64,000 bases of DNA from Klenkia soli (GTDB lineage Bacteria > Actinomycetota > Actinomycetes > Mycobacteriales > Geodermatophilaceae), in the NCBI RefSeq assembly GCF_900103975.1, contig NZ_FNIR01000003.1, positions 1-64,000 on the forward strand, read 5' to 3'. Position 1 is the stretch's first letter. Each line of letters opens with the position of its first letter. A program made the translations under genes and the position numbers. The notes below the pieces were generated by a model. It was not told the DNA's origin. It made no database searches and saw only the letters and a program-made list of their open reading frames with translations. Positions 1 to 64,000 of this stretch are shown piece by piece.

Positions 1-1
1 C

Positions 2-1009
2 GAGGTCGCCGCCGCCCGCTGGAGCCTGCGCATGCGCGTGGACCTGGCCGACCTCGACCACTTCGGCCCGCTGGCGAACCCACCGAGTGACCCGACGACA
101 GCCGTCGCACCAACCGAGAACCCACCAGCCGACGACTCGTCCCACGTCTTACCGATGCCCGACGACGCGGCCCAGATCGATGGCACCGGTCTGACCGGTG
201 GGTCGGGGATCGGGTCCATCGGTGGGCTGACGGTGTCTCCGGTGGCGGTCGCCGAGTTGCTGGCCCGCTACGAGGCGCTGCTGGTCACCGCACCCCGCGG
301 GCGGGTCGACGGCGGGCAGGTGTGGTTCGAGATCGTCGATGCCACCGGTCGGCTGCGCGCCCTCACCTCACCCGCCCAGGCCCGCGCCGCCCTCCGTCGC
401 GGCAGCGGACTCGGTCCGCCCGCAGCCGTCGACCGGTACAGCCCCAGCGCCGAGCAGGTCCGCTTCGTCAAGGCCCGCGACCAGCACTGCCGGTTCCCTG
501 GCTGCCACCGGCCCGCCGAGTACGTCGACCTCGACCACGTCACCGCCCACGACCACGACGACCCGGCGGCCGGTGGACCGACGTGCGTGACGAACCTGGT
601 GTGCCTGTGCCGCCGGCACCACCGGCTCAAGACCCACGCACCCGGCTGGCACTTCGCCATGGACCCCGACGGCACGCTGCACGTCACCCCACCCGGCGGA
701 CGCACCCGCACCACCCGACCCGACCGCATCGCCGAGGTCGACATGTCGACACCCAGCCACCTCGACACCCTCACCGACCTCCTGGGCCCCACCCCGAAGC
801 GCTACCGCTCACCCACCCCGGAGGAACGCGCCACACGGCGCGCCGCCGCCGAACGCGCTCGGCTCACCGCCGAGATCGAAGCGGAACTTGCTGCCGCGAC
901 GTGCCGCTCCGCCGCGGAGCGAGGGGCCGGCAAGGTCGTGGAGGACGAGAACGCCCCGGATCCGGACCCGGACACCACCTCTGCGGACGGAGACCGGCCG
1001 CCGTTCTGA
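2..1009 (+). CDS. DUF222/HNH endonuclease family protein (13E12-type), 5' end outside window
   Basis: The reading frame is open from the left edge, so the N-terminal DUF222 half is missing. The C-terminal part holds a typical HNH core: a CRFPGC cysteine pair, then VDLDHV, then CLCRRHHRLKTH, the zinc-binding and catalytic ββα-metal arrangement of the 13E12/DUF222 group. A Pro/Asp-rich linker precedes it, and a charged Ala/Glu-rich tail follows. Family members are common multicopy genes in actinobacteria; their cellular role is not settled, though nuclease activity is expected from the fold. A second, complete member lies at 41868-43289. The Met at 32 is probably internal. It is convergent with the DUF1349 gene downstream. 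Confidence 0.88.
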   Translation, partial: EVAAARWSLRMRVDLADLDHFGPLANPPSDPTTAVAPTENPPADDSSHVLPMPDDAAQIDGTGLTGGSGIGSIGGLTVSPVAVAELLARYEALLVTAPRGRVDGGQVWFEIVDATGRLRALTSPAQARAALRRGSGLGPPAAVDRYSPSAEQVRFVKARDQHCRFPGCHRPAEYVDLDHVTAHDHDDPAAGGPTCVTNLVCLCRRHHRLKTHAPGWHFAMDPDGTLHVTPPGGRTRTTRPDRIAEVDMSTPSHLDTLTDLLGPTPKRYRSPTPEERATRRAAAERARLTAEIEAELAAATCRSAAERGAGKVVEDENAPDPDPDTTSADGDRPPF

Positions 1010-1084
1010 CCACCCCGGCAGGCGGGGGCCAGACCCGGAGTGCCATCCGCATCGCTGCACGCGCACGTACGCGGACGGCCGGCG

Positions 1085-1663
1085 TCAGTGGAGGGCGAGA
1101 TCCGGTGCGGTGCGCCGCCAGGCGGTGAAGGAGACGGTCAGGCCGGCGCGGGTGGGGGCGCAGCAGTACGGGCCGGCGGCCAGCTGCAGCGCCGGGTCCA
1201 CGTGCGCGACCCGCACCAGCCGGAACTCCTCGTCGTCGGCTCGGGCCCGGACGGTCACCGCGTCGCCGTCCCGGCTGGCCCGCACCGTGACGATCCGCCC
1301 CACCCAGTCCGGCACGGGCGCGACAGACCAGTCCGACGTGCCGTGGGTGACGACGCACCCGAGCTGCGGCACCCCGTCCGAGACCTCGACGCCGGCCTTC
1401 ACCCACTCCGACGCCGAGGCGCGCAGCAGCACCCCGGCCTGGTCGAACTGCTCGGTGAAGTCCAGGCGGAAGCTCACCTCGACGGCGTCCCGTGCGCCGA
1501 AGGGGGCCAGCAGACCGTGCGCGTCGTCGTGCACGAAGCCGTAGGAGGTGTGCCGCCAGGCGTCGCTGCCCTCGACCGCGGTCACCCGCAGGCCGCCCTC
1601 CTGCTCGACCGCCGCGGGCGGCGTCGTCCAGCTCGCCTCGGCCAGCAGTGCGGGATCGATCAC
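1085..1663 (-). CDS. DUF1349 domain protein
   Basis: A 192-residue protein with a concanavalin-like beta-sandwich pattern of the DUF1349 family. Supporting features are WRHTSYGFVHDDAH near the N-terminus, FTEQFDQAGVLLR in the middle and a SFTAWRR end. The family is often described as "regulation of enolase 1-like" but the biochemical role is unknown. It has no signal peptide. The GTG start at 1663 follows the stop of the SDR gene by 21 bases, so it is probably the last gene of a leftward operon with the SDR and alpha/beta hydrolase. Confidence 0.8.
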   Translation of the reverse strand: MIDPALLAEASWTTPPAAVEQEGGLRVTAVEGSDAWRHTSYGFVHDDAHGLLAPFGARDAVEVSFRLDFTEQFDQAGVLLRASASEWVKAGVEVSDGVPQLGCVVTHGTSDWSVAPVPDWVGRIVTVRASRDGDAVTVRARADDEEFRLVRVAHVDPALQLAAGPYCCAPTRAGLTVSFTAWRRTAPDLALH

Positions 1664-1684
1664 CCGTCCATCATGTCCGGCGCC

Positions 1685-2488
1685 TCATGCCGCGCGCACC
1701 GACAGGCCGCCGTCGACCGGCAGCAGCACCCCGGTGACGTAGCGCGACTCGTCCGAGGCCAGGAACAGCGCCGCGTCGGCGACGTCCTGCGCGGTTCCCA
1801 TCCGGCCCGTCGGGCTGTGCGCGTCCCGGTCGGCCCGCACCTGCTCGACCGACGAGTCGCCGGCCAGCTGCTGGTACACCAGCGGCGTGTCGATCAGCCC
1901 GGCCAGCACGGCGTTGACCCGCACCCCGCGGTCGGCGTACTGCAGCGCCAGGCTCCGGGTCAGCTGGTTGACCCCGGCCTTCGCCGCCGCGTACCCGGGG
2001 TACGGGTAGCCGGTCCACCGGATGGACGCCGTCGACGACACGTTGACCATCGACCCGCCCCGCTCCAGCAGGTGCGGCAGCGTCGCCTGGGCCGCGAGGA
2101 AGACGCTGTCCAGGTTCAGCGCCAGCGTCCGGTGCCAGTCGGCCAGGGTGAGCTCGTCCACCCCGCCCAACCGGGTCGCCCCCACGGTGTTCTGCACGAC
2201 GTCCAACCTCCCGCAGTGGTCCACCGCCTCGCCCACCACCCGGTGCACCTGCTCCGGGTCGGTCACGTCGGCGACCAGCGCCACCGCCGTCCCGCCGTCG
2301 GCCGTGATGGCCGCGACCGTGCGGTCGGCCGCGGCGTCGTCCACGTCGACGACGACCACCTGGGCGCCGTGCCGGGCGAACGTCCGCGCGGTGGTCGCCC
2401 CGATCGAGCTGACCCCGGCCGGGCCCCCGGTGTTCAAGCCGCCGCCGAAGACGATCGCGGCCTTCCCGGACAGCCGCCGGTCAGCCAC
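1685..2488 (-). CDS. SDR family NAD(P)-dependent oxidoreductase
   Basis: A 267-residue classical short-chain dehydrogenase with a Rossmann fold. The catalytic Ser (NVSSTAS) and YAAAK motif are present, and the C-terminus has the usual VDGG ending. Two features are unusual. The glycine-rich cofactor loop is expanded (GGGLNTGGPAGVSSIG instead of TGxxxGxG), and the normal NNAG motif reads QNTVG. The Asp-rich stretch VVDVDD after β2 suggests a preference for NAD(H). The GTG start overlaps the end of the hydrolase gene by 8 bases, implying translational coupling. The substrate is unknown. Confidence 0.87.
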   Translation of the reverse strand: MADRRLSGKAAIVFGGGLNTGGPAGVSSIGATTARTFARHGAQVVVVDVDDAAADRTVAAITADGGTAVALVADVTDPEQVHRVVGEAVDHCGRLDVVQNTVGATRLGGVDELTLADWHRTLALNLDSVFLAAQATLPHLLERGGSMVNVSSTASIRWTGYPYPGYAAAKAGVNQLTRSLALQYADRGVRVNAVLAGLIDTPLVYQQLAGDSSVEQVRADRDAHSPTGRMGTAQDVADAALFLASDESRYVTGVLLPVDGGLSVRAA

Positions 2489-3347
2489 GCGGGCCCGGCG
2501 TCCCGGCGACGAAGTCCAGCAGCACCTGCGCGAAGTGCTGGGGGCCCTCGAAGAACGGGAAGTGCGACCCGCCCTCGTCCGCCGTGAACGTGCGCAGCTG
2601 CGCCCCGGGGATGTGCGCCGCCGTCCACTCCTGGGACGCCGGCGCCACGTGGCTCACGTCGCCGGCGACCACCAGCGTGGGGACGTCGATCCGCGGCAGC
2701 ACGTCGCGCCAGTCCTGCATCGCGTGGTCCAGCAGCAGCCGGGCGCCCCACGGCCCGGGCATGCGCAGGTTCTCCCCGAACAGGAACGCCATGTCCTCCT
2801 CGGGCAGCACGTCGGACAGCATCGAGGCCAGGAACGCCCGCCGCGTCTCGGTCGCGTCGGCCGCGCCCACGGCGCCGACGAAACCCTCGGTGCTCGGGAA
2901 GTCCAGGATCGCCCCGGCCGCGGCGCCCTCCTCGGCGGTCATCCACGGCAGGACGACGCAGGCGCTGGGCTGGTCGACCACGACCAGGGAGTCCAGCGCC
3001 CCGGTGCCCCGGGAGTCGATGAGGCTCCAGGCGACGGAGGCCCCCATCGAGTGCCCGACGAGGTCGTACGAGGTCAGCCCGAGGTGCTCGACGAGCTCGG
3101 CCAGGTCGGCGGCCAACCGGGCCACCCGGGCGCCGTGGTCCGGCTTGCCGGACTCCCCGTGCCCCCGCTGGTCGTAGCTGACCACCCGGTGGTGCTCGGC
3201 GAGGGCGGGGGTGACCCGGTCCCAGGTGGAACGGGACTGCGACCAGCCGTGCACCAGGACGAGGGTGCGGCCGCTGGCGGTGGGCCCGGAGTCCCGGTAG
3301 TCGAGGTCGGTGCCGTCGGCGGTGGTGAACGTGCTCATGGTCGCCAT
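2481..3347 (-). CDS. alpha/beta hydrolase
   Basis: A 288-residue alpha/beta-hydrolase. It shows the oxyanion-hole motif HGWSQSRSTWD, the nucleophile elbow GHSMG, an acid near VVAGDVSHV and the catalytic His in GGSHFPFFEG. The overall pattern resembles haloperoxidase/esterase-type and meta-cleavage-product-type hydrolases. It is the first gene of a leftward operon with the SDR and DUF1349 genes, and the PucR regulator lies just upstream on the same strand. Upstream of the start is a short inverted repeat (CCGGT-TATG-ACCGG) that could be an operator. The substrate cannot be read from the sequence. Confidence 0.87.
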   Translation of the reverse strand: MATMSTFTTADGTDLDYRDSGPTASGRTLVLVHGWSQSRSTWDRVTPALAEHHRVVSYDQRGHGESGKPDHGARVARLAADLAELVEHLGLTSYDLVGHSMGASVAWSLIDSRGTGALDSLVVVDQPSACVVLPWMTAEEGAAAGAILDFPSTEGFVGAVGAADATETRRAFLASMLSDVLPEEDMAFLFGENLRMPGPWGARLLLDHAMQDWRDVLPRIDVPTLVVAGDVSHVAPASQEWTAAHIPGAQLRTFTADEGGSHFPFFEGPQHFAQVLLDFVAGTPGPRG

Positions 3348-3423
3348 CCTCGACCGGTTATGACCGGCACCACCATGGCCCGGGAGAGCAGAGCGGTGGT
3401 CCAGGTTGCTCGCTGCGTCGGAG

Positions 3424-4617
3424 TCAGCCCATGAGCGCGGCCACGGCCAGCCCCAGGTGCAGCCGGAGCCGGGTGGCGCCGTCGTCCAGGTCGGCGCCGG
3501 TCACCTCGCGGACGCGGTCGAGCCGGTAGTGCAGCGTCGTCCGGTGCACGTGCAGGGCGTCGGCCGCGGCGGGCGCGTTGCCGCCGGCGTCCAGCCAGGC
3601 CGCCAGGGTCGTGGTGAGCCGGCCCTGCGGGTCGGCGGCCCGGAGCGCCACCAGCTCGGGGGGCAGCGCGGTCGCGTCCCACTCGTCGGCCGGCACCCGG
3701 AGCAGGACGGCGTGCACCCCCAGCGTGGTGCCGTCGACCACGGGACCCGGGGCGAGCCGGGGCGCCGCGCGGGTGGCCAGCTCGGCGAACCGGTACGAGG
3801 TCCGGGCCTCGGCGAGCCCCGTGACGGCCGGCCCCGTGCCGGCCACGCAGCCGAACCGCCCGGCGGCCACCGCTTCGGCCTCGGCCACCGCCCGGGCAGC
3901 GAGCTCGGCGACGACGGCGTCGTCCAGGGGGCCGGTGGTGATCAGCACCCCGGTGCCGCCGGCCGGGCCGGCGGTGGCCAGCACCGTCGTCCCGGGCCGT
4001 GACCCCAGCGTGGCGAGCCCGCGCCGGGCCGCGGCCTGCGCCTGCTCCGCGTCGTCGGCGGCCACACCGCGCAGCGCCAGCACGACGGCGCGCACGTGCC
4101 GATCGGCCGGCACCGTCCCGGCCAGCTCCGCGATCGCCCGCCCCCGGCCGACCGGGTCGGTCGACAGCAGAGCAGCCACGGCGACCTCCCGGGCACGCGT
4201 TGCGGCGTCGGCGGCGTGCCGGTCCGCGGCGAGGACGGCGGCCAGCTCCTGCGCCGCCGAGTCGATCAGCCCGGTCTCGGCGTTGCCCAACGCCGTCCGG
4301 GCATCGATCACCATGAGCAGGCCCAGCAGCTCACCGCGCCAGCGCAGCGGCACGCACCACCGCGGGTGCATGCCGATGCCCGGCTGCGCCGGGATCCAGC
4401 CGGCCCGCGGCCACCCGGCCACCCCGGCGCCCAGCACGTGCGCCACCGCTGCGCTGCCCGCGTCCCGCTGCAGGACCGCCCGCACCCGGACGTCGTCCTC
4501 GTCGCCGAAGTGCCGGCTGGTGGCCACCAGGCGGACCTCCGGGTCGTCGACGACGACGGAGCGCTGCAGCTGCTCGGCGAGGGAGTCCACCAGCTGCTGC
4601 AGCCGGTCGGAGGGCAC
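3424..4617 (-). CDS. PucR-type helix-turn-helix transcriptional regulator
   Basis: A 397-residue regulator with the PucR C-terminal HTH: DAGGNAPAAADALHVHRTTLHYRLDRV over roughly residues 340-370. In the family this is a Fis-like domain that binds DNA near purine, amino acid or aromatic catabolic genes. The N-terminal two thirds look like a GAF-type sensory region followed by the GGDEF-like domain seen in PucR/CdaR proteins. It lies upstream of the hydrolase-SDR-DUF1349 operon on the same strand, so local regulation of that operon is a reasonable guess. The ATG at 4617 sits 9 bases downstream of the polymerase gene's stop. Confidence 0.85.
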   Translation of the reverse strand: MPSDRLQQLVDSLAEQLQRSVVVDDPEVRLVATSRHFGDEDDVRVRAVLQRDAGSAAVAHVLGAGVAGWPRAGWIPAQPGIGMHPRWCVPLRWRGELLGLLMVIDARTALGNAETGLIDSAAQELAAVLAADRHAADAATRAREVAVAALLSTDPVGRGRAIAELAGTVPADRHVRAVVLALRGVAADDAEQAQAAARRGLATLGSRPGTTVLATAGPAGGTGVLITTGPLDDAVVAELAARAVAEAEAVAAGRFGCVAGTGPAVTGLAEARTSYRFAELATRAAPRLAPGPVVDGTTLGVHAVLLRVPADEWDATALPPELVALRAADPQGRLTTTLAAWLDAGGNAPAAADALHVHRTTLHYRLDRVREVTGADLDDGATRLRLHLGLAVAALMG

Positions 4618-4626
4618 GCGCGGATC

Positions 4627-6321
4627 CTAGGGCCCGTCGGGTGGGACACCGTCGTCCTCGGGGGCGTCGGCGTCCGCCCACGACCGGACGACCGCGACGT
4701 CGAGCGGGAAGTCCACGGGGAAGCCGCCGAACAGCAACCGGCCGGCCTCGACGGCGGACGCGCGGACGGCGCTCACCACGTCGTCGGCGAGCCCGACGGG
4801 GGTGTGCACCACCACCTCGTCGTGCAGGAAGAACACCAGGTGCGGCCGGTCGGTGAGGCCGCCCTCGCCGATCCGCCACAACCGGTTGCGCAGGTCGGCC
4901 AGCCAGCACGACGCCCACTCGGCACCGGTGCCCTGCACGACGAAGTTGCGGGTGAACCGGCCCCACGCCCGCCGCCGGGCATCGGCGGCCCGGCCGGCAG
5001 CGGCGTCGTCGGACCCCCCGCCGAACGCCCCCGGGCGCGGCGACCCCCGGCCGAGCAGCGTGGTCACCACCTCGCCGCGCTCACCGGCCCGGGCCGCCTG
5101 CTCGACCAGCCCGACGGCGGCCGGGTAGGCGCGGGTGAGCCGGGGCAGCATGGCCCCGCTCTCGCCGCGGGTGCCGCCGTACATCGCGCCGAGGATGCCC
5201 AGCTTGGCCTGGCTGCGGGTCTCGACGGCACCGCTGTCGACCATCCCCTGGTACAGGTCGCGGGCCCGGGCCGCCTCGGCCATCGCGGTGTCCCGGCTCA
5301 TGCCGGCCAGCACCCGGGGCTCGAGCTGCGCGACGTCGGCCACCACGAACCGCCAGCCCTCGTCGGCGACGGCGGCCGGCCGCAGCTGCACCGGCGCGCT
5401 GAGCGCACCGCCGCCCGAGGCCGCCCAGCGTCCGGTGACCACCCCGCCGGGCACGAACACCGGCCGGAACCGGCCGTCGCGCACCCAGGTGTCCAGCCAC
5501 GCCCACCCGTTCGCCTGCATCAGCCGCAGCAGCTTCTTGTAGCGCAGCAGCGGTTCGATGCCCGGGTGCTCGAGCTCGGCCAAGGTCCACTGCCGGGTGT
5601 CGGTGACCGCCAGCCCGGCGGCCTGCAGCGAGGCCAGCAACCCGGTGGGGGAGTCGGGGTTCATCGCCGGTTGGCCGAACGCGGCCCGGATCTCGGGCAG
5701 CAACCGCTCGAGCTCGGCGGGGCGCTGACCGGCCACCGGACGCGGGCCCAGCAGGTCGGTCAGCAACCGGTCGTGGACGTCGGCCCGCCACGGCATGCCG
5801 GCGTGCTGCATCTCCGCGGCGACCAGACCCGCGGCCGACTCGGCGGCCACCAGCAGCCCCAGCCGCGCGCGCTCGGCACTCGCGGCCAGCGTCGCCTGCT
5901 GCCGGGCCAGCTCGGCCGCCGGGTCGAGGAGGTCGGCGGGGTCGGCGAGGGCGAACAGCGCCGGCTCGGACGCCGTCACGGGCGCCAGGGCGTCCCACCC
6001 CTCGGTGTCGGGCCCGGTCAGCAGCCCCTGGTCGGCGTGCGGGGACCGGCGCAGGACGGCGTGGGCCAGCCGCAGGTCGGTGCACCGCTCGACCCGGACC
6101 CCGGCGGCCAGCAGCTCCGGGTACCAGCGGGTGGTGTCGTCCCACACCCAGCGCGGCCGGTCGACCTCCCGCGCCACGACCCAGGCGGCGAGCTCACCGC
6201 GCGGGAGGACGGTCACCCCGGCGTCGGCGTGGGCCTCGACGTCGTCCCCCCGACGCACGAGGAGGACCGGTCGCAGCACCGGGCCAGTGTCGTCCAGGGG
6301 TACGACGACGACGCGGTGCAC
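4627..6321 (-). CDS. bifunctional 3'-5' exonuclease/DNA polymerase (family A)
   Basis: A 564-residue protein matching the actinobacterial stand-alone family A polymerases that carry an N-terminal exonuclease-like domain. Polymerase motif A is VVADVAQLEPR (about residues 324-336), motif B is QAKLGILGAMYGG (about 370-383) and motif C is FFLHDEVVVH (about 496-506), supplying the two metal-binding aspartates and the HDE. The upstream frame stays open for more than 1 kb, but homologous length and the divergent dioxygenase favour the GTG at 6321. Family A enzymes without the PolA 5' nuclease are thought to act in repair. It shares an 84-base divergent promoter region with the intradiol dioxygenase. 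Confidence 0.9.
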   Translation of the reverse strand: MHRVVVVPLDDTGPVLRPVLLVRRGDDVEAHADAGVTVLPRGELAAWVVAREVDRPRWVWDDTTRWYPELLAAGVRVERCTDLRLAHAVLRRSPHADQGLLTGPDTEGWDALAPVTASEPALFALADPADLLDPAAELARQQATLAASAERARLGLLVAAESAAGLVAAEMQHAGMPWRADVHDRLLTDLLGPRPVAGQRPAELERLLPEIRAAFGQPAMNPDSPTGLLASLQAAGLAVTDTRQWTLAELEHPGIEPLLRYKKLLRLMQANGWAWLDTWVRDGRFRPVFVPGGVVTGRWAASGGGALSAPVQLRPAAVADEGWRFVVADVAQLEPRVLAGMSRDTAMAEAARARDLYQGMVDSGAVETRSQAKLGILGAMYGGTRGESGAMLPRLTRAYPAAVGLVEQAARAGERGEVVTTLLGRGSPRPGAFGGGSDDAAAGRAADARRRAWGRFTRNFVVQGTGAEWASCWLADLRNRLWRIGEGGLTDRPHLVFFLHDEVVVHTPVGLADDVVSAVRASAVEAGRLLFGGFPVDFPLDVAVVRSWADADAPEDDGVPPDGP

Positions 6322-6405
6322 AGCGAGGCCACAGGTGTCGCTGCCCGCGCGCAGGGCGCGGTGCCGCACCGTCGTCCCGACACCGCACGCGGGAGAAGGA
6401 GACAC

Positions 6406-7401
6406 ATGCGCAGCGACCGGACACCGACCTACGAGGGCCGCCCCCTGGCCCGGCCCGACGAGGAGGTCGTCGACCAGGGCCTGCAGTTCGACCTGGGCAC
6501 GCTGGTGACCCGCCGCCGGGTGCTGGGGTTCCTCGGGGTCGGCGCGGCCACCGTCGGCCTGGCCGCCTGCGGCGGCACCTCCAGCACCTCCACGGCGGCG
6601 TCCGCCACGGCCACCTCCGCGGCCGGCACGACGACCGGTGCCGCGGCGACGTCGAGCGGGGAGATCCCCGAGGAGACCGCCGGGCCGTACCCGGGCGACG
6701 GGTCGAACGGGGCGAACGTGCTGACCGAGAGCGGCATCGTCCGCTCCGACATCCGCAGCAGCTTCGGCTCGGCGTCGGGCACCGCCGAGGGCGTGCCGAT
6801 GACCCTCACGCTGATCGTGCAGGACCTGGCGAACGGCGTGCCGTTCGAGGGCGCCGCCGTCTACGTCTGGCACTGCGACCGGGACGGGAACTACTCCCTC
6901 TACTCCCAGGGCATCACCGAGGAGAACTACCTGCGCGGGGTCCAGGTGGCCGACGCCGACGGGCAGGTCACCTTCACCAGCATCTTCCCGGCCTGCTACT
7001 CCGGCCGCTGGCCGCACATCCACTTCGAGGTCTACCCGGACGTCGACTCGATCACCGACTCGACCGCCGCGATCGCCACGTCGCAGGTCGCCCTGCTGCA
7101 GGACGTCTGCGAGACCGTCTACGCGACCAGCGGCTACGAGCAGTCGGTGACCAACCTCGGCCAGATCAGCCTGGCCACCGACAACGTGTTCTCCGACGGG
7201 TCGGAGCTGGAGACCCCGACCATCACCGGCGACGTGTCCGCGGGCTTGGCCGTGGCCATGGACGTCGGGGTGGACACCACCACCGCGGCCGGTGGCGGCG
7301 GTTCGGCCCCGGCCGGCGGCGGTGGTGGTGGTGCGGGTGGCCCCGGCGGTGGCGGCACCCCGCCGTCCGGTGCCCCCGGTGGTGCACCGCCGACGAGCTA
7401 G
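6406..7401 (+). CDS. exported intradiol ring-cleavage dioxygenase-like lipoprotein
   Basis: A 331-residue protein with a twin-arginine-like signal (RRRVLGFLG, residues 36-44) ending in a lipobox LAAC (Cys55), so it is predicted to be a Tat-exported lipoprotein. The catalytic domain has the non-haem Fe(III) ligand pattern of intradiol dioxygenases: Tyr163 in WHCDRDGNYS, Tyr198, His204 and His206 in CYSGRWPHIHFE. The C-terminus is a Gly/Pro/Ala-rich tail of about 50 residues. Extracytoplasmic members are common in actinobacteria and their substrates are poorly known. A strong RBS (GGGAGAAGGAG) precedes the ATG. Its stop codon shares the tetranucleotide CTAG with the convergent LigA-like gene. 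Confidence 0.9.
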   Translation: MRSDRTPTYEGRPLARPDEEVVDQGLQFDLGTLVTRRRVLGFLGVGAATVGLAACGGTSSTSTAASATATSAAGTTTGAAATSSGEIPEETAGPYPGDGSNGANVLTESGIVRSDIRSSFGSASGTAEGVPMTLTLIVQDLANGVPFEGAAVYVWHCDRDGNYSLYSQGITEENYLRGVQVADADGQVTFTSIFPACYSGRWPHIHFEVYPDVDSITDSTAAIATSQVALLQDVCETVYATSGYEQSVTNLGQISLATDNVFSDGSELETPTITGDVSAGLAVAMDVGVDTTTAAGGGGSAPAGGGGGGAGGPGGGGTPPSGAPGGAPPTS

Positions 7402-7757
7402 GTGGCGATGTCCGGGTAGGGCTGGGTCACGTGGTCCAGCGCCCGGGCGTACGCCAGCTGGTACTCCATCGGCCCGTGGTCGCGCTCGAAGAGGGCGATG
7501 AACAGCGTCAGCGTGAGGAACGGGTGCGCTCCCATGCCGAACAGGGCCACGTGGTCGTGCTCGGCCAGTGCTCGGCGCTCCTCGTCGGTGAACGCCAGCC
7601 AGGTGGTCTGCTCGGCCGGGATGCAGTTCAGCAGCGACCCGGCCAGGTTCGCCTCCCACCAGGCGACCAGCTCGACGGGGTCCTCGCGGTACCGCTCGGT
7701 GAGCTCGGGGTCGCGGTCCACCGAGTAGAGGAACTTGTCGACCAGGTACTTGCTCAC
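7398..7757 (-). CDS. LigA-like small subunit of class III extradiol dioxygenase
   Basis: A 119-residue all-helical protein of the protocatechuate 4,5-dioxygenase alpha-subunit (LigA) family: LVDKFLYSVDRDPEL, then a helix containing ERRALAEHDHVALFGMGAHPF. In LigAB-type enzymes the small subunit caps the active site of the catalytic LigB subunit. The ATG overlaps the LigB-like stop by 4 bases (ATGA), so both subunits are probably translated together. It is the last gene of a four-gene leftward operon. Confidence 0.9.
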   Translation of the reverse strand: MSKYLVDKFLYSVDRDPELTERYREDPVELVAWWEANLAGSLLNCIPAEQTTWLAFTDEERRALAEHDHVALFGMGAHPFLTLTLFIALFERDHGPMEYQLAYARALDHVTQPYPDIAT

Positions 7758-8638
7758 GATGTCTCCTCCGCCCGACCCGGAACCCGACCTCCGGGGTACC
7801 AGGTGAAGTAGGCCTCCATGGTGTGGAACAGGTCCACCGTCTCCACGAAGTCCGCCGGCACGCCGTCGCCGGCCGCGCCCATCATCAGCATGAAGTCCAT
7901 GAACCCGTGGGTGGCGTTCCCCGGCGCGTGCAGGCTGTCCAGGCTGACCTCGGCCAGGCAGCCCTCGATGTCACCGGAGGCGATCCAGTCGACGGCCTTG
8001 CGGTCGAACACGGGATCCGGGCCGGTGGGGCCGAACTGGCGGGGCCCGCCCAGCTCCAGCGACAGGTGCCCGGTGCCGATGATCGCCACCCGCAGGTCGG
8101 ACTCCCACGACTCGACCATCTCGCGGATCGCCCGGCCGAGCGCCACGAACCGGCGGGGCTGGGGGAGCGGCGGGGCGAAGATGTTGGTGTAGACCGGCAC
8201 GATCGGCAGGTCGGCCTCGGGCCGCAGCGTGATGATCGGGCAGGTGATGCTGTGGTCGATCCGCAGCTCGTTGGAGAAGGCCAGGTCGAAGTCCCGGTCC
8301 AGGCCGTCGCGCAGCAGGTGCGCCGCGAGCTCCTCCTGCCCGGTCAACCGCATCCGCGGCAGCCCGAACTCCCGCTCCTCGTTGTGCCAGTTGGCGTCGA
8401 AGAACGGCGCCTTGCCGACCAGGAACTGCGGCATGTTGTCCAGCCACAGCTGGTGGAAGTGGTCGCTGCCGACCATCACCAGGACGTCGGGCCGGGCCGC
8501 GGTCAGCGTCTCCCGGAACGACTCGATCTTGGCGATCCACTCGGCCGCGAACGGCGGCCGCTCGGCCTCGGGCATGGTCGAGGTCTTGTAGTAGAACGGG
8601 TGGTGGGTGGACGCGACGACGGCGCAGACCTCAGCCAC
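7754..8638 (-). CDS. LigB-like catalytic subunit of class III extradiol dioxygenase
   Basis: A 294-residue LigB-family enzyme that, with the adjacent LigA-like subunit, should cleave a catechol or gallate-type ring next to the hydroxyls using Fe(II). Metal-ligand and active-site candidates visible are the histidines in STHHPFYY, in VGSDHFHQ and in GTGHLSLE. Known substrates of the family include protocatechuate, gallate and 2,3-dihydroxyphenyl derivatives. The exact substrate cannot be assigned here. The gene overlaps the citryl-CoA-lyase-like gene by 8 bases and the small-subunit gene by 4, indicating one polycistronic unit. Confidence 0.9.
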   Translation of the reverse strand: MAEVCAVVASTHHPFYYKTSTMPEAERPPFAAEWIAKIESFRETLTAARPDVLVMVGSDHFHQLWLDNMPQFLVGKAPFFDANWHNEEREFGLPRMRLTGQEELAAHLLRDGLDRDFDLAFSNELRIDHSITCPIITLRPEADLPIVPVYTNIFAPPLPQPRRFVALGRAIREMVESWESDLRVAIIGTGHLSLELGGPRQFGPTGPDPVFDRKAVDWIASGDIEGCLAEVSLDSLHAPGNATHGFMDFMLMMGAAGDGVPADFVETVDLFHTMEAYFTWYPGGRVPGRAEETS

Positions 8639-9443
8639 GGGGGCCCCTCTCGTACGGGTCGGGGTCGACCGAGCGGTTGTTCAGGTCGACGGACAGGAAG
8701 ACGTCGTTGGCCACGGGGTGCCGCAGCTCCTCGGCCAACTGGCCGATCAGCCCGGCGGTGCGGGCCAGCAGGGCGAACCCGCGCAGCAGCTCCAGCGGCA
8801 GGCCCAGGTCGGCCAGCGCCGCGCCGCAGACGCCGGCGCCGTTGAGCGGCAGGGTCTTGCCGAGCACCTGGGGGTGCACCCGGCCGATGGCGGCGAACAG
8901 CGACAGGTGCGGGCCGACCAGGCCCTCCTCGGTCGCGATCTCGAACAGCCGGGGGGTGCGCGGGTCGCCGTCCTTGTGCACGTGGTGGCCCAGGCCCGGC
9001 ACGAACCGTCTCGCCTCGCGCTCGCGCTGCACTGTGGCCAGCGCGAGGGCGTCCCAACCGGCGTCGTCGGTGGGCAGCTCGTCGGCCGCGACCAGGACGT
9101 CGTCCAGGAACCGGCCGCAGTCCTCGGTGACGCCGAGGAACCGGGAGCCGCCGCCCAGCAGGCCGGCGGCCAGCGCACCCTGCACGGAGTCCGGGGCGGA
9201 GAGGTAGGTCAGCCGGGTGACGATCGCCGTGGGGGTGAAGCCGTGGTCGGCCAGCGCGGCCAGCACGGCCTCGAACACCCGGGTCTCGCCGGGGGAGGGC
9301 CGGCGCTGGGTGGCCAGCCAGAACGCCAGCTCGCCGAACCCGACGGTGCCCATGACGTCGCGGGCCAGGTCGGTGCCCAGCAAGGTGATCGTGTCGCGGG
9401 TGGAGGCGCCCAGCGCCGTCTCGTACCGCCGCGATTCGGTCAT
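8631..9443 (-). CDS. citryl-CoA lyase-like protein (citrate synthase superfamily)
   Basis: A 270-residue protein of the citrate synthase fold, much shorter than true citrate synthase (about 370-430 residues). It retains the signature region GLGHHVHKDGDPR, with the catalytic-type His, and GAGVCGAALADLG. Proteins of this size are usually annotated as citryl-CoA lyases, which split a citryl- or citramalyl-type CoA thioester into a 2-oxo acid and an acyl-CoA. Coupling to a CoA-transferase (ATGA overlap) and to extradiol dioxygenase subunits suggests it cleaves a CoA-activated ring-cleavage product. That assignment is inference from context. Confidence 0.82.
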   Translation of the reverse strand: MTESRRYETALGASTRDTITLLGTDLARDVMGTVGFGELAFWLATQRRPSPGETRVFEAVLAALADHGFTPTAIVTRLTYLSAPDSVQGALAAGLLGGGSRFLGVTEDCGRFLDDVLVAADELPTDDAGWDALALATVQREREARRFVPGLGHHVHKDGDPRTPRLFEIATEEGLVGPHLSLFAAIGRVHPQVLGKTLPLNGAGVCGAALADLGLPLELLRGFALLARTAGLIGQLAEELRHPVANDVFLSVDLNNRSVDPDPYERGPRG

Positions 9444-10588
9444 GCCGGCCCCGCCAGCCAGGTGCGGATCTCGTCGCCGTGCTCGTCCAGCCCGGGCGGG
9501 GGGAGCCGGTAGGAGGCGGCCGTGGCCGAGAAGGTGATCGGGTTGCGGATGGAGGGGATGCCGCCGACCCGGACGACGGGGTCCAGCCCCACCTCCTCGG
9601 CGAAGGCGACCCCGGCGTCGACGGTGTTGATCGGCCCGCACGGCACCCCGGCGGCGATGATCTCGCGGAACCACTCCTGCTTGCCCTTGCGCGCGAGCTG
9701 CTCCACCAGCAGTGGTCGGAGCTCGTCGCGGTTCGCGGTGCGGTCCTCGTTGCGGGCGAACCGGGGGTCGTCGGCGAGCTCGGGGACGCCGAGCACCTCG
9801 ACCAGCTTGCGGAACTGGCCGTTGTTGCCGGCGGTGATGATCAGCTCGCCGTCGGCGCACTGCAGCGGCTCGTAGGGGAACAGCGACGGGTGGCTGTTGC
9901 CCATGCGGAAGGGCACCGTCTCGCCGGCCACGGCGGCCGACGTCTGGTTGACCATGCCGCTCAGCGCGGAGGACAGCAGGTTGACCTCGACGTGCTGCCC
10001 GACGCCGGTCTCGTGCCGCAGGTTCAGCGCGGACAGGACCCCGATGGTGGCGTGCAGCCCCGCCATCACGTCGAACACCGCGACGCCGGCGCGGTAGGGC
10101 TCGCCGTCGGTGGGCCCGGTGAGGCTCATCAGGCCGGAGATGGCCTGCACGATCAGGTCGTAGCCGGGCAGCGCGGCGCCGCCCGGGCCGCTGCCGAAGC
10201 CGGAGATCGAGGCGTAGACGATCCGCGGGTTCGTGGCGGCGACGGTGTCGTAGTCCAGGCCGAAGCGGGCCAGGCCGCCGGGCTTGAAGTTCTCCACCAC
10301 GACGTCGGCGCGGCGGGCCAGCTCCTGCGCGGCGGCCACGTCGGTGGGGTCCTTGAGGTCCAGGGCGACCGAGCGCTTGTTCCGGTTCACGCCCAGGTAG
10401 TAGGTGGCGACGTCGTCGCGCACGGGCGGCGCCCAGGTGCGGGTGTCGTCGCCGCCGGGGCCCTCGACCTTGACCACCTCTGCACCCAGGTCGGCCAGCA
10501 GCATCGTGGCGTAGGGGCCGGCCAGGATGCGGGAGAAGTCGGCGACCAGGAGGCCGGCGAGCGGGCCGGACGGCGCGGGATCGGTCAT
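9440..10588 (-). CDS. CaiB/BaiF family CoA-transferase
   Basis: A 382-residue family III CoA-transferase. Family marks are the N-terminal VADFSRILAGPYATMLLADLGAEVVKVE, the NRNKRSVALDLK loop and GYDLIVQA, which carries the catalytic Asp that forms the acyl-enzyme anhydride. Such enzymes move CoA between carboxylic acids. It is the first gene of the leftward operon with the lyase and dioxygenase genes. A GAGGAG sequence lies about 13 bases before the ATG at 10588; an in-frame ATG at 10642 is an alternative. A 14-bp perfect palindrome (10616-10629) sits just upstream and is the likely regulator site. Confidence 0.88.
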   Translation of the reverse strand: MTDPAPSGPLAGLLVADFSRILAGPYATMLLADLGAEVVKVEGPGGDDTRTWAPPVRDDVATYYLGVNRNKRSVALDLKDPTDVAAAQELARRADVVVENFKPGGLARFGLDYDTVAATNPRIVYASISGFGSGPGGAALPGYDLIVQAISGLMSLTGPTDGEPYRAGVAVFDVMAGLHATIGVLSALNLRHETGVGQHVEVNLLSSALSGMVNQTSAAVAGETVPFRMGNSHPSLFPYEPLQCADGELIITAGNNGQFRKLVEVLGVPELADDPRFARNEDRTANRDELRPLLVEQLARKGKQEWFREIIAAGVPCGPINTVDAGVAFAEEVGLDPVVRVGGIPSIRNPITFSATAASYRLPPPGLDEHGDEIRTWLAGPA

Positions 10589-10615
10589 CAGGGGGGTGGC
10601 ACTCCTCGGTCTGCT

Positions 10616-10629
10616 CGGACAGCTGTCCG
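10616..10629. promoter_or_regulatory. palindromic operator, CoA-transferase side
   Basis: The sequence CGGACAGCTGTCCG is a perfect 14-bp palindrome 28 bases upstream of the CoA-transferase start. The same half-sites, CGGACA-NN-TGTCCG, recur in front of the divergent amidohydrolase gene at 10738-10753. The likely ligand is the IclR protein encoded at 12232-13050, by analogy with IclR regulators that bind near the catabolic operons they adjoin. Confidence 0.62.
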
Positions 10630-10669
10630 TGGTGATCGGCATCGCAGTCTCACCACGCGAGGACCGGGC

Positions 10670-10698
10670 TGTCAACCGACCGCACGGACCTCTTGACA
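10670..10698. promoter_or_regulatory. back-to-back -35 boxes of divergent promoters
   Basis: TGTCAA (10670-10675) and TTGACA (10693-10698) form a perfect inverted pair 17 bases apart. Each is a consensus -35 hexamer, reading left toward the CoA-transferase operon and right toward the amidohydrolase. The -10 regions at the expected distances are weak, as expected for activated or repressed promoters. The two operator palindromes lie outside this pair, one on each side. Confidence 0.5.
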
Positions 10699-10737
10699 GG
10701 TGGTGCGCGTCACGACCAAGGTGGCGCAGACCGTTCT

Positions 10738-10753
10738 GCGGACACCTGTCCGC
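10738..10753. promoter_or_regulatory. palindromic operator, amidohydrolase side
   Basis: GCGGACA-CC-TGTCCGC is a perfect inverted repeat with 7-bp arms, ending 18 bases before the amidohydrolase start. It shares the core CGGACA-NN-TGTCCG with the site at 10616-10629, so one regulator probably controls both divergent transcripts. Confidence 0.62.
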
Positions 10754-10771
10754 TGCATTCCCGAGGAGACG

Positions 10772-12232
10772 ATGATGTCCACCCCCGACGCCCGGCCCGT
10801 GGTCCTCCGCGGCGGCACCGTGCTGACCATGGACGACGCGCACACCGTCCTCCCGCAGGGCGACGTCCTCGTGGTGGACGGGAAGGTCGCCGCGGTCGGT
10901 GCGCACCTCGACGTCCCCGAGGGCACCCAGGAGGTCGACGCCACCGGCGGCGTCGTCATGCCCGGGATGGTCGACACCCACCGGCACATGTGGCAGACCG
11001 CGATGCGCGGCTACGGCGCCGACTGGACCCTCACCCAGTACTTCGTCTGGTACTACCTCGAGCACGGCAAGACCTTCCGCCCCGAGGACGTGCACGCCGG
11101 CAACCTGCTGAGCGCGTGGGAGGGCCTGGAGGCCGGCGTCACCACCACGGTCGACTGGAGCCACGGGCTGCAGAGCGTCGACCACGCCGAGGCCGCCGCC
11201 GACGCCCTGCTCGCCGTCCCCGGCCGGTTCGTCCTGGCCTACGGCAACATCCAGGCCGGGCCCTGGGAGTGGACCGCCGACCCGGCCGTGCAGGCGTTCC
11301 TGGAGCGGCGCGCCGACGAGGGCAGGCTCGGCCTGCAGCTGGCCTTCGACGTCACCGGCGACCCGGCGTTCCCGGAGAAGGCCGCCTTCGAGGTCGCCCG
11401 CGAGCTCGGCCTGCCGGTGACCACGCACGCCGGGGTGTGGGGCGCGACGTCCGACGCCTCGATCCAGCTCATGCACGACGCCGGGTTCATGACCCCCGAG
11501 ACGGTCTACGTGCACGCCGCCTCGCTGAGCACCGACAGCTACCAGCGGATCGCCGCCACCGGCGGTTCGGTCTCGGTGTCCACCGAGAGCGAGCAGAGCG
11601 CCGGGCAGGGCTACCCGCCCACCTGGCAGGTGCGCAAGCACGGCATCCCGGTGTCGCTGTCGATGGACACCAGCGTGTGGTGGTCGGCCGACCTGTTCTC
11701 CGCCATGCGCACCACGCTGGGCGCCGACCGCTCGCGCGAGCACCTCGAGGCCCACGTCGAGGGCAACACCGTCACCCAGGTCCACCTGCGGGCCGAGCAG
11801 GTCGTCGACTGGGCCACCCGCGGCGGCGCCCGCGCGCTGGGCCGCGACGACCTGGGCTCGCTCGAGCCGGGCAAGACCGCCGACGTCGTGCTGATCAAGA
11901 ACGACTCCTCGCCGGTGTCGTTCCCGCTGCTGAACCCCTACGGCCACGTGGCCTTCCAGGCCCAGCGCGGCGACGTGCACACCGTGCTGGTCGGCGGCCG
12001 GGTCGTGAAGAGCGAGGGCCGGCTCGTGGGCTACGACGGCACCGCGGTGCGGTCGGCCGTCGAGAGCACCGTCGAGCACCTGCGCGGGGCCATGGGCGAG
12101 GAGACGTGGCAGGCCGGCATGAACCCGGCGATGCCCGAGGACGGCGACGACGTGCTCGACAATCCCTACACCTACACCGACTACAAGAGCGAGGACACCC
12201 ACGGCGCCCGGGGCTCGCTGTTCGGCGACTGA
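10772..12232 (+). CDS. amidohydrolase family protein (metal-dependent, deaminase-like)
   Basis: A 486-residue amidohydrolase-superfamily protein with a cytosine-deaminase/AtzB-like pattern. It has the metal ligand pair THRH (His70, His72), later histidines in TTHAG and YVHAAS, and an Asp in SLSMDTSVWW. Such enzymes hydrolyse C-N or C-Cl bonds, often deaminating an aromatic or heterocyclic amine. The start is one of two adjacent ATG codons (10772 or 10775); CGAGGAG upstream fits the second slightly better. Its stop overlaps the IclR start (TGATG). Context suggests it prepares the substrate for the divergent ring-cleavage operon, but the substrate is unknown. Confidence 0.85.
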   Translation: MMSTPDARPVVLRGGTVLTMDDAHTVLPQGDVLVVDGKVAAVGAHLDVPEGTQEVDATGGVVMPGMVDTHRHMWQTAMRGYGADWTLTQYFVWYYLEHGKTFRPEDVHAGNLLSAWEGLEAGVTTTVDWSHGLQSVDHAEAAADALLAVPGRFVLAYGNIQAGPWEWTADPAVQAFLERRADEGRLGLQLAFDVTGDPAFPEKAAFEVARELGLPVTTHAGVWGATSDASIQLMHDAGFMTPETVYVHAASLSTDSYQRIAATGGSVSVSTESEQSAGQGYPPTWQVRKHGIPVSLSMDTSVWWSADLFSAMRTTLGADRSREHLEAHVEGNTVTQVHLRAEQVVDWATRGGARALGRDDLGSLEPGKTADVVLIKNDSSPVSFPLLNPYGHVAFQAQRGDVHTVLVGGRVVKSEGRLVGYDGTAVRSAVESTVEHLRGAMGEETWQAGMNPAMPEDGDDVLDNPYTYTDYKSEDTHGARGSLFGD

Positions 12233-13050
12233 TGGCCGGCCGCGGGCGTGGGCCGGACTTCGTCGAAGCGCTGGCCCGCGGGCTGGAGGTGCTCACCGCG
12301 TTCACCGCCGACCGCCCGACGATGACGCTGAGCCAGGTGGCCGCCGCCACCGACCTGGCCCGGCCCACCGCCCGCCGGCTGCTGCTCACCCTGGAGGAGC
12401 TCGGCTACGTGGCGGCCGGGCCGAGCCGCTACGCGCTCACCCCCAAGGTGCTCGACCTCGGCATGGCCTACGTGGGCTCGTTGGGGCTGTGGGACATCGC
12501 CCGGCCGCACCTGGAGGCGCTGGTCGCGCGCACGGGGGAGTCCTCGTCGATGGCGCAGCTGGACGGGTCGGACATCGTCTACGTCGCCCGGGTCGCCGTC
12601 CCGAAGCTGATCACGCTCCGGGTCGAGATCGGCACCCGCTTCCCGGCGGTGCAGACCTCCCAGGGCAAGGTGCTGCTCGCCGCCCTGGTGCCCGACGAGC
12701 TGGCCGCGGTGCTGGCCGAGCCGTCGCGGTCGGGGTTGCCCCGGTACATCGGCCGGACGACGGAGCAGCTGCACGACGAGCTGACCGAGGTGCGGGCGCG
12801 CGGCTGGGCGCTGGCCGACGAGGAGCTGGCGCCCGGCGTGCGGTCGGTCGCCGTCCCGGTGCGCGACGGCACGGGCACGGTGCGCGCGGCCGCCAACGTC
12901 ACGGTGCACGCCGCCGAGACCAGCCGGGAGACCCTGCTGGAGGACCACCTGCCGCTGCTGCTGCGTGCGGCGGGCCAGATCAGCGGCGACTGGGCGGCGT
13001 GGCAGCGCCGGCCGCACGTGGAGGTGGCCGCCCGCCCGCGCACCGCCTGA
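12232..13050 (+). CDS. IclR family transcriptional regulator
   Basis: A 272-residue IclR-type regulator. The N-terminal winged HTH reads TLSQVAAATDLARPTARRLLLTLEELGYV (about residues 31-60) and the C-terminal effector domain has GESSSMAQLDG and ARGWALADEELAPGVRSVAVPV, the PcaU/PobR-like signature. IclR proteins of the Pca/Pob subgroup commonly control aromatic-acid degradation. It overlaps the amidohydrolase stop by one base and so is co-expressed with it. It probably binds the two CGGACA-NN-TGTCCG palindromes between the divergent operons. Confidence 0.92.
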   Translation: MAGRGRGPDFVEALARGLEVLTAFTADRPTMTLSQVAAATDLARPTARRLLLTLEELGYVAAGPSRYALTPKVLDLGMAYVGSLGLWDIARPHLEALVARTGESSSMAQLDGSDIVYVARVAVPKLITLRVEIGTRFPAVQTSQGKVLLAALVPDELAAVLAEPSRSGLPRYIGRTTEQLHDELTEVRARGWALADEELAPGVRSVAVPVRDGTGTVRAAANVTVHAAETSRETLLEDHLPLLLRAAGQISGDWAAWQRRPHVEVAARPRTA

Positions 13051-13091
13051 ACCCCGGCGCGCCCCGCGTCCCGGCGGGAGAAGGTGTCGCG

Positions 13092-14524
13092 GTGGACAGC
13101 TCCCCGCCCCGCCCGGTACCCACCCGCGGCCCCGGCTCCACCACCGACGACGAGGGCCGGCCCACGGTCGTCGGCAACCGCACCGAGGCGTTCACCGCGA
13201 TGGCGGAGGCCCGCGCGGCGGGCAGCATGGTCCTGCTGCCGCGCATGCTCACCGGGCAGGACCGGCGCTCCACGTGCGGCAGACCATCCGCGAGGACCAC
13301 GAGAACCGGATCGTCACCCGGGCCGCCGACGCGCAGGCCAAGTTCGACGAGATGGCCCGCTCCACCTACAGCTTCTTCCGCGGCTCCTGCCTGCTGTTCT
13401 ACCGCGACATGGTCGGCGAGGACGGCTGGATGCCGACCGTGCTGACCCTCGGCGACGTGCACCCGGGCAACTTCGGGGTCATGCCCAACGCCGACGACGT
13501 CCCCGTGTTCGGGGTGAACGACTTCGACGAGGCCTTCTACGCGCCCTTCACCTGGGACCTCAAGCGCGGTGTCGTCGGCTTCCTGCTCGGGGCGGAGGAG
13601 GACGGCGGCCTGTCGGCCTCGAAGCAGGACCGCGTGGTCCGGGCGTTCCTGGACGGCTACGTCGACGCCACCCACCGGTACGCCGGTGAGCTCGACGTGA
13701 CGGCCGGGCAGATGGGCCTGGCCGACGCCCCGCCGATCGTGCGGGCGGTGCTGCAGCGGTCGGCGGACCGCTCCCGCTCGCGCTGGCTGGCGAAGAAGTA
13801 CCTGGACGAGGCCGGCCGGGGGTTCCGCGCGTCGACGAAGCTGGAGCCGCTGACCAGCCGGGTGCCGGAGTTCCAGGCCGCGGTGCACCGCTACGTCGAG
13901 GTCAACGAGCTGGTCCCGCCGGCCCGGGCCGGGCAGATGCGGGTCAAGGACGTCTGCGCCCGGCACGGCCAGGGCGTGGCCTCCCTCGGTCTGCAGCGCT
14001 ACTACGTGCTCGTCGAGGGCCCGGCCGGCGACGCGACCGACGACCTGGTGCTGGAGTTCAAGCAGGCCCGTCGCTCGGCGCTGCGCGGCCTGGTGCCGCC
14101 CTCGGAGTTCGAGCTGGTCGGGGAGGCCGAGCGGGTGAGCCACGCCCAGCGGGTGCAGCTGGTCGGCGGCGACGCCTTCTTCGGCGCGGTCGACCTGGAC
14201 GGCACCAGCTTCATGGTCCGCGAGCGGTCCCCGTACAAGGACGAGGTCGAGCTGACCGAGCTGTCCGCGGCGGGGTGGCGGGAGTACGCGCACACCTGCG
14301 GCGCCGTCCTCGCCCAGGCGCACGCGCTGTCGGACGAGGCCGGCCTGGTCGACCACGACGTCGAGCCCGACGTGGTGGCCGCGATGGGTCCGCGCGAGCT
14401 CTTCGTCGACGACCTGGTGCAGTTCGCCCACGAGACCGCCGACCGGGTGCGCCGCGACCACGCGCACTTCCGGACCGACCACGCCCTGCACGCCTTCGCC
14501 CAGGTCGACCGCGTCTACCGCTGA
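13092..14524 (+). pseudogene. DUF2252 family protein, interrupted by a -1 frameshift
   Basis: The product belongs to DUF2252, a kinase-like uncharacterised family, shown by LGDVHPGNFG and NDFDEAFYAPFTWDLKR. The coding signal changes frame near 13268-13275. The first part (GTG at 13092, good RBS GGGAGAAGG) reads to RMLTGQDRR, then the family-typical HVRQTIREDHENR continues in the frame one base earlier. Adding a single C in GCGCTCCACG would give DRRLHVRQT and one open frame of about 478 codons. Either a one-base deletion has inactivated the gene or this is a sequencing error. The rest looks intact and under normal coding constraint. Its 3' end overlaps the convergent SDR gene by 10 bases. Confidence 0.8.
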
Positions 14525-15477
14525 GCGACCCCGGTGTCGGCGGCGACCTGGTCGAGGAACCGCCGCACCCGCAGCGGGTCCTGGCCGCGCTCCCAGCCCA
14601 GGGTGGAGGGGCGCTGCGCCCGGTCGTGCCAGAAGTGCGGCGAGCGGGACGCCGGCCGGGTGGCCAGCAGCCACACGGTGGTGTCCGCACCGTCGGCCGG
14701 GGTGCGCAGCAGGGGGCCCATGAGCGCGCCGAACCCGGGGATGGACGCCGTGACCCCGTCGGTGGCGACCCAGCCGGGGTGGGTCGAGTACACGTGCCGG
14801 CCGGGCAGCCGGCGGGCCCACTCGGCGGCCAGCACCACCTGCATGCGCTTGGTGCGGGCGTAGGCGCGCACGCCGCTGTACTCGCCGTCGGTGAACTCGA
14901 GGTCGTCGTCGCGCAGACCCGCGCCGTACATGCCGCCCGAGGACATCCACACCACGGCGGCGTCGGGTGCGAGGACGTCGGCCAGCAGCGCGGTCATCAG
15001 GTGCGGACCCAGCACGTGGACGGCCAGGGTCAGCTCGTGGCCCTGCGCGGTCTCCGAGCGCTCGGGCGGCAGCGCGCCGGCGTTGTGCACCAGCCCGTGC
15101 AGCGTGCCCACCCGCTCGGTGAACCCCTGCGCCCAGCTGCGGACGGCGTCCAGGTCGCCCACGTCGCACACCTCGGCCACCACCTCGGCGCCCGGGGTCT
15201 CGGCGACCAGCCGGGCCACCAGGTCGTCGGTCTTCGTGCGGTTGCGGCCCAGCACGTGCACCGTCGCCCCGAGCTCGAGCAGGCCCTCGGCGATCGCCGT
15301 GCCGATGCCCGAGGTGGCGCCGGTGACCAGCACCCGGCGTCCGGCCATCGACCCCGGTGCCGGGTCGGCCGGCCACCACCGCTGCCGCAGCGCCGGCCCG
15401 AGTCGGCTGTAGCCGGGCACCACCGAACGGTCGAGGAAGGCGTCGGCCAGGCGGGTCAGGGTGGGCATGCCGATCAT
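14515..15477 (-). CDS. SDR family oxidoreductase (DHRS12-like)
   Basis: A 320-residue short-chain dehydrogenase. The cofactor motif TGATSGIG sits near residue 52, preceded by an N-terminal extension of about 45 residues as in DHRS12-type proteins. It also has HNAG, a catalytic Ser in WMSSGGMYG and YARTK for Tyr/Lys. The cofactor loop following GRNRTK suggests NADP(H). It ends convergently inside the 3' end of the DUF2252 gene and begins 7 bases after the stop of the thioesterase-like gene on the same strand, so the two are probably cotranscribed. Confidence 0.87.
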   Translation of the reverse strand: MIGMPTLTRLADAFLDRSVVPGYSRLGPALRQRWWPADPAPGSMAGRRVLVTGATSGIGTAIAEGLLELGATVHVLGRNRTKTDDLVARLVAETPGAEVVAEVCDVGDLDAVRSWAQGFTERVGTLHGLVHNAGALPPERSETAQGHELTLAVHVLGPHLMTALLADVLAPDAAVVWMSSGGMYGAGLRDDDLEFTDGEYSGVRAYARTKRMQVVLAAEWARRLPGRHVYSTHPGWVATDGVTASIPGFGALMGPLLRTPADGADTTVWLLATRPASRSPHFWHDRAQRPSTLGWERGQDPLRVRRFLDQVAADTGVAQR

Positions 15478-15483
15478 GGTCGC

Positions 15484-16260
15484 TCAGCCGGGCAGGGGTC
15501 GCAGCGTGCACAGCTGGGCCACCCGGCCCACCGGGCCGGCCTCGTCGTGCAGCACGGTGGCGGTCAGGCCGTGCCCGCCCGGGCCCCAGCTCACCGAGGT
15601 GTCCATGCCGACCCAGGCCCCGACCGGTGCACGGAACAGGTGCGCGGTCAGCTCGACGTTCGGGTAGAACCAGCCCCGCCGCTCGGGGCCCTGCACCAGG
15701 CCGTTGGCGGTGTCGGCCAGCAGCAGGAACCGGGTGAGGTCGCCGACGTCCTCGCCGTCCAGCAGTTCCTGGCGGGACCGCAGCCAGGCCTGCGCGCGCC
15801 CCTGACCGGCGTCGCGGTGCCGCACCTCCAGCGAGGCGATGTAGCCCCCGGGCCAACCGACGCTCATGTCCCACGGCGTCAGCTCGTCGCGGCCGGGCAG
15901 CGCCGGCTCCGCGGTGCCGGCGACCGCGGCGGTGTCGGACCCGGCCAGCCGCCACGCCCGCGCCCGGACGACGTCGCGGCCGGCCCACGACACGGTCGCC
16001 TCGACCAGCTCGATCGTGCGGCCCGGCCGCACGGTGCGCACCGCGACGTCGACCTCGTCGATGCCGATCGTGCCGAGGATGTCCACGCCCAGCCGCTGCA
16101 CCGGCGCCCCGCCCGCGGCCCGCTGCAGGCAGTGCGCCACCAGGCCCACGGTGGGCGCGATGTGCTGCTCGGCCGGGTTCCAGCCGCCCCCGGTGTGCTC
16201 GGTCGCGCGGAACCGCCCGCCGCCGTCCGGGGTGCTGGTCAACCGCTCGAAGTACGCCAC
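15484..16260 (-). CDS. thioesterase family protein (double hotdog, TesB-like)
   Basis: A 258-residue protein resembling the acyl-CoA thioesterase-like double-hotdog family. Recognisable parts are GGGWNPAEQHIAPTVGLVAH near the N-terminus and LTAHLFRAPVGAWVGMDTSVSWGPGGHGL in the second hotdog. Enzymes of this family hydrolyse acyl-CoA thioesters, but no specific substrate is evident. The GTG start at 16260 is chosen because upstream codons lack family-like sequence. It is divergent from the MerR gene, with 46 bases between them. Confidence 0.8.
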   Translation of the reverse strand: MAYFERLTSTPDGGGRFRATEHTGGGWNPAEQHIAPTVGLVAHCLQRAAGGAPVQRLGVDILGTIGIDEVDVAVRTVRPGRTIELVEATVSWAGRDVVRARAWRLAGSDTAAVAGTAEPALPGRDELTPWDMSVGWPGGYIASLEVRHRDAGQGRAQAWLRSRQELLDGEDVGDLTRFLLLADTANGLVQGPERRGWFYPNVELTAHLFRAPVGAWVGMDTSVSWGPGGHGLTATVLHDEAGPVGRVAQLCTLRPLPG

Positions 16261-16306
16261 ACCGCCCGATCCTGCCCGGGCCCGCGGCAGGGCCACACTG
16301 GGGCCC

Positions 16307-16678
16307 GTGACCACCGTCCCCGCCCTGGGCATCGCCGAGGTGGCCGAGCGCACCGGCCTCACCACCCACACCCTCCGGTACTACGAGCGCGACGGGCTGC
16401 TGCTGGGCGAGGTCGACCGCGACGCCGGGGGCCGGCGGCGCTACACCGACCGCGACCTCGAGTGGATCGCGATGGTCACCCGGCTGCGGGCCACCGGCAT
16501 GCCGATCCGCGACGTGCGGCGCTACGCGGCGCTGGTGCGGTCCGGCGCGGGCTCCGAGGCCGAGCGCCTCCAGCTGCTGCGCGCCCACCGGGCCCGGGTC
16601 CAGGCCGAGCTGGACGCCACCGCGGCCCACCTGGCCGCCATCGACCACAAGATCGGGCTGTACGAGGGGACCGTGTGA
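16307..16678 (+). CDS. MerR family transcriptional regulator
   Basis: A 123-residue MerR-type regulator. The HTH and wing are IAEVAERTGLTTHTLRYYERDGLL (residues about 9-32), followed by GRRRYTDRDLEWI and a dimerisation coiled coil ending in HLAAIDHKIGLYEG. No cysteine metal site is present, which fits the group that pairs with aldo-keto reductases. The GTG start is only 6 bases after a CACACT hexamer, suggesting a leaderless transcript. The next gene's promoter carries a MerR-style operator in its spacer. Confidence 0.9.
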   Translation: MTTVPALGIAEVAERTGLTTHTLRYYERDGLLLGEVDRDAGGRRRYTDRDLEWIAMVTRLRATGMPIRDVRRYAALVRSGAGSEAERLQLLRAHRARVQAELDATAAHLAAIDHKIGLYEGTV

Positions 16679-16685
16679 CCTCGAG

Positions 16686-16716
16686 TTGACTTCGAGTGCG
16701 CTCGAAGGAGTTCGCT
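16686..16716 (+). promoter_or_regulatory. MerR-controlled promoter with operator in the -35/-10 spacer
   Basis: TTGACT (-35, 16686-16691) and TTCGCT (-10, 16711-16716) are 19 bases apart, the long spacer typical of MerR-regulated promoters. Centred in it is a perfect inverted repeat CTTCGAG-TGCG-CTCGAAG (16690-16707). The -10 ends 7 bases before the ATG of the aldo-keto reductase, so the mRNA would be leaderless. Regulation by the adjacent MerR protein is strongly suggested. Confidence 0.75.
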
Positions 16717-16723
16717 GGTCCCC

Positions 16724-17722
<999 letters not shown>

Positions 17723-17801
17723 GCCGGTCCGGCGGGTGCCCGAGGTGTGCATTTCCCTCCCACGGGTACCCGCCGTCACCCCCCTCGGTGCCCATCAGGA
17801 C

Positions 17802-17892
17802 TAGAATGTCGGAGGCCGATGCGTCAGGCGCCCGGCCCCGACCACCCGTCCCTCACCGTGGGCGGCCTGTGCCGCCCATCCGTGGGCGGCCT
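17802..17892 (+). promoter_or_regulatory. leader of the principal sigma gene: -10 box, hairpin and direct repeat
   Basis: TAGAAT (17802-17807) is a good -10 hexamer about 140 bases before the sigma factor start; no convincing -35 is seen. The leader holds a perfect hairpin GGGCGGC-CTGT-GCCGCCC (17860-17877) and the 11-mer GTGGGCGGCCT twice (17858-17868, 17882-17892). The second copy could pair with the hairpin's 3' arm as an alternative structure, so attenuation-like control is possible but unproven. Confidence 0.45.
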
Positions 17893-17948
17893 CTCCGCCA
17901 GGACCTCGTGTCCTCGCGACGCCGCACGACATCCTCAGGAGAGGCGAG

Positions 17949-19112
17949 ATGAGCACGACAGTCGCCGACAGCACCACCAAGACCCCTCGCAAGAAGGCCG
18001 CCGCGGGCGCCCGCAAGGCCCGGTCCGCCGACGGCGAGTCGGTGCAGATCGCCCCGGCGCCCGATGCCGACGCCGAGCTCGACGACGACACCGACGTCGC
18101 GGACGAGCCGGCCGTCCCGGCTGCCGCCTCGACGTCCTTCGAGTGGGACGAGGAGGAGTCGCTCGCCCTGCAGAAGGCCCGCAAGGACGCCGAGCTGGCC
18201 ACCTCGACCGACGCCGTCCGCGCCTACCTCAAGCTGATCGGCCGCGTCGCGCTGCTGACCGCCGAGCAGGAGGTCGACCTCGCCCGCCGCGTCGAGGCCG
18301 GGCTCTACGCCGCGCACAAGCTCGCCGAGAGCGACGCGAAGTTCACGCCCACCATGCGCCGCGACCTCAACTGGGTCGTCCGCGACGGCGAGCGCGCCAA
18401 GACCCACCTGCTCGAGGCCAACCTCCGCCTGGTCGTGTCGCTGGCCAAGCGGTACACCGGCCGCGGCATGGCCTTCCTGGACCTGATCCAGGAGGGCAAC
18501 CTGGGCCTGATCCGTGCGGTCGAGAAGTTCGACTACACCAAGGGCTTCAAGTTCTCGACCTACGCCACGTGGTGGATCCGCCAGGCGATCACCCGCGCCA
18601 TGGCCGACCAGGCGCGCACCATCCGCATCCCGGTGCACATGGTCGAGGTCATCAACAAGCTGGGCCGCATCCAGCGCGAGCTGCTCCAGGAGCTGGGCCG
18701 AGAGGCCACCCCGGAGGAGCTGGCCAAGGAGATGGACATCACCCCGGACAAGGTGCTGGAGATCCAGCAGTACGCCCGGGAGCCCATCTCGCTGGACCAG
18801 ACCATCGGCGACGAGGGCGACAGCCAGCTCGGCGACTTCATCGAGGACTCCGAGGCCGTCGTGGCCGTCGAGGCCGTGTCCTACGGCTTCATGCAGGAGC
18901 AGCTGACCTCGGTGCTGCAGACGCTGAGCGAGCGCGAGGCCGGCGTCGTCCGGCTGCGCTTCGGCCTCAGCGACGGCACCCCGCGGACGCTGGACGAGAT
19001 CGGCCAGGTCTACGGCGTGACCCGCGAGCGGATCCGGCAGATCGAGTCCAAGACGATGTCGAAGCTGCGCCACCCGTCGCGCTCGCAGGTCCTGCGCGAC
19101 TACCTCGACTGA
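17949..19112 (+). CDS. sigA: principal RNA polymerase sigma factor (SigA/HrdB/RpoD)
   Basis: A 387-residue group 1 sigma-70 factor. A Lys/Ala/Asp-rich N-terminus (about 80 residues) leads into [18 protein letters not shown], which closely matches mycobacterial SigA. Region 2 with [21 protein letters not shown] and the core-binding and -10-recognition helices spans about residues 155-225. Region 3 has [20 protein letters not shown]. Region 4 has [20 protein letters not shown] for the -35 box, and the protein ends [11 protein letters not shown] as in SigA. It directs housekeeping transcription. RBS AGGAGAGG lies 5 bases before the ATG. The long leader suggests extra control. Confidence 0.97.
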
Positions 19113-19120
19113 CAGAAGGA

Positions 19121-19171
19121 CCCCCTCGCCCCCCACCACTCGCGAGCTCGCGGCGGGCCCCTACGAGGGGG
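19121..19171. terminator. possible bidirectional terminator structure
   Basis: Between the sigma gene and the convergent MFS gene, CCCCCTCG (19121-19128) can pair with CGAGGGGG (19164-19171), and the loop contains the palindrome CGCGAGCTCGCG (19141-19152). There is no T-run. The position between convergent genes is the main support, and the right arm overlaps the MFS stop codon. Confidence 0.35.
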
Positions 19172-20600
19172 CCGCCGCGGGTTCCGGTGCGGCCGCCAGC
19201 AAGATCACCGCCGCCACGGCGGCCGACACGGCGCAGATCGCCCACACGGTGAGGTAGCCCGCCAGCGGCGCGGCGCCGGCCGCCGGGTCGTCGATGCTGC
19301 CGGTGCTCGCCAGCGCGACAGCGAACACCGCCGAGGCGATCGCCCCGCCCACGGTCTTGGTGCTGTTGGTCATCCCGGCGGCGAACCCGGTGCGGTCGGC
19401 CGGTGCGGCGGCCACCGCGGCTGCGGGGAGCGCCGCGACCAGCAGGCCCGACCCGACGCCGGCGACGGCCATGTTGGTCAGCGCCTGGGCGGCGGTGTCG
19501 TGGAAGGGCAGCCAGAGGGCGTACCCGACGGCGACCAGCGCGGCACCGGCGGCAATGGCCGGCCGGGGCCCCAGCAGCCGGGCGGCCAGCGGCAGCAGCA
19601 GCGCGCCGGTGAGCAGGGTGAGCACGTACAAGCCGATCAGCACCGACACGAACGAGGCCTCGGCGCCCAGCCCGTACCCGGTCACCGCGGGGTCGGCGCG
19701 TGCGTAGGTCGACAGCGGGATCTGCGCCCCGAGCACCGAGATGCCCGACAGGAACGCGGTGGCCTGCACCGGCCACTGCGCCCGGGCGACCAGCACCGGG
19801 ACGTCGACCAGCGGCTCGGGCTGCCGGGCCTCGACGTGCACGAGCAGCCACCCGGTCGCCAGGCCGGCCAGCACGAGCAGCCAGGGCAGCGGTGATCCCG
19901 GGCCCAGCAGCCGGACGGCGACCAGCCCGCCCATCACCAGCAGCAACGCCGTGGTCAGCAGCCCGAGCCCGGGCAGGTCGAGGCGCCCCGGTGCCCGGGC
20001 GGGGTCGGGCTCGATGCCGAACCACACCACGGCGGCGCACGCGGTGACCACGACGGCGGGCAGCGACAGCAGCACCGGCACCGGCAGCGCGGTGACGAGC
20101 GCACCGCTGGTCAGCGCCCCGGCCAGCACGCCCAGCTGCAGGAACGCGACCAGCACCCCGGCGGCGCGGCGGGTGCGGCGGTCGTCGGCCGCGGCGCGGC
20201 GGTGCACGATCGCCACCTCGAGCGGCAGCCACACCACGTAGGCGCCCTGCAGCGCCGAGCCGACCACGAACACGCCGAACCCGGCCGCCCCGGTGGTCGG
20301 CGCCAGCGCCATCACCCAGGTGCCGGCCGCGGTGACCAGCGTGGAGGCCAGCAGGACCCGGCGGTGGCCGTGCAGGTCGGCCAACCGGGCCAGCACCGGG
20401 ACCAGCAGCGCCGAGGCCACCAGCTGGGCGGCCTCGAACCAGTTCACGTCGCCGTCGCCGATGCCCAGCGCGCGGGCCACGTCGGTGAACACCGGGGTGT
20501 AGAAGCCCTGCAGCACACCGCTGGCCACCTCGACCACCGCCAGCGCGCCGACGACGGCGAACAGCGTCTGCGCGGGCACCACGAGCTTGGCGGTGGTCAT
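19161..20600 (-). CDS. MFS transporter
   Basis: A 479-residue polytopic membrane protein of the major facilitator superfamily with about 14 hydrophobic segments, resembling DHA2-type exporters. The cytoplasmic loop 2-3 has ARLADLHGHRRVLLAS, a form of the GxLaDrxGrkxxl motif. The transported compound is unknown. Its ATG overlaps the stop of the M20 peptidase by 4 bases, so a leftward operon with that gene is likely; possibly a peptide or amide is hydrolysed and a product exported, but this is speculative. Confidence 0.87.
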   Translation of the reverse strand: MTTAKLVVPAQTLFAVVGALAVVEVASGVLQGFYTPVFTDVARALGIGDGDVNWFEAAQLVASALLVPVLARLADLHGHRRVLLASTLVTAAGTWVMALAPTTGAAGFGVFVVGSALQGAYVVWLPLEVAIVHRRAAADDRRTRRAAGVLVAFLQLGVLAGALTSGALVTALPVPVLLSLPAVVVTACAAVVWFGIEPDPARAPGRLDLPGLGLLTTALLLVMGGLVAVRLLGPGSPLPWLLVLAGLATGWLLVHVEARQPEPLVDVPVLVARAQWPVQATAFLSGISVLGAQIPLSTYARADPAVTGYGLGAEASFVSVLIGLYVLTLLTGALLLPLAARLLGPRPAIAAGAALVAVGYALWLPFHDTAAQALTNMAVAGVGSGLLVAALPAAAVAAAPADRTGFAAGMTNSTKTVGGAIASAVFAVALASTGSIDDPAAGAAPLAGYLTVWAICAVSAAVAAVILLAAAPEPAAAPS

Positions 20601-21916
20601 GCCGGCAGCTCCTCGACCAGGCGGCGGTACCAGGCGACCCCGGCCAGCAGGTCGGCGACGCCGATCCGCTCGTCGGCGGCGTGGATGGTGGCCCGCTGCT
20701 CCTTGGTCATCCGGAACGGGGTGAACCGGTAGACCCGCTCGCACAGACCGGTGAAGAACCGGGCGTCGGTGGCGGCCATCATCACGTACGGGGTGGGCAC
20801 GGCGTCGGGGAACAGCTCGCCGGTGATGCGCTCGAGCAGGGCGAACGCCTCGTCGTGCCACGGCGAGACCGGGCTGGGCTCGTTGCGCTCGACCACCTCG
20901 ACGCGGATGCCGGGCCCGACCGTGCGCCGCACGTGCTCCAGCACGCCGTCGACGGTGTCGCCGACCATGACCCGCAGGTTCACCCCGGCGCGGGCGGAGG
21001 AGGCGATGACGTTCAGGGCGGGGGAGCCCGAGAGCGTGGTGACCGCGACCGTCGTCCGCACCATGGCGGCGGCCTCGGCGCCGGCGGACCGCAGCACCCG
21101 GGTGAGCACCGGGGCGAGCCGGTCGGCGCGGCTCAGCACCGGCCGCAGCGGCGCGGGCAGGTGCGGGCCCACGCGGCGCAGCAGCTCGAGTGTTGGGGCC
21201 GGCGCCCGCAGGGGGAGCGGTGCCCGCTCGAGGGCGGTGATCGCCGCGGCCACCCGGGCGGTCGGGCCGTTCCTGGCCGGGGTCGACGCGTGCCCGCCGG
21301 CGCCCTCGGCGACCAGCTCGACCGACGTCACGCCCTTCTCGGTCACCCCGACCACGGCCAGCGGCGCCGACACCAGCGGGAAGGCGTCGGCGGCGACCGC
21401 GCCGCCCTCGTCGAGCACGAACCACGGCGCCACCCCGCGGCGGCGCAGCTCGGCGACGGCGTCGGCGGCCGTCGTCCCCGAGACCTCCTCGGTCGAGCCG
21501 AAGGACAGCCACACGTCGCGGGCGGGCACGTAGCCCTCGGCCAGCAGCGACTCGACGGCCGAGCAGATGCCCACCACCGCGCCCTTGTCGTCGAGGGTGC
21601 CGCGCCCCCAGACCGCGCCGTCGTGGATCTCCCCGCCGAAGGGCGGGTGGGTCCAGGCGCCCTCGACCGGGACGACGTCCAGGTGCGCCATGAGGACGAC
21701 GGCGCCCTCGGCGCGGCGGCCCGGCCACCGGACGAGCAGGGCGTGCGGCTCGATCTCCACGCGCTCCAGCTCGTGCACGCGGGGGAAGTGCTCGGCCAGC
21801 GCGGCGCGCAGGGCGACGAACGGGGCGGGATCGGTGCGGGCCGGGTCGCGCTCGGCCACGGTGGGCCGCCGGACGAGGTCCTGCAGCGCCCGGACCGCGG
21901 GGTGGTTCTCGCTCAC
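20597..21916 (-). CDS. M20 family metallopeptidase
   Basis: A 439-residue M20/M25/M40 hydrolase with two-zinc active-site motifs: LMAHLDVVP (first zinc His and Asp), GRGTLDDKG (bridging Asp) and SFGSTEEVSG (catalytic Glu pair), plus later His in the C-terminal part. The dimerisation domain lies around residues 190-310. Family members remove terminal amino acids or hydrolyse amides (carboxypeptidases, ArgE/DapE relatives, carnosinases). No signal peptide is seen. It is the first gene of the pair with the MFS transporter. Confidence 0.9.
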   Translation of the reverse strand: MSENHPAVRALQDLVRRPTVAERDPARTDPAPFVALRAALAEHFPRVHELERVEIEPHALLVRWPGRRAEGAVVLMAHLDVVPVEGAWTHPPFGGEIHDGAVWGRGTLDDKGAVVGICSAVESLLAEGYVPARDVWLSFGSTEEVSGTTAADAVAELRRRGVAPWFVLDEGGAVAADAFPLVSAPLAVVGVTEKGVTSVELVAEGAGGHASTPARNGPTARVAAAITALERAPLPLRAPAPTLELLRRVGPHLPAPLRPVLSRADRLAPVLTRVLRSAGAEAAAMVRTTVAVTTLSGSPALNVIASSARAGVNLRVMVGDTVDGVLEHVRRTVGPGIRVEVVERNEPSPVSPWHDEAFALLERITGELFPDAVPTPYVMMAATDARFFTGLCERVYRFTPFRMTKEQRATIHAADERIGVADLLAGVAWYRRLVEELPA

Positions 21917-21970
21917 GAGCGGATGCTGTCACGGGGGTGCGACATCACGTGACGAATGCGCCGCGATTCC

Positions 21971-21999
21971 TTGGCTCCGGCTGTGCGGGTGGCTACCGT
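21971..21999 (+). promoter_or_regulatory. promoter for the riboswitch-controlled secreted protein
   Basis: TTGGCT (21971-21976) and TACCGT (21994-21999) are separated by 17 bases. Transcription would begin near 22006, exactly at the left end of the c-di-AMP riboswitch. Confidence 0.6.
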
Positions 22000-22005
22000 G
22001 GCGGA

Positions 22006-22165
22006 GTCGCCCCGCAGGGGCGGCGCCGTCGAGTCGCCCGCAGGGGCGAGCCGGGGACCCATCGCAGTTCTGGGGTGCATCCCGCTGCTGGTCGATCGTG
22101 GACCGGCAGGGGGTAGGGCGACTTCCCGCCCGAACCCGTCAGCTAACTCGGTAGGCGGCCACTGG
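22006..22165 (+). ncRNA. cyclic di-AMP riboswitch (ydaO-yuaA type)
   Basis: The conserved 3' block of the actinobacterial ydaO aptamer is present: GACTTCCCGCCCGAACCC, followed by GTCAGCTAACTCGGTAGGCGGCC, with CCGGGGACCC and GGGGTGCATCC upstream and paired arms in between. This class senses c-di-AMP and in actinobacteria precedes genes for cell-wall hydrolases and resuscitation factors. Here it sits directly ahead of a secreted alanine-rich protein with a peptidase-like C-terminus, and is expected to turn expression down when c-di-AMP is high. The exact ends are estimated. Confidence 0.92.
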
Positions 22166-22186
22166 AAGAAGTTGGAGAGCCGCCGG

Positions 22187-22969
22187 ATGGCGACCCCCCG
22201 TGCGCGGCACCACCGCGCCCCCACCCGCCGGCAGCGCCCGGCCCTGTACCTCGGCGTCACCGCCGCCGGCGCCGTCCTCGCCCACGTGCTGGTCGGAGCC
22301 GCCCCCGCGGCCCCGGTCGAGGCGACCGAGCCGGTGAGCGTCGCCGCGGAGCTGGGCCTGACCGCCCAGACGACCCCGGACATGAGCCAGCTCGCCGACC
22401 TGGCGGCCAGCCGCAGCTCGCGCGAGGACCAGCAGGCCGCTGCCGCCTCGGTGCAGGCCGCGGCCGACCAGGCCGCGCTCGACCAGCAGGCCGCCGAGGC
22501 CGCCGCAGCGGAGGCCGCTGCTGCCGAGGCGGCGGCAGCCGAGGCCGCCGCCGCGTCCGCGGCGGAGTCGTCGGCCGCGGTGTCGGCCTCCACCGCGGCG
22601 GTCGCCGGCACCGCGCGGATCACCAACAGCGCCGGTCCGGTGTCCTCCCGGGTGCAGGCCGCGGCCGACGCCGTGGTCAGCAACGTGCCCGGGGCCGACT
22701 CGATCACCCTCGGCGGCACCCGGCCCAGCGCGGCCGACCCCGACGGCCACCCCTCGGGCAACGCGCTGGACTACATGGTGCTGACCGACGAGGCGCTGGG
22801 CGACGCGATCGTGCAGTACCACCGCGACCACTGGTCGGAGCTCGGCGTGGAGTACCTCATCTGGGAGCAGCGGATGCTGTCCTCGCCGAACGGTTCCTGG
22901 GTGACGATGGAGGACCGCGGCGGCACGACGGCCAACCACTACGACCACGTGCACGTCAACTACCGGTAA
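22187..22969 (+). CDS. secreted coiled-coil protein with C-terminal peptidase-like (ARB_07466-type) domain
   Basis: A 260-residue protein with a basic N-terminus and one hydrophobic segment (about residues 18-38) as signal peptide or anchor. An Ala/Glu/Gln-rich coiled coil covers about 75-140. The C-terminal domain has HPSGNALDYMV and NHYDHVHV, the His/Asp pattern of zinc D-Ala-D-Ala-peptidase-like folds. Proteins with this layout act on, or are associated with, peptidoglycan in actinobacteria. RBS TTGGAGAG precedes the ATG. The c-di-AMP riboswitch upstream supports a role in cell-wall remodelling. Confidence 0.85.
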   Translation: MATPRARHHRAPTRRQRPALYLGVTAAGAVLAHVLVGAAPAAPVEATEPVSVAAELGLTAQTTPDMSQLADLAASRSSREDQQAAAASVQAAADQAALDQQAAEAAAAEAAAAEAAAAEAAAASAAESSAAVSASTAAVAGTARITNSAGPVSSRVQAAADAVVSNVPGADSITLGGTRPSAADPDGHPSGNALDYMVLTDEALGDAIVQYHRDHWSELGVEYLIWEQRMLSSPNGSWVTMEDRGGTTANHYDHVHVNYR

Positions 22970-22980
22970 GGACCCGGCCG

Positions 22981-24408
22981 TTACGTCCCGCAGTAGGTGA
23001 CGTAGGTGCCGGCGGGGCCGGGGGCGGCGTAGCGGTCCTGGCCCGGGCGCTCGTCGAACGGGTGGCGGAGGACGTCGACCAGCTGGTCCATCGGGGCGAG
23101 GTCACCGGCGGTCGCGGCTTCCAGGGCCTCCTGGACCAGGTGGTTGCGCGGGACGTACACCGGGTTGACCCGCTCCATCGCGTCGGCGTCCGGGCCGGTG
23201 GCCAGCCAGCGCGTCGTCCAGGCGTCGAACGCGGCGAGGTCCAGCACCAGGTCACGAGCCGGCTGCACGTCGCCCCGCGCGGCCGTGCTCAGCGCCCGGA
23301 AGAACCCGGTGTGGTCGGGGTGGTTCGCGTCGAGCAGCGCCTGCAGGTCGGTGGCGAGGGCGGGGTCGGCGTCCTCGGCCAGGCCGAGCTTGGCCCGCAT
23401 GCCCGCCGTCCACGCCGCCTCGTAGCGGGGCAGGAAGGTCTCCAGGACGGCGACCGCGGCGGGGATGCCCTGCTCGGGGTCCTCGTGGACCAGGGGCAGC
23501 AGCGCCTCGGCGAACCGCGCCAGGTTCCACTGCGCAGCCAGCGGCTGGTTGCCGTAGCGGTAGCGGCCGCCGGAGTCGATCGAGCTGAACACCGTGTCGG
23601 CGTCGTGGGCGTCCAGGAAGGCGCACGGGCCGTAGTCGATCGTCTCGCCGGAGATCGTCATGTTGTCGGTGTTCATCACCCCGTGCACGAACCCGACCAG
23701 CATCCACCGGGCCAGCAGCTCGGCCTGGACGCCGACCACGTGGTCGTAGAGCGCCAGGGCCGGCACCTCGGCGTCGGCCGCGGCGGGCACGTGCAGGGCG
23801 ATGGCGTGGTCGGCCAACCGGCGCAGCAGGTCGACGTCCTCGGCGGCCCGGGCGAGCTGGAACGAGCCGACCCGCAGGTGGCTGGCCGCGGTGCGGGCCA
23901 GCACGGCGCCGGGCTGCGGGGTCTCGCGGTGCACCACCCGCCCGGTGCCGACGACGGCCAGCGACCGGGTGGTGGGGATGCCCAGCGCGTGCATCGCGGT
24001 GCCGACCACGAACTCGCGCAGCATCGGCCCGACCACGGCCAGGCCGTCGCCGCCGCGTGACCACGGGGTGCGGCCCGAGCCCTTGAGGTGCAGGTCGACG
24101 CCGGCGAGGTCGCCCAGCAGCAGCGCCCGCCCGTCGCCCAGGCGCGGGCTGTAGTTGCCGAACTGGTGGCCGGCGTACCCCTGCGCGACCGGCCGGGCGC
24201 CGTCCGGCACCCGGGTACCGGTGAGGAACCCCAGGCCGGACGGCGAGCGCAGCCACGCCGGGTCCAGCCCGAGCCCCGCGGCGACCTCGTCGTCCAGGGC
24301 GAGCAGCTGCGGATCCGGCGTCCCCTCGGCCTGCCAGGGCACGGACAGCTCGGGCAGGGCGTCGAGGAACCGGTGGCCGAGGTGGACGGCGGTCTGGGTG
24401 CTGCTCAC
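22981..24408 (-). CDS. selO: SelO/YdiU protein adenylyltransferase (pseudokinase)
   Basis: A 475-residue SelO-family protein. SelO transfers AMP from ATP to Ser/Thr/Tyr of target proteins during redox stress. Visible motifs are [14 protein letters not shown] (ATP-binding loop), [35 protein letters not shown] (catalytic loop) and DYGPCAFLD (metal site). The conserved C-terminal Cys, selenocysteine in some species, is Cys in the ending YCGT. Start ATG at 24408. It is convergent with the secreted riboswitch-controlled gene, with an 11-base gap. Confidence 0.95.
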
Positions 24409-24427
24409 CCCGGCGACGGTACGACGC

Positions 24428-25618
24428 TCAGGCCGCGGACGGCTTGAGCTGCACCTTCTGCCACCCCTCGGCCTTGTCCCGGAACTGCAGGTAGGCGTTC
24501 GGTGCCTCGGCGAGCGGCAGCCGGTGCGTGGCGAAGGTGTCGACGCCCAGCGGGTCGTCGTCGGTGAGCAGCGGCATGATCTCCGGGATCCACTTCTTCA
24601 CGTTGCACTGGCCCATGTGCAGGGCGATCTGCTTGTCGAAGAGCGTCAGCATCGGGATCGGGTCGGCCGCTCCGCCGTACACGCCCGACAGCGAGATGGT
24701 GCCTCCGCGCCGCACGACGTCGATGGCCGAGTAGAGCGCGTTCAGCCGGTCCACCCCGGCCGCCTTCTGGATCGGCGCGGCGATCGCCGAGGGCAGCAGA
24801 CCGGCGGCCTTCTGCACGAACGTGGTCACCGGCGAGCCGTGCGCCTCCATGCCGACGGCGTCGAGCACGGAGTCCGGGCCGCGGCCGTCGGTCATGTCGC
24901 GGATGGCGTCGCCCAGGTCGTCGGCGTGGTCGCGCAGGTCGACCACCTCGACCCCGCGGGCCGCGGCGCGGGCCAACCGGTCGGGCACCAGGTCGACGCC
25001 GATCACGCGGTAGCCCTTGTGCAGACCGATGCGGGCGGCGAAGTCGCCGACCGGGCCGAGGCCGAGCACGACCAGGGTGCCGCCGTCGGGCACCTGGGCG
25101 TAGGCCACGCCCTGCCACGCGGTGGGCAGGATGTCCGAGAGGTAGGCGAACCGGTCGTCCGCGGGCCCCTCCGGAAGCTTGACGTGGGTGAACTGGGCCT
25201 GCGGCACGCGCAGGAAATCGGCCTGCCCACCGGGGACGGCGCCGTACATGCTCGAGAAGCCGAACAGCGCGGCGCCCGAGCCCTGGTCGCGCACCTGCGT
25301 GGTCTCGCACTGGGTGTAGAGGCCGCGCGCGCACATCCAGCAGTGGCCGCAGGAGATCTGGAACGGGATGGAGACGCGGTCACCGACCCGCAGGTCGCCG
25401 GTCTCGGCGCCGACCTCGACGACCTCGCCCATGGTCTCGTGGCCCATCACGTCGCCGACGCTCATGAACGGGGCCAGCGGCTCGATCAGGTGCAGGTCGG
25501 AGCCGCAGATGTTGGTCGTGGTGACGCGGATGATCGCGTCGGTGGGCTGCTGGATGGTCGGGTCGGGGACCTCGTCCACCCGGACCTCGCCCTTGCCGTG
25601 CCAGGTCACTGCCTTCAT
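24428..25618 (-). CDS. zinc-dependent alcohol dehydrogenase
   Basis: A 396-residue medium-chain dehydrogenase. The catalytic zinc site is CGSDLH with GHE, the structural zinc cysteines are in [15 protein letters not shown], and the Rossmann motif is GLGPVG followed by VIGVD, suggesting NAD(H). The length and the long inserted loops ([19 protein letters not shown]) place it with glutathione-independent formaldehyde dehydrogenase-like proteins often found in actinobacteria. RBS GAGGAG lies 6 bases before the ATG. The natural substrate is uncertain. Confidence 0.92.
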
Positions 25619-25808
25619 GGGGTTCTCCTCGGGAGTCGTGCGCATGCACCGCACCCGTGGTCTCCAGGTCGGAAGGACCGTCGTCTCCTCCCCATGCGGG
25701 AGGGAGGCCGAAACCGCCGCGGCCATGCGGGCAACTCCCAGACGGCGCACAGCCGACGCTGGGGCGGGCGGGGGAGGGTGAGGGCCCTGACCGATCCGAG
25801 GAGTCGTC
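25619..25808. other. intergenic stretch without recognised gene
   Basis: This 190-base gap separates divergent genes. It contains CCATGCGGG twice (around 25690 and 25720) within GC-rich, potentially folding sequence, but no RNA family, operator or reading frame that I recognise. Confidence 0.4.
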
Positions 25809-26078
25809 GTGTTCGCTCTGCTGGCCACCGTCCTGCTGCTGTTCCAGATCGTGCTGATCGCCCGGGTGGTGGTCGACTGGGTCGGCGTGCTCTCCCCGGC
25901 GGGCGGTGCCCGCATCGGCGGCGCCCGCCGCCTGGTGCACCGGGTGACCGAGCCGGTGATCGCCCCGGTCCGCCGCGTGCTCCCGCCGCTGCGCCTGGGC
26001 GGGGTGGGCATCGACCTGGCGTTCACCGTGGTCTTCTTGGGCGTCGTCGTCCTGCGTGCTCTGCTGCTCTCGGTCTAG
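25809..26078 (+). CDS. YggT family membrane protein
   Basis: An 89-residue protein with two hydrophobic segments (about residues 2-25 and 65-88) flanking RLVHRVTEPVIAPVRRVLPP, the YggT signature with the Pro/Arg-rich cytosolic loop. Actinobacterial YggT proteins are usually near cell-division genes, but here it stands alone. GAGGAG precedes the GTG start. Its stop overlaps the stop of the convergent hypothetical gene. Confidence 0.9.
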   Translation: MFALLATVLLLFQIVLIARVVVDWVGVLSPAGGARIGGARRLVHRVTEPVIAPVRRVLPPLRLGGVGIDLAFTVVFLGVVVLRALLLSV

Positions 26079-26452
26079 CCGGTGAACAGGGCGACCTCGT
26101 CGGGGGTCACCGTGAACGGGTTGGCCCAGTCCGACGTCGCCCCGGTGATTGGGGCGGCGTCGGTCACCACGGTGCACGGGGTGCCCGGGTAGATCGCCAG
26201 CACCCGGGTGGACGACGTCAGCTCCTCGGTGTGCTCGAGCAGCTCGCCCCGGCGCAACCGGCTGGTGGTGCGGGTGCCGGCGAGCTCCTCGCCGACCGCG
26301 GCCACCCAGCGCGCACCGTCGAGGTCGAAGGCGATCGAGGCCACCCGCTGCCCGGGCGGTGCGGGCTCGCAGGCGGCGAACTCGGCGAGGGCCTCGTACA
26401 GCCGCTCGGCCTGGTCGGGGTCCTCGGCGCGCGGCAGGAAGAAGGCGGGCAC
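26075..26452 (-). CDS. hypothetical protein
   Basis: A protein of about 125 residues without a recognised domain. It begins VPAFFLPRAEDPDQAERLYEALAEFA, followed by SIAFDLDGARWVAAVGE. A soluble alpha/beta protein is likely. The GTG at 26452 is chosen because the sequence beyond it loses protein-like character and enters the promoter of the divergent secreted protein; the frame itself is open further. Its role is unknown. Confidence 0.62.
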   Translation of the reverse strand: MPAFFLPRAEDPDQAERLYEALAEFAACEPAPPGQRVASIAFDLDGARWVAAVGEELAGTRTTSRLRRGELLEHTEELTSSTRVLAIYPGTPCTVVTDAAPITGATSDWANPFTVTPDEVALFTG

Positions 26453-26621
26453 GGGTCGCAGTGTGCTGGGCGGGTCCGACAACGCGTCGTCGGGTCGTGG
26501 TCGTGACTCCCAGGTCCCGGTGGCCCCACCTGCACCAGCGATGGTTGTGCACAACCCACTGAGCGGCCTACGGTCCGCGAGCCCTGCGTTGGACGTCGAC
26601 GCACCCCGCACCGGAGGACCC

Positions 26622-27230
26622 GTGCCCATCCGCATGCGCATGCTGCTCACCGCCCTCACCGCACCGGCCCTCGCCGTGGTGGTGGGCAGCGCCGTCCCGG
26701 CCCAGGCTGCTCCGATCAGCTACACCGCGACCTTCCACGCGGAGGCGCAGGTGACGCTGCCCGACGGACGGTCGGCCGAGCTGATCGTCGACCGGTACGT
26801 GGGCAGCAGCGCCGCCACCACCTTCACCGAGGTGGAGGTGGACGTGGCGTGCGCGTCGGCCCGCGACTGCCCGAACGGCGGGGTGGGGGTCCTCGACCTC
26901 GCGGGGAACGAGGCCCGCTTCGCCCCGGGCCTGGGCCGCATGACGCTGGCCCAGGTCTCGATGACCGTCTACGGCTGGACCGGGCGGAACCCGACTCAGC
27001 AGACCGAGACCCCCATCACCGTCAGTGCCGTGCTCACGGCCAACGGGCCGCTGACCGCCTCGGTCAACCGGGGCACCTCGTGCGCCGACCCCACCGCGAC
27101 GCAGTGCCGGTCGATCGACACCTCCGCCACGCGGTCCGCGACCGCGGTCCTCACCATCGACGGTGTCGGGCACACCGGTACCGGGTCGATGTCCTCCGGG
27201 CGCACCCTGTCGGTGGTCGCCCACCGCTGA
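26622..27230 (+). CDS. secreted hypothetical protein
   Basis: A protein of about 202 residues with an N-terminal signal peptide (basic start, LLTALTAPALAVVVG, cleavage near PAQA/AP). The mature part is Thr/Ala/Val-rich and predicted to be beta-rich, with two Cys pairs (VACASARDC and TSCADPTATQC) that may form disulphides outside the cell. No family is recognised. GGAGG is 4 bases before the GTG at 26622; ATG codons at 26634 and 26640 are alternatives. Confidence 0.75.
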   Translation: MPIRMRMLLTALTAPALAVVVGSAVPAQAAPISYTATFHAEAQVTLPDGRSAELIVDRYVGSSAATTFTEVEVDVACASARDCPNGGVGVLDLAGNEARFAPGLGRMTLAQVSMTVYGWTGRNPTQQTETPITVSAVLTANGPLTASVNRGTSCADPTATQCRSIDTSATRSATAVLTIDGVGHTGTGSMSSGRTLSVVAHR

Positions 27231-27239
27231 GGTCGAGGG

Positions 27240-28034
27240 TCAGCCGGCCAGGTCGGCCAGGAGGTCGAGCTGGGTCTGCCAGACCGGGGACGACGGGTCG
27301 ATGAGCACGAAGTGGTCGCCGTCGACCTCCGTGAGGGTGGCGTCGGCGCCCGCCGCGGTCGCCGACGCGACGTAGGACTGCGACTGCGACAGCGGCACGT
27401 TGCCGTCGGATCGCCCGTGGATGCAGCGCACCGGCACGGCGAGCGGGATCTGCTGGAGCGGGTCGACCGAGGCGTCGGGCGGGCCGCCGACGAAGTCCTG
27501 CACGGCACCGCCGCCCAGGGACGCCTCCGCGGCGGCGCGGAGGTCGAGCACGCCGGCCTGGGAGACCACACCGGTCAGCGGGACCGTCGCCGAGGACCGC
27601 CCGGCGGCCCACACCGCCAGGTGCCCCCCGGCGGAGTGGCCCAGCCCGAGGACGGTGGTGAGGTCCAGGTCGGTGCCGCCGAGGGCGTCGACGCCGGCCG
27701 AGACGTCCTCCAGCGTGGCGGGCACCCCGCCGCCGTTGCCGACCCGGCGGTACTCCAGGTTCCAGGCCGCCCAGCCCTCGGCGGCGAGCGCGTCGGCCAA
27801 CGGCGTGCCGAGGGTGGCGTCGTACTGGGCGCGCCAGAACCCGCCGTGCACCACCACGACGACACCGCGCGGGGTGCCGGCGGGCCGGTGCAGGTCGGCC
27901 CACTGGCTCGGGTCGGAGCCGTAGGCGATGCGGGTCACGCCCCCGGCGGCGGGCGGGGGCGGTGAGGAGCAACCGGTGGTCACGGCGCCGAGTGTGCCCC
28001 AGGCGGCCAGCTGCAGCAGGGTCCGTCGATGCAC
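27240..28034 (-). CDS. alpha/beta hydrolase lipoprotein (BD-FAE/esterase-like)
   Basis: A 264-residue exported esterase-like protein. An N-terminal RR-containing signal ends in a lipobox (VTTGC, Cys22). The hydrolase fold shows the oxyanion motif VHGGFW, the nucleophile elbow GHSAGG, an Asp around HGRSDGNVP and His in DGDHF. The HGGFW form is typical of the kynurenine formamidase/BD-FAE-type esterases. It is divergent from the LRR lipoprotein gene, with a 62-base gap. The substrate is unknown. Confidence 0.88.
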   Translation of the reverse strand: MHRRTLLQLAAWGTLGAVTTGCSSPPPPAAGGVTRIAYGSDPSQWADLHRPAGTPRGVVVVVHGGFWRAQYDATLGTPLADALAAEGWAAWNLEYRRVGNGGGVPATLEDVSAGVDALGGTDLDLTTVLGLGHSAGGHLAVWAAGRSSATVPLTGVVSQAGVLDLRAAAEASLGGGAVQDFVGGPPDASVDPLQQIPLAVPVRCIHGRSDGNVPLSQSQSYVASATAAGADATLTEVDGDHFVLIDPSSPVWQTQLDLLADLAG

Positions 28035-28096
28035 CTCGGGTGTTCGCAGCGTGGCACCCCTCCGGACGTCGCCGTCCTCACTAGCCTGCCCACATC

Positions 28097-28972
28097 ATGG
28101 TCCGCGGGCTGGTCGTCGTCGTGCTGCTCTGCCTGGCCGGGTGCGGCGGCACCGAGCTCGGGGGTGGCCGCCCCGTCGACGAGGTGTTCCCCGACGCGGC
28201 GCTGGCCGCATGCGTCGTGCAGGCCACCGGCGTGCCCTCGGCGACGTCCCTGGTCACCCCGCAGACCCTCGCCGACGTCACCACGCTGACCTGCGACGGC
28301 GGGCAGTCCGCCGACCCCATCCGGTCGCTGGCCGGGATCGACCAGCTGACCGGGCTGACGAACCTGGACGCCCCGCGCAACGAGATCGCCGACCTCGCCC
28401 CGCTGGCCGGGTCGGGGGTCTCCACCCTCACCCTGACCGACAACGCCGTCACCGACCTCTCGCCGCTCGAGGGCCTGGAGCTGTTCGACCTGGGGTTGTC
28501 GCAGAACCCCATCTCCGACCTCGGTCCGCTCGCCGGCACGACCACCCTGCGCGCCCTCGGGGTGGCCGGTGCGCAGCTGACGGACATCTCGGCGCTGGCG
28601 GGGAAGGACGGGCTGGCCGAGCTGGACCTGTCCGACAACGCGATCACCGACGTGTCGCCGCTGGCCGGCCTGCCGACCCTGGACACCCTCCGGCTGTCCC
28701 GCAACGCCGTCGTCGACCCCGCACCGCTGGGCACGGTGCCGACGCTGCTGGTGCTGGACCTGTTCGGCAACCAGGTCGCCGACGTGACCGGGCTGGCCGC
28801 CGCCCCGCTGCTGCAGGAGCTGCAGCTGGGCGCCAACCCGGTGACCGACCTGACCCCGCTGGTGGGCATCGGTAGTCTGGTGAACCTGGGCCTGGACGAG
28901 ACCGACGGCTCCCGCCTGACCGGCATCGACGAACTGCGCGCGGCCGGGGTGTCGGTGAACGGGCTGGCCTGA
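28097..28972 (+). CDS. leucine-rich repeat lipoprotein (internalin-type)
   Basis: A 291-residue lipoprotein: signal peptide VVVVLLCLAGC with lipid-accepting Cys15, then a short cap and about eight 22-residue leucine-rich repeats of the internalin/SDS22 kind (for example LTLTDNAVTDLSPLEGL and LDLSDNAITDVSPLAGL). Such repeats form a curved protein-binding surface, here on the outer face of the membrane. TAGCCT lies 9 bases before the ATG, suggesting a near-leaderless mRNA. The binding partner is unknown. Confidence 0.9.
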   Translation: MVRGLVVVVLLCLAGCGGTELGGGRPVDEVFPDAALAACVVQATGVPSATSLVTPQTLADVTTLTCDGGQSADPIRSLAGIDQLTGLTNLDAPRNEIADLAPLAGSGVSTLTLTDNAVTDLSPLEGLELFDLGLSQNPISDLGPLAGTTTLRALGVAGAQLTDISALAGKDGLAELDLSDNAITDVSPLAGLPTLDTLRLSRNAVVDPAPLGTVPTLLVLDLFGNQVADVTGLAAAPLLQELQLGANPVTDLTPLVGIGSLVNLGLDETDGSRLTGIDELRAAGVSVNGLA

Positions 28973-29099
28973 CCGATCTGCCGGTTCCCGGCGGCGCTCC
29001 ACCGGTACCTGCCACGCACGGCAGCCACCCGGTGCGACGCAGCACCCCCGGGGCCGAGCGCTGTGTACGCGGGGATCACCCCGTCACGAGGAGGAGCAC

Positions 29100-31217
29100 G
29101 TGGCTCGACCAGGCCAGCGCCGGGACGGTGCTCGGCGCACCGCCGGGCGGCACGGGCAGCGTGCCCGCAGCACGGACATCGTGGGCGAGCTCGCCCGCGC
29201 CGTCCGCGACGTCGAGGCGGCCGCGAAGCGCGGCCGGATCACCCCGACGACGCGGGCCACCTTCCAGGCCGTCGCCCTGCTGCTGCGCGAGGAACGCGCC
29301 CGGGTGCGGACGGCGGCCCTCAGCGACAGCCAGCGCGGCGAGCAGCTCAAGCGCCTCGAGGGCATCGCCACGATCCTGGCCACCACCGCCGTGCGCGACG
29401 CCGGCCTGCTGGCGCTGCTGGGCGACGAGGCAGTGGTCTCCGACGCCGCCCGCCGCATCGCGCGGGAGATCAAGAGCGCCCTCGGGGTCGAACCGGAGCC
29501 CGAGGAGGAGGCCCCGGCAGTGGTCACCGCGCCGGCCGAGGCGCCGCGCCGCGTCGTCCCCCAGTCGGTCATCTCGCGGCAGCTGGCCAACCCCTTCCTG
29601 GCCCCGGACTACTCCGCCGCCGCCACCCTGCGCGGTCCGCGCGCCGGCCGGTTGGCCGGCTGGGAGCTGATGGGCCCGCTGCTGGCCTCCTTCGAGCGGG
29701 CCAGCGGGGGCGCCCCGGCCTGCATGCCGCTGCCGTTCCCGACCCAGCGGTTCACCCCCGCCGGGCTGGAGCTCATGCCGCACCAGGGCCAGCTGGTCGC
29801 CTCGGTCGTCGAGGGGCACCGCAGCTTCCTGCTCGCCGACGAGCCAGGGCTGGGCAAGACCGCGCAGGCGCTGCTGGCCGCCGAGGCGGCGTCGGCCTAC
29901 CCGCTGCTGGTCGTCGTCCCCAACGTGGTCAAGACCAACTGGGCCCGCGAGGCCGCCGTCTGGACGCCGCACCGCCCGGCGACCGTCGTCCAGGGCGACG
30001 GGGACGGCGTCGACGGGTTCGCCGACATCGTCGTCGTCAACTACGAGGTGCTCGACCGGCACCGCGGGTGGCTCGGCGAGTTCGGGTTCCGCGGCATGGT
30101 GGTCGACGAGGCGCACTTCATCAAGAACGTCACCTCGCAGCGCTCGCAGCACGTGCTCGCGCTGTCCGAGAGCCTGCGGCTGCGCACGGCGAAGCCGCTG
30201 CTGATGGCCCTGACCGGCACGCCGCTGATCAACGACGTCGACGACTTCCGGGCCATCTGGCGCTTCCTGGGCTGGGTCGACGACACCAAGCCGCTGGCCG
30301 AGCTGACCGAGCGGTTGGAGGACACCCACCTGGTGCCGGCCGACCGCGAGTTCTACGAGGCCGCCCGCCGCGCGGTGATCGACATGGGCATCGTCCGGCG
30401 CCGCAAGGTCGACGTCGCCGCGGACATCCCGGCCCGCCGGATCGCCGACCTGCCCGTCGAGCTGGACGGCGCCGTGGGCCGCTCGATCCGGGCCGCCGAG
30501 CGCGAGCTGGCCCAGCGCATGGTCGCCCAGTACCGGCAGGCGATGGCCTACCGCGACGTCACCGACGACGAGCTGGACCTCGACCTGGTGCGGCGGGTCG
30601 CCAAGTCCGAGCTCAAGGACGCGATGACCCGGCAGACCGGGGAGAACGTGTTCTCGATGATGCGCCGGATCGGCGAGGCCAAGGCCGAGCTGGCCGCCGA
30701 CTACGCCGCCCAGCTGGCCCGCAGCGCCGGCAAGGTGGTCTTCTTCGCCAAGCACATCGCGGTCATGGACGCCGCCGAGGCCTCGTTCGAGAAGGCCGGG
30801 GTGCGGTTCTCCTCGATCCGGGGCGACCAGACGCCGTCGGCCCGGCAGAAGCAGGTCGACGCGTTCGTCAACGACCCCGAGGTCCAGGTCGCCGTCTGCT
30901 CGCTGACCGCCGCCGGGGTCGGCCTGAACCTGCAGGTCGCCTCGAACGTGGTCCTGGCCGAGCTGTCGTGGACCGACGCCGAGCAGACCCAGGCCATCGA
31001 CCGCAGCCACCGCATCGGGCAGACCGAGCCGGTCACCGCGTGGCGGATCATCGCCGCGCAGACCATCGACTCCCGGATCGCGGAGCTGATCGGCAGCAAG
31101 GCCGGCCTGGCCGCGCGGGCGCTGGACGGCTCGGACGAGGAGGTCGTCGCCACCGGCGACGTCCAGCTCGAGGCGCTGGTGTCCCTGCTCGTGGACGCGC
31201 TGGCTCAGCCCAGCTGA
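29100..31217 (+). CDS. SNF2-family DEAD/DEAH box helicase
   Basis: A 705-residue SNF2-type ATPase. A non-catalytic N-terminal region of about 220 residues (basic start, then helical) precedes the motor. Walker A is DEPGLGKT, motif II is DEAH, motif III is LTGTP. The C-terminal RecA lobe has SLTAAGVGLNLQ (motif V) and QAIDRSHRIGQ (motif VI). Such proteins remodel DNA-protein complexes. The C-terminal lobe also contains YAAQLARSAGKVVFFAKH, as in SMARCAL1-like remodellers. RBS GAGGAGGAG precedes the GTG start. It overlaps the convergent carboxylesterase by 13 bases. Confidence 0.93.
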   Translation: MARPGQRRDGARRTAGRHGQRARSTDIVGELARAVRDVEAAAKRGRITPTTRATFQAVALLLREERARVRTAALSDSQRGEQLKRLEGIATILATTAVRDAGLLALLGDEAVVSDAARRIAREIKSALGVEPEPEEEAPAVVTAPAEAPRRVVPQSVISRQLANPFLAPDYSAAATLRGPRAGRLAGWELMGPLLASFERASGGAPACMPLPFPTQRFTPAGLELMPHQGQLVASVVEGHRSFLLADEPGLGKTAQALLAAEAASAYPLLVVVPNVVKTNWAREAAVWTPHRPATVVQGDGDGVDGFADIVVVNYEVLDRHRGWLGEFGFRGMVVDEAHFIKNVTSQRSQHVLALSESLRLRTAKPLLMALTGTPLINDVDDFRAIWRFLGWVDDTKPLAELTERLEDTHLVPADREFYEAARRAVIDMGIVRRRKVDVAADIPARRIADLPVELDGAVGRSIRAAERELAQRMVAQYRQAMAYRDVTDDELDLDLVRRVAKSELKDAMTRQTGENVFSMMRRIGEAKAELAADYAAQLARSAGKVVFFAKHIAVMDAAEASFEKAGVRFSSIRGDQTPSARQKQVDAFVNDPEVQVAVCSLTAAGVGLNLQVASNVVLAELSWTDAEQTQAIDRSHRIGQTEPVTAWRIIAAQTIDSRIAELIGSKAGLAARALDGSDEEVVATGDVQLEALVSLLVDALAQPS

Positions 31218-32515
31218 CGGGTGCGGAGGAATCCGCGCTCGTCGTGCTGCTGCACCGTGCCGGTTCGGGCGAAGTCCGCCCACACCTGCCGGAGCTGCCG
31301 GCCGCGCTGCTCGACGTCGGCCCAGTCGGCGCCGGCGATCAGCGGTGCGTCGCGCCAGGCGGCCTCGTCGGTGAACAGCAGCGGCAGGTCGACGCAGTGG
31401 GCGGCGCGGTACGGCCCTGGTGCGCCCCAGCTCAACCGGTAGGGCGCGGCCCGCCCACCGGCGGCGGCGTGCCGGCGGGCGAAGGAGCGGACGGCGGCGC
31501 CGTAGACCCGCCAGCTGGCGACGGCCACCGCGGCGCGGGCCAGCAGCGGGACCCGGAGGACGGCGGCCCACCGCGGCGGCAGCGCCGGCAGGAACAGCGC
31601 GACCTCCCGGCTGGTGCTGCCGATCAGCAGGTCGACGTGCGGGGCGGCAGCGGTCCACGCCGCGGCCAGGTCCTCCTCGGCCGGCAGCGGGGCACGGCCG
31701 TAGCGGGTGCCGAAGGGCATGGCCGCCACCAGGCCGAACGGTGCGGCAGCCGCTTCGACCCCGGCCTCGGCGGCCAGGACCTCGGTCAGCGGCGTGGCGG
31801 CGTCCAGGTCACCGGCCGCGTCGTCCATGGCGGCCTGCATCCGCGCCCGGCCGCGGCTGATGCCCAGCGGGGCGCTCTGCACGACCGCGCGCCGGAAGAG
31901 CCCGCGGGCTCCCTCGGCGATCATCAGGTGGGCGACGGCGTCCCCGCCGGCGGAGTGGCCGAACACCGTCACGCACCCGGGGTCACCGCCGAACCCGACG
32001 ATCGCGCGCCGTACCCACCGCAATGCTTCGAGCTGGTCGAGCAGGCCCAGGTTCGCCGTCCGGGCGCCGCCGTCGCCGAGGTAGCCCAGCAGCCCCAGCC
32101 GGTAGGTCACCGACACCACCACGACCCGCTGCTCGCGGACCAGGGCGCGCGGGTCGAACACGGGGGAGTCACCGGCCCCGGCCCGGTAGGAGCCGCCGTG
32201 CAGGAAAACCATGACCGGCGCGTCCACGGCGTCGGCCGGGGCGGTCACCGACAGCCGCAGGCAGTCCTCGTCGACGACGAGGTCGCCGATCGCGTCGACC
32301 AGCAGGTCGTCCAGCAGCGGGGTGGGGTTCTGCGGGCAGGCGGGGGAGAGGTGGGTGGCGTCGACCGGCTCGTCGTGCACCGGCTCGGCGACCGGGGCGC
32401 GGAACCGCTCGGCCCGCGCGTACCGGATGCCGGTCGCGCGCACCAGGTCGCCCTCGCGCCGCGCGGTGAACACCCCGGCCGGCGTCCCGACGTCCACCAG
32501 TTCGTCCCCGAGCAC
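31205..32515 (-). CDS. type B carboxylesterase
   Basis: A 436-residue carboxylesterase/lipase family protein. It has FLHGGSY (oxyanion hole), EDCLRLSV, the nucleophile elbow GHSAGG and the NLGLLDQLEALRWV helix of type B carboxylesterases. It is shorter than the typical 500-residue members, with a compact C-terminal part. No signal peptide is present, so it should be cytosolic. Its 3' end overlaps that of the SNF2 helicase by 13 bases. Confidence 0.92.
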   Translation of the reverse strand: MLGDELVDVGTPAGVFTARREGDLVRATGIRYARAERFRAPVAEPVHDEPVDATHLSPACPQNPTPLLDDLLVDAIGDLVVDEDCLRLSVTAPADAVDAPVMVFLHGGSYRAGAGDSPVFDPRALVREQRVVVVSVTYRLGLLGYLGDGGARTANLGLLDQLEALRWVRRAIVGFGGDPGCVTVFGHSAGGDAVAHLMIAEGARGLFRRAVVQSAPLGISRGRARMQAAMDDAAGDLDAATPLTEVLAAEAGVEAAAAPFGLVAAMPFGTRYGRAPLPAEEDLAAAWTAAAPHVDLLIGSTSREVALFLPALPPRWAAVLRVPLLARAAVAVASWRVYGAAVRSFARRHAAAGGRAAPYRLSWGAPGPYRAAHCVDLPLLFTDEAAWRDAPLIAGADWADVEQRGRQLRQVWADFARTGTVQQHDERGFLRTRQLG

Positions 32516-32536
32516 CCCTGCACGCTACGCAGACGC

Positions 32537-33082
32537 CTACTGGAGGGTGGCGCGCAGCCGGGCGATCGCCCGGATGACCTCGTCGCGGTTGCCGGCTCGC
32601 TTCATCCAGGTGGGGAGCTTCGTCGACAACCCGCCGGACCGGTCGCGCAGGGTCGCGGTCACGTACGCCCGGAGGTAGTCCAGGTGCTCCTCGTTGCGGG
32701 CCCACAGCACGCGGCCGCCGCAGCACTCGGTGACGAGCCACAGCGGGACGCCGAACCGGGCCTCGCGGGTGGGGAGCAGGGAGGTCCTCGCGGGTGGGCG
32801 TCCGGTCACGGGATCGACCCACACCCCGGCCCGCCGGACGAGGACGACATCCCGTCCGTCCACCGTCACGTGCAGGTCCTGGCCGGACCAGACCCGGCGC
32901 AGCGTGCAGGCCTCGCACCGCAATCGCGCGCCGCCCTCCGCGTCCTCGGCCACTGCCCGGTTGCCGCAACGCGGGCAGATGACCAGCACCGGGTCCTGCC
33001 ACTCCAGCGTGGCGGGCTCGCGGAACCGTGCTGCGTCCGGACGAGGCCGATCGCGGGTGGTCTCCTGCCCGCCGGCGCCCAT
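32537..33082 (-). CDS. hypothetical protein with zinc ribbon
   Basis: A 181-residue protein. A CPRCGN...CEAC zinc ribbon lies at about residues 36-60, and a further CC pair near VTECCGG. The C-terminal half has a conserved-looking NEEHLDYLRAYVTATLRDR helix. Similar short actinobacterial proteins are called TFIIB-type zinc-ribbon proteins, with unknown function. The ATG at 33082 is preferred over an in-frame start 15 codons upstream. Confidence 0.7.
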   Translation of the reverse strand: MGAGGQETTRDRPRPDAARFREPATLEWQDPVLVICPRCGNRAVAEDAEGGARLRCEACTLRRVWSGQDLHVTVDGRDVVLVRRAGVWVDPVTGRPPARTSLLPTREARFGVPLWLVTECCGGRVLWARNEEHLDYLRAYVTATLRDRSGGLSTKLPTWMKRAGNRDEVIRAIARLRATLQ

Positions 33083-33159
33083 GACCGGAGTATCCCGGGC
33101 CGACGGCCCGCGACCCTGCCGGGGCACGCTGCTGGACCCCCACCCCTAGCCTCGATGGC

Positions 33160-33417
33160 ATGGCGTGGGAGACGGGGCGGTTCGCCGACATCAGCGTTCG
33201 CACGGTGGAACAGGTGCGATCGCAGGGCGACCTGGCCGACGTCGTGCGGTGCATGCGGGCCGACCTCCAGGGCTCCGGCCAGCGGGAGTGGGAGAACGCC
33301 ACTCTCGACCGGTTCCTCGATGCGCTCGCCGCGGTGGCCGAGGGTCGCACCGAGGTGGGCAAGCCGACCTGGTCGACCGTGGCCGAGCTGCTCGTCGCGG
33401 CCACGGGGTACGAGTGA
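33160..33417 (+). CDS. DUF7660-like small protein
   Basis: An 85-residue acidic protein with the pattern DLADVVRCMRADL, EWENATLDRFLDALAAV and PTWSTVAELLVAATGYE, which matches small actinobacterial DUF7660-type proteins. The function is unknown. TAGCCT (33147-33152) ends 7 bases before the ATG, implying leaderless transcription. Its stop overlaps the start of the next gene (GTGA), so the two form a small operon. Confidence 0.72.
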   Translation: MAWETGRFADISVRTVEQVRSQGDLADVVRCMRADLQGSGQREWENATLDRFLDALAAVAEGRTEVGKPTWSTVAELLVAATGYE

Positions 33418-33710
33418 CCTCCGACGAGCGGGCAGTCCGGGGACTCGACGTCCGCGCGCCGGACGGTGAGCTGCTCGAGCGCGGACGCCGGCTCACCTTC
33501 CGCGACGCACGTCCGTGGGTGCGCCGCCAGTCGGCCCTGGTCGGGGTGTGGAACTGCGGCACGCCCGTGGCCTGGGCGGTCGGCGATGCCCGCAGGGCCC
33601 TGGTCGATCGGATCCGCGCCAGCGAGGGCGGTGACTGCAACATCGGCGGTGACGTCCTGCTGTTCCGGTTGGCCGACGGACGCCGGGCCGTGGTGGTCGA
33701 CCGGACCTGA
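33414..33710 (+). CDS. hypothetical protein, coupled to the DUF7660-like gene
   Basis: A 98-residue protein of unknown function with a GTG start inside the stop codon of the preceding gene (GTGA overlap). It reads RAVRGLDVRAPDGELLERGR, then GVWNCGTPVAWAVGDARRALVDRIRA and a C-terminal VLLFRLADGRRAVVVDRT that looks like a beta-hairpin end. Coupling suggests a joint role with the upstream small protein. Confidence 0.62.
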   Translation: MTSDERAVRGLDVRAPDGELLERGRRLTFRDARPWVRRQSALVGVWNCGTPVAWAVGDARRALVDRIRASEGGDCNIGGDVLLFRLADGRRAVVVDRT

Positions 33711-33731
33711 GGGTCGACAGCTGGGTGGGGG

Positions 33732-34157
33732 TCAACCCCGCCGACGGCCAGCCGGGTCGGCGAGGGCCGCGGAGTACTGACCGGCGTCGAAGGTGAACGA
33801 CCCGAAGCCGCTGTAGTCGCGGTCCGGCCGGTGCGGTTGGTCGAAGGAGTCCCACATGACCTGGTGCCCGACCGTGCGGATCCGGGTGCGGAGTGGCCAG
33901 CACGCAGCCTGCCCGCACTCGCACCCCAGCACCGTCGTCCGCCGCCGGCCCCGGCGCGTCGGGCGCCAGAGGGCGGGGTCGAAGTCCTCTCCCCGGGCGA
34001 GGCCGGCGTAGGAACCCGGGAGGTCATACCCACGGCTGGTCTCGAAGGCGCCGACAAGATCGACCAGCGAGACGCCGTCCACGACGGGGACCACCGCGAC
34101 GAACGGACCGTCGACGTGGTTGCGGAGCCCGAGGACGTTCACCGCCACGACCACCAC
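33732..34157 (-). CDS. hypothetical protein, paralogue of the next gene
   Basis: A protein of about 141 residues with CECGQAACWPLRTRI then VMWDSFDQPHRPDRDYSGFGSFTFD. The Cys cluster followed by a V-x-W-x-x-F motif recurs in the neighbouring gene at 34139-34660 (CADPECGVLTAAL then VTWSDF), so the two are diverged tandem paralogues. Similar proteins are scattered in actinobacteria without known function; the Cys residues may bind zinc. The genes overlap by 19 bases in different frames. Confidence 0.65.
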   Translation of the reverse strand: MVVVAVNVLGLRNHVDGPFVAVVPVVDGVSLVDLVGAFETSRGYDLPGSYAGLARGEDFDPALWRPTRRGRRRTTVLGCECGQAACWPLRTRIRTVGHQVMWDSFDQPHRPDRDYSGFGSFTFDAGQYSAALADPAGRRRG

Positions 34158-34660
34158 CGTCGAGGGGGTCGGCGCACCTCGCGGGGCAGGGCCGCCAGTG
34201 AGATCTCTGCGTGGTCCAGTTCCCGCTCGTCGGACTTGCGATCGAACCGCATGGCCGACGGCAGTTCATCCAGCACGATGTCGTCGTCGTACCCGGTGAC
34301 CCAGCGGAAGTCCGACCAGGTGACCTCCCCGGCGTCGACCTGGAGGGCGGCCGTGAGCACGCCGCATTCCGGGTCGGCGCACTCCTGGCAGACCAGCAAG
34401 GGCACCCGACCGGGACCGGCGAGGTCGTCGACTGCCCGGCCGCGGAAGACGTCGAGGGGCGACCGCCCGCCACGGAGCCAGAACCCGGACAGGATGGTGG
34501 CCCCCTCGCGACCAGTCAGGGTCTGGATCGGAACGCCGTCGATGACGATGTCCAGCTGGTGCACTTCGCCGTGGGAGGTGTGCACCACGGCAGGCCTCAG
34601 CCGCAGGCTCGACCGACGTCCATCCATCCGACCAGTACCGGAAACCTCGTCCTCAGCCAC
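34139..34660 (-). CDS. hypothetical protein, paralogue of the previous gene
   Basis: A protein of about 173 residues. It has QLDIVIDGVPIQTLTG and FWLRGG in the N-terminal half, a CQECADPECG cysteine cluster near residue 90 and VTWSDFRWVTGYDDD after it. The Cys-cluster-plus-VxWxxF arrangement is shared with the product of 33732-34157. The GTG start at 34660 falls inside the intergenic repeat at 34651-34726; a later Met (12 residues in) may be the true start. Confidence 0.65.
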   Translation of the reverse strand: MAEDEVSGTGRMDGRRSSLRLRPAVVHTSHGEVHQLDIVIDGVPIQTLTGREGATILSGFWLRGGRSPLDVFRGRAVDDLAGPGRVPLLVCQECADPECGVLTAALQVDAGEVTWSDFRWVTGYDDDIVLDELPSAMRFDRKSDERELDHAEISLAALPREVRRPPRRWWSWR

Positions 34661-34726
34661 CTGCGCGCGTCCTCCGCCACCGGCATCGACGGCTGAGGAT
34701 GCACATGGGTCGTCGGAGCTGATCCA
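34651..34726 (+). repeat. 76-bp dispersed repeat, copy A
   Basis: This 76-base stretch aligns without gaps to 36462-36537 with 58 matching bases by my count, in the same orientation. The best-conserved core is GAGGATGCAC, then GGTCGTCGGA and CTGATCCA. It sits between a leftward unknown gene and a VOC-like remnant. Confidence 0.6.
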
Positions 34727-34886
34727 CGTCGTGGGTGCCGAAGAACTGATGGCTGCGGACCTCCAGCTCGATCAGGTCGCCGTCCGGGTCCTCCAGGATC
34801 ACGACCTCATCCTCCAGCGCAACGCCGGTCGGCGAACCCACTGGGTCGACTGCCCACTGCGGACCTAGCGGCACATTGTGGAACAA
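34653..34886 (-). pseudogene. remnant of a VOC/glyoxalase-type gene (C-terminal end)
   Basis: On the minus strand a frame encodes LEDEVVILEDPDGDLIELEVRS. The DPDGxLIEL stretch is a hallmark of the C-terminal strand of VOC (glyoxalase/bleomycin-resistance) domains, including the metal-ligand Glu. Nothing resembling the rest of the domain precedes it, because the EamA gene begins there on the opposite strand. A decayed fragment is more likely than a functional gene. Its end runs into repeat copy A. Confidence 0.45.
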
Positions 34887-34887
34887 T
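34875..34887. promoter_or_regulatory. GntR-type operator in front of the EamA/GntR pair
   Basis: ATTGT-GGA-ACAAT is a perfect inverted repeat 7 bases before the EamA GTG start. It matches the FadR/GntR general pattern of a GT...AC pair with a 3-base centre. The GntR protein encoded downstream in the same operon is the likely ligand, giving autoregulation. Confidence 0.58.
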
Positions 34888-34894
34888 CGCCTGC

Positions 34895-35794
34895 GTGGGA
34901 GCCGTCGTCGCCGTCCTGCTGGCCGCGGTCTGCTTCGGCACGACCGGCACCGCGCAGGCCCTGCTCGACGTCGACGCCGCACCGGTGGTCGTCGGGCTGG
35001 CCCGCATCGCCCTCGGCGGCGGGCTGCTGGCGGCGTTCGCGCTGCGCGGCGCACGCACCGGGTCCGCCCGGGGCACCGGGCTGCTGGCCCGGGTGCCGAC
35101 CGGGTGGGTGGTCGCCGGGGGAGCGGCCGGGGTGCTCGGCTACCAGCCGGCATTCTTCGCCGGGACGGCGACCGGCGGCGTCGCCATCGGGACCGTCGTC
35201 GCCCTCGGCTCGGCGCCGGTGGTCACCGGGCTGCTCGACGCCGGCCTGCGCGGGCGGCGGGCCGAGCGCCGCTGGTGGGCCGCCACCGGGCTGGCCGTCG
35301 TCGGACTGGTCCTGGTGGCGGGGGGCTCGGGCGGTCCGCTGCACGGCGGCGTGATGTGGTCGGTCGTCGCCGGAGCCTGCTACGCGGTGTACGCCGTGGC
35401 GGTGAAGGAGCTGCTGGACCGGGGTTGGGCGACCGGGCCCGCGGTCGGCGCGGTGTTCGGGGCGGCGGCCGGCGTGGCGGTGCCGGTGCTGCTGGTCGTG
35501 GGCGTCGGTGACCTGATGACGCGCGACGGGCTGGTGCTCGTGCTCTGGCTCGGGGTGATCACCACCACCGTGGCCTACCTGCTGTTCGGCTACGGCCTGG
35601 CCCGGCTGCCGGCGACCACCGCGGCCACGCTGACCCTGGCCGAACCGCTGTGCGCAGCCCTGCTGGGGGTGGGTCTGCTGGGTGAGCGACTCGACGCCGC
35701 GGCCACCGCCGGGGTCGTCGTCCTGGGGTTGGGCATCGGCGTCCTCACCGTCCGCCGGCGCACCCGGGCAGGTGTGCGTGCCGCGGCGGCGTGA
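34895..35794 (+). CDS. EamA/DMT family transporter
   Basis: A 299-residue membrane protein of the drug/metabolite transporter superfamily: ten hydrophobic segments in two EamA halves (residues about 5-130 and 145-290). The second half contains LWLGVITTTVAYLLFGYGLARLPATTAATLTLAEPLCAALLG, a strong EamA hallmark. It probably exports a metabolite or amino acid. GTG start; the stop overlaps the start of the GntR gene, so the two are coupled. Confidence 0.92.
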   Translation: MGAVVAVLLAAVCFGTTGTAQALLDVDAAPVVVGLARIALGGGLLAAFALRGARTGSARGTGLLARVPTGWVVAGGAAGVLGYQPAFFAGTATGGVAIGTVVALGSAPVVTGLLDAGLRGRRAERRWWAATGLAVVGLVLVAGGSGGPLHGGVMWSVVAGACYAVYAVAVKELLDRGWATGPAVGAVFGAAAGVAVPVLLVVGVGDLMTRDGLVLVLWLGVITTTVAYLLFGYGLARLPATTAATLTLAEPLCAALLGVGLLGERLDAAATAGVVVLGLGIGVLTVRRRTRAGVRAAAA

Positions 35795-36431
35795 AGCCGG
35801 GCCGGGCCCGACCGCGGTGGCCCGGCTCGCCGACGACCTCCGCAGGCAGGTGCTCACCGGCGAGCTGCCCGCCGGCCACCCGCTCCGGGAGGAGGAGCTC
35901 GCCGCCGTCACCGGGGCCTCGCGGCACACCGTGCGGGCGGCCCTCGCCCGGTTGGCCGACGAACGGTTGCTGGTCGCCGAGCCCTACCGCGGCGTGCGGG
36001 TGACCACCTTCGCCGACGCCGACGTCGTGGCCCTGCAGCAGCTCCGCGGTGCGTTGGAGGGCGAGGCGGTGCGGCTGCTGTGCGAGGCGTACGGGACGTC
36101 CTGGCCGGCGGCGGTGCTGGCGCCGGCCAGGAATGCCGTTGCCGCCTTGGCCGCCCTGCCCGGCGACGACTGGCCCGCCGTGGCCGCCGCGCACGCCGCG
36201 GTGCACTCCGCGCTGGTGGCGGCGGCCGCCAGCCCGCGGATCGCCGAGGCGTACGCCCGGTTGCACTCGGAGGTCCTGCTGCTGCTGGTGCACGTGCGGC
36301 CGGCCTACGACGTCGCGCTGCTGGCCGCCGAGCACCTCGCCCACCTGGACGACGTGCAGCGCCACGGGCCGGTGGCCGTCCGCGCGCACCTGGACCGCAG
36401 CACCGCCCTGCTCCTGGCCGCCCGCCGCTGA
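35778..36431 (+). CDS. GntR family transcriptional regulator (FadR/FCD type)
   Basis: A protein of about 217 residues. The N-terminal winged HTH has LADDLRRQVLTGELPAGHPLREEELAAVTGASRHTVRAALARLADERLL, followed by an all-helical FCD-like effector domain with a His/Asp-containing core (AAHAAVHSALV). It starts within the 3' end of the EamA gene (GTG at 35778, or 35772). It is expected to sense a ligand related to the transporter substrate and to bind the GT-N3-AC palindrome upstream of the transporter. Confidence 0.88.
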   Translation: MPRRREAGPGPTAVARLADDLRRQVLTGELPAGHPLREEELAAVTGASRHTVRAALARLADERLLVAEPYRGVRVTTFADADVVALQQLRGALEGEAVRLLCEAYGTSWPAAVLAPARNAVAALAALPGDDWPAVAAAHAAVHSALVAAAASPRIAEAYARLHSEVLLLLVHVRPAYDVALLAAEHLAHLDDVQRHGPVAVRAHLDRSTALLLAARR

Positions 36432-36461
36432 CCGCGTGGTCATCGGCACCCGTGGGCGGGT

Positions 36462-36537
36462 CCTCAGCCGCCCACGTGCATCGTCCGCCGTCGATGTCGG
36501 TGGCGGAGGATGCACGGTGGTCGTCGGACCTGATCCA
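36462..36537 (+). repeat. 76-bp dispersed repeat, copy B, with hairpin potential
   Basis: This is the second copy of the repeat at 34651-34726. Copy B contains a near-perfect hairpin: GTGCATCGTCCGCC (36476-36489) pairs with GGCGGAGGATGCAC (36502-36515) at 13 of 14 positions around a 12-base loop. It lies in the gap between the convergent GntR and LysR genes, so it may double as a terminator. Confidence 0.62.
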
Positions 36538-36553
36538 GGCCGAGGCGCCGAGG

Positions 36554-37444
36554 TCAGCCGACGGCCGCGTCGCGCAGCTGGTCGAGCACCGCGCGCACGG
36601 CCGGCTGGGTCGCGGCGGGACGGCGGACGGCGGCCACGATCCGGCGCACGGACGGCGGCTCCAGCGGCCGGGTGACGACGTCGAACCGGGCGTCCACCGC
36701 CAGCGAGGGCAGCAGCGCCACCGAGCGGCCGGCCTCGACGTGCTGCAGCGCGATCAGGTAGTTCGACAGCCGGCAGACCACCCGCGGCTCGAACCCGGCC
36801 TCGCGGCAGCGGCGGGTGGTCAGGTCGGACATGTAGGAGCCGGGCAGGTCCAGCGTCCACCGCTCGTCGGCGCAGGCGGCGAGGTCCAGGCGGTCGGCGG
36901 CCGCGGCGGGGTGCCCGGCGGGCAGCACGGCCACGACCTCGTCGGTGCCCAGCGGCAGCAGGTCGACCGCCGGGCCGAGCTCGGTGCCGGCGAGGTCGGT
37001 GGTGGTGACGATGACGTCGACCTCCCCGCGGCGCAGGGCCGGCATGCTCTCGTGCGGTTCGAGCTCGAGGACGACGACCTCGACGCCGGGGTGCCGGACC
37101 GCGACGGCCTCGGCGGTGGGGACGGCGAGGGCGTGCACCGCGCTCTGGAACACCGCCAGCCGCACCGTGCCGACCGGCTGGTCGCCCAGCCCGCGCAGCT
37201 CGGCCTCGACCTGGTCCATCGCGGCCAGCACGTCGCGGGCCCGGTCGGCGAGCACCTGCCCGGCCGCGGTGATCCGCACCCGTCGTCCTGATCGCTCGAC
37301 CAGCGCGGTGCCGGTCTCGCGCTCGAGGACGGCGAGCTGCTGGGAGACCGCGGACGGGCTCAGGGTCGCCCGCTGCGCCACCGCGCGCACGGTGCCGTGC
37401 TCCTGCAGCTCGACGAGCAGGCGCAGCCGCCAGGGGTTCAGCAC
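36554..37444 (-). CDS. LysR family regulator, DgdR-like by context
   Basis: A 296-residue LysR-type regulator. The N-terminal HTH is LQEHGTVRAVAQRATLSPSAVSQQLAVLERETG, followed by a periplasmic-binding-protein-like effector domain. It is divergent from the 2,2-dialkylglycine decarboxylase gene, the same arrangement as dgdR/dgdA in Burkholderia cepacia, where a LysR protein controls the enzyme. An inverted repeat between the two genes is the likely binding site. The GTG at 37444 leaves 43 bases between start codons. Confidence 0.87.
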   Translation of the reverse strand: MLNPWRLRLLVELQEHGTVRAVAQRATLSPSAVSQQLAVLERETGTALVERSGRRVRITAAGQVLADRARDVLAAMDQVEAELRGLGDQPVGTVRLAVFQSAVHALAVPTAEAVAVRHPGVEVVVLELEPHESMPALRRGEVDVIVTTTDLAGTELGPAVDLLPLGTDEVVAVLPAGHPAAAADRLDLAACADERWTLDLPGSYMSDLTTRRCREAGFEPRVVCRLSNYLIALQHVEAGRSVALLPSLAVDARFDVVTRPLEPPSVRRIVAAVRRPAATQPAVRAVLDQLRDAAVG

Positions 37445-37457
37445 CGGATCAGTGTGA

Positions 37458-38819
<1,362 letters not shown>

Positions 38820-38840
38820 TCCGGTGGGGCCCGTCGGGGG

Positions 38841-40094
38841 TCAGCTGCGCAGGCCCCGCCGGTGGACGGCGACGGCGCGGCCGAGCAGGCCCGCGGTGAG
38901 CACCGCGGCGGCCGTGACCACCGAGGTCGGGGGCAGCAAGGCGGCGAGCACCAGGCACAGCACCCCGCCCAGCAGGGGGACGACCCGCGGCGGCCGGGCC
39001 CCGGCGGGGAGGGTCCAGGCCGCGGCGTTCGCGACGGCGTAGTAGAGCAGCACCCCGAACGACGACGCCCCCACCACGGCGGTCAGGTCACCGATCAGGA
39101 CGAGGGCGCAGACCGCCACCGCCAGCACAAGCTCGCCGACGACCGGGGTCGACCGGACCGGGTGCACGCGGGCCAACGGGGCGGGCAGGTCGTGGTTGCG
39201 GGCCATGGCCAGCGCCGTCCGGGTCACCCCGGCCACCAGGCCGAGCAGCGCGCCGCACGCGGCGGTGACCGCCCCGGCCGCGGCGACCCAGGCCAGCCCC
39301 GGCACCGGCCCGGCGCGGACGGCGTCGGCCAGCGGGGCGGTGGAACCGGCCAGCCGCTGCGGGCCCAGCACCGCCAGCACAGCCACCCCGACGACGGTGT
39401 AGACCACCACGGCCGATCCCAGCGCCGCGGTGACCGCCCGCGGGATGGTGCGGGCCGGTTCGCGGACCTCCTCGGCGAGGGTCGCGATCCGGGCGTAGCC
39501 GGCGAAGGCGAAGAACAGCAACCCGGCGGCGGTCAACACGCCCGCGGGCGCCTCCGCCGTCGTCCCGCCGTCCGGGCTGCCCGCCGCGGGCAGCGACGCC
39601 CCGAGGACGACGGTCAGTGCGGTGAGGGTCAGGGCCAGCAGCACCCGGGTGGCGCGAGCGGTGCGGGTGATGCCGGCGCCGTCGACGGCGACCACGAGCA
39701 GCACCGCCCCGACCGCCACGGCACGGGCTTGCTCGGGCCAGAGGTAGCTGCCGACGGTGAGCGCCATCGCGGCGCAGGAGGCGGTCTTGCCGACGACGAA
39801 GGCCCACCCGGCCAGGAATCCCCAGCCGGCACCGAGCCGGTCGCGGCCGAACGCGTAGGCGCCGCCGGACACGGGCAACGCGACGGCCAGCGCCGCGGTG
39901 CTGGTGGCGTTGCACCAGGCGGCGACCGCCGCGACGGCCAGCCCGAGCAGCAGCCACCACCCGGCGGCCGCGGCGGCGGGCGCCCAGACGGCGAAGACCC
40001 CGGCGCCGAGCATCGACCCCAGCCCGATGGCCACGGCGTCCCGCGTGGTCAGCCGACGGACGAGGCCGCCACCCGTGGTCGCCGCTGCGGTCAC
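38841..40094 (-). CDS. APC family amino acid permease
   Basis: A 417-residue permease with about 12 hydrophobic segments. The N-terminal GLGSMLGAGVFAVWAP is the helix-1 substrate-binding motif of amino acid-polyamine-organocation transporters, and FFAFAGYARIATLAEEVREPART is the typical helix-6 region. It is convergent with the dialkylglycine decarboxylase (21-base gap), so it could import the amino acid that enzyme uses, although there is no cotranscription. GTG start at 40094, supported by the helix-1 position. Confidence 0.9.
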   Translation of the reverse strand: MTAAATTGGGLVRRLTTRDAVAIGLGSMLGAGVFAVWAPAAAAAGWWLLLGLAVAAVAAWCNATSTAALAVALPVSGGAYAFGRDRLGAGWGFLAGWAFVVGKTASCAAMALTVGSYLWPEQARAVAVGAVLLVVAVDGAGITRTARATRVLLALTLTALTVVLGASLPAAGSPDGGTTAEAPAGVLTAAGLLFFAFAGYARIATLAEEVREPARTIPRAVTAALGSAVVVYTVVGVAVLAVLGPQRLAGSTAPLADAVRAGPVPGLAWVAAAGAVTAACGALLGLVAGVTRTALAMARNHDLPAPLARVHPVRSTPVVGELVLAVAVCALVLIGDLTAVVGASSFGVLLYYAVANAAAWTLPAGARPPRVVPLLGGVLCLVLAALLPPTSVVTAAAVLTAGLLGRAVAVHRRGLRS

Positions 40095-40125
40095 CGGTCC
40101 ATGGTGGCAGGGCCCCGGTCCCGCG

Positions 40126-41784
40126 TCAGGACGCCGGGAGGACCGGGAGCTCCAGCCGCGACGGGTGGTCGGCGTCGTGCAGCACCTCGAACCGGCACTG
40201 CCGTCCGCCGCTGGCCGTCGCGAACGGTGCGCCGGTGCCGCTGTTCCGCGCGAACCGCGGGAACGCCCCACCGGCCACGTGCACCCGTAGCCGGTGACCG
40301 GCGCGGAACCGGTAGGCGGTCGGGAACAGCTCGACCTCCACGACGAGGACGCCGTCCTCGCCCCGGGTGACGTCGTCGGCCGGGACGGTGCGCGGGTCCA
40401 GGCGGCGGATGCCGTCGACCACGTTGCGGGACACCCCGGCGGGGTCGACGTCGCACAGCCGGACGACGAGGTCGGCGTGCTCCAGCGAGAGCCGCAGGTG
40501 CACCCTCGCCCGCACCGGGCCGACGACGTCGAGGTCCGCGGGCAGCTCCGGGCCGGTGAAGACCAGGACGTCGTCCCGGGCCTCGACCGCGGCCTGGTCG
40601 GCCTGCTTGCCCGGGCCCTGCAGCAGCGGCCCGCCCGCGGTGGGCGTCGGGTCGGCCGGGTCGTGGACGAACGAGCTGGGCGCGACGTCGGCGGCCTCCG
40701 CGGCGCCCAGCCCGCCGCCGGCGCGCAGGTGGTGGTGCTCGGTCGTGGTCCCCGGCGGTGGCCAGCAGGGGAACTCCAGCCAGGTGCCGGCCTGCTGCAG
40801 GTGCAGCCGGACCGGCGCGCCGCGGGGTGCCCGGCCGCCGCGCAGGTGGTGGTCCAGCCAGCGCACGTCGGTGCGGACGATCTCCCGCAGCTCGCCGGGC
40901 TCGCCGTGGATCCAGGGGCCGACGGTCAGCCGGACCGGGACACCGGCGTCCTGCAGGCGGACGACGTCGCGCAGCTGCTCGGCGACGAAGAGGTCCCACC
41001 AGCCGGTGACCATGTTCGCCGGCGGGAACGAGGAGAGGTCGGCCTCCTGGTGGTCGGCGGTGGCCCAGAACGGGTCGCCGGGTTCGGCGTGGCCGGTGAA
41101 GTCGCGCCAGAACGGGACGGGGGCGCCACCCGCGGCGGTGTCGGCGGCCTGCAGCGGCTGCCCGCGCAGCGCCCGCGTGACCTTCGCCCGGCCCCACGGG
41201 GTGGGCAGCGGGAGCCCGCCGGCCTCCTGGGCGCCGATCTGCACCGACCAGCGCAGCGCGTTCTCGGCGCCGGGGGCCCCGCCGTCGTAGAAGGCGCTGG
41301 TGATGCGGGCGGCGGTGATGTGCGGGCTGACGGCGACCAGCGGCGGGTCGGCGTAGGGCGCGACCGCCCACTGGGTGTGCCCGAAGTAGCTGCCGCCGGT
41401 CATCGCGACCCGGCCGTCGCACCAGGGCTGCTCGCGCACCCAGGCGAGGGTGGCCAGGCCGTCCTCGTGCTCGGTGGTGAACGGCCGGAACTGCCCGCCC
41501 GACCCGTAGGTGCCGCGGGTGGACTGCACGAAGACCTGGAACCCCTGCCGGGCGTAGGGCGCGGCGAAGGCGTGCGCGAACAGGCCCGCCCGCCCGTAGG
41601 GCAGCCGGATGAGCACCACCGGCAGCGGGCCCGCGACGTCGGGCCGGTAGTGGTCGCCGAGCAGGGTGATCCCGTCGGGCATGGGGACGGCGAGGTCCCG
41701 GTGCACGGTGTAGGCGCGTGACCGCAGCGGCACCCCCAGCGCCGCGTCCACGACCGCTCCGCCGAGCTTGCCCAGCACGCCCAC
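40126..41784 (-). CDS. CocE/NonD family hydrolase (X-Pro dipeptidyl-peptidase S15-like)
   Basis: A 552-residue protein with the CocE/S15 layout. The alpha/beta-hydrolase domain has MPDGITLLGDHYRP and QSTRGTYGSGG; the nucleophile elbow is GGSYFG; WIHGEPGE carries the His region; and the C-terminal jelly-roll domain has VVGPVRARVHLRL and HRLRVHVAGGAFPRFARN. Members hydrolyse esters or X-Pro peptides (cocaine esterase, acylamino-acid esterases). GTG starts at 41784 or 41778 are both plausible. No signal peptide is clear. Confidence 0.9.
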   Translation of the reverse strand: MGVLGKLGGAVVDAALGVPLRSRAYTVHRDLAVPMPDGITLLGDHYRPDVAGPLPVVLIRLPYGRAGLFAHAFAAPYARQGFQVFVQSTRGTYGSGGQFRPFTTEHEDGLATLAWVREQPWCDGRVAMTGGSYFGHTQWAVAPYADPPLVAVSPHITAARITSAFYDGGAPGAENALRWSVQIGAQEAGGLPLPTPWGRAKVTRALRGQPLQAADTAAGGAPVPFWRDFTGHAEPGDPFWATADHQEADLSSFPPANMVTGWWDLFVAEQLRDVVRLQDAGVPVRLTVGPWIHGEPGELREIVRTDVRWLDHHLRGGRAPRGAPVRLHLQQAGTWLEFPCWPPPGTTTEHHHLRAGGGLGAAEAADVAPSSFVHDPADPTPTAGGPLLQGPGKQADQAAVEARDDVLVFTGPELPADLDVVGPVRARVHLRLSLEHADLVVRLCDVDPAGVSRNVVDGIRRLDPRTVPADDVTRGEDGVLVVEVELFPTAYRFRAGHRLRVHVAGGAFPRFARNSGTGAPFATASGGRQCRFEVLHDADHPSRLELPVLPAS

Positions 41785-41867
41785 GTCGTCGTCCTCCCCG
41801 CCCTCGACAGCGGCGCCGACGACTGCGCGCCATCCTGCGCCGCCTCGGTGCGCCACGCAGCGCTGGG

Positions 41868-43289
41868 TCAGCCTCCGGTGTGGTCGAACAGCGGTGGGTC
41901 GGCGGTGCGCAGGTCGGGGAGTGGGTCGCCGCGGGTGTCGGTCAACGGCCCGATGAGGATCTCGGTGCCGTCGGGGCGGAAGGTGCGCCACCGGCCCTGA
42001 TCGTGGTCGAACTCGATGGTGAAGCCGTGGTGGACCTGGGTGTGGTGGCGCTCGCACAGCAGGGCGGTGTTCTCCAGGCTGGTGGCCCCGCCGTCGATCC
42101 AGTGCACCAGATGATGGGCGTCGCACATCCACGCCGGGTTGTGACAACCGGTGAACACGCACCCACCGTCCCGGACCTCGGCCGCGCGCCGGATGTGGGC
42201 CGGGACCAGGCGCTGGGCCCGGCCGACGTCGACCGGCAGGGAGTCCGGGCCGAGCACGATGCGGGCGATGTCGGCGTCGCAGGCGGCCTGCCGCGCAACC
42301 AGGGAGGACACGGTCACCCCGGAGCCGAGCGTGGTGGCGGCGGCGGCGCCGGTGGGGTCCAGGAAGTCCTCGAGGTGGATGAGGGCGGTGAGCTGGGGCC
42401 GCACCTTGCGCAGCACGGGGAGGTCACCGAGGGCCAGGTGCAGGTCGGCGAGCTGCACGAGGGCGTCGGCGCTGCGTTGGTCGCGGGTGCGTAGGTCGCC
42501 TTCGCAGCGGCCGGCGGCGGCGATGGCTTCCAGGGCGGCTTCGACCTTCTCCCCGCCGGCGGCGTCGAGGGATCCGCGCAGGGTGCGGGAGCCGTCGGCG
42601 CGGCGGGTGATCCGCAGGAACCGGCCTTCGGTGGGGTCGACCGGTGGTGGTCCGTCGGGGTCGATGGTGTCGGCGATCCGCTGGCACACCTGCGGCAATG
42701 TCCGCGGGTGGTCGCCGGTGATCGTGTCGGTCACGACCTGGTCCATGGCGGCCAGGTCGACCCCGGCGGCGGCGCCGGTGGCCCACACGTCCTCGGTCAG
42801 GATCCGCCCCACCACTCCGAGCTGCCCGGCGGTGACGGCGCCGGCGGCTGCGGCGGCGCCCAGGACCGGCATGCGCTCGAGCAGCCGCCCGGCCGCGAGC
42901 ACGGCGGCGGCTTCGGGTCCGGTGGCCCCGACGTGGCCGCGCAGCCAGGGCCGCATCCCGGTCAGCCCGTCGGCGGCAGCGGCTTCGTGGGTCTCGGCGC
43001 GGGCGACGACCCGGGCGAGCTCTGCGGTGACGAGGTTCTGCACCCGCGTCAGTCCACGGGCCCGGTCCAGCAGCTGCGCCGAGGACGCCCCACCCAGCTC
43101 GGCGCCAGCGGCCACCAGCAACGCATCGATCACAGCGGCGACGTCGTCCGGCGGGGGCTCGGGCCGGCGTGCGGCAGCCATCGGGGATGGAGACGGCGAT
43201 GGGTCGGCACCGAGCGCACCGGGCGGCAGCGGCTCGGGCACCCACCCGGTTGGTGTGACCCGAGGGGGCGTCTCGGACTCCAGACCCAT
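41868..43289 (-). CDS. DUF222/HNH endonuclease family protein (13E12-type), complete
   Basis: A 473-residue protein with an N-terminal DUF222 domain (about residues 40-330, Ala-rich helical) and a C-terminal HNH nuclease (VFTGCHNPAWMCDAHHLVHW and NTALLCERHHTQVHH, about 395-445). RBS GGAGGTG is 2 bases from the ATG at 43289. A LexA/SOS-like box lies 20-35 bases upstream, matching published observations that 13E12 genes of Mycobacterium tuberculosis are DNA-damage inducible. It is a paralogue of the partial gene at the left edge. Confidence 0.92.
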   Translation of the reverse strand: MGLESETPPRVTPTGWVPEPLPPGALGADPSPSPSPMAAARRPEPPPDDVAAVIDALLVAAGAELGGASSAQLLDRARGLTRVQNLVTAELARVVARAETHEAAAADGLTGMRPWLRGHVGATGPEAAAVLAAGRLLERMPVLGAAAAAGAVTAGQLGVVGRILTEDVWATGAAAGVDLAAMDQVVTDTITGDHPRTLPQVCQRIADTIDPDGPPPVDPTEGRFLRITRRADGSRTLRGSLDAAGGEKVEAALEAIAAAGRCEGDLRTRDQRSADALVQLADLHLALGDLPVLRKVRPQLTALIHLEDFLDPTGAAAATTLGSGVTVSSLVARQAACDADIARIVLGPDSLPVDVGRAQRLVPAHIRRAAEVRDGGCVFTGCHNPAWMCDAHHLVHWIDGGATSLENTALLCERHHTQVHHGFTIEFDHDQGRWRTFRPDGTEILIGPLTDTRGDPLPDLRTADPPLFDHTGG

Positions 43290-43308
43290 GACACCTCCTC
43301 TCCCGTTT

Positions 43309-43324
43309 TCGAACACCTGATCGA
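43309..43324. promoter_or_regulatory. LexA/SOS-like box upstream of the HNH gene
   Basis: TCGAACACCTGATCGA differs from the actinobacterial SOS consensus TCGAAC-N4-GTTCGA at one position. Read toward the gene, the GTGTTCGA half is intact. It is placed 20 bases before the start codon, near the expected promoter. Confidence 0.65.
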
Positions 43325-43464
43325 AGAATACCGGCAACACATCCGGGGAGCAAGGTTGAAGCGCAGGTCAAACGCGTGACGAGGTCGTTGCACCGAGTAG
43401 ACGTAGTGCTGACGAGTCCCTGTCGGAGCGACCGACGGACCGCCGTCGCCGGCTTCGTCGGGGC

Positions 43465-43489
43465 ACTGCGCCCACTGCGCCCACTGCGG
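43465..43489. repeat. short tandem repeat CACTGCGCC
   Basis: Two full and one partial copy of the 9-base unit CACTGCGCC lie in the 282-base gap between the HNH gene and the HpaI-type aldolase. No function is evident. Confidence 0.6.
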
Positions 43490-43571
43490 TCGCGGCGTCG
43501 CTGCGGTGGAGGTCGACGGCCGGCATGTCGCCTGCGCTGGACGGGCCGGTCGGCTCGGCTAGCGTGCGGGC

Positions 43572-44306
43572 ATGGCGAGCCCCGCGGACCAGGCCGATCG
43601 ACGACCCGGCTTCGGCCCTGGCAGCCGAGGCGTCTGGTGCAGCGACGCCGGGCCCGGCGCCGCCCGCCGGCTGGGGCTGGCCGGGTTCGACTGGGTCGCC
43701 CTGGACATGCAGCACGGCACCTACGGCCGTGCCGAGCTGCTGGCCGTGGCCCGCAGCTGGCACGGGGCGCCGGCCGACCTCGTCGTCCGGGTGCCGTCGT
43801 CGGAGTTCACCGGCATCGGGCTCGCGCTGGACGCCGGCGCGGCGGCCGTCGTCGTCCCTCAGGTCGACAGCCCGGCGGAGGCCCGCGCGGCGGTGGAGGC
43901 GGCCAGCTACCCGCCGCGGGGCCGGCGCAGCGCCGGCCCGCTCGCGCCGACGTGGGGCGAGGCACCCACCGACGGGCCCCTGTGCGCCGTGATGGTCGAG
44001 TCGGCCGCGGCGTTGGACCGGGTCGAGGAGATCGCGGCGGTCGAGGGCGTGGGTCTGCTGTTCGTCGGGCCCAACGACCTCTCGCTGACCCTGGGCAGCA
44101 CGGTCGACGCCCTGCTCGACGACACCTCGCCGGACTCGGCGCTGGACCGGATCCTGGCCGCGGGCCGGGCGGCCGGCGTCCCGGTCGGCGCCTACGGGGG
44201 TGACCCCGCCACCGCCGCCCGGTTCGCCGCCCGCGGCATCGACTGCCTGGCCGTCGCCACCGACGTCTGGATCACCACCGCCGGTGCCGCCCGGGCCCTG
44301 GCCTGA
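43572..44306 (+). CDS. HpcH/HpaI aldolase family protein
   Basis: A 244-residue class II pyruvate aldolase-like protein of the HpcH/HpaI family: FDWVALDMQHGTYG (active-site His), VPQVDSPAEARAAVEAASYPPRG with the family's characteristic arginine region, MVESAAAL (metal-ligand Glu) and VGPNDLSLTLG (metal-ligand Asp). Such enzymes split 4-hydroxy-2-oxo acids to pyruvate plus an aldehyde. TAGCGT (43560-43565) ends 6 bases before the ATG, indicating a leaderless mRNA. It stands alone, not beside other catabolic genes. Confidence 0.9.
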   Translation: MASPADQADRRPGFGPGSRGVWCSDAGPGAARRLGLAGFDWVALDMQHGTYGRAELLAVARSWHGAPADLVVRVPSSEFTGIGLALDAGAAAVVVPQVDSPAEARAAVEAASYPPRGRRSAGPLAPTWGEAPTDGPLCAVMVESAAALDRVEEIAAVEGVGLLFVGPNDLSLTLGSTVDALLDDTSPDSALDRILAAGRAAGVPVGAYGGDPATAARFAARGIDCLAVATDVWITTAGAARALA

Positions 44307-44312
44307 GCGACG

Positions 44313-44576
44313 TCAGCGGTCGGGGTCGACCACCAGCTCCACCTCGACCTCGTCGCCGGCGCCCCGGCCGGTGCGCTTGCGGGTCTCGGCGTTGAACGAC
44401 ACCAGGTACCGGCCGCCCATCACCCCGATGGTCGTCGGGTAGGTGTAGCCGCCGTCGATCGTCACGACGACCGGCACCCGCTTGCCGCGCCCGAACGCCA
44501 GGACGACGTCCTCGGGGACGACGATGCCGACGTTGTTGCCGCCGGTGGCCTCCAGCGTGGTGCGGAAGACGGTCAC
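44313..44576 (-). CDS. DUF1905 domain protein
   Basis: An 87-residue single-domain protein matching DUF1905: FRTTLEATGGNNVGIVVPEDVV, VVVTIDGGYTYPTTIGVMGGRYLVSF and a C-terminal GDEVEVELVVD. It folds as a small beta-barrel in solved relatives; the function is unknown. The GTG start overlaps the VOC gene's stop by 4 bases, so the two are cotranscribed. Confidence 0.88.
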   Translation of the reverse strand: MTVFRTTLEATGGNNVGIVVPEDVVLAFGRGKRVPVVVTIDGGYTYPTTIGVMGGRYLVSFNAETRKRTGRGAGDEVEVELVVDPDR

Positions 44577-44992
44577 GCCGGTGCCCCGTGCGGCTGGGCG
44601 ATGCGCACGTGGTTGCCGAACGGGTCGCGCAGCCCGAAGTCGGTGCCGTAGGGCTGGACGACGGTCTCCTCGTCGATGTCCACCCCGGCTGCCTTGAGCC
44701 GGGCGTGCTCGGCGACGGCGTCGTCGGTGGTGAAGAACAGGTGCCCGCCGGCCGAGCCCTTGCTCACCAGCTCGCGGACGGTCTCGGCGGTGTCGTCGCT
44801 CATGGACGGCGGGGCGGGCAGCTCGAGCAGGACCGAGCGGGTGGGGTCGCCCGGCACCCGGACGGTGAGCCAACGCATGGGGCCGAACTGGAGGTCGTCG
44901 GCGACCTCCATGCCCAGCGTGCCCACGTAGAAGTCGAGGGCCTGCTGCTGGTCGAGGACGTAGACGGAGGAGATGGTCAGCTGCTTCAGCAC
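44573..44992 (-). CDS. VOC family protein (glyoxalase/dioxygenase fold)
   Basis: A 139-residue vicinal oxygen chelate protein. SVYVLDQQQALDFYVGTLGMEV is the standard first-module start, and LRDPFGNHVRIAQP is the last strand, where the usual metal-ligand Glu is replaced (VRIAQ). Loss of that ligand suggests a binding or non-classical role. It is upstream of, and coupled to, the DUF1905 gene, a common pair in actinobacteria. The AraC regulator follows on the same strand. Confidence 0.9.
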   Translation of the reverse strand: MLKQLTISSVYVLDQQQALDFYVGTLGMEVADDLQFGPMRWLTVRVPGDPTRSVLLELPAPPSMSDDTAETVRELVSKGSAGGHLFFTTDDAVAEHARLKAAGVDIDEETVVQPYGTDFGLRDPFGNHVRIAQPHGAPA

Positions 44993-45002
44993 GCCGCAGA
45001 CG

Positions 45003-45431
45003 TTAGGGGGCGACGGCCGCCTGCGGCTTCTCCGTTCCTGCGGTGTTCGGGCGCAGCCAGGCCATGGCGAAGCAGCTGGGCACCGCGCCCAGCGGGCCGC
45101 GGGCGCGGTGCCGGGACGGCGACTCGCCGACGACGGCCGAGAAGGTGCGGCTGAAGGTGCCCAGGCTGGTGAACCCCACCGCCAGGCAGACGTCGGTGAC
45201 GCTCAGCTCCGTCGACCGCAGCAGCACCATCGCCCGCTCCACCCGGCGGCGCTGCAGGTACCGGTGCGGGCTCTCGCCGAACACCTGGCGGAAGGTGCGG
45301 GCGAAGTGCGCGGGGGACACGTGCGCCACCCGGGCGACCGCGGCCACGTCCAGCGGCTCGGCGTAGCGGCGGTCCATGAGGTCCTTGGCCCGCAGCATGC
45401 GCCGGTTGACGTCCTCGGCCGCGGCACCCAC
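45003..45431 (-). CDS. AraC family transcriptional regulator (short)
   Basis: A protein of about 142 residues consisting mainly of the two AraC helix-turn-helix motifs: LDVAAVARVAHVSPAHFARTFRQVFGESPHRYL and SVTDVCLAVGFTSLGTFSRTFSAVVGESPS. No separate effector domain is present. The upstream start is uncertain: GTG 45431 is used, ATG 45398 would still include both HTHs. It lies 10 bases upstream of the VOC-DUF1905 pair on the same strand and is likely their regulator. Confidence 0.87.
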   Translation of the reverse strand: MGAAAEDVNRRMLRAKDLMDRRYAEPLDVAAVARVAHVSPAHFARTFRQVFGESPHRYLQRRRVERAMVLLRSTELSVTDVCLAVGFTSLGTFSRTFSAVVGESPSRHRARGPLGAVPSCFAMAWLRPNTAGTEKPQAAVAP

Positions 45432-45477
45432 CCGGCGATCCCACCACGGGGGCCGGCCCGGCTCGTAGGCTGGCCCG

Positions 45478-45927
45478 GTGACCGGCGCAGCGGCAGACCT
45501 GGACGGGCCGCGCGTGCGACCACCGGTGCACCGCTGGCTCTGGTACGCCCTGGGCGGCGGGTTGCCGGCCCGGCACCGCAGCTGGGTGCTGCACGACACC
45601 ACCACCGGCAGCTGGGGTGCCCGGCACGTGGCCCGCAGCCTGGTGCAGATGGCCATCCCCAGCGCGCTCGTGCTGGCGTTCGTGCCGTCGGGCTGGGCGC
45701 TGCGGCTGGCCGTGGTCGGCGGCGGGGTCTTCCTCGGGATGATCTTCTCGCTGGCCTACATGGCCGAGACCACCGAGCACCGGGTCATCAAGGCCGGCTA
45801 CCGACCGGGCACCGCGGTGTCGATGCGCGAGCGGGCCAGCATCGTGGCGCAGCGGCGCGAGAGCGAGCGCAAGCGGGCCGCCGCGGCCAAGCGGGCGGCC
45901 CGCTACCGCGAGCGCACCGGCGGCTGA
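45478..45927 (+). CDS. DUF5313 family membrane protein
   Basis: A 149-residue protein with WLWYALGGGLPARHRSWVLHDTT at the N-terminus, two hydrophobic segments (about residues 55-95) and a long charged helix rich in Arg, Glu and Ala at the C-terminus. It matches the actinobacterial DUF5313 family, whose function is unknown. TAGGCT (45466-45471) ends 6 bases before the GTG, a leaderless promoter layout. It is divergent from the AraC gene. Confidence 0.87.
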   Translation: MTGAAADLDGPRVRPPVHRWLWYALGGGLPARHRSWVLHDTTTGSWGARHVARSLVQMAIPSALVLAFVPSGWALRLAVVGGGVFLGMIFSLAYMAETTEHRVIKAGYRPGTAVSMRERASIVAQRRESERKRAAAAKRAARYRERTGG

Positions 45928-45953
45928 GCGCACGCGGTTACCGTGGGCCTCCC

Positions 45954-46760
45954 ATGCCTGAAGGTGACACGATCTACCGCCTCGCCCGACGGCTCGGCGT
46001 CCTCACGGGCACCCAGGTGCAGCGCAGCGACTTCCGGGTGCCGCGGCACGCCACCGCCGACCTGAGCGGCGCGACGGTCCTCGGGACGACGCCGCGCGGC
46101 AAGCACCTGCTCACCCGGTTCGACCACGCCGGCCAGGCCCTGACCCTGCACACCCACCTGCGCATGGACGGCGAGTGGAGCATCGTCGGCGCCGGCAAGA
46201 TGCTGCCGCGCCGGCTCATGGGCGACGCCCGGCTGGTGCTGGCCACCACCGGGGCCACCGCGATCGCGCTGCGCATGCCGGTGGTCGAGCTGCTGCCGAC
46301 CAGCGCCGAGGAGGCCGTCGTCGGCCACCTGGGCCCCGACCTGCTCGACGACACCCGCCCGGTGGCCGAGGTCGTCGCCGAGGCCACGGCGAACCTGGAG
46401 TCCCAGCCCGACCGGGCGCTGGTGTCCGCGCTGCTGGACCAGCGGCTGGTGCTGGGCCTGGGCAACGTGTGGGTCAACGAGCTGTCGTTCCTGCGCGGTC
46501 ACCTGCCGCTCACCCCGATCAGCGAGGTGGACGTCGGTGCGCTGGTGCGGCTGGCCGCGCGGGCGATGCGGTTCGCGGTGCAGCCCGGCGGGCCCGGGCG
46601 GGTGACCACCGGCAACACCCGACCCGGGCAGCGCTACTACGTGTACGGCCGCACGGGCGAGCCCTGCCGCCGCTGCGGCACGAAGCTGGAGTTCTCCCCG
46701 GAGGTCCCGAACGACCCGGAGGTGCGCCACACCTGGTGGTGCCCCCGCTGCCAGGTCTGA
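45954..46760 (+). CDS. endonuclease VIII/formamidopyrimidine-DNA glycosylase family (Nei2-like)
   Basis: A 268-residue Fpg/Nei base-excision repair glycosylase with AP-lyase activity. The N-terminus MPEGDT provides the catalytic Pro2 and Glu3; HTHLRMDGEW and the helix-two-turn-helix LVLGLGNVWVNE follow; the C-terminal zinc finger CRRCGT...CPRC is intact. It removes oxidised bases. TACCGT ends 9 bases before the ATG. It lies downstream of the DUF5313 gene on the same strand. Confidence 0.94.
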   Translation: MPEGDTIYRLARRLGVLTGTQVQRSDFRVPRHATADLSGATVLGTTPRGKHLLTRFDHAGQALTLHTHLRMDGEWSIVGAGKMLPRRLMGDARLVLATTGATAIALRMPVVELLPTSAEEAVVGHLGPDLLDDTRPVAEVVAEATANLESQPDRALVSALLDQRLVLGLGNVWVNELSFLRGHLPLTPISEVDVGALVRLAARAMRFAVQPGGPGRVTTGNTRPGQRYYVYGRTGEPCRRCGTKLEFSPEVPNDPEVRHTWWCPRCQV

Positions 46761-46840
46761 CGCGCGGCGACCCCCTCGCCCGGGGGCGCGGACCGGCCGT
46801 GTGGGTCAATGGTCGGGAGCACGAGGACGACGAGGGGGGC

Positions 46841-47332
46841 GTGGTGGTCGACCGGGAACGCCTGACCCCGCAGCAGCACGCGGCGGCCGCGGCGTCCTGG
46901 TCCCGGGAGAGCCCGGTGCCGGGTCCGCACCGCACCGACCGGCTGGTCCTGCTGCTGGACACGCTGCGTGGGCTGAGCGCCGTGCGGCGGCAGGTGCGCA
47001 CGTTCCTCGCCTCGGGGCTGGCCGACGACGCCGGGGACGCCGGGGAGGACGCCGTCGAGCGCGCCGTGCTGGTCATCGACGAGCTCACCTCGAACGCGCT
47101 GCGGCACGGCCGCTCGCCGTCCCGGTTGCAGGTGTGCGACGACCAGGACCGGTGGATCGTGGTGGTGGGCGACGCGGCCCCCGAGCGTCTGCCCACCCCG
47201 GCGGTGGACCGTCCCGCGGGCGAGGGCGGGTACGGCCTGCACGTGGTCTCGGACCTCAGCACCGCGCACGGCGTGCACTACGAGGTGGACCAGAAGCTGG
47301 TGTGGGCCTGCCTGGAGAAGCCGGCCCCCTGA
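46841..47332 (+). CDS. RsbW-like ATP-binding protein (HATPase, anti-sigma type)
   Basis: A protein of about 163 residues with the GHKL ATPase core of small actinobacterial RsbW-like kinases: VLVIDELTSNALRHG (N box), VVVGDAAPERLP (G1 box region) and GEGGYGLHVVSDLS (G2 box). Such proteins act as anti-sigma or anti-anti-sigma kinases or as stand-alone regulators. Start codon choice is open (GTG 46841 or 46844 with GAGGGGG before it, or 46799). No partner sigma or anti-sigma antagonist gene is adjacent. Confidence 0.82.
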   Translation: MVVDRERLTPQQHAAAAASWSRESPVPGPHRTDRLVLLLDTLRGLSAVRRQVRTFLASGLADDAGDAGEDAVERAVLVIDELTSNALRHGRSPSRLQVCDDQDRWIVVVGDAAPERLPTPAVDRPAGEGGYGLHVVSDLSTAHGVHYEVDQKLVWACLEKPAP

Positions 47333-47338
47333 CCGTGG

Positions 47339-47605
47339 TCAGTTCGGGAACCGCCGGCGGCTCGTGACGGGGGGCTCGGGCTCGGGGCGCAGGCCCTTCA
47401 GGTACCCGGCCTGCACCCAGGTGTCGATCACGGCCGGCCCGAGGTCGCGGGGGACCGAGTAGGTGACCCGGCCCCACCACTGCCCCCGGTCGTCCTGCCG
47501 CCAGCCCAGCAGGACCGCCGGGTAGGCACCCTCGGGCTGCCCGGGCATCCCGGCGACCCAGCAGTGCCGGGCAGGCCCGCCGTCGCGGTCGGGGAGGACA
47601 GCCAT
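47339..47605 (-). CDS. hypothetical protein with SOS-like box upstream
   Basis: An 88-residue protein with HCWVAGMPGQPEGAYPAVLLGWRQDDRG and WWGRVTYSVPRDLGPAVIDTWVQAGYLKG; no known family. It probably forms a compact beta-rich fold. There is no clear RBS. A CATGCT hexamer ends 6 bases before the ATG, suggesting a leaderless mRNA, and a LexA-like box overlaps the promoter region 21 bases upstream. It could be a small DNA-damage-response protein, but this rests on the box alone. Confidence 0.7.
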   Translation of the reverse strand: MAVLPDRDGGPARHCWVAGMPGQPEGAYPAVLLGWRQDDRGQWWGRVTYSVPRDLGPAVIDTWVQAGYLKGLRPEPEPPVTSRRRFPN

Positions 47606-47625
47606 GCCGACAGCATGACACCCAC

Positions 47626-47641
47626 TCGAACACCTGTGCGA
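47626..47641. promoter_or_regulatory. LexA/SOS-like box
   Basis: Toward the gene at 47605 the site reads TCGCACAGGTGTTCGA, with an intact GTTCGA half and one mismatch to TCGAAC-N4-GTTCGA in the other. It shares 14 of 16 bases and almost the same distance to the start codon with the box at 43309-43324. Confidence 0.55.
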
Positions 47642-47648
47642 GCCGGTG

Positions 47649-48677
47649 TCAGGTGCGCCGGCGGCCGTACGGGGTGCCGCCGGTGATGACGGCGGCCATC
47701 GTGGCCGGCTCGAACAGCGCCGCCGGCCCGAGGTCGGGGGCGCTCACCTCGTCGAGCCGGGCCCGGGCAGCGGCGGGGAGCTCGACGTCGGCGGCGGCCA
47801 GGTTCGCCGCGACCTGGTCCGGGGTGCGGGCGCCGACGAGCACCGAGTCCACGCCCGGGCGCCCCAGCACCCACGCGAGGGCGACCTGGGCCGGGGTGAG
47901 CCCCAGATCGCCGGCGACCGCGCGGACGACGTCGACGACTGCGCGGTTGACGGCGGTGTCCTTGCTGCTGCCGAACGGGTTGGGGCCCGAGAGGCGTCCG
48001 CCGGCCCCGCCGTCCCGGTACTTGCCGGACAGGAGACCGCCGGCGAGCGGGCTCCACGGCACGATGCCCAGCCCCAGCTCGCGAGCTGCGCGCACGTGCT
48101 CGACCTCGATCGACCGGGCCACCAGTGAGTACTCCAGCTGCAGGGCCACCGGTCCGGGCACGCCGTGGGCCGCGGCCAGCGTGGCGACCTGGGTGGCGAA
48201 CCACGCGGGGACGTCCGACAGCCCCCAGTGGGCGACCTTCCCGGCGCGGACCAGGTCGGTCATGGTCGACAGCACCTCCTCGGCGGGGGTGACGTCGTCC
48301 CAGACGTGCAACCAGTACAGGTCGACCGCGTCCGTGCCCAGTCGGCCCAGCGAGCCCTCGAGCGAGCGGACGGCGTGGCGCCGGCCGGCCCCGCCGGCCA
48401 GCGGCCCGCCGCCGGCGTTGAACCCGTACTTGGTCGCCAGGACGACCCGGTCCCGCCGCCCGCCGCGGGCCAGGAGGCGGCCGAGGATCTCCTCGCTGCG
48501 CCCGCCCGAGTAGACGTCGGCGGTGTCGACGGCGTTGCCGCCGGCGTCGAGGTAGCGGTCCAGGACGGCGGCCGAGGTGGTCTCGTCCGAGCCCCAGGCG
48601 TCGTTGCCGATCGTCATGGCGCCGAGGGTGAACGGGCTGACCAGCAGCCCGGACCGGCCCAGCGTGCGCAGCTCCAC
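47649..48677 (-). CDS. aldo/keto reductase
   Basis: A 342-residue aldo-keto reductase: GAMTIGNDAWG at the N-terminus, AVDTADVYSGGRSEE with catalytic Asp and Tyr, VLATKYG with Lys and DLYWLHVWDD with His. IVPWSPLAGGLLSGKY is typical of the YajO/AKR11-like group. NADPH-dependent reduction of aldehydes or ketones is expected; the substrate is unknown. It ends 4 bases after the SDR stop on the same strand, suggesting an operon with that gene. Confidence 0.92.
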   Translation of the reverse strand: MELRTLGRSGLLVSPFTLGAMTIGNDAWGSDETTSAAVLDRYLDAGGNAVDTADVYSGGRSEEILGRLLARGGRRDRVVLATKYGFNAGGGPLAGGAGRRHAVRSLEGSLGRLGTDAVDLYWLHVWDDVTPAEEVLSTMTDLVRAGKVAHWGLSDVPAWFATQVATLAAAHGVPGPVALQLEYSLVARSIEVEHVRAARELGLGIVPWSPLAGGLLSGKYRDGGAGGRLSGPNPFGSSKDTAVNRAVVDVVRAVAGDLGLTPAQVALAWVLGRPGVDSVLVGARTPDQVAANLAAADVELPAAARARLDEVSAPDLGPAALFEPATMAAVITGGTPYGRRRT

Positions 48678-48681
48678 CGGG

Positions 48682-49479
48682 TCAGCCCACCCGTGCGGCG
48701 AGGATGCCGCCGTCGACGTCCAGCGTGGTGCCGTGCACGAACGCGGCCTCGTCGGTGCACAACCAGCGGACGGCGAACGCCACGTCGACCGGGCGCACGG
48801 GCCGACCGGCGACGGTCGCGGCCGTCATCTGCTCCAGGACGGCGGCCGCCTCGGCGTTGCCCGGGGTCGCCGTGGCGCCGGGGGCGACCGTGTTCACCCG
48901 CACGCCGCGCGGCCCGTACTCCGCGGACCACGCCCGGGTCAGCTGCTCGAGCGCGGCCTTGGTGGCGGTGTACATCGCGCCGAACGGGCTGCCCACCCGG
49001 GCCATCCACGAGCCGATGTCCACCACGACGCCGTCGCCGCGCTCGGCCATCGCCGGGGCGAGGGCGCCGACCAGCACGTGCGGGGCGCGGACATTCACCG
49101 CGAGCAGTGCCTCGAGGTCGTCGTCGGCGAGGTCCTCGGTGGCCGACACCGGGTAGACGCCGGCGTTGTTGACCAGGGCGTCCAGCCGACCGCCGAGCAG
49201 GTCGACGGCCCGGGCGGCGGTGGCGCGGAGCTCGGCGGGCGGGGCGGCCAGGTCGGCGACGAGGGTGCGGGCGGCGCCGCCCGCCGTGGTGATCGCGGCG
49301 GCGACGGCCTCGGCGCGGGCGGCGTCGCGGCCGCTGACCAGCACGGTGGCACCGGAGGCGGCCAGCACGTGGGCGACCGCCTCGCCGATGCCGCTGGTGG
49401 AGCCGGTGACCCAGGCGGTGCGGCCGGCGAGTCGGTCGTCGCGGGGGAGTGCCGTCAGGACGTCGTGGTTGGACTGCAT
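48682..49479 (-). CDS. SDR family oxidoreductase
   Basis: A 265-residue classical short-chain dehydrogenase: VTGSTSGIG cofactor loop, SGRDAAR favouring NADP(H), NNAG, a Ser in VDIGSWMARVG and YTATK catalytic Tyr/Lys, with the VDGG ending. Its promoter shares the divergent region with the TetR gene: TTGGAC (49510-49515), a 17-base spacer, then TACAAC (49487-49492), 7 bases before the ATG. The TetR operator sits in that spacer, so control by the adjacent regulator is likely. Confidence 0.92.
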   Translation of the reverse strand: MQSNHDVLTALPRDDRLAGRTAWVTGSTSGIGEAVAHVLAASGATVLVSGRDAARAEAVAAAITTAGGAARTLVADLAAPPAELRATAARAVDLLGGRLDALVNNAGVYPVSATEDLADDDLEALLAVNVRAPHVLVGALAPAMAERGDGVVVDIGSWMARVGSPFGAMYTATKAALEQLTRAWSAEYGPRGVRVNTVAPGATATPGNAEAAAVLEQMTAATVAGRPVRPVDVAFAVRWLCTDEAAFVHGTTLDVDGGILAARVG

Positions 49480-49498
49480 GGTCCAGTTGTAGCAGGAG

Positions 49499-49514
49499 TG
49501 GACCGAGCGGTCCA
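49499..49514. promoter_or_regulatory. TetR operator between divergent SDR and TetR genes
   Basis: TGGACC-GAGC-GGTCCA is a perfect inverted repeat lying between the -35 and -10 of the leftward SDR promoter and over the -35 of the rightward TetR promoter (TACGGT at 49521-49526 ends 7 bases before the TetR GTG). Confidence 0.7.
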
Positions 49515-49533
49515 ACCGGGTACGGTGGTGCGC

Positions 49534-50130
49534 GTGGCGGAGCTGACCGAGCGGGGACGACGCACCCGGCAGCGCATCGTCGAGGAGACCGGGCGGCAGA
49601 TCCTGGCCGCGGGCATCGGGGGCACCAGCCTCGACGACGTCCGCGCGGCGACGCTGACCAGCAAGTCGCAGCTGTTCCACTACTTCCCCGGCGGCAAGTC
49701 CGAGCTGGTCCGCGCGGTGGCCGAGTGGGAGGGCGCCGAGCTGCTGGCCGCCCAGGAGCCGCACGTGCACGACCTCTCCACCCGCTCGTCGTGGGAGGCC
49801 TGGCGCGCGGCGCTGGTCGACTACTACATCGGGCAGGGCCGGTGGGCGTGCCCGATCGGCTCGCTGGCCACCGAGGCCGCCGCCCGCGACCCCGAGCTGG
49901 CCGCCGTCGTGGCCGGCGCGTTCGGCGCGTGGGCCGACCTGCTCACCGCCGGGGTGCGGCGCATGCAGGAGGCCGGCGCCGTCCGCACCGGTGCCGACCC
50001 GCGCCGCATCGCCGCCGCGATCCTCTCGGCGATCCAGGGCGGGCTGGTGCTCAGCCAGCCGCTGCACGACCCCTGGCCGCTGGAGGCCGCCCTCGACCAG
50101 GCGCTGCACGCCCTCGACGCCCCGGCCTGA
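49534..50130 (+). CDS. TetR/AcrR family transcriptional regulator
   Basis: A 198-residue TetR regulator. The N-terminal HTH is GIGGTSLDDVRAATLTSKSQLFHYFPGGKSELV, followed by a helical ligand domain with GRWACPIGSLATEAA, as in the LfrR/TetR_C_33-like group. It is divergent from the SDR-AKR operon and shares a perfect operator with it; autoregulation and repression of that operon are likely. GTG start with a leaderless-type -10 (TACGGT). Confidence 0.92.
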   Translation: MAELTERGRRTRQRIVEETGRQILAAGIGGTSLDDVRAATLTSKSQLFHYFPGGKSELVRAVAEWEGAELLAAQEPHVHDLSTRSSWEAWRAALVDYYIGQGRWACPIGSLATEAAARDPELAAVVAGAFGAWADLLTAGVRRMQEAGAVRTGADPRRIAAAILSAIQGGLVLSQPLHDPWPLEAALDQALHALDAPA

Positions 50131-50171
50131 TCCGCGCTGCGCCGAGGGCGGGGGCGGCGCAGGGTGGGGGC

Positions 50172-51062
50172 ATGAGCTCCTCCTCCCCCGTCGTGGTGGT
50201 CACCGGTGCGAACGGACTCGTGGGCGCCGCGGTCTGCCGGGCGCTGGCCGAGCGGTCCGCGCAGGTGCGGGCCGTCGTCCGCCGTCCGGGCACCGCGCCG
50301 GTACTGGCCGGCGTCGTCGAGCACGTCGGCGACGCCGCGGACGTGCTCGCCGGTGCCGACGCCCTGGTCACCACGGTCCACCCGATGGGCTCCGCGCGGG
50401 AGGTCCAGCACGAGGTCGGCGTCGAGGGCACGGCGCGGTTGGCCCGGGCGGCCCGTGACGCCGGGGTGGCCCGGCTGGTGCACGTCTCGACCGCCGGGGT
50501 CCTCGACCGCGCGCCCGGCCTGGGCGACCTGGCCGAGGACGCCGCGCTGCTGCCGCCGGGCAGCGGCGACTACCCCGACACGAAGAACGCCGCGGACGCC
50601 GCGCTGGCCGAGGTCGAGGGGTTGACCACCGTCCTGGTGCGGCCACCGGCGATCGCCGGGGCCGGTGCCACCTCGGTGTGGAACACGCTGCGACCCCGGG
50701 CCTTCCGCGAGGGCGACCGCAGCGTGAACCCGGCGAAGAGCTGGGCCTGGGTGCACGTCGACGACCTCGCGGCGCTGCTGGCCGACGTGGCCGTCGGCGC
50801 CGTGGCCACGTCCGACGACCCGGAGCAGGGCCCGGTCGCCGGCGGTACGACGCCGGTGCACGTGGCGGGGGAGCCGGCGACGTGGGGGGACTACCTGAGC
50901 GCGGTCGGCGAGGCCCTCGGCATCGAGCCGGACTGGACCGACGAGCCGGTCTGGACCGGGCAGCTGGTCACCGCCCGGGCCCGCCGCTGGGGCTGGAGCC
51001 CGCAGGTCGGCCTGCCCCAGGCCCTCGCCGAGCTGCGGGCAGGGCTCGCAGGCGAGGGCTGA
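50172..51062 (+). CDS. NAD-dependent epimerase/dehydratase family protein
   Basis: A 296-residue extended-SDR-type protein: VTGANGLVGAAVCRAL nucleotide loop, VSTAGV, YPDTKNAADAAL in place of the usual YxxxK (Tyr and Lys retained with a YPDTK motif) and WAWVHVDDLAALLADV. Similar proteins are annotated as NAD(P)-dependent reductases or sugar epimerases. It follows the TetR gene on the same strand after a 41-base gap. Confidence 0.87.
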   Translation: MSSSSPVVVVTGANGLVGAAVCRALAERSAQVRAVVRRPGTAPVLAGVVEHVGDAADVLAGADALVTTVHPMGSAREVQHEVGVEGTARLARAARDAGVARLVHVSTAGVLDRAPGLGDLAEDAALLPPGSGDYPDTKNAADAALAEVEGLTTVLVRPPAIAGAGATSVWNTLRPRAFREGDRSVNPAKSWAWVHVDDLAALLADVAVGAVATSDDPEQGPVAGGTTPVHVAGEPATWGDYLSAVGEALGIEPDWTDEPVWTGQLVTARARRWGWSPQVGLPQALAELRAGLAGEG

Positions 51063-51071
51063 GGCAGCCGC

Positions 51072-51422
51072 TCAGCCGCCCAGCCGGGCGACCCAGTCGG
51101 CCGGCACCCGGTCGGCCGGGCCCGGCACCGACTGGTCGTCGGGGTGGCTCGTCGGGGCGGCGAGCTCGGGCCCGGCGACGGCGTCCTGGGTGCGGAAGTC
51201 GTAGAACCAGTCCTCGCCCGGCTCGAAGCTGGCGATGACCGGGTGACCGGCCTCCTCCGCGTGCGCGGTCGCGTGCTTGCCGAGCGAGTCGTCGCAGCAG
51301 CCCACGTGCCCGCACTGCGCGCAGCGGCGCAGGTGGAACCACCACGAGGAGCTGGCCTCGCACTCGACGCAGCCGGGGCCGCTGGGCGGGACGGACGGGT
51401 CGATGCCGGTGGGTGCGGTCAC
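51072..51422 (-). CDS. UBP-type zinc finger protein
   Basis: A 116-residue protein consisting of one ZnF-UBP-type domain: CVECEASSSWWFHLRRCAQCGHVGCCDD then KHATAHAEEAGHPVI and DWFYDF. In eukaryotes this fold binds the ubiquitin C-terminus; the small bacterial versions, common in actinobacteria, have no known function. The GTG start at 51422 is chosen from the family-like N-terminus. The gene starts 50 bases after the end of the kup gene on the same strand. Confidence 0.92.
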   Translation of the reverse strand: MTAPTGIDPSVPPSGPGCVECEASSSWWFHLRRCAQCGHVGCCDDSLGKHATAHAEEAGHPVIASFEPGEDWFYDFRTQDAVAGPELAAPTSHPDDQSVPGPADRVPADWVARLGG

Positions 51423-51472
51423 GCCGCCACCCTGGCACCACCGACCGGTCGGGCGCACCTCGTGGCGGGTGG

Positions 51473-53479
51473 TCAGACCTCGATGCGGGCGCCGAGCACC
51501 ACGGTGCGGTCCCGGGGGAGCTCGAAGGACCGGGCGACGTCCGTGGTCAGGTGCGCGGTCGCGGTGAACACCGCCCGCCGCCAGCGCGGCAGGTCGTGGC
51601 GGCCGCGGTGCCGGCCGGGGGCGCGGCTGACGTCGATGGTGGACAGGAACCACGAGGCGTCGGCGACGTCCACGTCGACGTCGGCCCGCCCGAGGGCCTC
51701 GGCCAGCGCAGTCGGGACGTCGGTGCGCTGCCGGTAGCCGAAGTGCAGCGTCACCAGCACCACCGAGCCGTCGCTGCCCTCGGGCACGGCGACCCGGCCG
51801 ACCTCGTCCTCGACCACCCAGGGGGTGGGGGCGGTGGTCAACGAGACGATGAGCACCCGCTCGTGCAGCGCGTGCAGGTGCTCGACGGTGGAGCGCATCG
51901 CCAACGGTGCGGTCGGTTCGGCGTCGGTGGCGGCCCGGTTCAAGTAGACCGCCGTGCCGGGCACCCGCACGACCGGTGCGCCGGGGTCGCACACCTCGTG
52001 CAGCAGGTCCGCCAGCGGACCTTCCTGCTCCTGGCGGCGAGCGGTGACGAGCCGGCGCCCGCGGGCCCAGGTGGTCATCACCGTGACCAGCACGACGGCG
52101 ATGACCAGCGGCACCCACGCCCCGTGTGCCAGCTTCGTGAGGTTGGCCGCGAGGAACCCGAGCATGACCAGCCCGACGAACGCGGCCCCGGCCAGCACCG
52201 CCGGGCGCGGCCAGCCCCACCGGTGCACGGCCAGCACCGAGACCAGCACGATCGTCACCAGCACGGTGCAGGTCACGGCCATGCCGTAGGCGAACGCCAG
52301 CGCCGCCGAGCTGCCGAAGGCCAGCACCAGCAGGACGACCGCGACCATCAGGGCGTAGTTGACGAACGGCACGTAGACCTGGCCGATCGTGTGCGCCGAC
52401 GTGTGCACGATCCGCAGCCGCGGCAGGTAGCCCAGCTGCACCGCCTGCCGGACGACGGAGAACGCCCCGGTGATCACCGCCTGCGAGGCGATCACGGTGG
52501 CGAGGGTGGCCAGCACCACCAGCGGGACCAGCGCCCAGCTCGGCACCACGCGGAAGAACGGGGCGGTGATCGGACCGTCGGGGGAGAGGTCGCCGACCAC
52601 CAGGGCGCCCTGGCCGAAGTAGGAGAGCATGCAGGCGGGGTAGACCAGGAACAGCCAGGCCCGGGTGATCGGCGCACGGCCGAAGTGGCCCAGGTCGGCG
52701 TAGAGCGCCTCGGCCCCGGTGATGACCAGGACCACGGCGGCGAGGGCGAAGAAGGCGGTGCCGGGCCGGTTGAGGAAGAAGCCGACCGCGTAGGTGGGCG
52801 ACAGCGCCCGCAGCACACCGGGCTCCTGCACCACCCGGCTCAACCCGGCCAGCCCGATGGTGAGGAACCACAGCACCATCACCGGCCCGAACGCCGCCCC
52901 GACCTTGGCGGTGCCGAACCGCTGGACGGCGAACAGCGCCACCACGATCACCAGCACGGCCGGGACGACGAACCCGCCGAGCCCCGGGTCGACCACGGTC
53001 ACGCCCTCGACCGCGGACAGCACCGAGATGGCGGGGGTGATCATGCTGTCGGCCAGGAACAGCGCGGCCCCGGCGATGCCGGCCAGCGCCAGCCGCCGGA
53101 CCACCCGCGCCGGCAGCCGCCGTCCGTCCCGGCCCGGGCGGCCGACCAGGGTGATCAGCGACATGATGCCGCCCTCGCCGTGGTTGTCGGCCCGGAGCAC
53201 GACGCCGACGTAGAGCCCGGTGACCACCACGGTGGCCGACCAGAAGATCAGCGACAGCAGACCCAGCAGGTTGGGCTCGGTCAGCGGCACCGGGTGCGGG
53301 TCGTCGGGGCTGAAGAGGGTCTGCAGGGTGTAGATCGGGCTGGTGCCGATGTCGCCGAACACGACGCCGAGGGCGCCCAGGGTGAGCGCGGCCCGGGTGG
53401 GCGTCCCGGTGCCGGGCCGCACCCGGCCCCGGCCGGTCGGCCCGTCGGCGGGCGGGGCGGGGGTGGTCAGCTCGCTCAC
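51473..53479 (-). CDS. kup: Kup-type potassium uptake protein
   Basis: A 668-residue KUP/HAK/KT potassium:proton symporter. The N-terminal membrane domain of about 12 segments begins GALGVVFGDIGTSPIYTLQTLF, the family signature, and includes ADSMITPAISVLSAVEG and GTAFFALAAVVLVITGAEALYADLGHFG. A hydrophilic C-terminal domain of about 200 residues follows (ISLTTAPTPWV, LHFGYRQRTDVP). It should import K+ at low external potassium or low pH. Confidence 0.96.
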   Translation of the reverse strand: MSELTTPAPPADGPTGRGRVRPGTGTPTRAALTLGALGVVFGDIGTSPIYTLQTLFSPDDPHPVPLTEPNLLGLLSLIFWSATVVVTGLYVGVVLRADNHGEGGIMSLITLVGRPGRDGRRLPARVVRRLALAGIAGAALFLADSMITPAISVLSAVEGVTVVDPGLGGFVVPAVLVIVVALFAVQRFGTAKVGAAFGPVMVLWFLTIGLAGLSRVVQEPGVLRALSPTYAVGFFLNRPGTAFFALAAVVLVITGAEALYADLGHFGRAPITRAWLFLVYPACMLSYFGQGALVVGDLSPDGPITAPFFRVVPSWALVPLVVLATLATVIASQAVITGAFSVVRQAVQLGYLPRLRIVHTSAHTIGQVYVPFVNYALMVAVVLLVLAFGSSAALAFAYGMAVTCTVLVTIVLVSVLAVHRWGWPRPAVLAGAAFVGLVMLGFLAANLTKLAHGAWVPLVIAVVLVTVMTTWARGRRLVTARRQEQEGPLADLLHEVCDPGAPVVRVPGTAVYLNRAATDAEPTAPLAMRSTVEHLHALHERVLIVSLTTAPTPWVVEDEVGRVAVPEGSDGSVVLVTLHFGYRQRTDVPTALAEALGRADVDVDVADASWFLSTIDVSRAPGRHRGRHDLPRWRRAVFTATAHLTTDVARSFELPRDRTVVLGARIEV

Positions 53480-53525
53480 GCCGCGACAGTGAACACCGTC
53501 GTCCTGTGCCGCGTGCGCGACCGGC

Positions 53526-54455
53526 TCAGGGTTCGTCGACCTCGGTGTCCGCGTGCGCCGGGACGACGGCCGGGAGCGGGTGCAGGGGCACCTGGCCGCC
53601 GGCCTGGGCCTCGCGGAAGCCGTCGACGTCGGGGAACAGCACGCTGCGCCGCCGGTCGAGGCCGGCGAGGTGGGTGCGGAGGGCCGGCTTGAGCCGGGCC
53701 GGGACCACCAGGGCGCAGAACGGCAGCCGACGCGGGCGGCCCGGCTGCCGGGCGCCCTCGGCGAACAGGGCGGCCAGCCGCTCCCGCCCCGGTGGTGGAC
53801 CGAGCCGCAGGGGCAGCCCGTCGATCCCGCCCGCCGGCCCGGTCGCCGGCACCGCGCCGGACAGGAACAGGCCCTCCTGGGCCTGCGTGCGGGCGTCGGG
53901 CACCGCGGGCCTGAGGAGGAAGGGTTGCCCGTCGAGCGCCGACCGGCGCAGCGCGTGCCGCAGCGACCGGTCGGCGGGCTCGGGCACCGGCCGGTGCTCC
54001 GGGTAGGTCGGCGACGACGTGACGTCGAAGGACAGCAGGACGCCGGGCTGCTCGTCGTCCTGGCAGGCGAACCACAGCGCGGTCATCGGGTTGCCGGTGA
54101 CGTCGAGCAGCCGGGTGGGCAGGCCGTGGCGTCGGAGGTGGGCCAGCAGGCCCAGGTCGGTGGCCAGGGGACCGCAGCCGTCGGCCAGCCCCCACGAGCG
54201 GGCCCGGGCCAGCAGCGCCACCTCGTGCTGGCGGACCAGCACCTCGTCGGGCAGCGGTTCGCCCTCGTCCACGACCAGCGACCGCAGGAGCGAGGACCGC
54301 ACGCGCAGCCGGCTGCTGGGGCAGCCCCGCCAGACGTACCGCCGGTCGGCCGCCAGCGTCACGACCCGGGAGACCGCCCGGAACACCTCGTCCACGGACT
54401 CGACGCGGTGGCCGCGTCCGCTGCGGACCCACGCGGGGTCGACCTGTTCGGGCAC
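53526..54455 (-). CDS. FRG domain-containing protein
   Basis: A 309-residue protein with the FRG domain: YVWRGCPSSRLRVRSSLLR and HGLPTRLLDVTGNPMTALWFACQ, the two defining motifs. FRG proteins are found in many bacteria, some within defence loci, but the domain's activity is not established. The C-terminal 130 residues are less conserved and Pro/Arg-rich. Here the gene is next to kup and an aldo-keto reductase, not within a recognisable defence island. A tandem repeat (54471-54517) lies in its promoter region. Confidence 0.85.
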   Translation of the reverse strand: MPEQVDPAWVRSGRGHRVESVDEVFRAVSRVVTLAADRRYVWRGCPSSRLRVRSSLLRSLVVDEGEPLPDEVLVRQHEVALLARARSWGLADGCGPLATDLGLLAHLRRHGLPTRLLDVTGNPMTALWFACQDDEQPGVLLSFDVTSSPTYPEHRPVPEPADRSLRHALRRSALDGQPFLLRPAVPDARTQAQEGLFLSGAVPATGPAGGIDGLPLRLGPPPGRERLAALFAEGARQPGRPRRLPFCALVVPARLKPALRTHLAGLDRRRSVLFPDVDGFREAQAGGQVPLHPLPAVVPAHADTEVDEP

Positions 54456-54470
54456 GGGCGCAGTGTGCCG

Positions 54471-54517
54471 GGCACCACCGACATCCCGGCACCACCGACA
54501 TCCCGGCCCGACATCCC
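54471..54517. repeat. tandem repeat upstream of the FRG gene
   Basis: Two perfect copies of the 17-mer GGCACCACCGACATCCC (54471-54487, 54488-54504) are followed by a shortened 13-base version (54505-54517). They fill most of the 82-base gap between the aldo-keto reductase and the FRG gene. Confidence 0.75.
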
Positions 54518-54537
54518 GGCCCGGCGGTGCGGCTCGG

Positions 54538-55437
54538 TCAGGGGCGCGCGGCGACCGCGTCGAGCGCGGCGAGCTGGTCGGCGTCGAGGTCGACCTCGGC
54601 GACGGCCAGGTTCTCCTCGAGGTGGGCCAGCGACGACGTGCCGGGGATGAGCAGCACGTTCGGGCTGTGCGCCAGCAGCCAGGCCAGCCCGACCTGGGCC
54701 GGGGTGGCCCCGACCTGCCCGGCGACCTGCTGCACGACGGGGGAGTCGACGACCTTCGGCATGCCGGGGAACGCCGAGCCCAGCGGGAAGTAGGGCGCGT
54801 AGGTCACCCCGTGCCGGGCGCAGAGCTCGAGGACGTCCTCGTCGTCGCGGGCCAGCAGGCTGTAGGCGTTCTGCACGGTGACGATGCCGGCGTCGGCGAT
54901 GGCCTGCTCGACCTGGGCACGGCTGGCGGTGGAGATGCCGATGCCGGCGATGAGGCCCTCGTCGCGCATCGTGACCATCGCGGCGAGCTGGTCGGCGAGG
55001 TCGACGTGCTGGTCGTCGGGCCCGTCGTCGCCCTCGTGCAGGCGCAGGTTCACCGCGGCCAGCCGGTCGGTGCCCAGCGCGCGGAGGTTGGCCTCGACGT
55101 CCTCGCGGAGCTGCTCGGGGCGTTGGGCGGGGAGCCAGTTGCCCTCGGCGTCACGACGCGCGCCGACCTTGGAGACGAGCGCGAGGTCGGCCGGGTAGGG
55201 GTGCAGCGCCGCGTGGATCAGCTCGTTGGCGACGTCGGGGCCGTAGAACTGCGCGGTGTCGATGTGGTTGACCCCCGCCTCGACGGCCCGGCGGAGGACG
55301 GCGATCGCGGCGTCGCGGTCCTTCGGGGGGCCCATGACGCCGGGGCCGGGCAGCTGCATGGCGCCGTAGCCGATCCGCCGGACCCGGTAGCCGGCCAGGT
55401 CGACGGTGTCCGGGGCGTGGGGGGAGCTGGTGGTCAT
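54538..55437 (-). CDS. aldo/keto reductase
   Basis: A 299-residue aldo-keto reductase: RRIGYGAMQLPGPGVMG at the N-terminus, HIDTAQFYGPDVANE with catalytic Asp and Tyr, LVSKVGARR with Lys and AVNLRLHEGD, where the usual His of the tetrad is in LRLHE. IPGTSSLAHLEENLA is the NADP-binding C-terminal part. It is coupled to the upstream TetR gene (4-base ATGA overlap), so the regulator controls its expression directly. Confidence 0.9.
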   Translation of the reverse strand: MTTSSPHAPDTVDLAGYRVRRIGYGAMQLPGPGVMGPPKDRDAAIAVLRRAVEAGVNHIDTAQFYGPDVANELIHAALHPYPADLALVSKVGARRDAEGNWLPAQRPEQLREDVEANLRALGTDRLAAVNLRLHEGDDGPDDQHVDLADQLAAMVTMRDEGLIAGIGISTASRAQVEQAIADAGIVTVQNAYSLLARDDEDVLELCARHGVTYAPYFPLGSAFPGMPKVVDSPVVQQVAGQVGATPAQVGLAWLLAHSPNVLLIPGTSSLAHLEENLAVAEVDLDADQLAALDAVAARP

Positions 55438-56186
55438 GCCTCCACCCTCGCACCGTGCGCGGGTCGCCGCCCGGCCGCCTGGGCCTGGATCCCGGCGAGG
55501 AGCAGGTCCAGCCCGGAGCGGAAGACGTCCTCGTCGTCGTGGCGGGCGAACTCGTCGGCCACGTGGTGGGCGAAGGGGTAGTGGCCGGGGTCCAGCGCCC
55601 GCCACCGGTCGGCGTAGAGCTCGAGGAACGCGGCCGGCTCCAGGCCGCTGTCGAGGAACTCCTTGGGCGGCGGCTGCGCCATGTCGGCCGCGATCCCGAC
55701 GATGTAGCTGACCAGCGACGACGCGGCGTGGAACCGCTGCTTGGGGGTGAGGTCCAGCCGCATGAGCTGCTGGCCGATCCGGTCGAACATCAGCATCGAG
55801 TTCGGCTGCAGGCCGGTGTTGCGCAGCATGTACGAGCCGAACCACGGGCGGCGGCGCATCTCGTCGAACAGGGCGAGCGACAGCGCACGCAGGTTCGCGA
55901 CCGGGTCGGGGCCCTCGCCGAGGTCGGCGGTGTGCTCGAGCAGGTGGCCCATGACCTCGTCGGTGGCCCGGTCGAGCAGCTCGTCGCGGTTGGCCACGTA
56001 CCAGTAGATGCTCGCCGCGCCGCCGCCGAGCCGGGCCGCGAGGGCCCGGAAGGTGAGGGCCGGTTCGCCGCCCTCGTCGAGCAGTGCCACCGCCTCGCCG
56101 AGCACGGTCTCCAACGAGTGGGCCATCCGGCGGCGCTCGGCCCCGGGGCGTGCAGGACGCGCGGGTGCGGCGGATCGGTCGCTCAT
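55434..56186 (-). CDS. TetR family transcriptional regulator (TetR_C-type)
   Basis: A 250-residue TetR regulator. The HTH is PALTFRALAARLGGGAASIYWYVANRDELL, the form typical of TetR(class)-like repressors, with the tetracycline-repressor-type C-terminal domain. TAGAGT (56193-56198) ends 6 bases before the ATG. It is divergent from an MFS drug exporter and coupled to an aldo-keto reductase; three operator-like palindromes lie in the gap. It is likely a repressor of the exporter, in the TetR/TetA style. Confidence 0.92.
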   Translation of the reverse strand: MSDRSAAPARPARPGAERRRMAHSLETVLGEAVALLDEGGEPALTFRALAARLGGGAASIYWYVANRDELLDRATDEVMGHLLEHTADLGEGPDPVANLRALSLALFDEMRRRPWFGSYMLRNTGLQPNSMLMFDRIGQQLMRLDLTPKQRFHAASSLVSYIVGIAADMAQPPPKEFLDSGLEPAAFLELYADRWRALDPGHYPFAHHVADEFARHDDEDVFRSGLDLLLAGIQAQAAGRRPAHGARVEA

Positions 56187-56198
56187 GCTTGCACTCTA

Positions 56199-56251
56199 TC
56201 GAACGCCGTTCTATTGTCTCGAACAGCGTTCGACCATCGAACGCTGTTCGA
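56199..56251. promoter_or_regulatory. three TetR operator palindromes
   Basis: Three 15-mers occur at 56199-56213 (TCGAACGCCGTTCTA), 56219-56233 (TCGAACAGCGTTCGA) and 56237-56251 (TCGAACGCTGTTCGA). The second and third are exact reverse complements of each other; the first has an imperfect right end. They cover the divergent promoter region between the TetR and MFS genes. Confidence 0.75.
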
Positions 56252-56268
56252 TGACTCCGGAGGTGCCC

Positions 56269-57729
56269 ATGACCACCACGAACGCCCCCGGGCAGACCAC
56301 CGCGGCACCGACCTACGGGTCGCTGCGCGCCGCTGCCCTCCCGCTCGCCGCCCTCTGCCTGGCCTTCTTCGTCGAGATGGTCGACAACACCCTGCTCACC
56401 ATCGCCCTGCCGACCATCGGCCGGGACCTCGGCAGCGGCACCACCGCCCTGCAGTGGGTCACCGGGGCCTACTCGCTGACCTTCGGCGGCATGCTGCTCA
56501 CCGCCGGCTCGGCCGCCGACCGGCTCGGGCGCCGGCGGGTGCTGCTCACCGGGCTCGGCGCCTTCGGCGTCATCAGCCTCGCCGTCGTGCTCGTCTCCAC
56601 GGCCGGCGAGCTGATCGCGCTGCGCGCCGCCCTCGGGCTGGCCGCCGCCGCGATGGCCCCGGTGACCATGTCGCTGATCTTCCGGCTGTTCGACGACGAG
56701 AAGCTGCGCATGCGCGCCATCACCGTCGTGATGGTCGTCGGCATGTCGGGCTTCGTGCTGGGCCCGCTGCTGGGCGGCACCGCCCTGGCCCACGTGAGCT
56801 GGACCTGGCTGCTGCTGGTCAACGCGCCGATCGCGCTGATCGCCTGGATCGGCGTCCGGGTCGGCGTGCCCGCCGACCGGCGGGAGGACCTGACGAGCGA
56901 CCCGCTGGACCTGCCCGGCGCCGTCCTGACCATCGCGGCCATCGGGTTGGGCTGCTACGCGCTCACCAGCGGCGTCGAGCACGGCTGGCTGTCGCCGATC
57001 ACGCTGGCCGCGGCGCTGGGCGCCGTCGTCGCCGGCACCTGGTTCGTCCGGCACGAGCGCACCACCGAGTTCCCGATGCTCGACCTGGGCCTGTTCTCGA
57101 CCGGCCCGGCGCGCGGTGCGGCGATCACCCAGATGGCCGCCTCGATCACGATGGCCAGCGTCATGTTCGGGCTGATCCTGCACTTCCAGTACGCCTACGG
57201 CTGGAGCCCGGTGAAGGCCGGGTTGGCCAACCTGCCGCTGATCCTCACGATGCTCGCCGCCACCCCGGTCGCCGAGCACCTGGCCTCCCGGTTCGGCCAC
57301 CGCATCGCCTGCCTGGTCGGCGCCGGCCTGCTCGTGGCCTCGCTGCTGGGCATGGCGTGGGGTGTCGAGCACGGCTACGCCGCCATCGCGGTCTCGATGG
57401 TCGTGCTGACCACCGGGCTGCGCACCATCATGACGATCTGCGCTGTGGCCCTGGTCGAGGCGATGCCCGCCAACCGCACGTCGATGGGCGCCGCGCTCAA
57501 CGACACCGCCCAGGAGGTCGGCAGCAGCCTGGGCACCGCGGTGGTCGGCACGATGATCGCCGCCCTGGTCACCTCGACGCTGCCCGCCGGGGTCTGGACG
57601 TCGGACCTCGTGCAGTCGTTCTTCAGCGGCGAGCGGACCACCTACCTGGTGCTGGCCGGCGTGGTCGGCGTCGTGGCCACCTACGGCGCCCTCTCCCTCA
57701 CCGACTCGCGCGCTACCGACGACCACTGA
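56269..57729 (+). CDS. MFS drug exporter (DHA2-type)
   Basis: A 486-residue membrane protein with about 14 segments. It has FFVEMVDNTLLTIALPTIGRDLG, a strong DHA2 motif, then GGMLLTAGSAADRLGRRRVLLTG and the family motif C region GPLLGG. Proton-driven export of a toxic compound is expected. RBS GGAGGTG lies 4 bases before the ATG. Its promoter carries TetR-type operators, so it is inducible by the drug sensed by the divergent TetR protein. Confidence 0.92.
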   Translation: MTTTNAPGQTTAAPTYGSLRAAALPLAALCLAFFVEMVDNTLLTIALPTIGRDLGSGTTALQWVTGAYSLTFGGMLLTAGSAADRLGRRRVLLTGLGAFGVISLAVVLVSTAGELIALRAALGLAAAAMAPVTMSLIFRLFDDEKLRMRAITVVMVVGMSGFVLGPLLGGTALAHVSWTWLLLVNAPIALIAWIGVRVGVPADRREDLTSDPLDLPGAVLTIAAIGLGCYALTSGVEHGWLSPITLAAALGAVVAGTWFVRHERTTEFPMLDLGLFSTGPARGAAITQMAASITMASVMFGLILHFQYAYGWSPVKAGLANLPLILTMLAATPVAEHLASRFGHRIACLVGAGLLVASLLGMAWGVEHGYAAIAVSMVVLTTGLRTIMTICAVALVEAMPANRTSMGAALNDTAQEVGSSLGTAVVGTMIAALVTSTLPAGVWTSDLVQSFFSGERTTYLVLAGVVGVVATYGALSLTDSRATDDH

Positions 57730-57788
57730 CGGCCCACCGGGACCCGGCCCGGGACGACGCGGCCCAGGGCCGGGCGTAGCTTCCGGCC

Positions 57789-58565
57789 ATGACCTCGTTC
57801 AGCCCCGAGCTCCAGCGCGTCCTGGACACCGTGCCCGCCGCCGACGTCGACACGTCGACCGTCCCGGTCCCCGCCGACGGCGTCGAGCTGCAGGGCTACC
57901 TCGCCGCCCCGGCGGGCGTCGAGGGCCGGCGGCCCGGGGTGCTGGTGCTGCACGACTGGTCGGGCATGACCGACCACGTGCGGGTGCGCGCGCAGATGCT
58001 GGCGCGGCTGGGCCACGTCGCGCTGGCCGGCGACGTCTTCGGCACCGCCGAGCAGCCCGCCTCGACCGAGGAGTCGATGGCGCTGGTCGGCCGGTTCTAC
58101 GGTGACGTGGAGCTGTTCCGGGCCCGCGTGCAGGCCAACCTCGACGCGCTGCGCGCCGACCCCCGGGTGGACCCGTCGCGGATCGTGGTCATGGGCTACT
58201 GCTTCGGCGGCAGCGGGGCCCTGGAGGCCGCGCGCGCCGGTGCCGACGTCCGCGGGGTCGTGTCCTTCCACGGCGGGCTCGGCACGTCGGCCCCGGCCGA
58301 GCCGGGCAGCGTGACCGCCTCGGTGCTGGTGCTCACCGGCGCCGACGACCCGATGGTGCCGCCCTCGGCCGTCGAGGCCCTGGAGGACGAGCTGCGGACG
58401 GCGGGCGCCCCCGACTGGCAGGTGGTCACCTACAGCGGCGCGCTGCACGCCTTCGCCGTTCCGGGGGTCGACGCGGCCGAGCAGGGCGCGGCCTACCAGG
58501 ACACCGCCGACCGCCGCTCGTGGCGGGCCCTGCAGGACTTCCTCGCCGAGGTCGTCCCGGTCTGA
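57789..58565 (+). CDS. dienelactone hydrolase family protein
   Basis: A 258-residue alpha/beta-hydrolase of the DLH family. It has VLVLHDWSGMTDHVR, the nucleophile motif GYCFGG with Cys as nucleophile, Asp in LTGADDPMVP and His in SGALHAFAVPG. True dienelactone hydrolases act in chlorocatechol degradation, but many relatives have other substrates and no ring-cleavage genes are adjacent. TAGCTT (57777-57782) ends 6 bases before the ATG. Confidence 0.9.
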   Translation: MTSFSPELQRVLDTVPAADVDTSTVPVPADGVELQGYLAAPAGVEGRRPGVLVLHDWSGMTDHVRVRAQMLARLGHVALAGDVFGTAEQPASTEESMALVGRFYGDVELFRARVQANLDALRADPRVDPSRIVVMGYCFGGSGALEAARAGADVRGVVSFHGGLGTSAPAEPGSVTASVLVLTGADDPMVPPSAVEALEDELRTAGAPDWQVVTYSGALHAFAVPGVDAAEQGAAYQDTADRRSWRALQDFLAEVVPV

Positions 58566-58635
58566 GGCCCGGTCCTTCGTCGACCGGTTCGCCGGCATCC
58601 TGCCCGGGCCCGCCGACCCGGGGTGACCGCGCCGG

Positions 58636-58950
58636 TCAGGCCGGGCCGGTGACCGCCGCGGCGTGCTCCTCGGCCCATCGCGCCAGGGCCAGCAGCGGCC
58701 CGCCCGCGAAGCTCGCACCGGTGGCGGTCAGCCGGTAGGCCCGGTCGACCTGCTCGACCAGACCGCGGGCGCGCAGCCGGGCCAACGACTGGTGCAGCAC
58801 CTTGTCCCCGACCCCGCCGAGCTCGGCGCGCAGCTCGACCCGACGGCGCGGGCCGGCGCGCAGGGCGGTGAGCACGACGGCGTCCCAGCTGTGCGCGATC
58901 AGGTCGACGCCGAGCCGCACGTGGCAGTCCGCGGTGCTCAGCGGTTGCAC
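58636..58950 (-). CDS. HxlR-family helix-turn-helix regulator
   Basis: A 104-residue MarR/HxlR-type winged-helix protein: DLIAHSWDAVVLTALRAGPRRRVELRAELGGVGDKVLHQSLARLRARGLVEQ, then RLTATG. Short HxlR proteins often repress divergent NAD(P)-dependent oxidoreductases and respond to electrophiles. No N-terminal Cys typical of redox-sensing members is present except Cys9. It shares a promoter region with the NmrA-type gene, which holds a perfect palindrome. Confidence 0.85.
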   Translation of the reverse strand: MQPLSTADCHVRLGVDLIAHSWDAVVLTALRAGPRRRVELRAELGGVGDKVLHQSLARLRARGLVEQVDRAYRLTATGASFAGGPLLALARWAEEHAAAVTGPA

Positions 58951-58970
58951 GGCAGCCCCCGGGTGGGTCC

Positions 58971-58996
58971 GGATGCCTACCGAGCGGTAGGCATCC
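58971..58996. promoter_or_regulatory. HxlR-type operator, 11-bp perfect inverted repeat
   Basis: GGATGCCTACC-GAGC-GGTAGGCATCC is a perfect inverted repeat with 11-base arms and a 4-base centre, between the HxlR and NmrA genes. TAGCGT (59003-59008) follows on the right, where a -10 for the NmrA gene may lie. Confidence 0.75.
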
Positions 58997-59040
58997 CGAG
59001 CTTAGCGTCGGGGACCCACCACTCCACGGGAGGACCAGCG

Positions 59041-59994
59041 ATGTCGACCACACCGTCCACGACCGGCTCCGACGACGGCCCCGGCGACCGACCCGTCGTC
59101 GTCCTCGGGGCGACCGGGCAGCAGGGCGGCGCGGTGGTGCGGGCGCTGCGCGAGCGGGGCCGCGCCGTCCGGGCGGTCGTGCGGGACCCGGCCGGCGCCC
59201 GGGCCCGGACGCTGGCGGCGGGAGGGGTCGAGGTGGTGCCCGGGGACCTGGACGACGCGGCGTCGCTGCGGTCGGCCATGACCGGCGCGCACGGGGTGTT
59301 CAGCGTCCAGCCGAGCTCGGGCCAGGCCGGGTCGGGCGTCACCGACGAGGACGAGGTCCGGTTCGGGCTGGCCGTCGCCGACGCCGCGCAGGCGGCCGGC
59401 GTGGCGCACCTGGTGTACAGCTCGGCCAACGCCGTGGGGCCGGTGCCGACCGGGGTGGGGCACGTCGACACCAAGGCCCGGATCGAGGAGCACGTCCGCG
59501 CACTGCCGACCCCCAGCACGGTCATCCGGCCGGCGGCCTTCATGGAGATCCTGCTGCTCCCGGGGTCCGGGCTGCCCGACGGCCGGTTCTCGTTCCTGGC
59601 GCGTCCCGACCAGGCCATGCAGTTCATCGCCGCACGCGACGTCGGCCGGGTGGTCGCGCAGGTGCTCGCCGCCCCCTCCCGCTGGGCCGGCCGGACGGTC
59701 GAGCTCGCCGGTGACGCCCTGACCGGGGACGCCCTCGCCGCCGTCCTGGCCGGGCACCTCGGTCGACCCGTCGAGTACCGGCGGATCCCGGACGACGTGC
59801 TCGCCCGCGAGCGGCTCCTGGGTCGGCTGGCCGCACTCGTGGACGACGGCCGGTTGGCCGGCCGCGCGGACCTCGACGCGCTGCGGGCCGACTTCCCGTT
59901 CCTGCTGCGGTTCGACGACTGGCTGGCCGGACCCGGCTCCGCTCTCCTCGACGCAGCCCTGCGCCCGACCAGCGGCGGCGTCTCGCTGCGGTGA
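59041..59994 (+). CDS. NmrA-like NAD(P)-binding oxidoreductase
   Basis: A 317-residue NmrA/HSCARG-type protein: VVLGATGQQGGAVVRAL nucleotide loop, VRDPAGARARTL, GVFSVQPSS, HLVYSSANAVG and a C-terminal domain with LPTPSTVIRPAAFMEILL. Such proteins act as NADPH sensors or as quinone reductases (QorB-like). The divergent HxlR regulator and the palindrome upstream suggest electrophile-responsive expression. RBS GGGAGGACC precedes the ATG. Confidence 0.9.
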   Translation: MSTTPSTTGSDDGPGDRPVVVLGATGQQGGAVVRALRERGRAVRAVVRDPAGARARTLAAGGVEVVPGDLDDAASLRSAMTGAHGVFSVQPSSGQAGSGVTDEDEVRFGLAVADAAQAAGVAHLVYSSANAVGPVPTGVGHVDTKARIEEHVRALPTPSTVIRPAAFMEILLLPGSGLPDGRFSFLARPDQAMQFIAARDVGRVVAQVLAAPSRWAGRTVELAGDALTGDALAAVLAGHLGRPVEYRRIPDDVLARERLLGRLAALVDDGRLAGRADLDALRADFPFLLRFDDWLAGPGSALLDAALRPTSGGVSLR

Positions 59995-60013
59995 GCGGTC
60001 CCGCCGGACCCCG

Positions 60014-60424
60014 TCAGCCGTGGTCCGGGGCGGTGGCGTACTCCTCGTCGGTGACCGGGGTCAGCCAGTGGACGACGGCGTGGTCGTCGTCGGCCTCGTT
60101 GATGGCCAGGTGCACCATCAGCCGGTCGGAGGCGGCGCCGTGCCAGTGCTCCTCGTCGGCCTCGAACAGCACGCGGTCGCCCGGGCGGATGACCTCGACG
60201 GGGCCGCCACGACGCTGGCACAGGCCCACGCCCTCGGTGACGAAGACGGTCTGGGACAGCGGGTGGCGGTGCCAGTGGGTGCGCGCGCCGGGCATGAAGT
60301 GGACCAGGTTCGCGGTGATCCGTGAGGGGGCCGGGGCGGCGGCGACGGCGTCGATGTAGACGTCGCCGGTGAACCAGTCGGCGGGGCCCTTCGCGGTGGC
60401 GGTGGAGCTGCGGGTGATCTGCAC
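60014..60424 (-). CDS. cupin domain protein
   Basis: A 136-residue single-cupin protein: FMPGARTHWHRHPLSQTVFVTEG (metal-binding HxH with Gln or Glu), GDRVLFEADEEHWHGA and HLAI. It resembles the small carboxymuconolactone-associated cupins found near oxidoreductase genes. Mn or Fe binding is likely; the reaction is unknown. It is convergent with the NmrA-type gene and lies downstream of the MmyB-like regulator gene on the same strand (23-base gap). Confidence 0.92.
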   Translation of the reverse strand: MQITRSSTATAKGPADWFTGDVYIDAVAAAPAPSRITANLVHFMPGARTHWHRHPLSQTVFVTEGVGLCQRRGGPVEVIRPGDRVLFEADEEHWHGAASDRLMVHLAINEADDDHAVVHWLTPVTDEEYATAPDHG

Positions 60425-60447
60425 GGGATGTCCTGTTCTCGGGGTGG

Positions 60448-61335
60448 TCAGCGGGCGGGTGCGGCCTCGGTGGGCAGCGCGTCCTGGGTCGCGGCCCAGG
60501 ACGCCAGCAGCTTCAGCGCGTCGGCGGTCGGCGTGCCTGCGGCTGCGGTGTAGACGTTGAGCTGCAGGCCCGGTGCCGACGGCAGCTCCATGGACTCGAA
60601 GTCCAGGTCGAGCTGGCCGACGACGGGGTGCCGCAACCGCTTGCTGCCGGAGCGGTGGAACTGGACGTCCTGCGAGGCCCAGCGGCGGCGGAAGGTCTCC
60701 GAGCGGGTCGACAGCTCCCCGACCAGGGCGATGAGGTCGGGGTCGTGCGGGTTGCGGCCGGCCTCCATCCGCAGCATGGCGGCCGCGTCGCGGGCGACGC
60801 GGTCGTAGTCGACGAAGAAGTCGGGCGCAGCCGGGTCGAGGTAGACGAACCGGGTGGTGTTGGCCGGGCGTCGCCCGTCGGCCAGGACGGGGGCGTAGAG
60901 GGCGCGGGCCAGGGTGTTCATGGCCAGGATGTCGTGGCGGCCGTTGCGCACCCAGGCCGGGGCGTCGGTCATCGCGTCCAGCACCTGCTGCACACCGGGT
61001 CGGACACCGTTCGGGGCGGTGCGGCGGCGCCGGGCGCTGCCCGGGCCGCTGGCCACGGCCAACGCGGCCAGGTGTGCGCGTTCGGCCTCGTCCAGGCGCA
61101 GGGCGTCGCCCAGGCCGTCGAGCACCGACTCTGAGGCGCCGGCGAGGCTGCCGCGCTCCATGCGCACGTAGTAGTCCACCGAGACCCCGGCCAGCATCGC
61201 CACCTCCTCGCGGCGCAGGCCCTTGACCCGCCGGTTGCCGCCGTAGGCCGGCAACCCGGCCTCGGCGGGGGACAGCCGGGCGCGGCGGGTCGTGAGGAAG
61301 TCGCGGATCTCGGCGTGCAGGTCGGTGGAGCCCAT
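60448..61335 (-). CDS. MmyB-like helix-turn-helix transcriptional regulator
   Basis: A protein of about 295 residues. It has an N-terminal XRE-type HTH (RVKGLRREEVAMLAGVSVDYYVRMERG) and a C-terminal MmyB-like PAS-type ligand domain (NGRHDILAMNTLARALYAPV and FRRRWASQDVQFHRSGSKRLRHP). Proteins of this class bind small acyl or lipid ligands and regulate divergent dehydrogenase or transporter genes. It is divergent from an MFS exporter. Start ATG 61335 (or 61356). Confidence 0.9.
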   Translation of the reverse strand: MGSTDLHAEIRDFLTTRRARLSPAEAGLPAYGGNRRVKGLRREEVAMLAGVSVDYYVRMERGSLAGASESVLDGLGDALRLDEAERAHLAALAVASGPGSARRRRTAPNGVRPGVQQVLDAMTDAPAWVRNGRHDILAMNTLARALYAPVLADGRRPANTTRFVYLDPAAPDFFVDYDRVARDAAAMLRMEAGRNPHDPDLIALVGELSTRSETFRRRWASQDVQFHRSGSKRLRHPVVGQLDLDFESMELPSAPGLQLNVYTAAAGTPTADALKLLASWAATQDALPTEAAPAR

Positions 61336-61375
61336 GGCGTCCACGGTAGGCAGCACCAGCGCGGCCAGGGGGGCC

Positions 61376-61388
61376 CTGTCAGTACCGG
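61376..61388. promoter_or_regulatory. shared 13-mer upstream of the MFS gene
   Basis: CTGTCAGTACCGG ends 48 bases before the MFS start. A near-identical CTGGCAGTACCGG (62877-62889) ends 49 bases before the aldo-keto reductase start downstream. This identical placement suggests one regulator, probably the MmyB-like protein. Confidence 0.55.
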
Positions 61389-61436
61389 GATCGACCGTGG
61401 CTGCCGCACCCGCGGGATCGGGGGTGCAGTGGTCCG

Positions 61437-62870
61437 GTGCCCTCCTCGACCAAGCCGGCCGCCGTGCTGGCCATCATCCTGACCAGCTACTTCATGATCC
61501 TGCTGGACAACTCGGTGATCTTCACCGGACTGCCCGCCATCCGCGCCGGCCTGGACCTGTCGGCGACCCAGCTGTCCTGGGTGCAGGACGCCTACGTGCT
61601 GGTGTTCGGCGGTCTGCTGCTGCTCGCCGCCCGCGCCGGGGACGTCCTGGGCCGACGGCGGCTGTTCGTCGCCGGCCTGGTGGTGTTCGGGGCGGCGTCG
61701 CTGCTGATCGGGCTGTCCCCGAACGGGGCATGGATGATCGCCGCCCGGGCCGTGCAGGGGGTGGGCGCGGCGATCGTGGCCCCGACCTCGCTGGCGCTGC
61801 TGACCGCCTCCTTCGACGGGGAGGCCCGCACCCGCGCGGTGGCCTGGTACGCCGCCACCGCCGGCATCGGGGCCAGCCTGGGCCTGCTCGTCGGCGGCGC
61901 GCTGACCGAGTGGGTGTCCTGGCGGGCGGCGTTCCTGGTCAACGTCCCGATCGCGGTCGCGATGGTCGTCGGTGCCCGGAGGGTGCTGGTCGAGACCCCG
62001 CGGCAGCACGGCCGCCCCGACGTCGTCGGGGCCCTGACCGCCACGCTGGGCATGGGTGGGCTGGTGTTCGCGATCATCGAGTCCGCCGTGACGGGGTGGA
62101 CCTCACCGCGCGTGCTGCTCCCGGCGGCGGTCGGCGTGGCTCTGCTGGTCGCCCTGGTGGTGACCGAGTCCCGGGTGGCTCAGCCGATCATGCCGCTGCG
62201 GCTGTTCGCCGACCGCGAGCGGTCGGGCGCCTACGCCGTCCGCATGCTCTACCTGGGCGCGATGATGGGGTTCTTCTTCTTCGGCACCCAGCTGATGCAG
62301 GACGGGCTGGGGTTCACCGCGCTGCAGGCCGGGCTGGGGTTCCTGCCCATGTCCGCGGTGAACTTCGCCGTCGCCCTGGCCATCCCGAGGCTGCGCACCC
62401 GGGTCGGTGACGGGGTGCTGCTGACCGCGGGGACGGCGCTGACCCTGGCCGGCATGGTCTGGTTCTCCCGCGCCGGGATCACCGACCCCTACCTGTCCGC
62501 GATCGCGTTGCCCATGGTGCTGATCGGCGCCGGGCAGGGCCTGGTGTTCGCCCCGCTGACCTCGGCGGCCCTCGCCCGGGTCTCCGGTGCCGATGCGGGT
62601 GCGGCGTCCGGGTTGCTGAACACCGCCCACCAGCTGGGCTCGGCGCTGGGCCTGGCGGTGCTGTCCGCGGTGGCGGCGACCGCCGGCGCAGGGCGCACCG
62701 GCACCGCCGCCGTCGCCGCCCGGGTGGAGGGCGCGCTCGCCGGTTCCGCCGTCCTGCTCGCACTCGCGTTGGTCGTGGTGTCCGTCGTGCTGCTGCCCCG
62801 GCGCGCCACCACCACGACCCCGTCGTCGTCCGGGCGGAGCGGCCGGGAGCCCGTCGTCGCCGGTCGCTGA
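61437..62870 (+). CDS. MFS transporter (DHA2-type)
   Basis: A 477-residue exporter-type MFS protein of about 14 segments: FMILLDNSVIFTGLPAIRAGL, RAGDVLGRRRLFVAG, GLLVGGALTEWVSWRAAFLVN and FFFFGTQLMQDGLGF. The pattern matches actinobacterial EmrB/QacA-like drug exporters. GTG start at 61437. It is divergent from the MmyB-like regulator and precedes two aldo-keto reductase genes. Confidence 0.92.
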   Translation: MPSSTKPAAVLAIILTSYFMILLDNSVIFTGLPAIRAGLDLSATQLSWVQDAYVLVFGGLLLLAARAGDVLGRRRLFVAGLVVFGAASLLIGLSPNGAWMIAARAVQGVGAAIVAPTSLALLTASFDGEARTRAVAWYAATAGIGASLGLLVGGALTEWVSWRAAFLVNVPIAVAMVVGARRVLVETPRQHGRPDVVGALTATLGMGGLVFAIIESAVTGWTSPRVLLPAAVGVALLVALVVTESRVAQPIMPLRLFADRERSGAYAVRMLYLGAMMGFFFFGTQLMQDGLGFTALQAGLGFLPMSAVNFAVALAIPRLRTRVGDGVLLTAGTALTLAGMVWFSRAGITDPYLSAIALPMVLIGAGQGLVFAPLTSAALARVSGADAGAASGLLNTAHQLGSALGLAVLSAVAATAGAGRTGTAAVAARVEGALAGSAVLLALALVVVSVVLLPRRATTTTPSSSGRSGREPVVAGR

Positions 62871-62872
62871 GG

Positions 62873-62889
62873 GGTACTGGCAGTACCGG
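62873..62889. promoter_or_regulatory. shared 13-mer/inverted repeat upstream of the aldo-keto reductase
   Basis: GGTACT-GGC-AGTACC (62873-62887) is a perfect inverted repeat that includes the 13-mer CTGGCAGTACCGG, also found upstream of the MFS gene at 61376-61388. It begins 2 bases after the MFS stop codon. Confidence 0.58.
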
Positions 62890-62938
62890 TCCGGACGTGC
62901 CCTGGCAGCGCCTCGCGACCCGGGGGACCGTGGTGGGC

Positions 62939-63823
62939 ATGACCGTCCCCACCTTGACCCTGAACAACGGCGTCACCCTCCCGGCCCTGGGCCTGGGCGT
63001 GTTCCAGACCCCTCCGCAGGAGACCCGCGACGCGGTCACCGCGGCCCTGGCCGCCGGCTACCGGCACATCGACACCGCTGCCGCGTACGGCAACGAGCGG
63101 GAGGTCGGCGAGGCCATCGCCGCCGCCGACCTGGACCGCGCCGAGGTGTTCGTCGAGACCAAGATCTGGATCAGCGACTTCGGGCACGAGGAGACGCTGC
63201 ACAGCTTCGACAAGAGCGCCGGCAAGCTCGGCGTCGACCAGATCGACCTGCTGATCCTGCACCAGGCGCTGCCCTCGGAGTTCGAGAAGACCCTCGGCGC
63301 CTACCGCGCGCTGGAGGAGCTGCTGGCCGACGGGAAGGTGCGGGCGATCGGCGTCAGCAACTTCATGGTCGAGCACCTCACCCAGCTGCTGGACCGCACC
63401 GACGTCGTGCCGGCGGTCAACCAGATCGAGGTGCACCCGTTCTTCCAGCAGCGGGAGGTGCAGGACGTCGGCCGCGAGCACGGCATCCTGACCCAGGCGT
63501 GGTCCCCGATCGGCGGCATCACCCACTACCGCGACAGCGGCCACGCCAGTGCGCTCACCGACCCGACGATCGTCGGGATCGGCGAGGCGCACGGCAAGAG
63601 CGCTGCCCAGGTCATGCTGCGGTGGGGCCTGCAGCAGGGCCGCCAGGTGATCCCCAAGTCGACCAAGCCCGAGCGCATCGCCCAGAACATCGACGTGTTC
63701 GACTTCGAGCTGACCGCCGACGAGCTGGCCGCGATCGACGCCCTGGAGACCGGCCAGCGCGGCGGACCCGCCCCCGAGCAGGTCACCCTCGAGGCCTTCG
63801 GCCGCGACATCCCCGAGGCGTGA
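62939..63823 (+). CDS. aldo/keto reductase (AKR5-like)
   Basis: A 294-residue aldo-keto reductase of the 2,5-diketo-D-gluconate reductase-like group: TLNNGVTLPALGLGVFQ at the N-terminus, HIDTAAAYGNEREVG with catalytic Asp and Tyr, VETKIWISDFG with Lys, DLLILHQAL with His and VIPKSTKPERIAQN for NADPH. The ATG at 62939 fits the family N-terminus better than the upstream GTG 62897. Its stop overlaps the GTG of a second aldo-keto reductase gene. Confidence 0.93.
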   Translation: MTVPTLTLNNGVTLPALGLGVFQTPPQETRDAVTAALAAGYRHIDTAAAYGNEREVGEAIAAADLDRAEVFVETKIWISDFGHEETLHSFDKSAGKLGVDQIDLLILHQALPSEFEKTLGAYRALEELLADGKVRAIGVSNFMVEHLTQLLDRTDVVPAVNQIEVHPFFQQREVQDVGREHGILTQAWSPIGGITHYRDSGHASALTDPTIVGIGEAHGKSAAQVMLRWGLQQGRQVIPKSTKPERIAQNIDVFDFELTADELAAIDALETGQRGGPAPEQVTLEAFGRDIPEA

Positions 63824-64000
63824 CGGCTCCCGGCGGACCCCGCCTGCCGCTCGACGGAGGGACGACGATGCCCGCCCTCGGGCTCGGCGTCGGGGCGATC
63901 GAGAGCGAGCCGGGTCAGGCCGCGGCGTCGGTCGAGGCGGGCCTGCGGGTCGGGTTCCGACTGGTCGACACCGCGGCCGTCTACGGCAACGAGGCCGAGG
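63820..64000 (+). CDS. aldo/keto reductase, 3' end outside window
   Basis: From the GTG at 63820, which overlaps the previous stop (GTGA), the frame reads PRLPLDGGTTMPALGLGVGAIE and later RLVDTAAVYGNEAE to the right edge. This is the N-terminal strand and catalytic Asp/Tyr region of a second AKR5-like enzyme, coupled to the first. The rest lies beyond the window. Confidence 0.85.
   Translation, partial: MTAPGGPRLPLDGGTTMPALGLGVGAIESEPGQAAASVEAGLRVGFRLVDTAAVYGNEAE

Follow-up and report, generated by a model that had tools for sequence, protein, structure and literature searches.

A conserved gene block in Klenkia soli and its relatives points to an undescribed route for plant phenolic breakdown

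In the class III extradiol dioxygenase LigAB, His195 is the catalytic residue and the metal is held by a 2-His-1-Glu site made of His12, His61 and Glu242. Ordinary extradiol cleavage of hydroxyquinol leads to a semialdehyde, not to maleylacetate. The β-ketoadipate pathway ends with the PcaIJ transferase and the PcaF thiolase, and citryl-CoA lyase depends on two catalytic residues, namely the His of a PGxGH motif and the Asp of an NVDG motif. A block in which relatives of LigAB and of citryl-CoA lyase are encoded side by side is described here; its gene content and the repeated exchange of its ring-cleaving enzyme point to an undescribed route for the breakdown of plant phenolics.

The window, i.e. 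the 64,000-nucleotide stretch of Klenkia soli DNA that was analysed, carries at positions 7398-13050 a divergent six-gene block, with the genes for CaiB, a citryl-CoA-lyase-like, citrate-synthase-fold enzyme (CCL for short), LigB and LigA on one strand, and those for an amidohydrolase and an IclR-type regulator on the opposite one:

7398..7757, minus strand: LigA-like small subunit, 119 aa (PF07746, weak alone)
7754..8638, minus strand: LigB-like ring-cleavage subunit, 294 aa (PF02900)
8631..9443, minus strand: CCL, 270 aa (PF00285, NF004868)
9440..10588, minus strand: CaiB/BaiF (family III) CoA-transferase (PF02515, 372 bits)
10616..10629, no strand: operator-like palindrome CGGACAGCTGTCCG (pattern search)
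10739..10752, no strand: operator-like palindrome CGGACACCTGTCCG (pattern search)
10775..12232, plus strand: AtzA/TrzN-like amidohydrolase, 485 aa (PF01979, 97.8 bits)
12232..13050, plus strand: IclR-type regulator (PF01614 and PF09339)

Gene models and family matches confirm the layout given in the original prediction, i.e. an overlapping CaiB-CCL-LigB-LigA operon facing an amidohydrolase-IclR pair: adjacent genes overlap by 4, 8 and 4 bases within the operon and by one base within the pair. Alternative starts are possible upstream at 10642 for CaiB and at an ATG at 10772 for the amidohydrolase.

The association of these genes is not due to chance. Among the best 80 of 363 LigB relatives, compared by gene calling on fetched stretches, LigA is found anywhere in the stretch in 79 cases, CaiB in 77, CCL in 76, IclR in 70 and the amidohydrolase in 69; CaiB, CCL, LigB and LigA follow one another unbroken on one strand in 74 of the 80 loci, the small LigA gene adjoins LigB in 79, and the amidohydrolase is divergent and at most three genes from CaiB in 68, the position of IclR being variable. 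The six-gene block, whose conservation had been named as a check, is kept across actinobacteria, with relatives, including those of LigB, in rhizobia; LigB occurs with no detected CCL in genome G294 and on two rhizobial plasmids. A close CCL is present in 85 of the 112 genomes of the family Geodermatophilaceae, and one of at least 400 bits in 43 of the 394 genomes of a class sample.

The palindrome CGGACA-N2-TGTCCG exists genome-wide in exactly two copies, both in the divergent promoter of the block, and is found in 66 of 77 relative loci versus 0.013 per background stretch; a genome-wide search for further regulon sites, with one mismatch allowed, returned 9 places versus 13 for the reversed-pattern control. 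The IclR protein, scoring 254.7 bits against the model of the PcaR/PcaU/PobR branch (cut-off 284.75), is the protein that we infer to bind the palindromes, and it would control the divergent promoter through the two copies.

The ring-cleaving enzyme of the block has been replaced repeatedly by an unrelated one. Beside CCL, the 86 places in the family (112 genomes) carry LigB in 37 cases, an intradiol dioxygenase in 40, both in 2 and neither in 7, a mutual exclusion with a Fisher p of 7e-15, uncorrected for kinship. The swap is seen inside Klenkia itself, where CCL is 90-92% identical to that of the window; two Rhodococcus plasmids share the cluster, with LigBA in one and the intradiol enzyme in the other; and the CCL tree, a quick one with long branches flagged, contains five state changes, at least four of them forced by well-supported branches. 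The original prediction expected the CoA-transferase/lyase pair to stay with LigAB. In the family, roughly one CCL place in two is away from LigAB; nearly all of these have the intradiol dioxygenase in the position of LigAB, and the expectation stands in part.

The replacing intradiol enzyme scores 254 bits to PnpC and 241 to hydroxyquinol 1,2-dioxygenase, with 109 for the catechol and 35 for the protocatechuate enzymes, and the Klenkia copy, with similar scores, is again of the hydroxyquinol type. A Phe-to-Leu change in its active site, at the position of F108 in 1tmx, was considered as a hint of a bulkier substrate and dropped, since the genome also encodes a classical dioxygenase with the identical Leu. 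Judging from the exchange, LigBA and the intradiol enzyme would catalyse the same step: if extradiol and intradiol enzymes are interchangeable, the same bond should be broken, and this would call for a ring with three adjacent oxygens. In Rhodococcus rhodochrous BX2 and in genomes G180 and G234, where neither LigB nor the intradiol gene was found, a VOC-family gene adjoins CaiB; its role is a guess, since the only match of the proteins is to the general glyoxalase/dioxygenase family, and a VOC protein query over 42 class-sample genomes, run without a positive control, returned none. Outside the family, among the 42 genomes of the class sample that encode a strong CCL, 12 have no LigB and no block-type intradiol enzyme, and in 6 of these 12 the neighbour of CCL is an AMP-binding acyl-CoA ligase, with no CaiB detected in the sequence stretches examined, of which some were short.

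A quinone-oxidoreductase-like gene follows the block in 60 of the best 80 of 363 loci and is absent from the window; the one protein of this type tested scored under the cut-off of the model. The idea that the gene is exclusive to the LigBA version proved wrong, since it sits between CCL and the intradiol gene in three loci (L007, L012 and L028). Beyond it, no neighbouring gene family recurs at more than 9 of the 80 loci, so that the absence of the usual hydratase/aldolase ending, remarked upon for the window, holds across this set. A P450 gene is present in 4 of the 80 loci, the single one tested being close to CYP199A4; the Aminobacter cluster includes a gene annotated as FMN reductase, and a lone LeuD gene is seen in Rhodococcus clusters.

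In three of the enzymes, residues that serve catalysis in their namesakes are missing, i.e. His195 and Glu242 in LigB, the Asp in CCL and the deaminase Glu in the amidohydrolase; the losses in LigB and CCL had escaped the original prediction. LigB matches PF02900 (96 bits, cut-off 26.3), its predicted model has LigAB as the nearest in Foldseek (1bou_B, TM 0.78, E 1e-18), and its closest solved relatives are LigAB and the gallate dioxygenase DesB. His12, His60 and His129 are kept; Leu194 stands in the column of His195, with His191 three residues earlier, and, by profile-profile alignment, Gly245 in that of the iron ligand Glu242. The canonical GGxSH motif is found in none of 98 distinct LigB relatives of at least 55% identity, and the TGHLS-type and NATHG motifs bearing the new His are found in all 98; together with the retained histidines, these motifs suggest a live metal site. 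All NCBIfam class III dioxygenase models remain under their cut-offs (the best at 128 versus 290, the gallate dioxygenase model at 83 versus 412). The LigA of the window matches PF07746 with an E of 0.22, and 11 of the 12 members of the LigA alignment match it, at best with 5e-7.

CCL scores 57 bits against PF00285 and 271.5 against NF004868 (cut-off 193); in an alignment including the solved citryl-CoA lyase 6hxp, it has LNGAG in place of LNVDG, i.e. Ala for Asp, and both this Ala and the His of PGxGH are present in 104 of 104 distinct relatives of at least 60% identity. Given the residues missing from LigB and CCL, either enzyme could do other chemistry. For CaiB, the nearest NCBIfam model, succinate--glutarate CoA-transferase, scores under its cut-off; the Asp of the FDVMaG stretch, presumably the functional Asp conserved in family III CoA-transferases, reaches at least 95% conservation across an alignment of 78 proteins. 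In the amidohydrolase the metal ligands H69, H71, H218, H247 and D298 are invariant in 28 proteins, and equally invariant is THAGVWG where cog0402-type deaminases/chlorohydrolases have the beta-5 HxxE Glu (TrzN E241). Since this Glu is missing, although the metal ligands are kept, the deamination step of the original prediction is unsupported, and deamination of an aromatic amine as the first step was rejected; a citramalate-like acid as the CoA acceptor likewise found no support.

In the light of these features, it seems somewhat probable, at a little better than an even chance, that the block is a module, under local control, for the catabolism of a polyhydroxylated ring of the hydroxyquinol type with a CoA ending, the favoured substrate being 1,2,3,5-tetrahydroxybenzene (THB). 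THB, or its methoxy precursors, is a best guess picked by chemical logic, no gene being diagnostic for it. The ring would be opened by a dioxygenase (LigBA here, the intradiol enzyme in sister species, perhaps the VOC enzyme in a few others) to 2,4-dihydroxymuconate (2,4-dioxoadipate) or to the corresponding lactone; opening of this lactone or, earlier, removal of a ring substituent may fall to the amidohydrolase, whose step is a guess; CaiB would load the ring-cleavage acid onto CoA to give a beta-keto-acyl-CoA, and CCL would carry out a hydrolytic retro-Claisen cleavage to acetyl-CoA and oxaloacetate. The comparison supports the succession originally put forward, i.e. ring cleavage, then CoA transfer and a citrate-synthase-fold enzyme in one conserved catabolic block. 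More tentatively, and with distinctly less confidence, a THB-type central pathway may be proposed for rings that derive from compounds of the syringyl, gallate or phloroglucinol type, in which a LigB with a rebuilt metal site would be interchangeable with the hydroxyquinol-type intradiol enzyme, perhaps also with the VOC enzyme, and the Asp-less CCL would hydrolyse 3,5-dioxoadipyl-CoA to acetyl-CoA and oxaloacetate.

Were hydroxyquinol itself the substrate, which is unlikely, both LigBA and the intradiol enzyme would give maleylacetate, CaiB would esterify it and CCL would release acetyl-CoA with maleate, or with succinate following reduction by the quinone-oxidoreductase-like gene product. 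The type of the swapped-in intradiol enzyme fits this route, as do LeuD-type genes (possibly part of a maleate hydratase) in two Rhodococcus clusters and, in Cupriavidus, LeuCD next to a CCL-CaiB pair that is less closely related. However, the swap would not be neutral, since the extradiol product is the semialdehyde, and the genome already has a separate hydroxyquinol-type dioxygenase adjoining a maleylacetate reductase (L203), which argues against hydroxyquinol. Gallate or pyrogallol, a still more doubtful starting point, would yield 4-oxalomesaconate (or 2-hydroxymuconate), to be hydrated by the amidohydrolase, with CoA transfer and CCL replacing the aldolase: as another vicinal triol, gallate would give one product with both enzyme classes, the hydration product resembles citrate, and LigB has LigAB and DesB as nearest solved relatives, but the intradiol replacement belongs to the non-carboxylated hydroxyquinol type and is remote from protocatechuate 3,4-dioxygenases, acetyl-CoA release would leave the awkward 2,4-dioxoglutarate, and the block in L068 directly adjoins a second, more canonical LigAB pair. 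Similarly low is the probability that LigBA is no oxygenase, the intradiol enzyme performing a different step on another substrate and CaiB/CCL being a shared promiscuous ending; the residues lost from LigB, the occurrence of CCL beside acyl-CoA ligases and the presence of both dioxygenases in G028, G037, L035 and L039 would agree with it, but the mutual exclusion is near-perfect, with the remainder of the cluster unchanged, and the motifs and retained histidines of LigB suggest a live metal site. An ordinary protocatechuate/gallate 4,5-cleavage operon with mis-annotated neighbours, as the LigA/LigB family names and the branch of the IclR protein might suggest, is very improbable given the sub-cut-off class III models, the lack of recurrent neighbours other than the quinone-oxidoreductase-like gene in the 80 loci and the hydroxyquinol-type intradiol enzyme. 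A nicotine-type route via 2,3,6-trihydroxypyridine, suggested by a DHPON-hydrolase-like gene (2jbw) in a Rhodococcus cluster, was set aside, since genes of this kind are not recurrent neighbours of the block at the best 80 of 363 loci.

Among the literature matches listed, most subscription journals being outside coverage, none describes the block in its title or in the opening of its abstract, and no assigned function was found for it, in line with the original statement that no characterised pathway with this exact gene set was known. The module is common, many soil bacteria carrying the block, and the sister species provide a natural experiment, with unrelated ring-cleaving enzymes in the same operon. 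If the THB reading is true, syringyl-lignin and flavonoid carbon would gain a bacterial route that existing pathway maps do not show, and one new catalytic variant would be added to each of two folds, that of LigB and that of citrate synthase.

With the LigAB/GalA/DesB pathways the block shares the LigB fold, a LigA-type partner and the class III extradiol family, but its LigB lacks the catalytic His and the ligand Glu, a CoA-transferase and a citrate-synthase-fold enzyme are present with no recurrent hydratase/aldolase, and in sister species an intradiol enzyme takes the place of LigBA. The block resembles the hydroxyquinol pathway in the type of the replacing dioxygenase and in the often linked quinone-reductase-like genes, whereas maleylacetate reductase genes are not among its recurrent neighbours at the best 80 of 363 loci. 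The fungal 1,2,3,5-tetrahydroxybenzene central pathway, according to two reports (PMC13094099, PMC12388069), resembles the proposed one in substrate and type of ring-cleavage product, but its candidate for ring cleavage, a DUF3500 protein, bears an unrelated name. Like citryl-CoA lyase (PRK06224), CCL belongs to the citrate-synthase fold family, scores above the NF004868 cut-off, keeps the PGxGH His and would yield the same two products, but it has Ala at the Asp of NVDG. Finally, as in the β-ketoadipate ending, CoA would be placed on a ring-cleavage acid before C-C cleavage releases acetyl-CoA, but through unrelated enzymes, i.e. a family III CoA-transferase and a citrate-synthase-fold lyase.

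The six genes form a real, widespread and apparently undescribed catabolic module; no paper describing it was found among the titles and abstract openings of the literature matches listed. In the window, the module and its neighbours on the LigA side are laid out as follows:

7398-13050: the block of six genes
10588 to 7398 (-): CaiB/BaiF CoA-transferase, citryl-CoA-lyase-like protein (CCL), LigB and LigA-like subunit, translated in this order with overlaps of 4, 8 and 4 bases
up to 13050 (+): amidohydrolase and IclR regulator, divergent from the CaiB operon, with one base in common
6229-7401 (+): protein with an intradiol-dioxygenase domain (PF00775, 38 bits), convergent with LigA
4627-6258 (-): bifunctional 3'-5' exonuclease/DNA polymerase (NF011538, 668 bits, above cut-off)

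The intradiol-domain neighbour, whose N-terminus looks, by eye, Tat-like and lipobox-like and whose tail looks Gly-rich, is probably unrelated to the block.

Conservation of the block across actinobacterial genomes, on which the original prediction was to be checked, was borne out by a LigB scan of genome contigs, from which the best 80 of 363 relatives were taken (79-98% identity, the nearest, at 97-98%, in Klenkia terrae; actinobacteria throughout by record title, except one record named Proteobacteria). CaiB, CCL, LigB and LigA form an unbroken run in 74 of these 80 loci, and a divergent amidohydrolase lies at most three genes from CaiB in 68, the position of the IclR gene being variable. 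Gene by gene, with several loci truncated by contig ends, LigA was called in 79/80, CaiB in 77/80, CCL in 76/80, IclR in 70/80 and the amidohydrolase in 69/80. A seventh gene, absent from the window, is found at most three genes after LigB in 60 of the 80 loci, and the one member tested resembles PIG3-type quinone oxidoreductases with a score under the model's cut-off; beyond it and the block, no gene family recurs in more than nine of the 80 loci. In Modestobacter lapidis, a second LigAB-like pair (L068, 4083-5292) adjoins the block, its LigB being 33% identical to that of the block.

Between CaiB and the amidohydrolase lie two copies of the palindrome CGGACA-N2-TGTCCG, the only exact matches in the whole genome; when one mismatch is allowed, nine places are found, as compared with 13 for a reversed-pattern control. 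Among 77 loci (the window counted), 66 carry at least one site, with one mismatch allowed in ten fixed bases, from -300 to +60 of the called CaiB start, versus 0.013 for each equally long stretch taken from other parts of these loci. Control by the putative regulator is probably confined to the block.

The putative dioxygenase gene itself is exchangeable, LigBA being replaced beside CCL in sister species by an intradiol enzyme of the hydroxyquinol 1,2-dioxygenase type. The cleanest case is a pair of Rhodococcus plasmids with identical gene order (hydroxylase, alpha/beta-hydrolase, divergent amidohydrolase, CaiB, CCL, dioxygenase, LeuD and more genes), which differ in the slot after CCL, occupied by LigB and LigA in one and by the intradiol enzyme in the other; one record is unannotated, and some genes were paired by eye. 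The amidohydrolase of these clusters is 34-35% identical to that of the block. Both contain a LeuD-type small subunit (above the NF002458 cut-off in L193, by annotation in L183), and no LeuC is annotated in the L183 stretch. Three phylum-sample genomes also have the CaiB-CCL pair followed by an intradiol dioxygenase, not LigBA. Within Klenkia, the intradiol version is found in G076, G077, G080 and G082, with CCL 90-92% identical to that of the window, and the LigBA version in the source genome, G079, G081 and G083; in G078 (contig 1, about 4.590 Mb) CCL and LigB matches occur in pieces, and the block looks decayed or mis-sequenced.

In the family Geodermatophilaceae, 86 CCL places (a few of them fragments) in 85 genomes were matched to places of LigB and of block-type intradiol enzymes: 37 have LigB only, 40 the intradiol enzyme only, two both (G028, G037) and seven neither, i.e. 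nothing within 6 kb on the contig of CCL, several of the seven being at contig ends. The two types thus almost exclude each other (Fisher's exact p = 7e-15, kinship ignored). Furthermore, in a tree built quickly from 103 CCL proteins, with several long branches flagged, the state switches five times, at least four of the switches being forced by well-supported branches. Two fetched loci, L035 and L039, contain both dioxygenases, as expected of transitional states.

Beyond the family, CCL reaches at least 400 bits in the source genome and 42 others among 394 class-sample genomes. Block LigB is present in 23 of the 42, in 22 of them within 5 kb on the contig of CCL, and a block-type intradiol enzyme in eight, G760 having both, with the intradiol gene adjoining a CCL fragment; 12 have neither, so that CCL is not bound to ring cleavage everywhere. 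In six of these 12 (L207, L208, L213, L214, L215, L217) an AMP-binding acyl-CoA ligase adjoins CCL, a distant VOC gene is nearby in L207 and L213, and no CaiB was detected in the 12 stretches, some of which are short. More distant CCL proteins accompany LeuCD in Cupriavidus and, in Pseudosulfitobacter, belong to an operon whose annotation includes methylcrotonoyl-CoA carboxylase and HMG-CoA lyase.

A VOC enzyme is a possible third ring-cleaving class in the block. R. rhodochrous BX2 and G180, where no LigBA or intradiol gene was found around CaiB and CCL in the stretches read, share a VOC-family protein (65% identical to each other), and in G234 a further copy adjoins CaiB. These proteins are above the general glyoxalase/dioxygenase cut-off (PF00903) and passed no cut-off of the specific dioxygenase models; a search of the 42 class-sample genomes, run without a positive control, gave no match.

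LigB at 59-65% identity is also encoded on rhizobial and other alphaproteobacterial plasmids, adjoined by annotated CCL and CoA-transferase in Aminobacter MSH1, Martelella and Sinorhizobium B11, and without either in Rhizobium johnstonii and Rhizobium Q54, as far as the stretches read extend. Where rhizobial LigBA lack CaiB and CCL (L182, L189), the genes annotated nearby code for P450s, alpha/beta-hydrolases, cytochrome-c peroxidases and sensor kinases, the kinases of L182 being VirA-like, which suggests use on plant phenolics. In the phylum-sample genome G294, block LigB is at a contig end and CCL was not found.

Family names are no proof of function for LigB, CCL or the amidohydrolase, since each lacks expected residues. 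Profile-profile alignment places Leu194 of LigB at the canonical catalytic His and Gly245 at the canonical Glu ligand (predicted structure: mean pLDDT 82, low confidence around 61-65 and 194-200). All 98 distinct LigB at ≥55% identity have the motifs containing His191 and His244, and none has canonical GGxSH; the more distant K84 and G379 keep His191 and not His244. In CCL, LNGAG replaces LNVDG, and the PGxGH histidine is retained, in 104/104 distinct relatives at ≥60% identity. In the amidohydrolase, H69, H71, H218, H247 and D298 are present and the beta-5 Glu is absent, and the deamination once proposed for this enzyme is unsupported.

In a simple catechol, extradiol and intradiol enzymes cleave different bonds; when three ring oxygens are adjacent, a given bond counts as extradiol for one oxygen pair and as intradiol for the other pair, and both modes of cleavage lead to a single product. 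The replacing enzyme (254 bits for PnpC, 241 for hydroxyquinol 1,2-dioxygenase, 109 for catechol and 35 for protocatechuate enzymes) suggests that the ring has no carboxyl group and bears one more hydroxyl, in para position. Taken together, both points suggest 1,2,3,5-tetrahydroxybenzene (THB) or methoxy relatives. Plain hydroxyquinol seemingly has its own route, since the source genome encodes two similar hydroxyquinol-type dioxygenases elsewhere (L203, 12551-13417; L204, 7863-8732), only the former adjoining a maleylacetate reductase. Contig 8 of this genome shows a possible duplication (L202, about 104-124 kb), consisting of two catechol-dioxygenase-like clusters that resemble each other, in which cycloisomerase-like genes are seen by eye and near which transposase-like genes lie.

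The quinone-oxidoreductase-like gene, an annotated FMN reductase in the Aminobacter cluster, P450s in 4/80 loci (the tested member close to the O-demethylase CYP199A4) and, in a few loci, hydroxylases similar to PobA or MhpA fit easily oxidised, sometimes methoxylated phenols. In L088 (12732-15732), the block and a P450 are followed by malyl-CoA lyase-like and both malate-CoA ligase subunit-like genes (by eye), hinting at one-carbon assimilation after O-demethylation. A single-domain methionine-synthase-like gene lies beside the block in 6/80 loci (L037, L039, L061, L063, L075, L080) and in the Aminobacter cluster (L181). Overall, support is moderate for the class of chemistry and weak for the exact THB-type substrate.

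Cleavage of THB would give 2,4-dihydroxymuconate (tautomeric with 2,4-dioxoadipate), which would be able to lactonise, and the amidohydrolase, by analogy with LigI, a lactonase of the same superfamily, would open the lactone. Alternatively, its role may be the displacement of a methoxy group at an earlier stage, AtzA and TrzN being among its nearest structures. Following lactone opening, CaiB would form the CoA ester of the acid, which the CCL-like enzyme would split hydrolytically into acetyl-CoA and oxaloacetate; the citramalate step formerly envisaged is unsupported. The same two products are made by citryl-CoA lyase. As for known ring-cleavage routes, a putative DUF3500 enzyme has been reported for the fungal THB pathway (PMC12388069), and the bacterial gallate route is summarised in PMC10512348.
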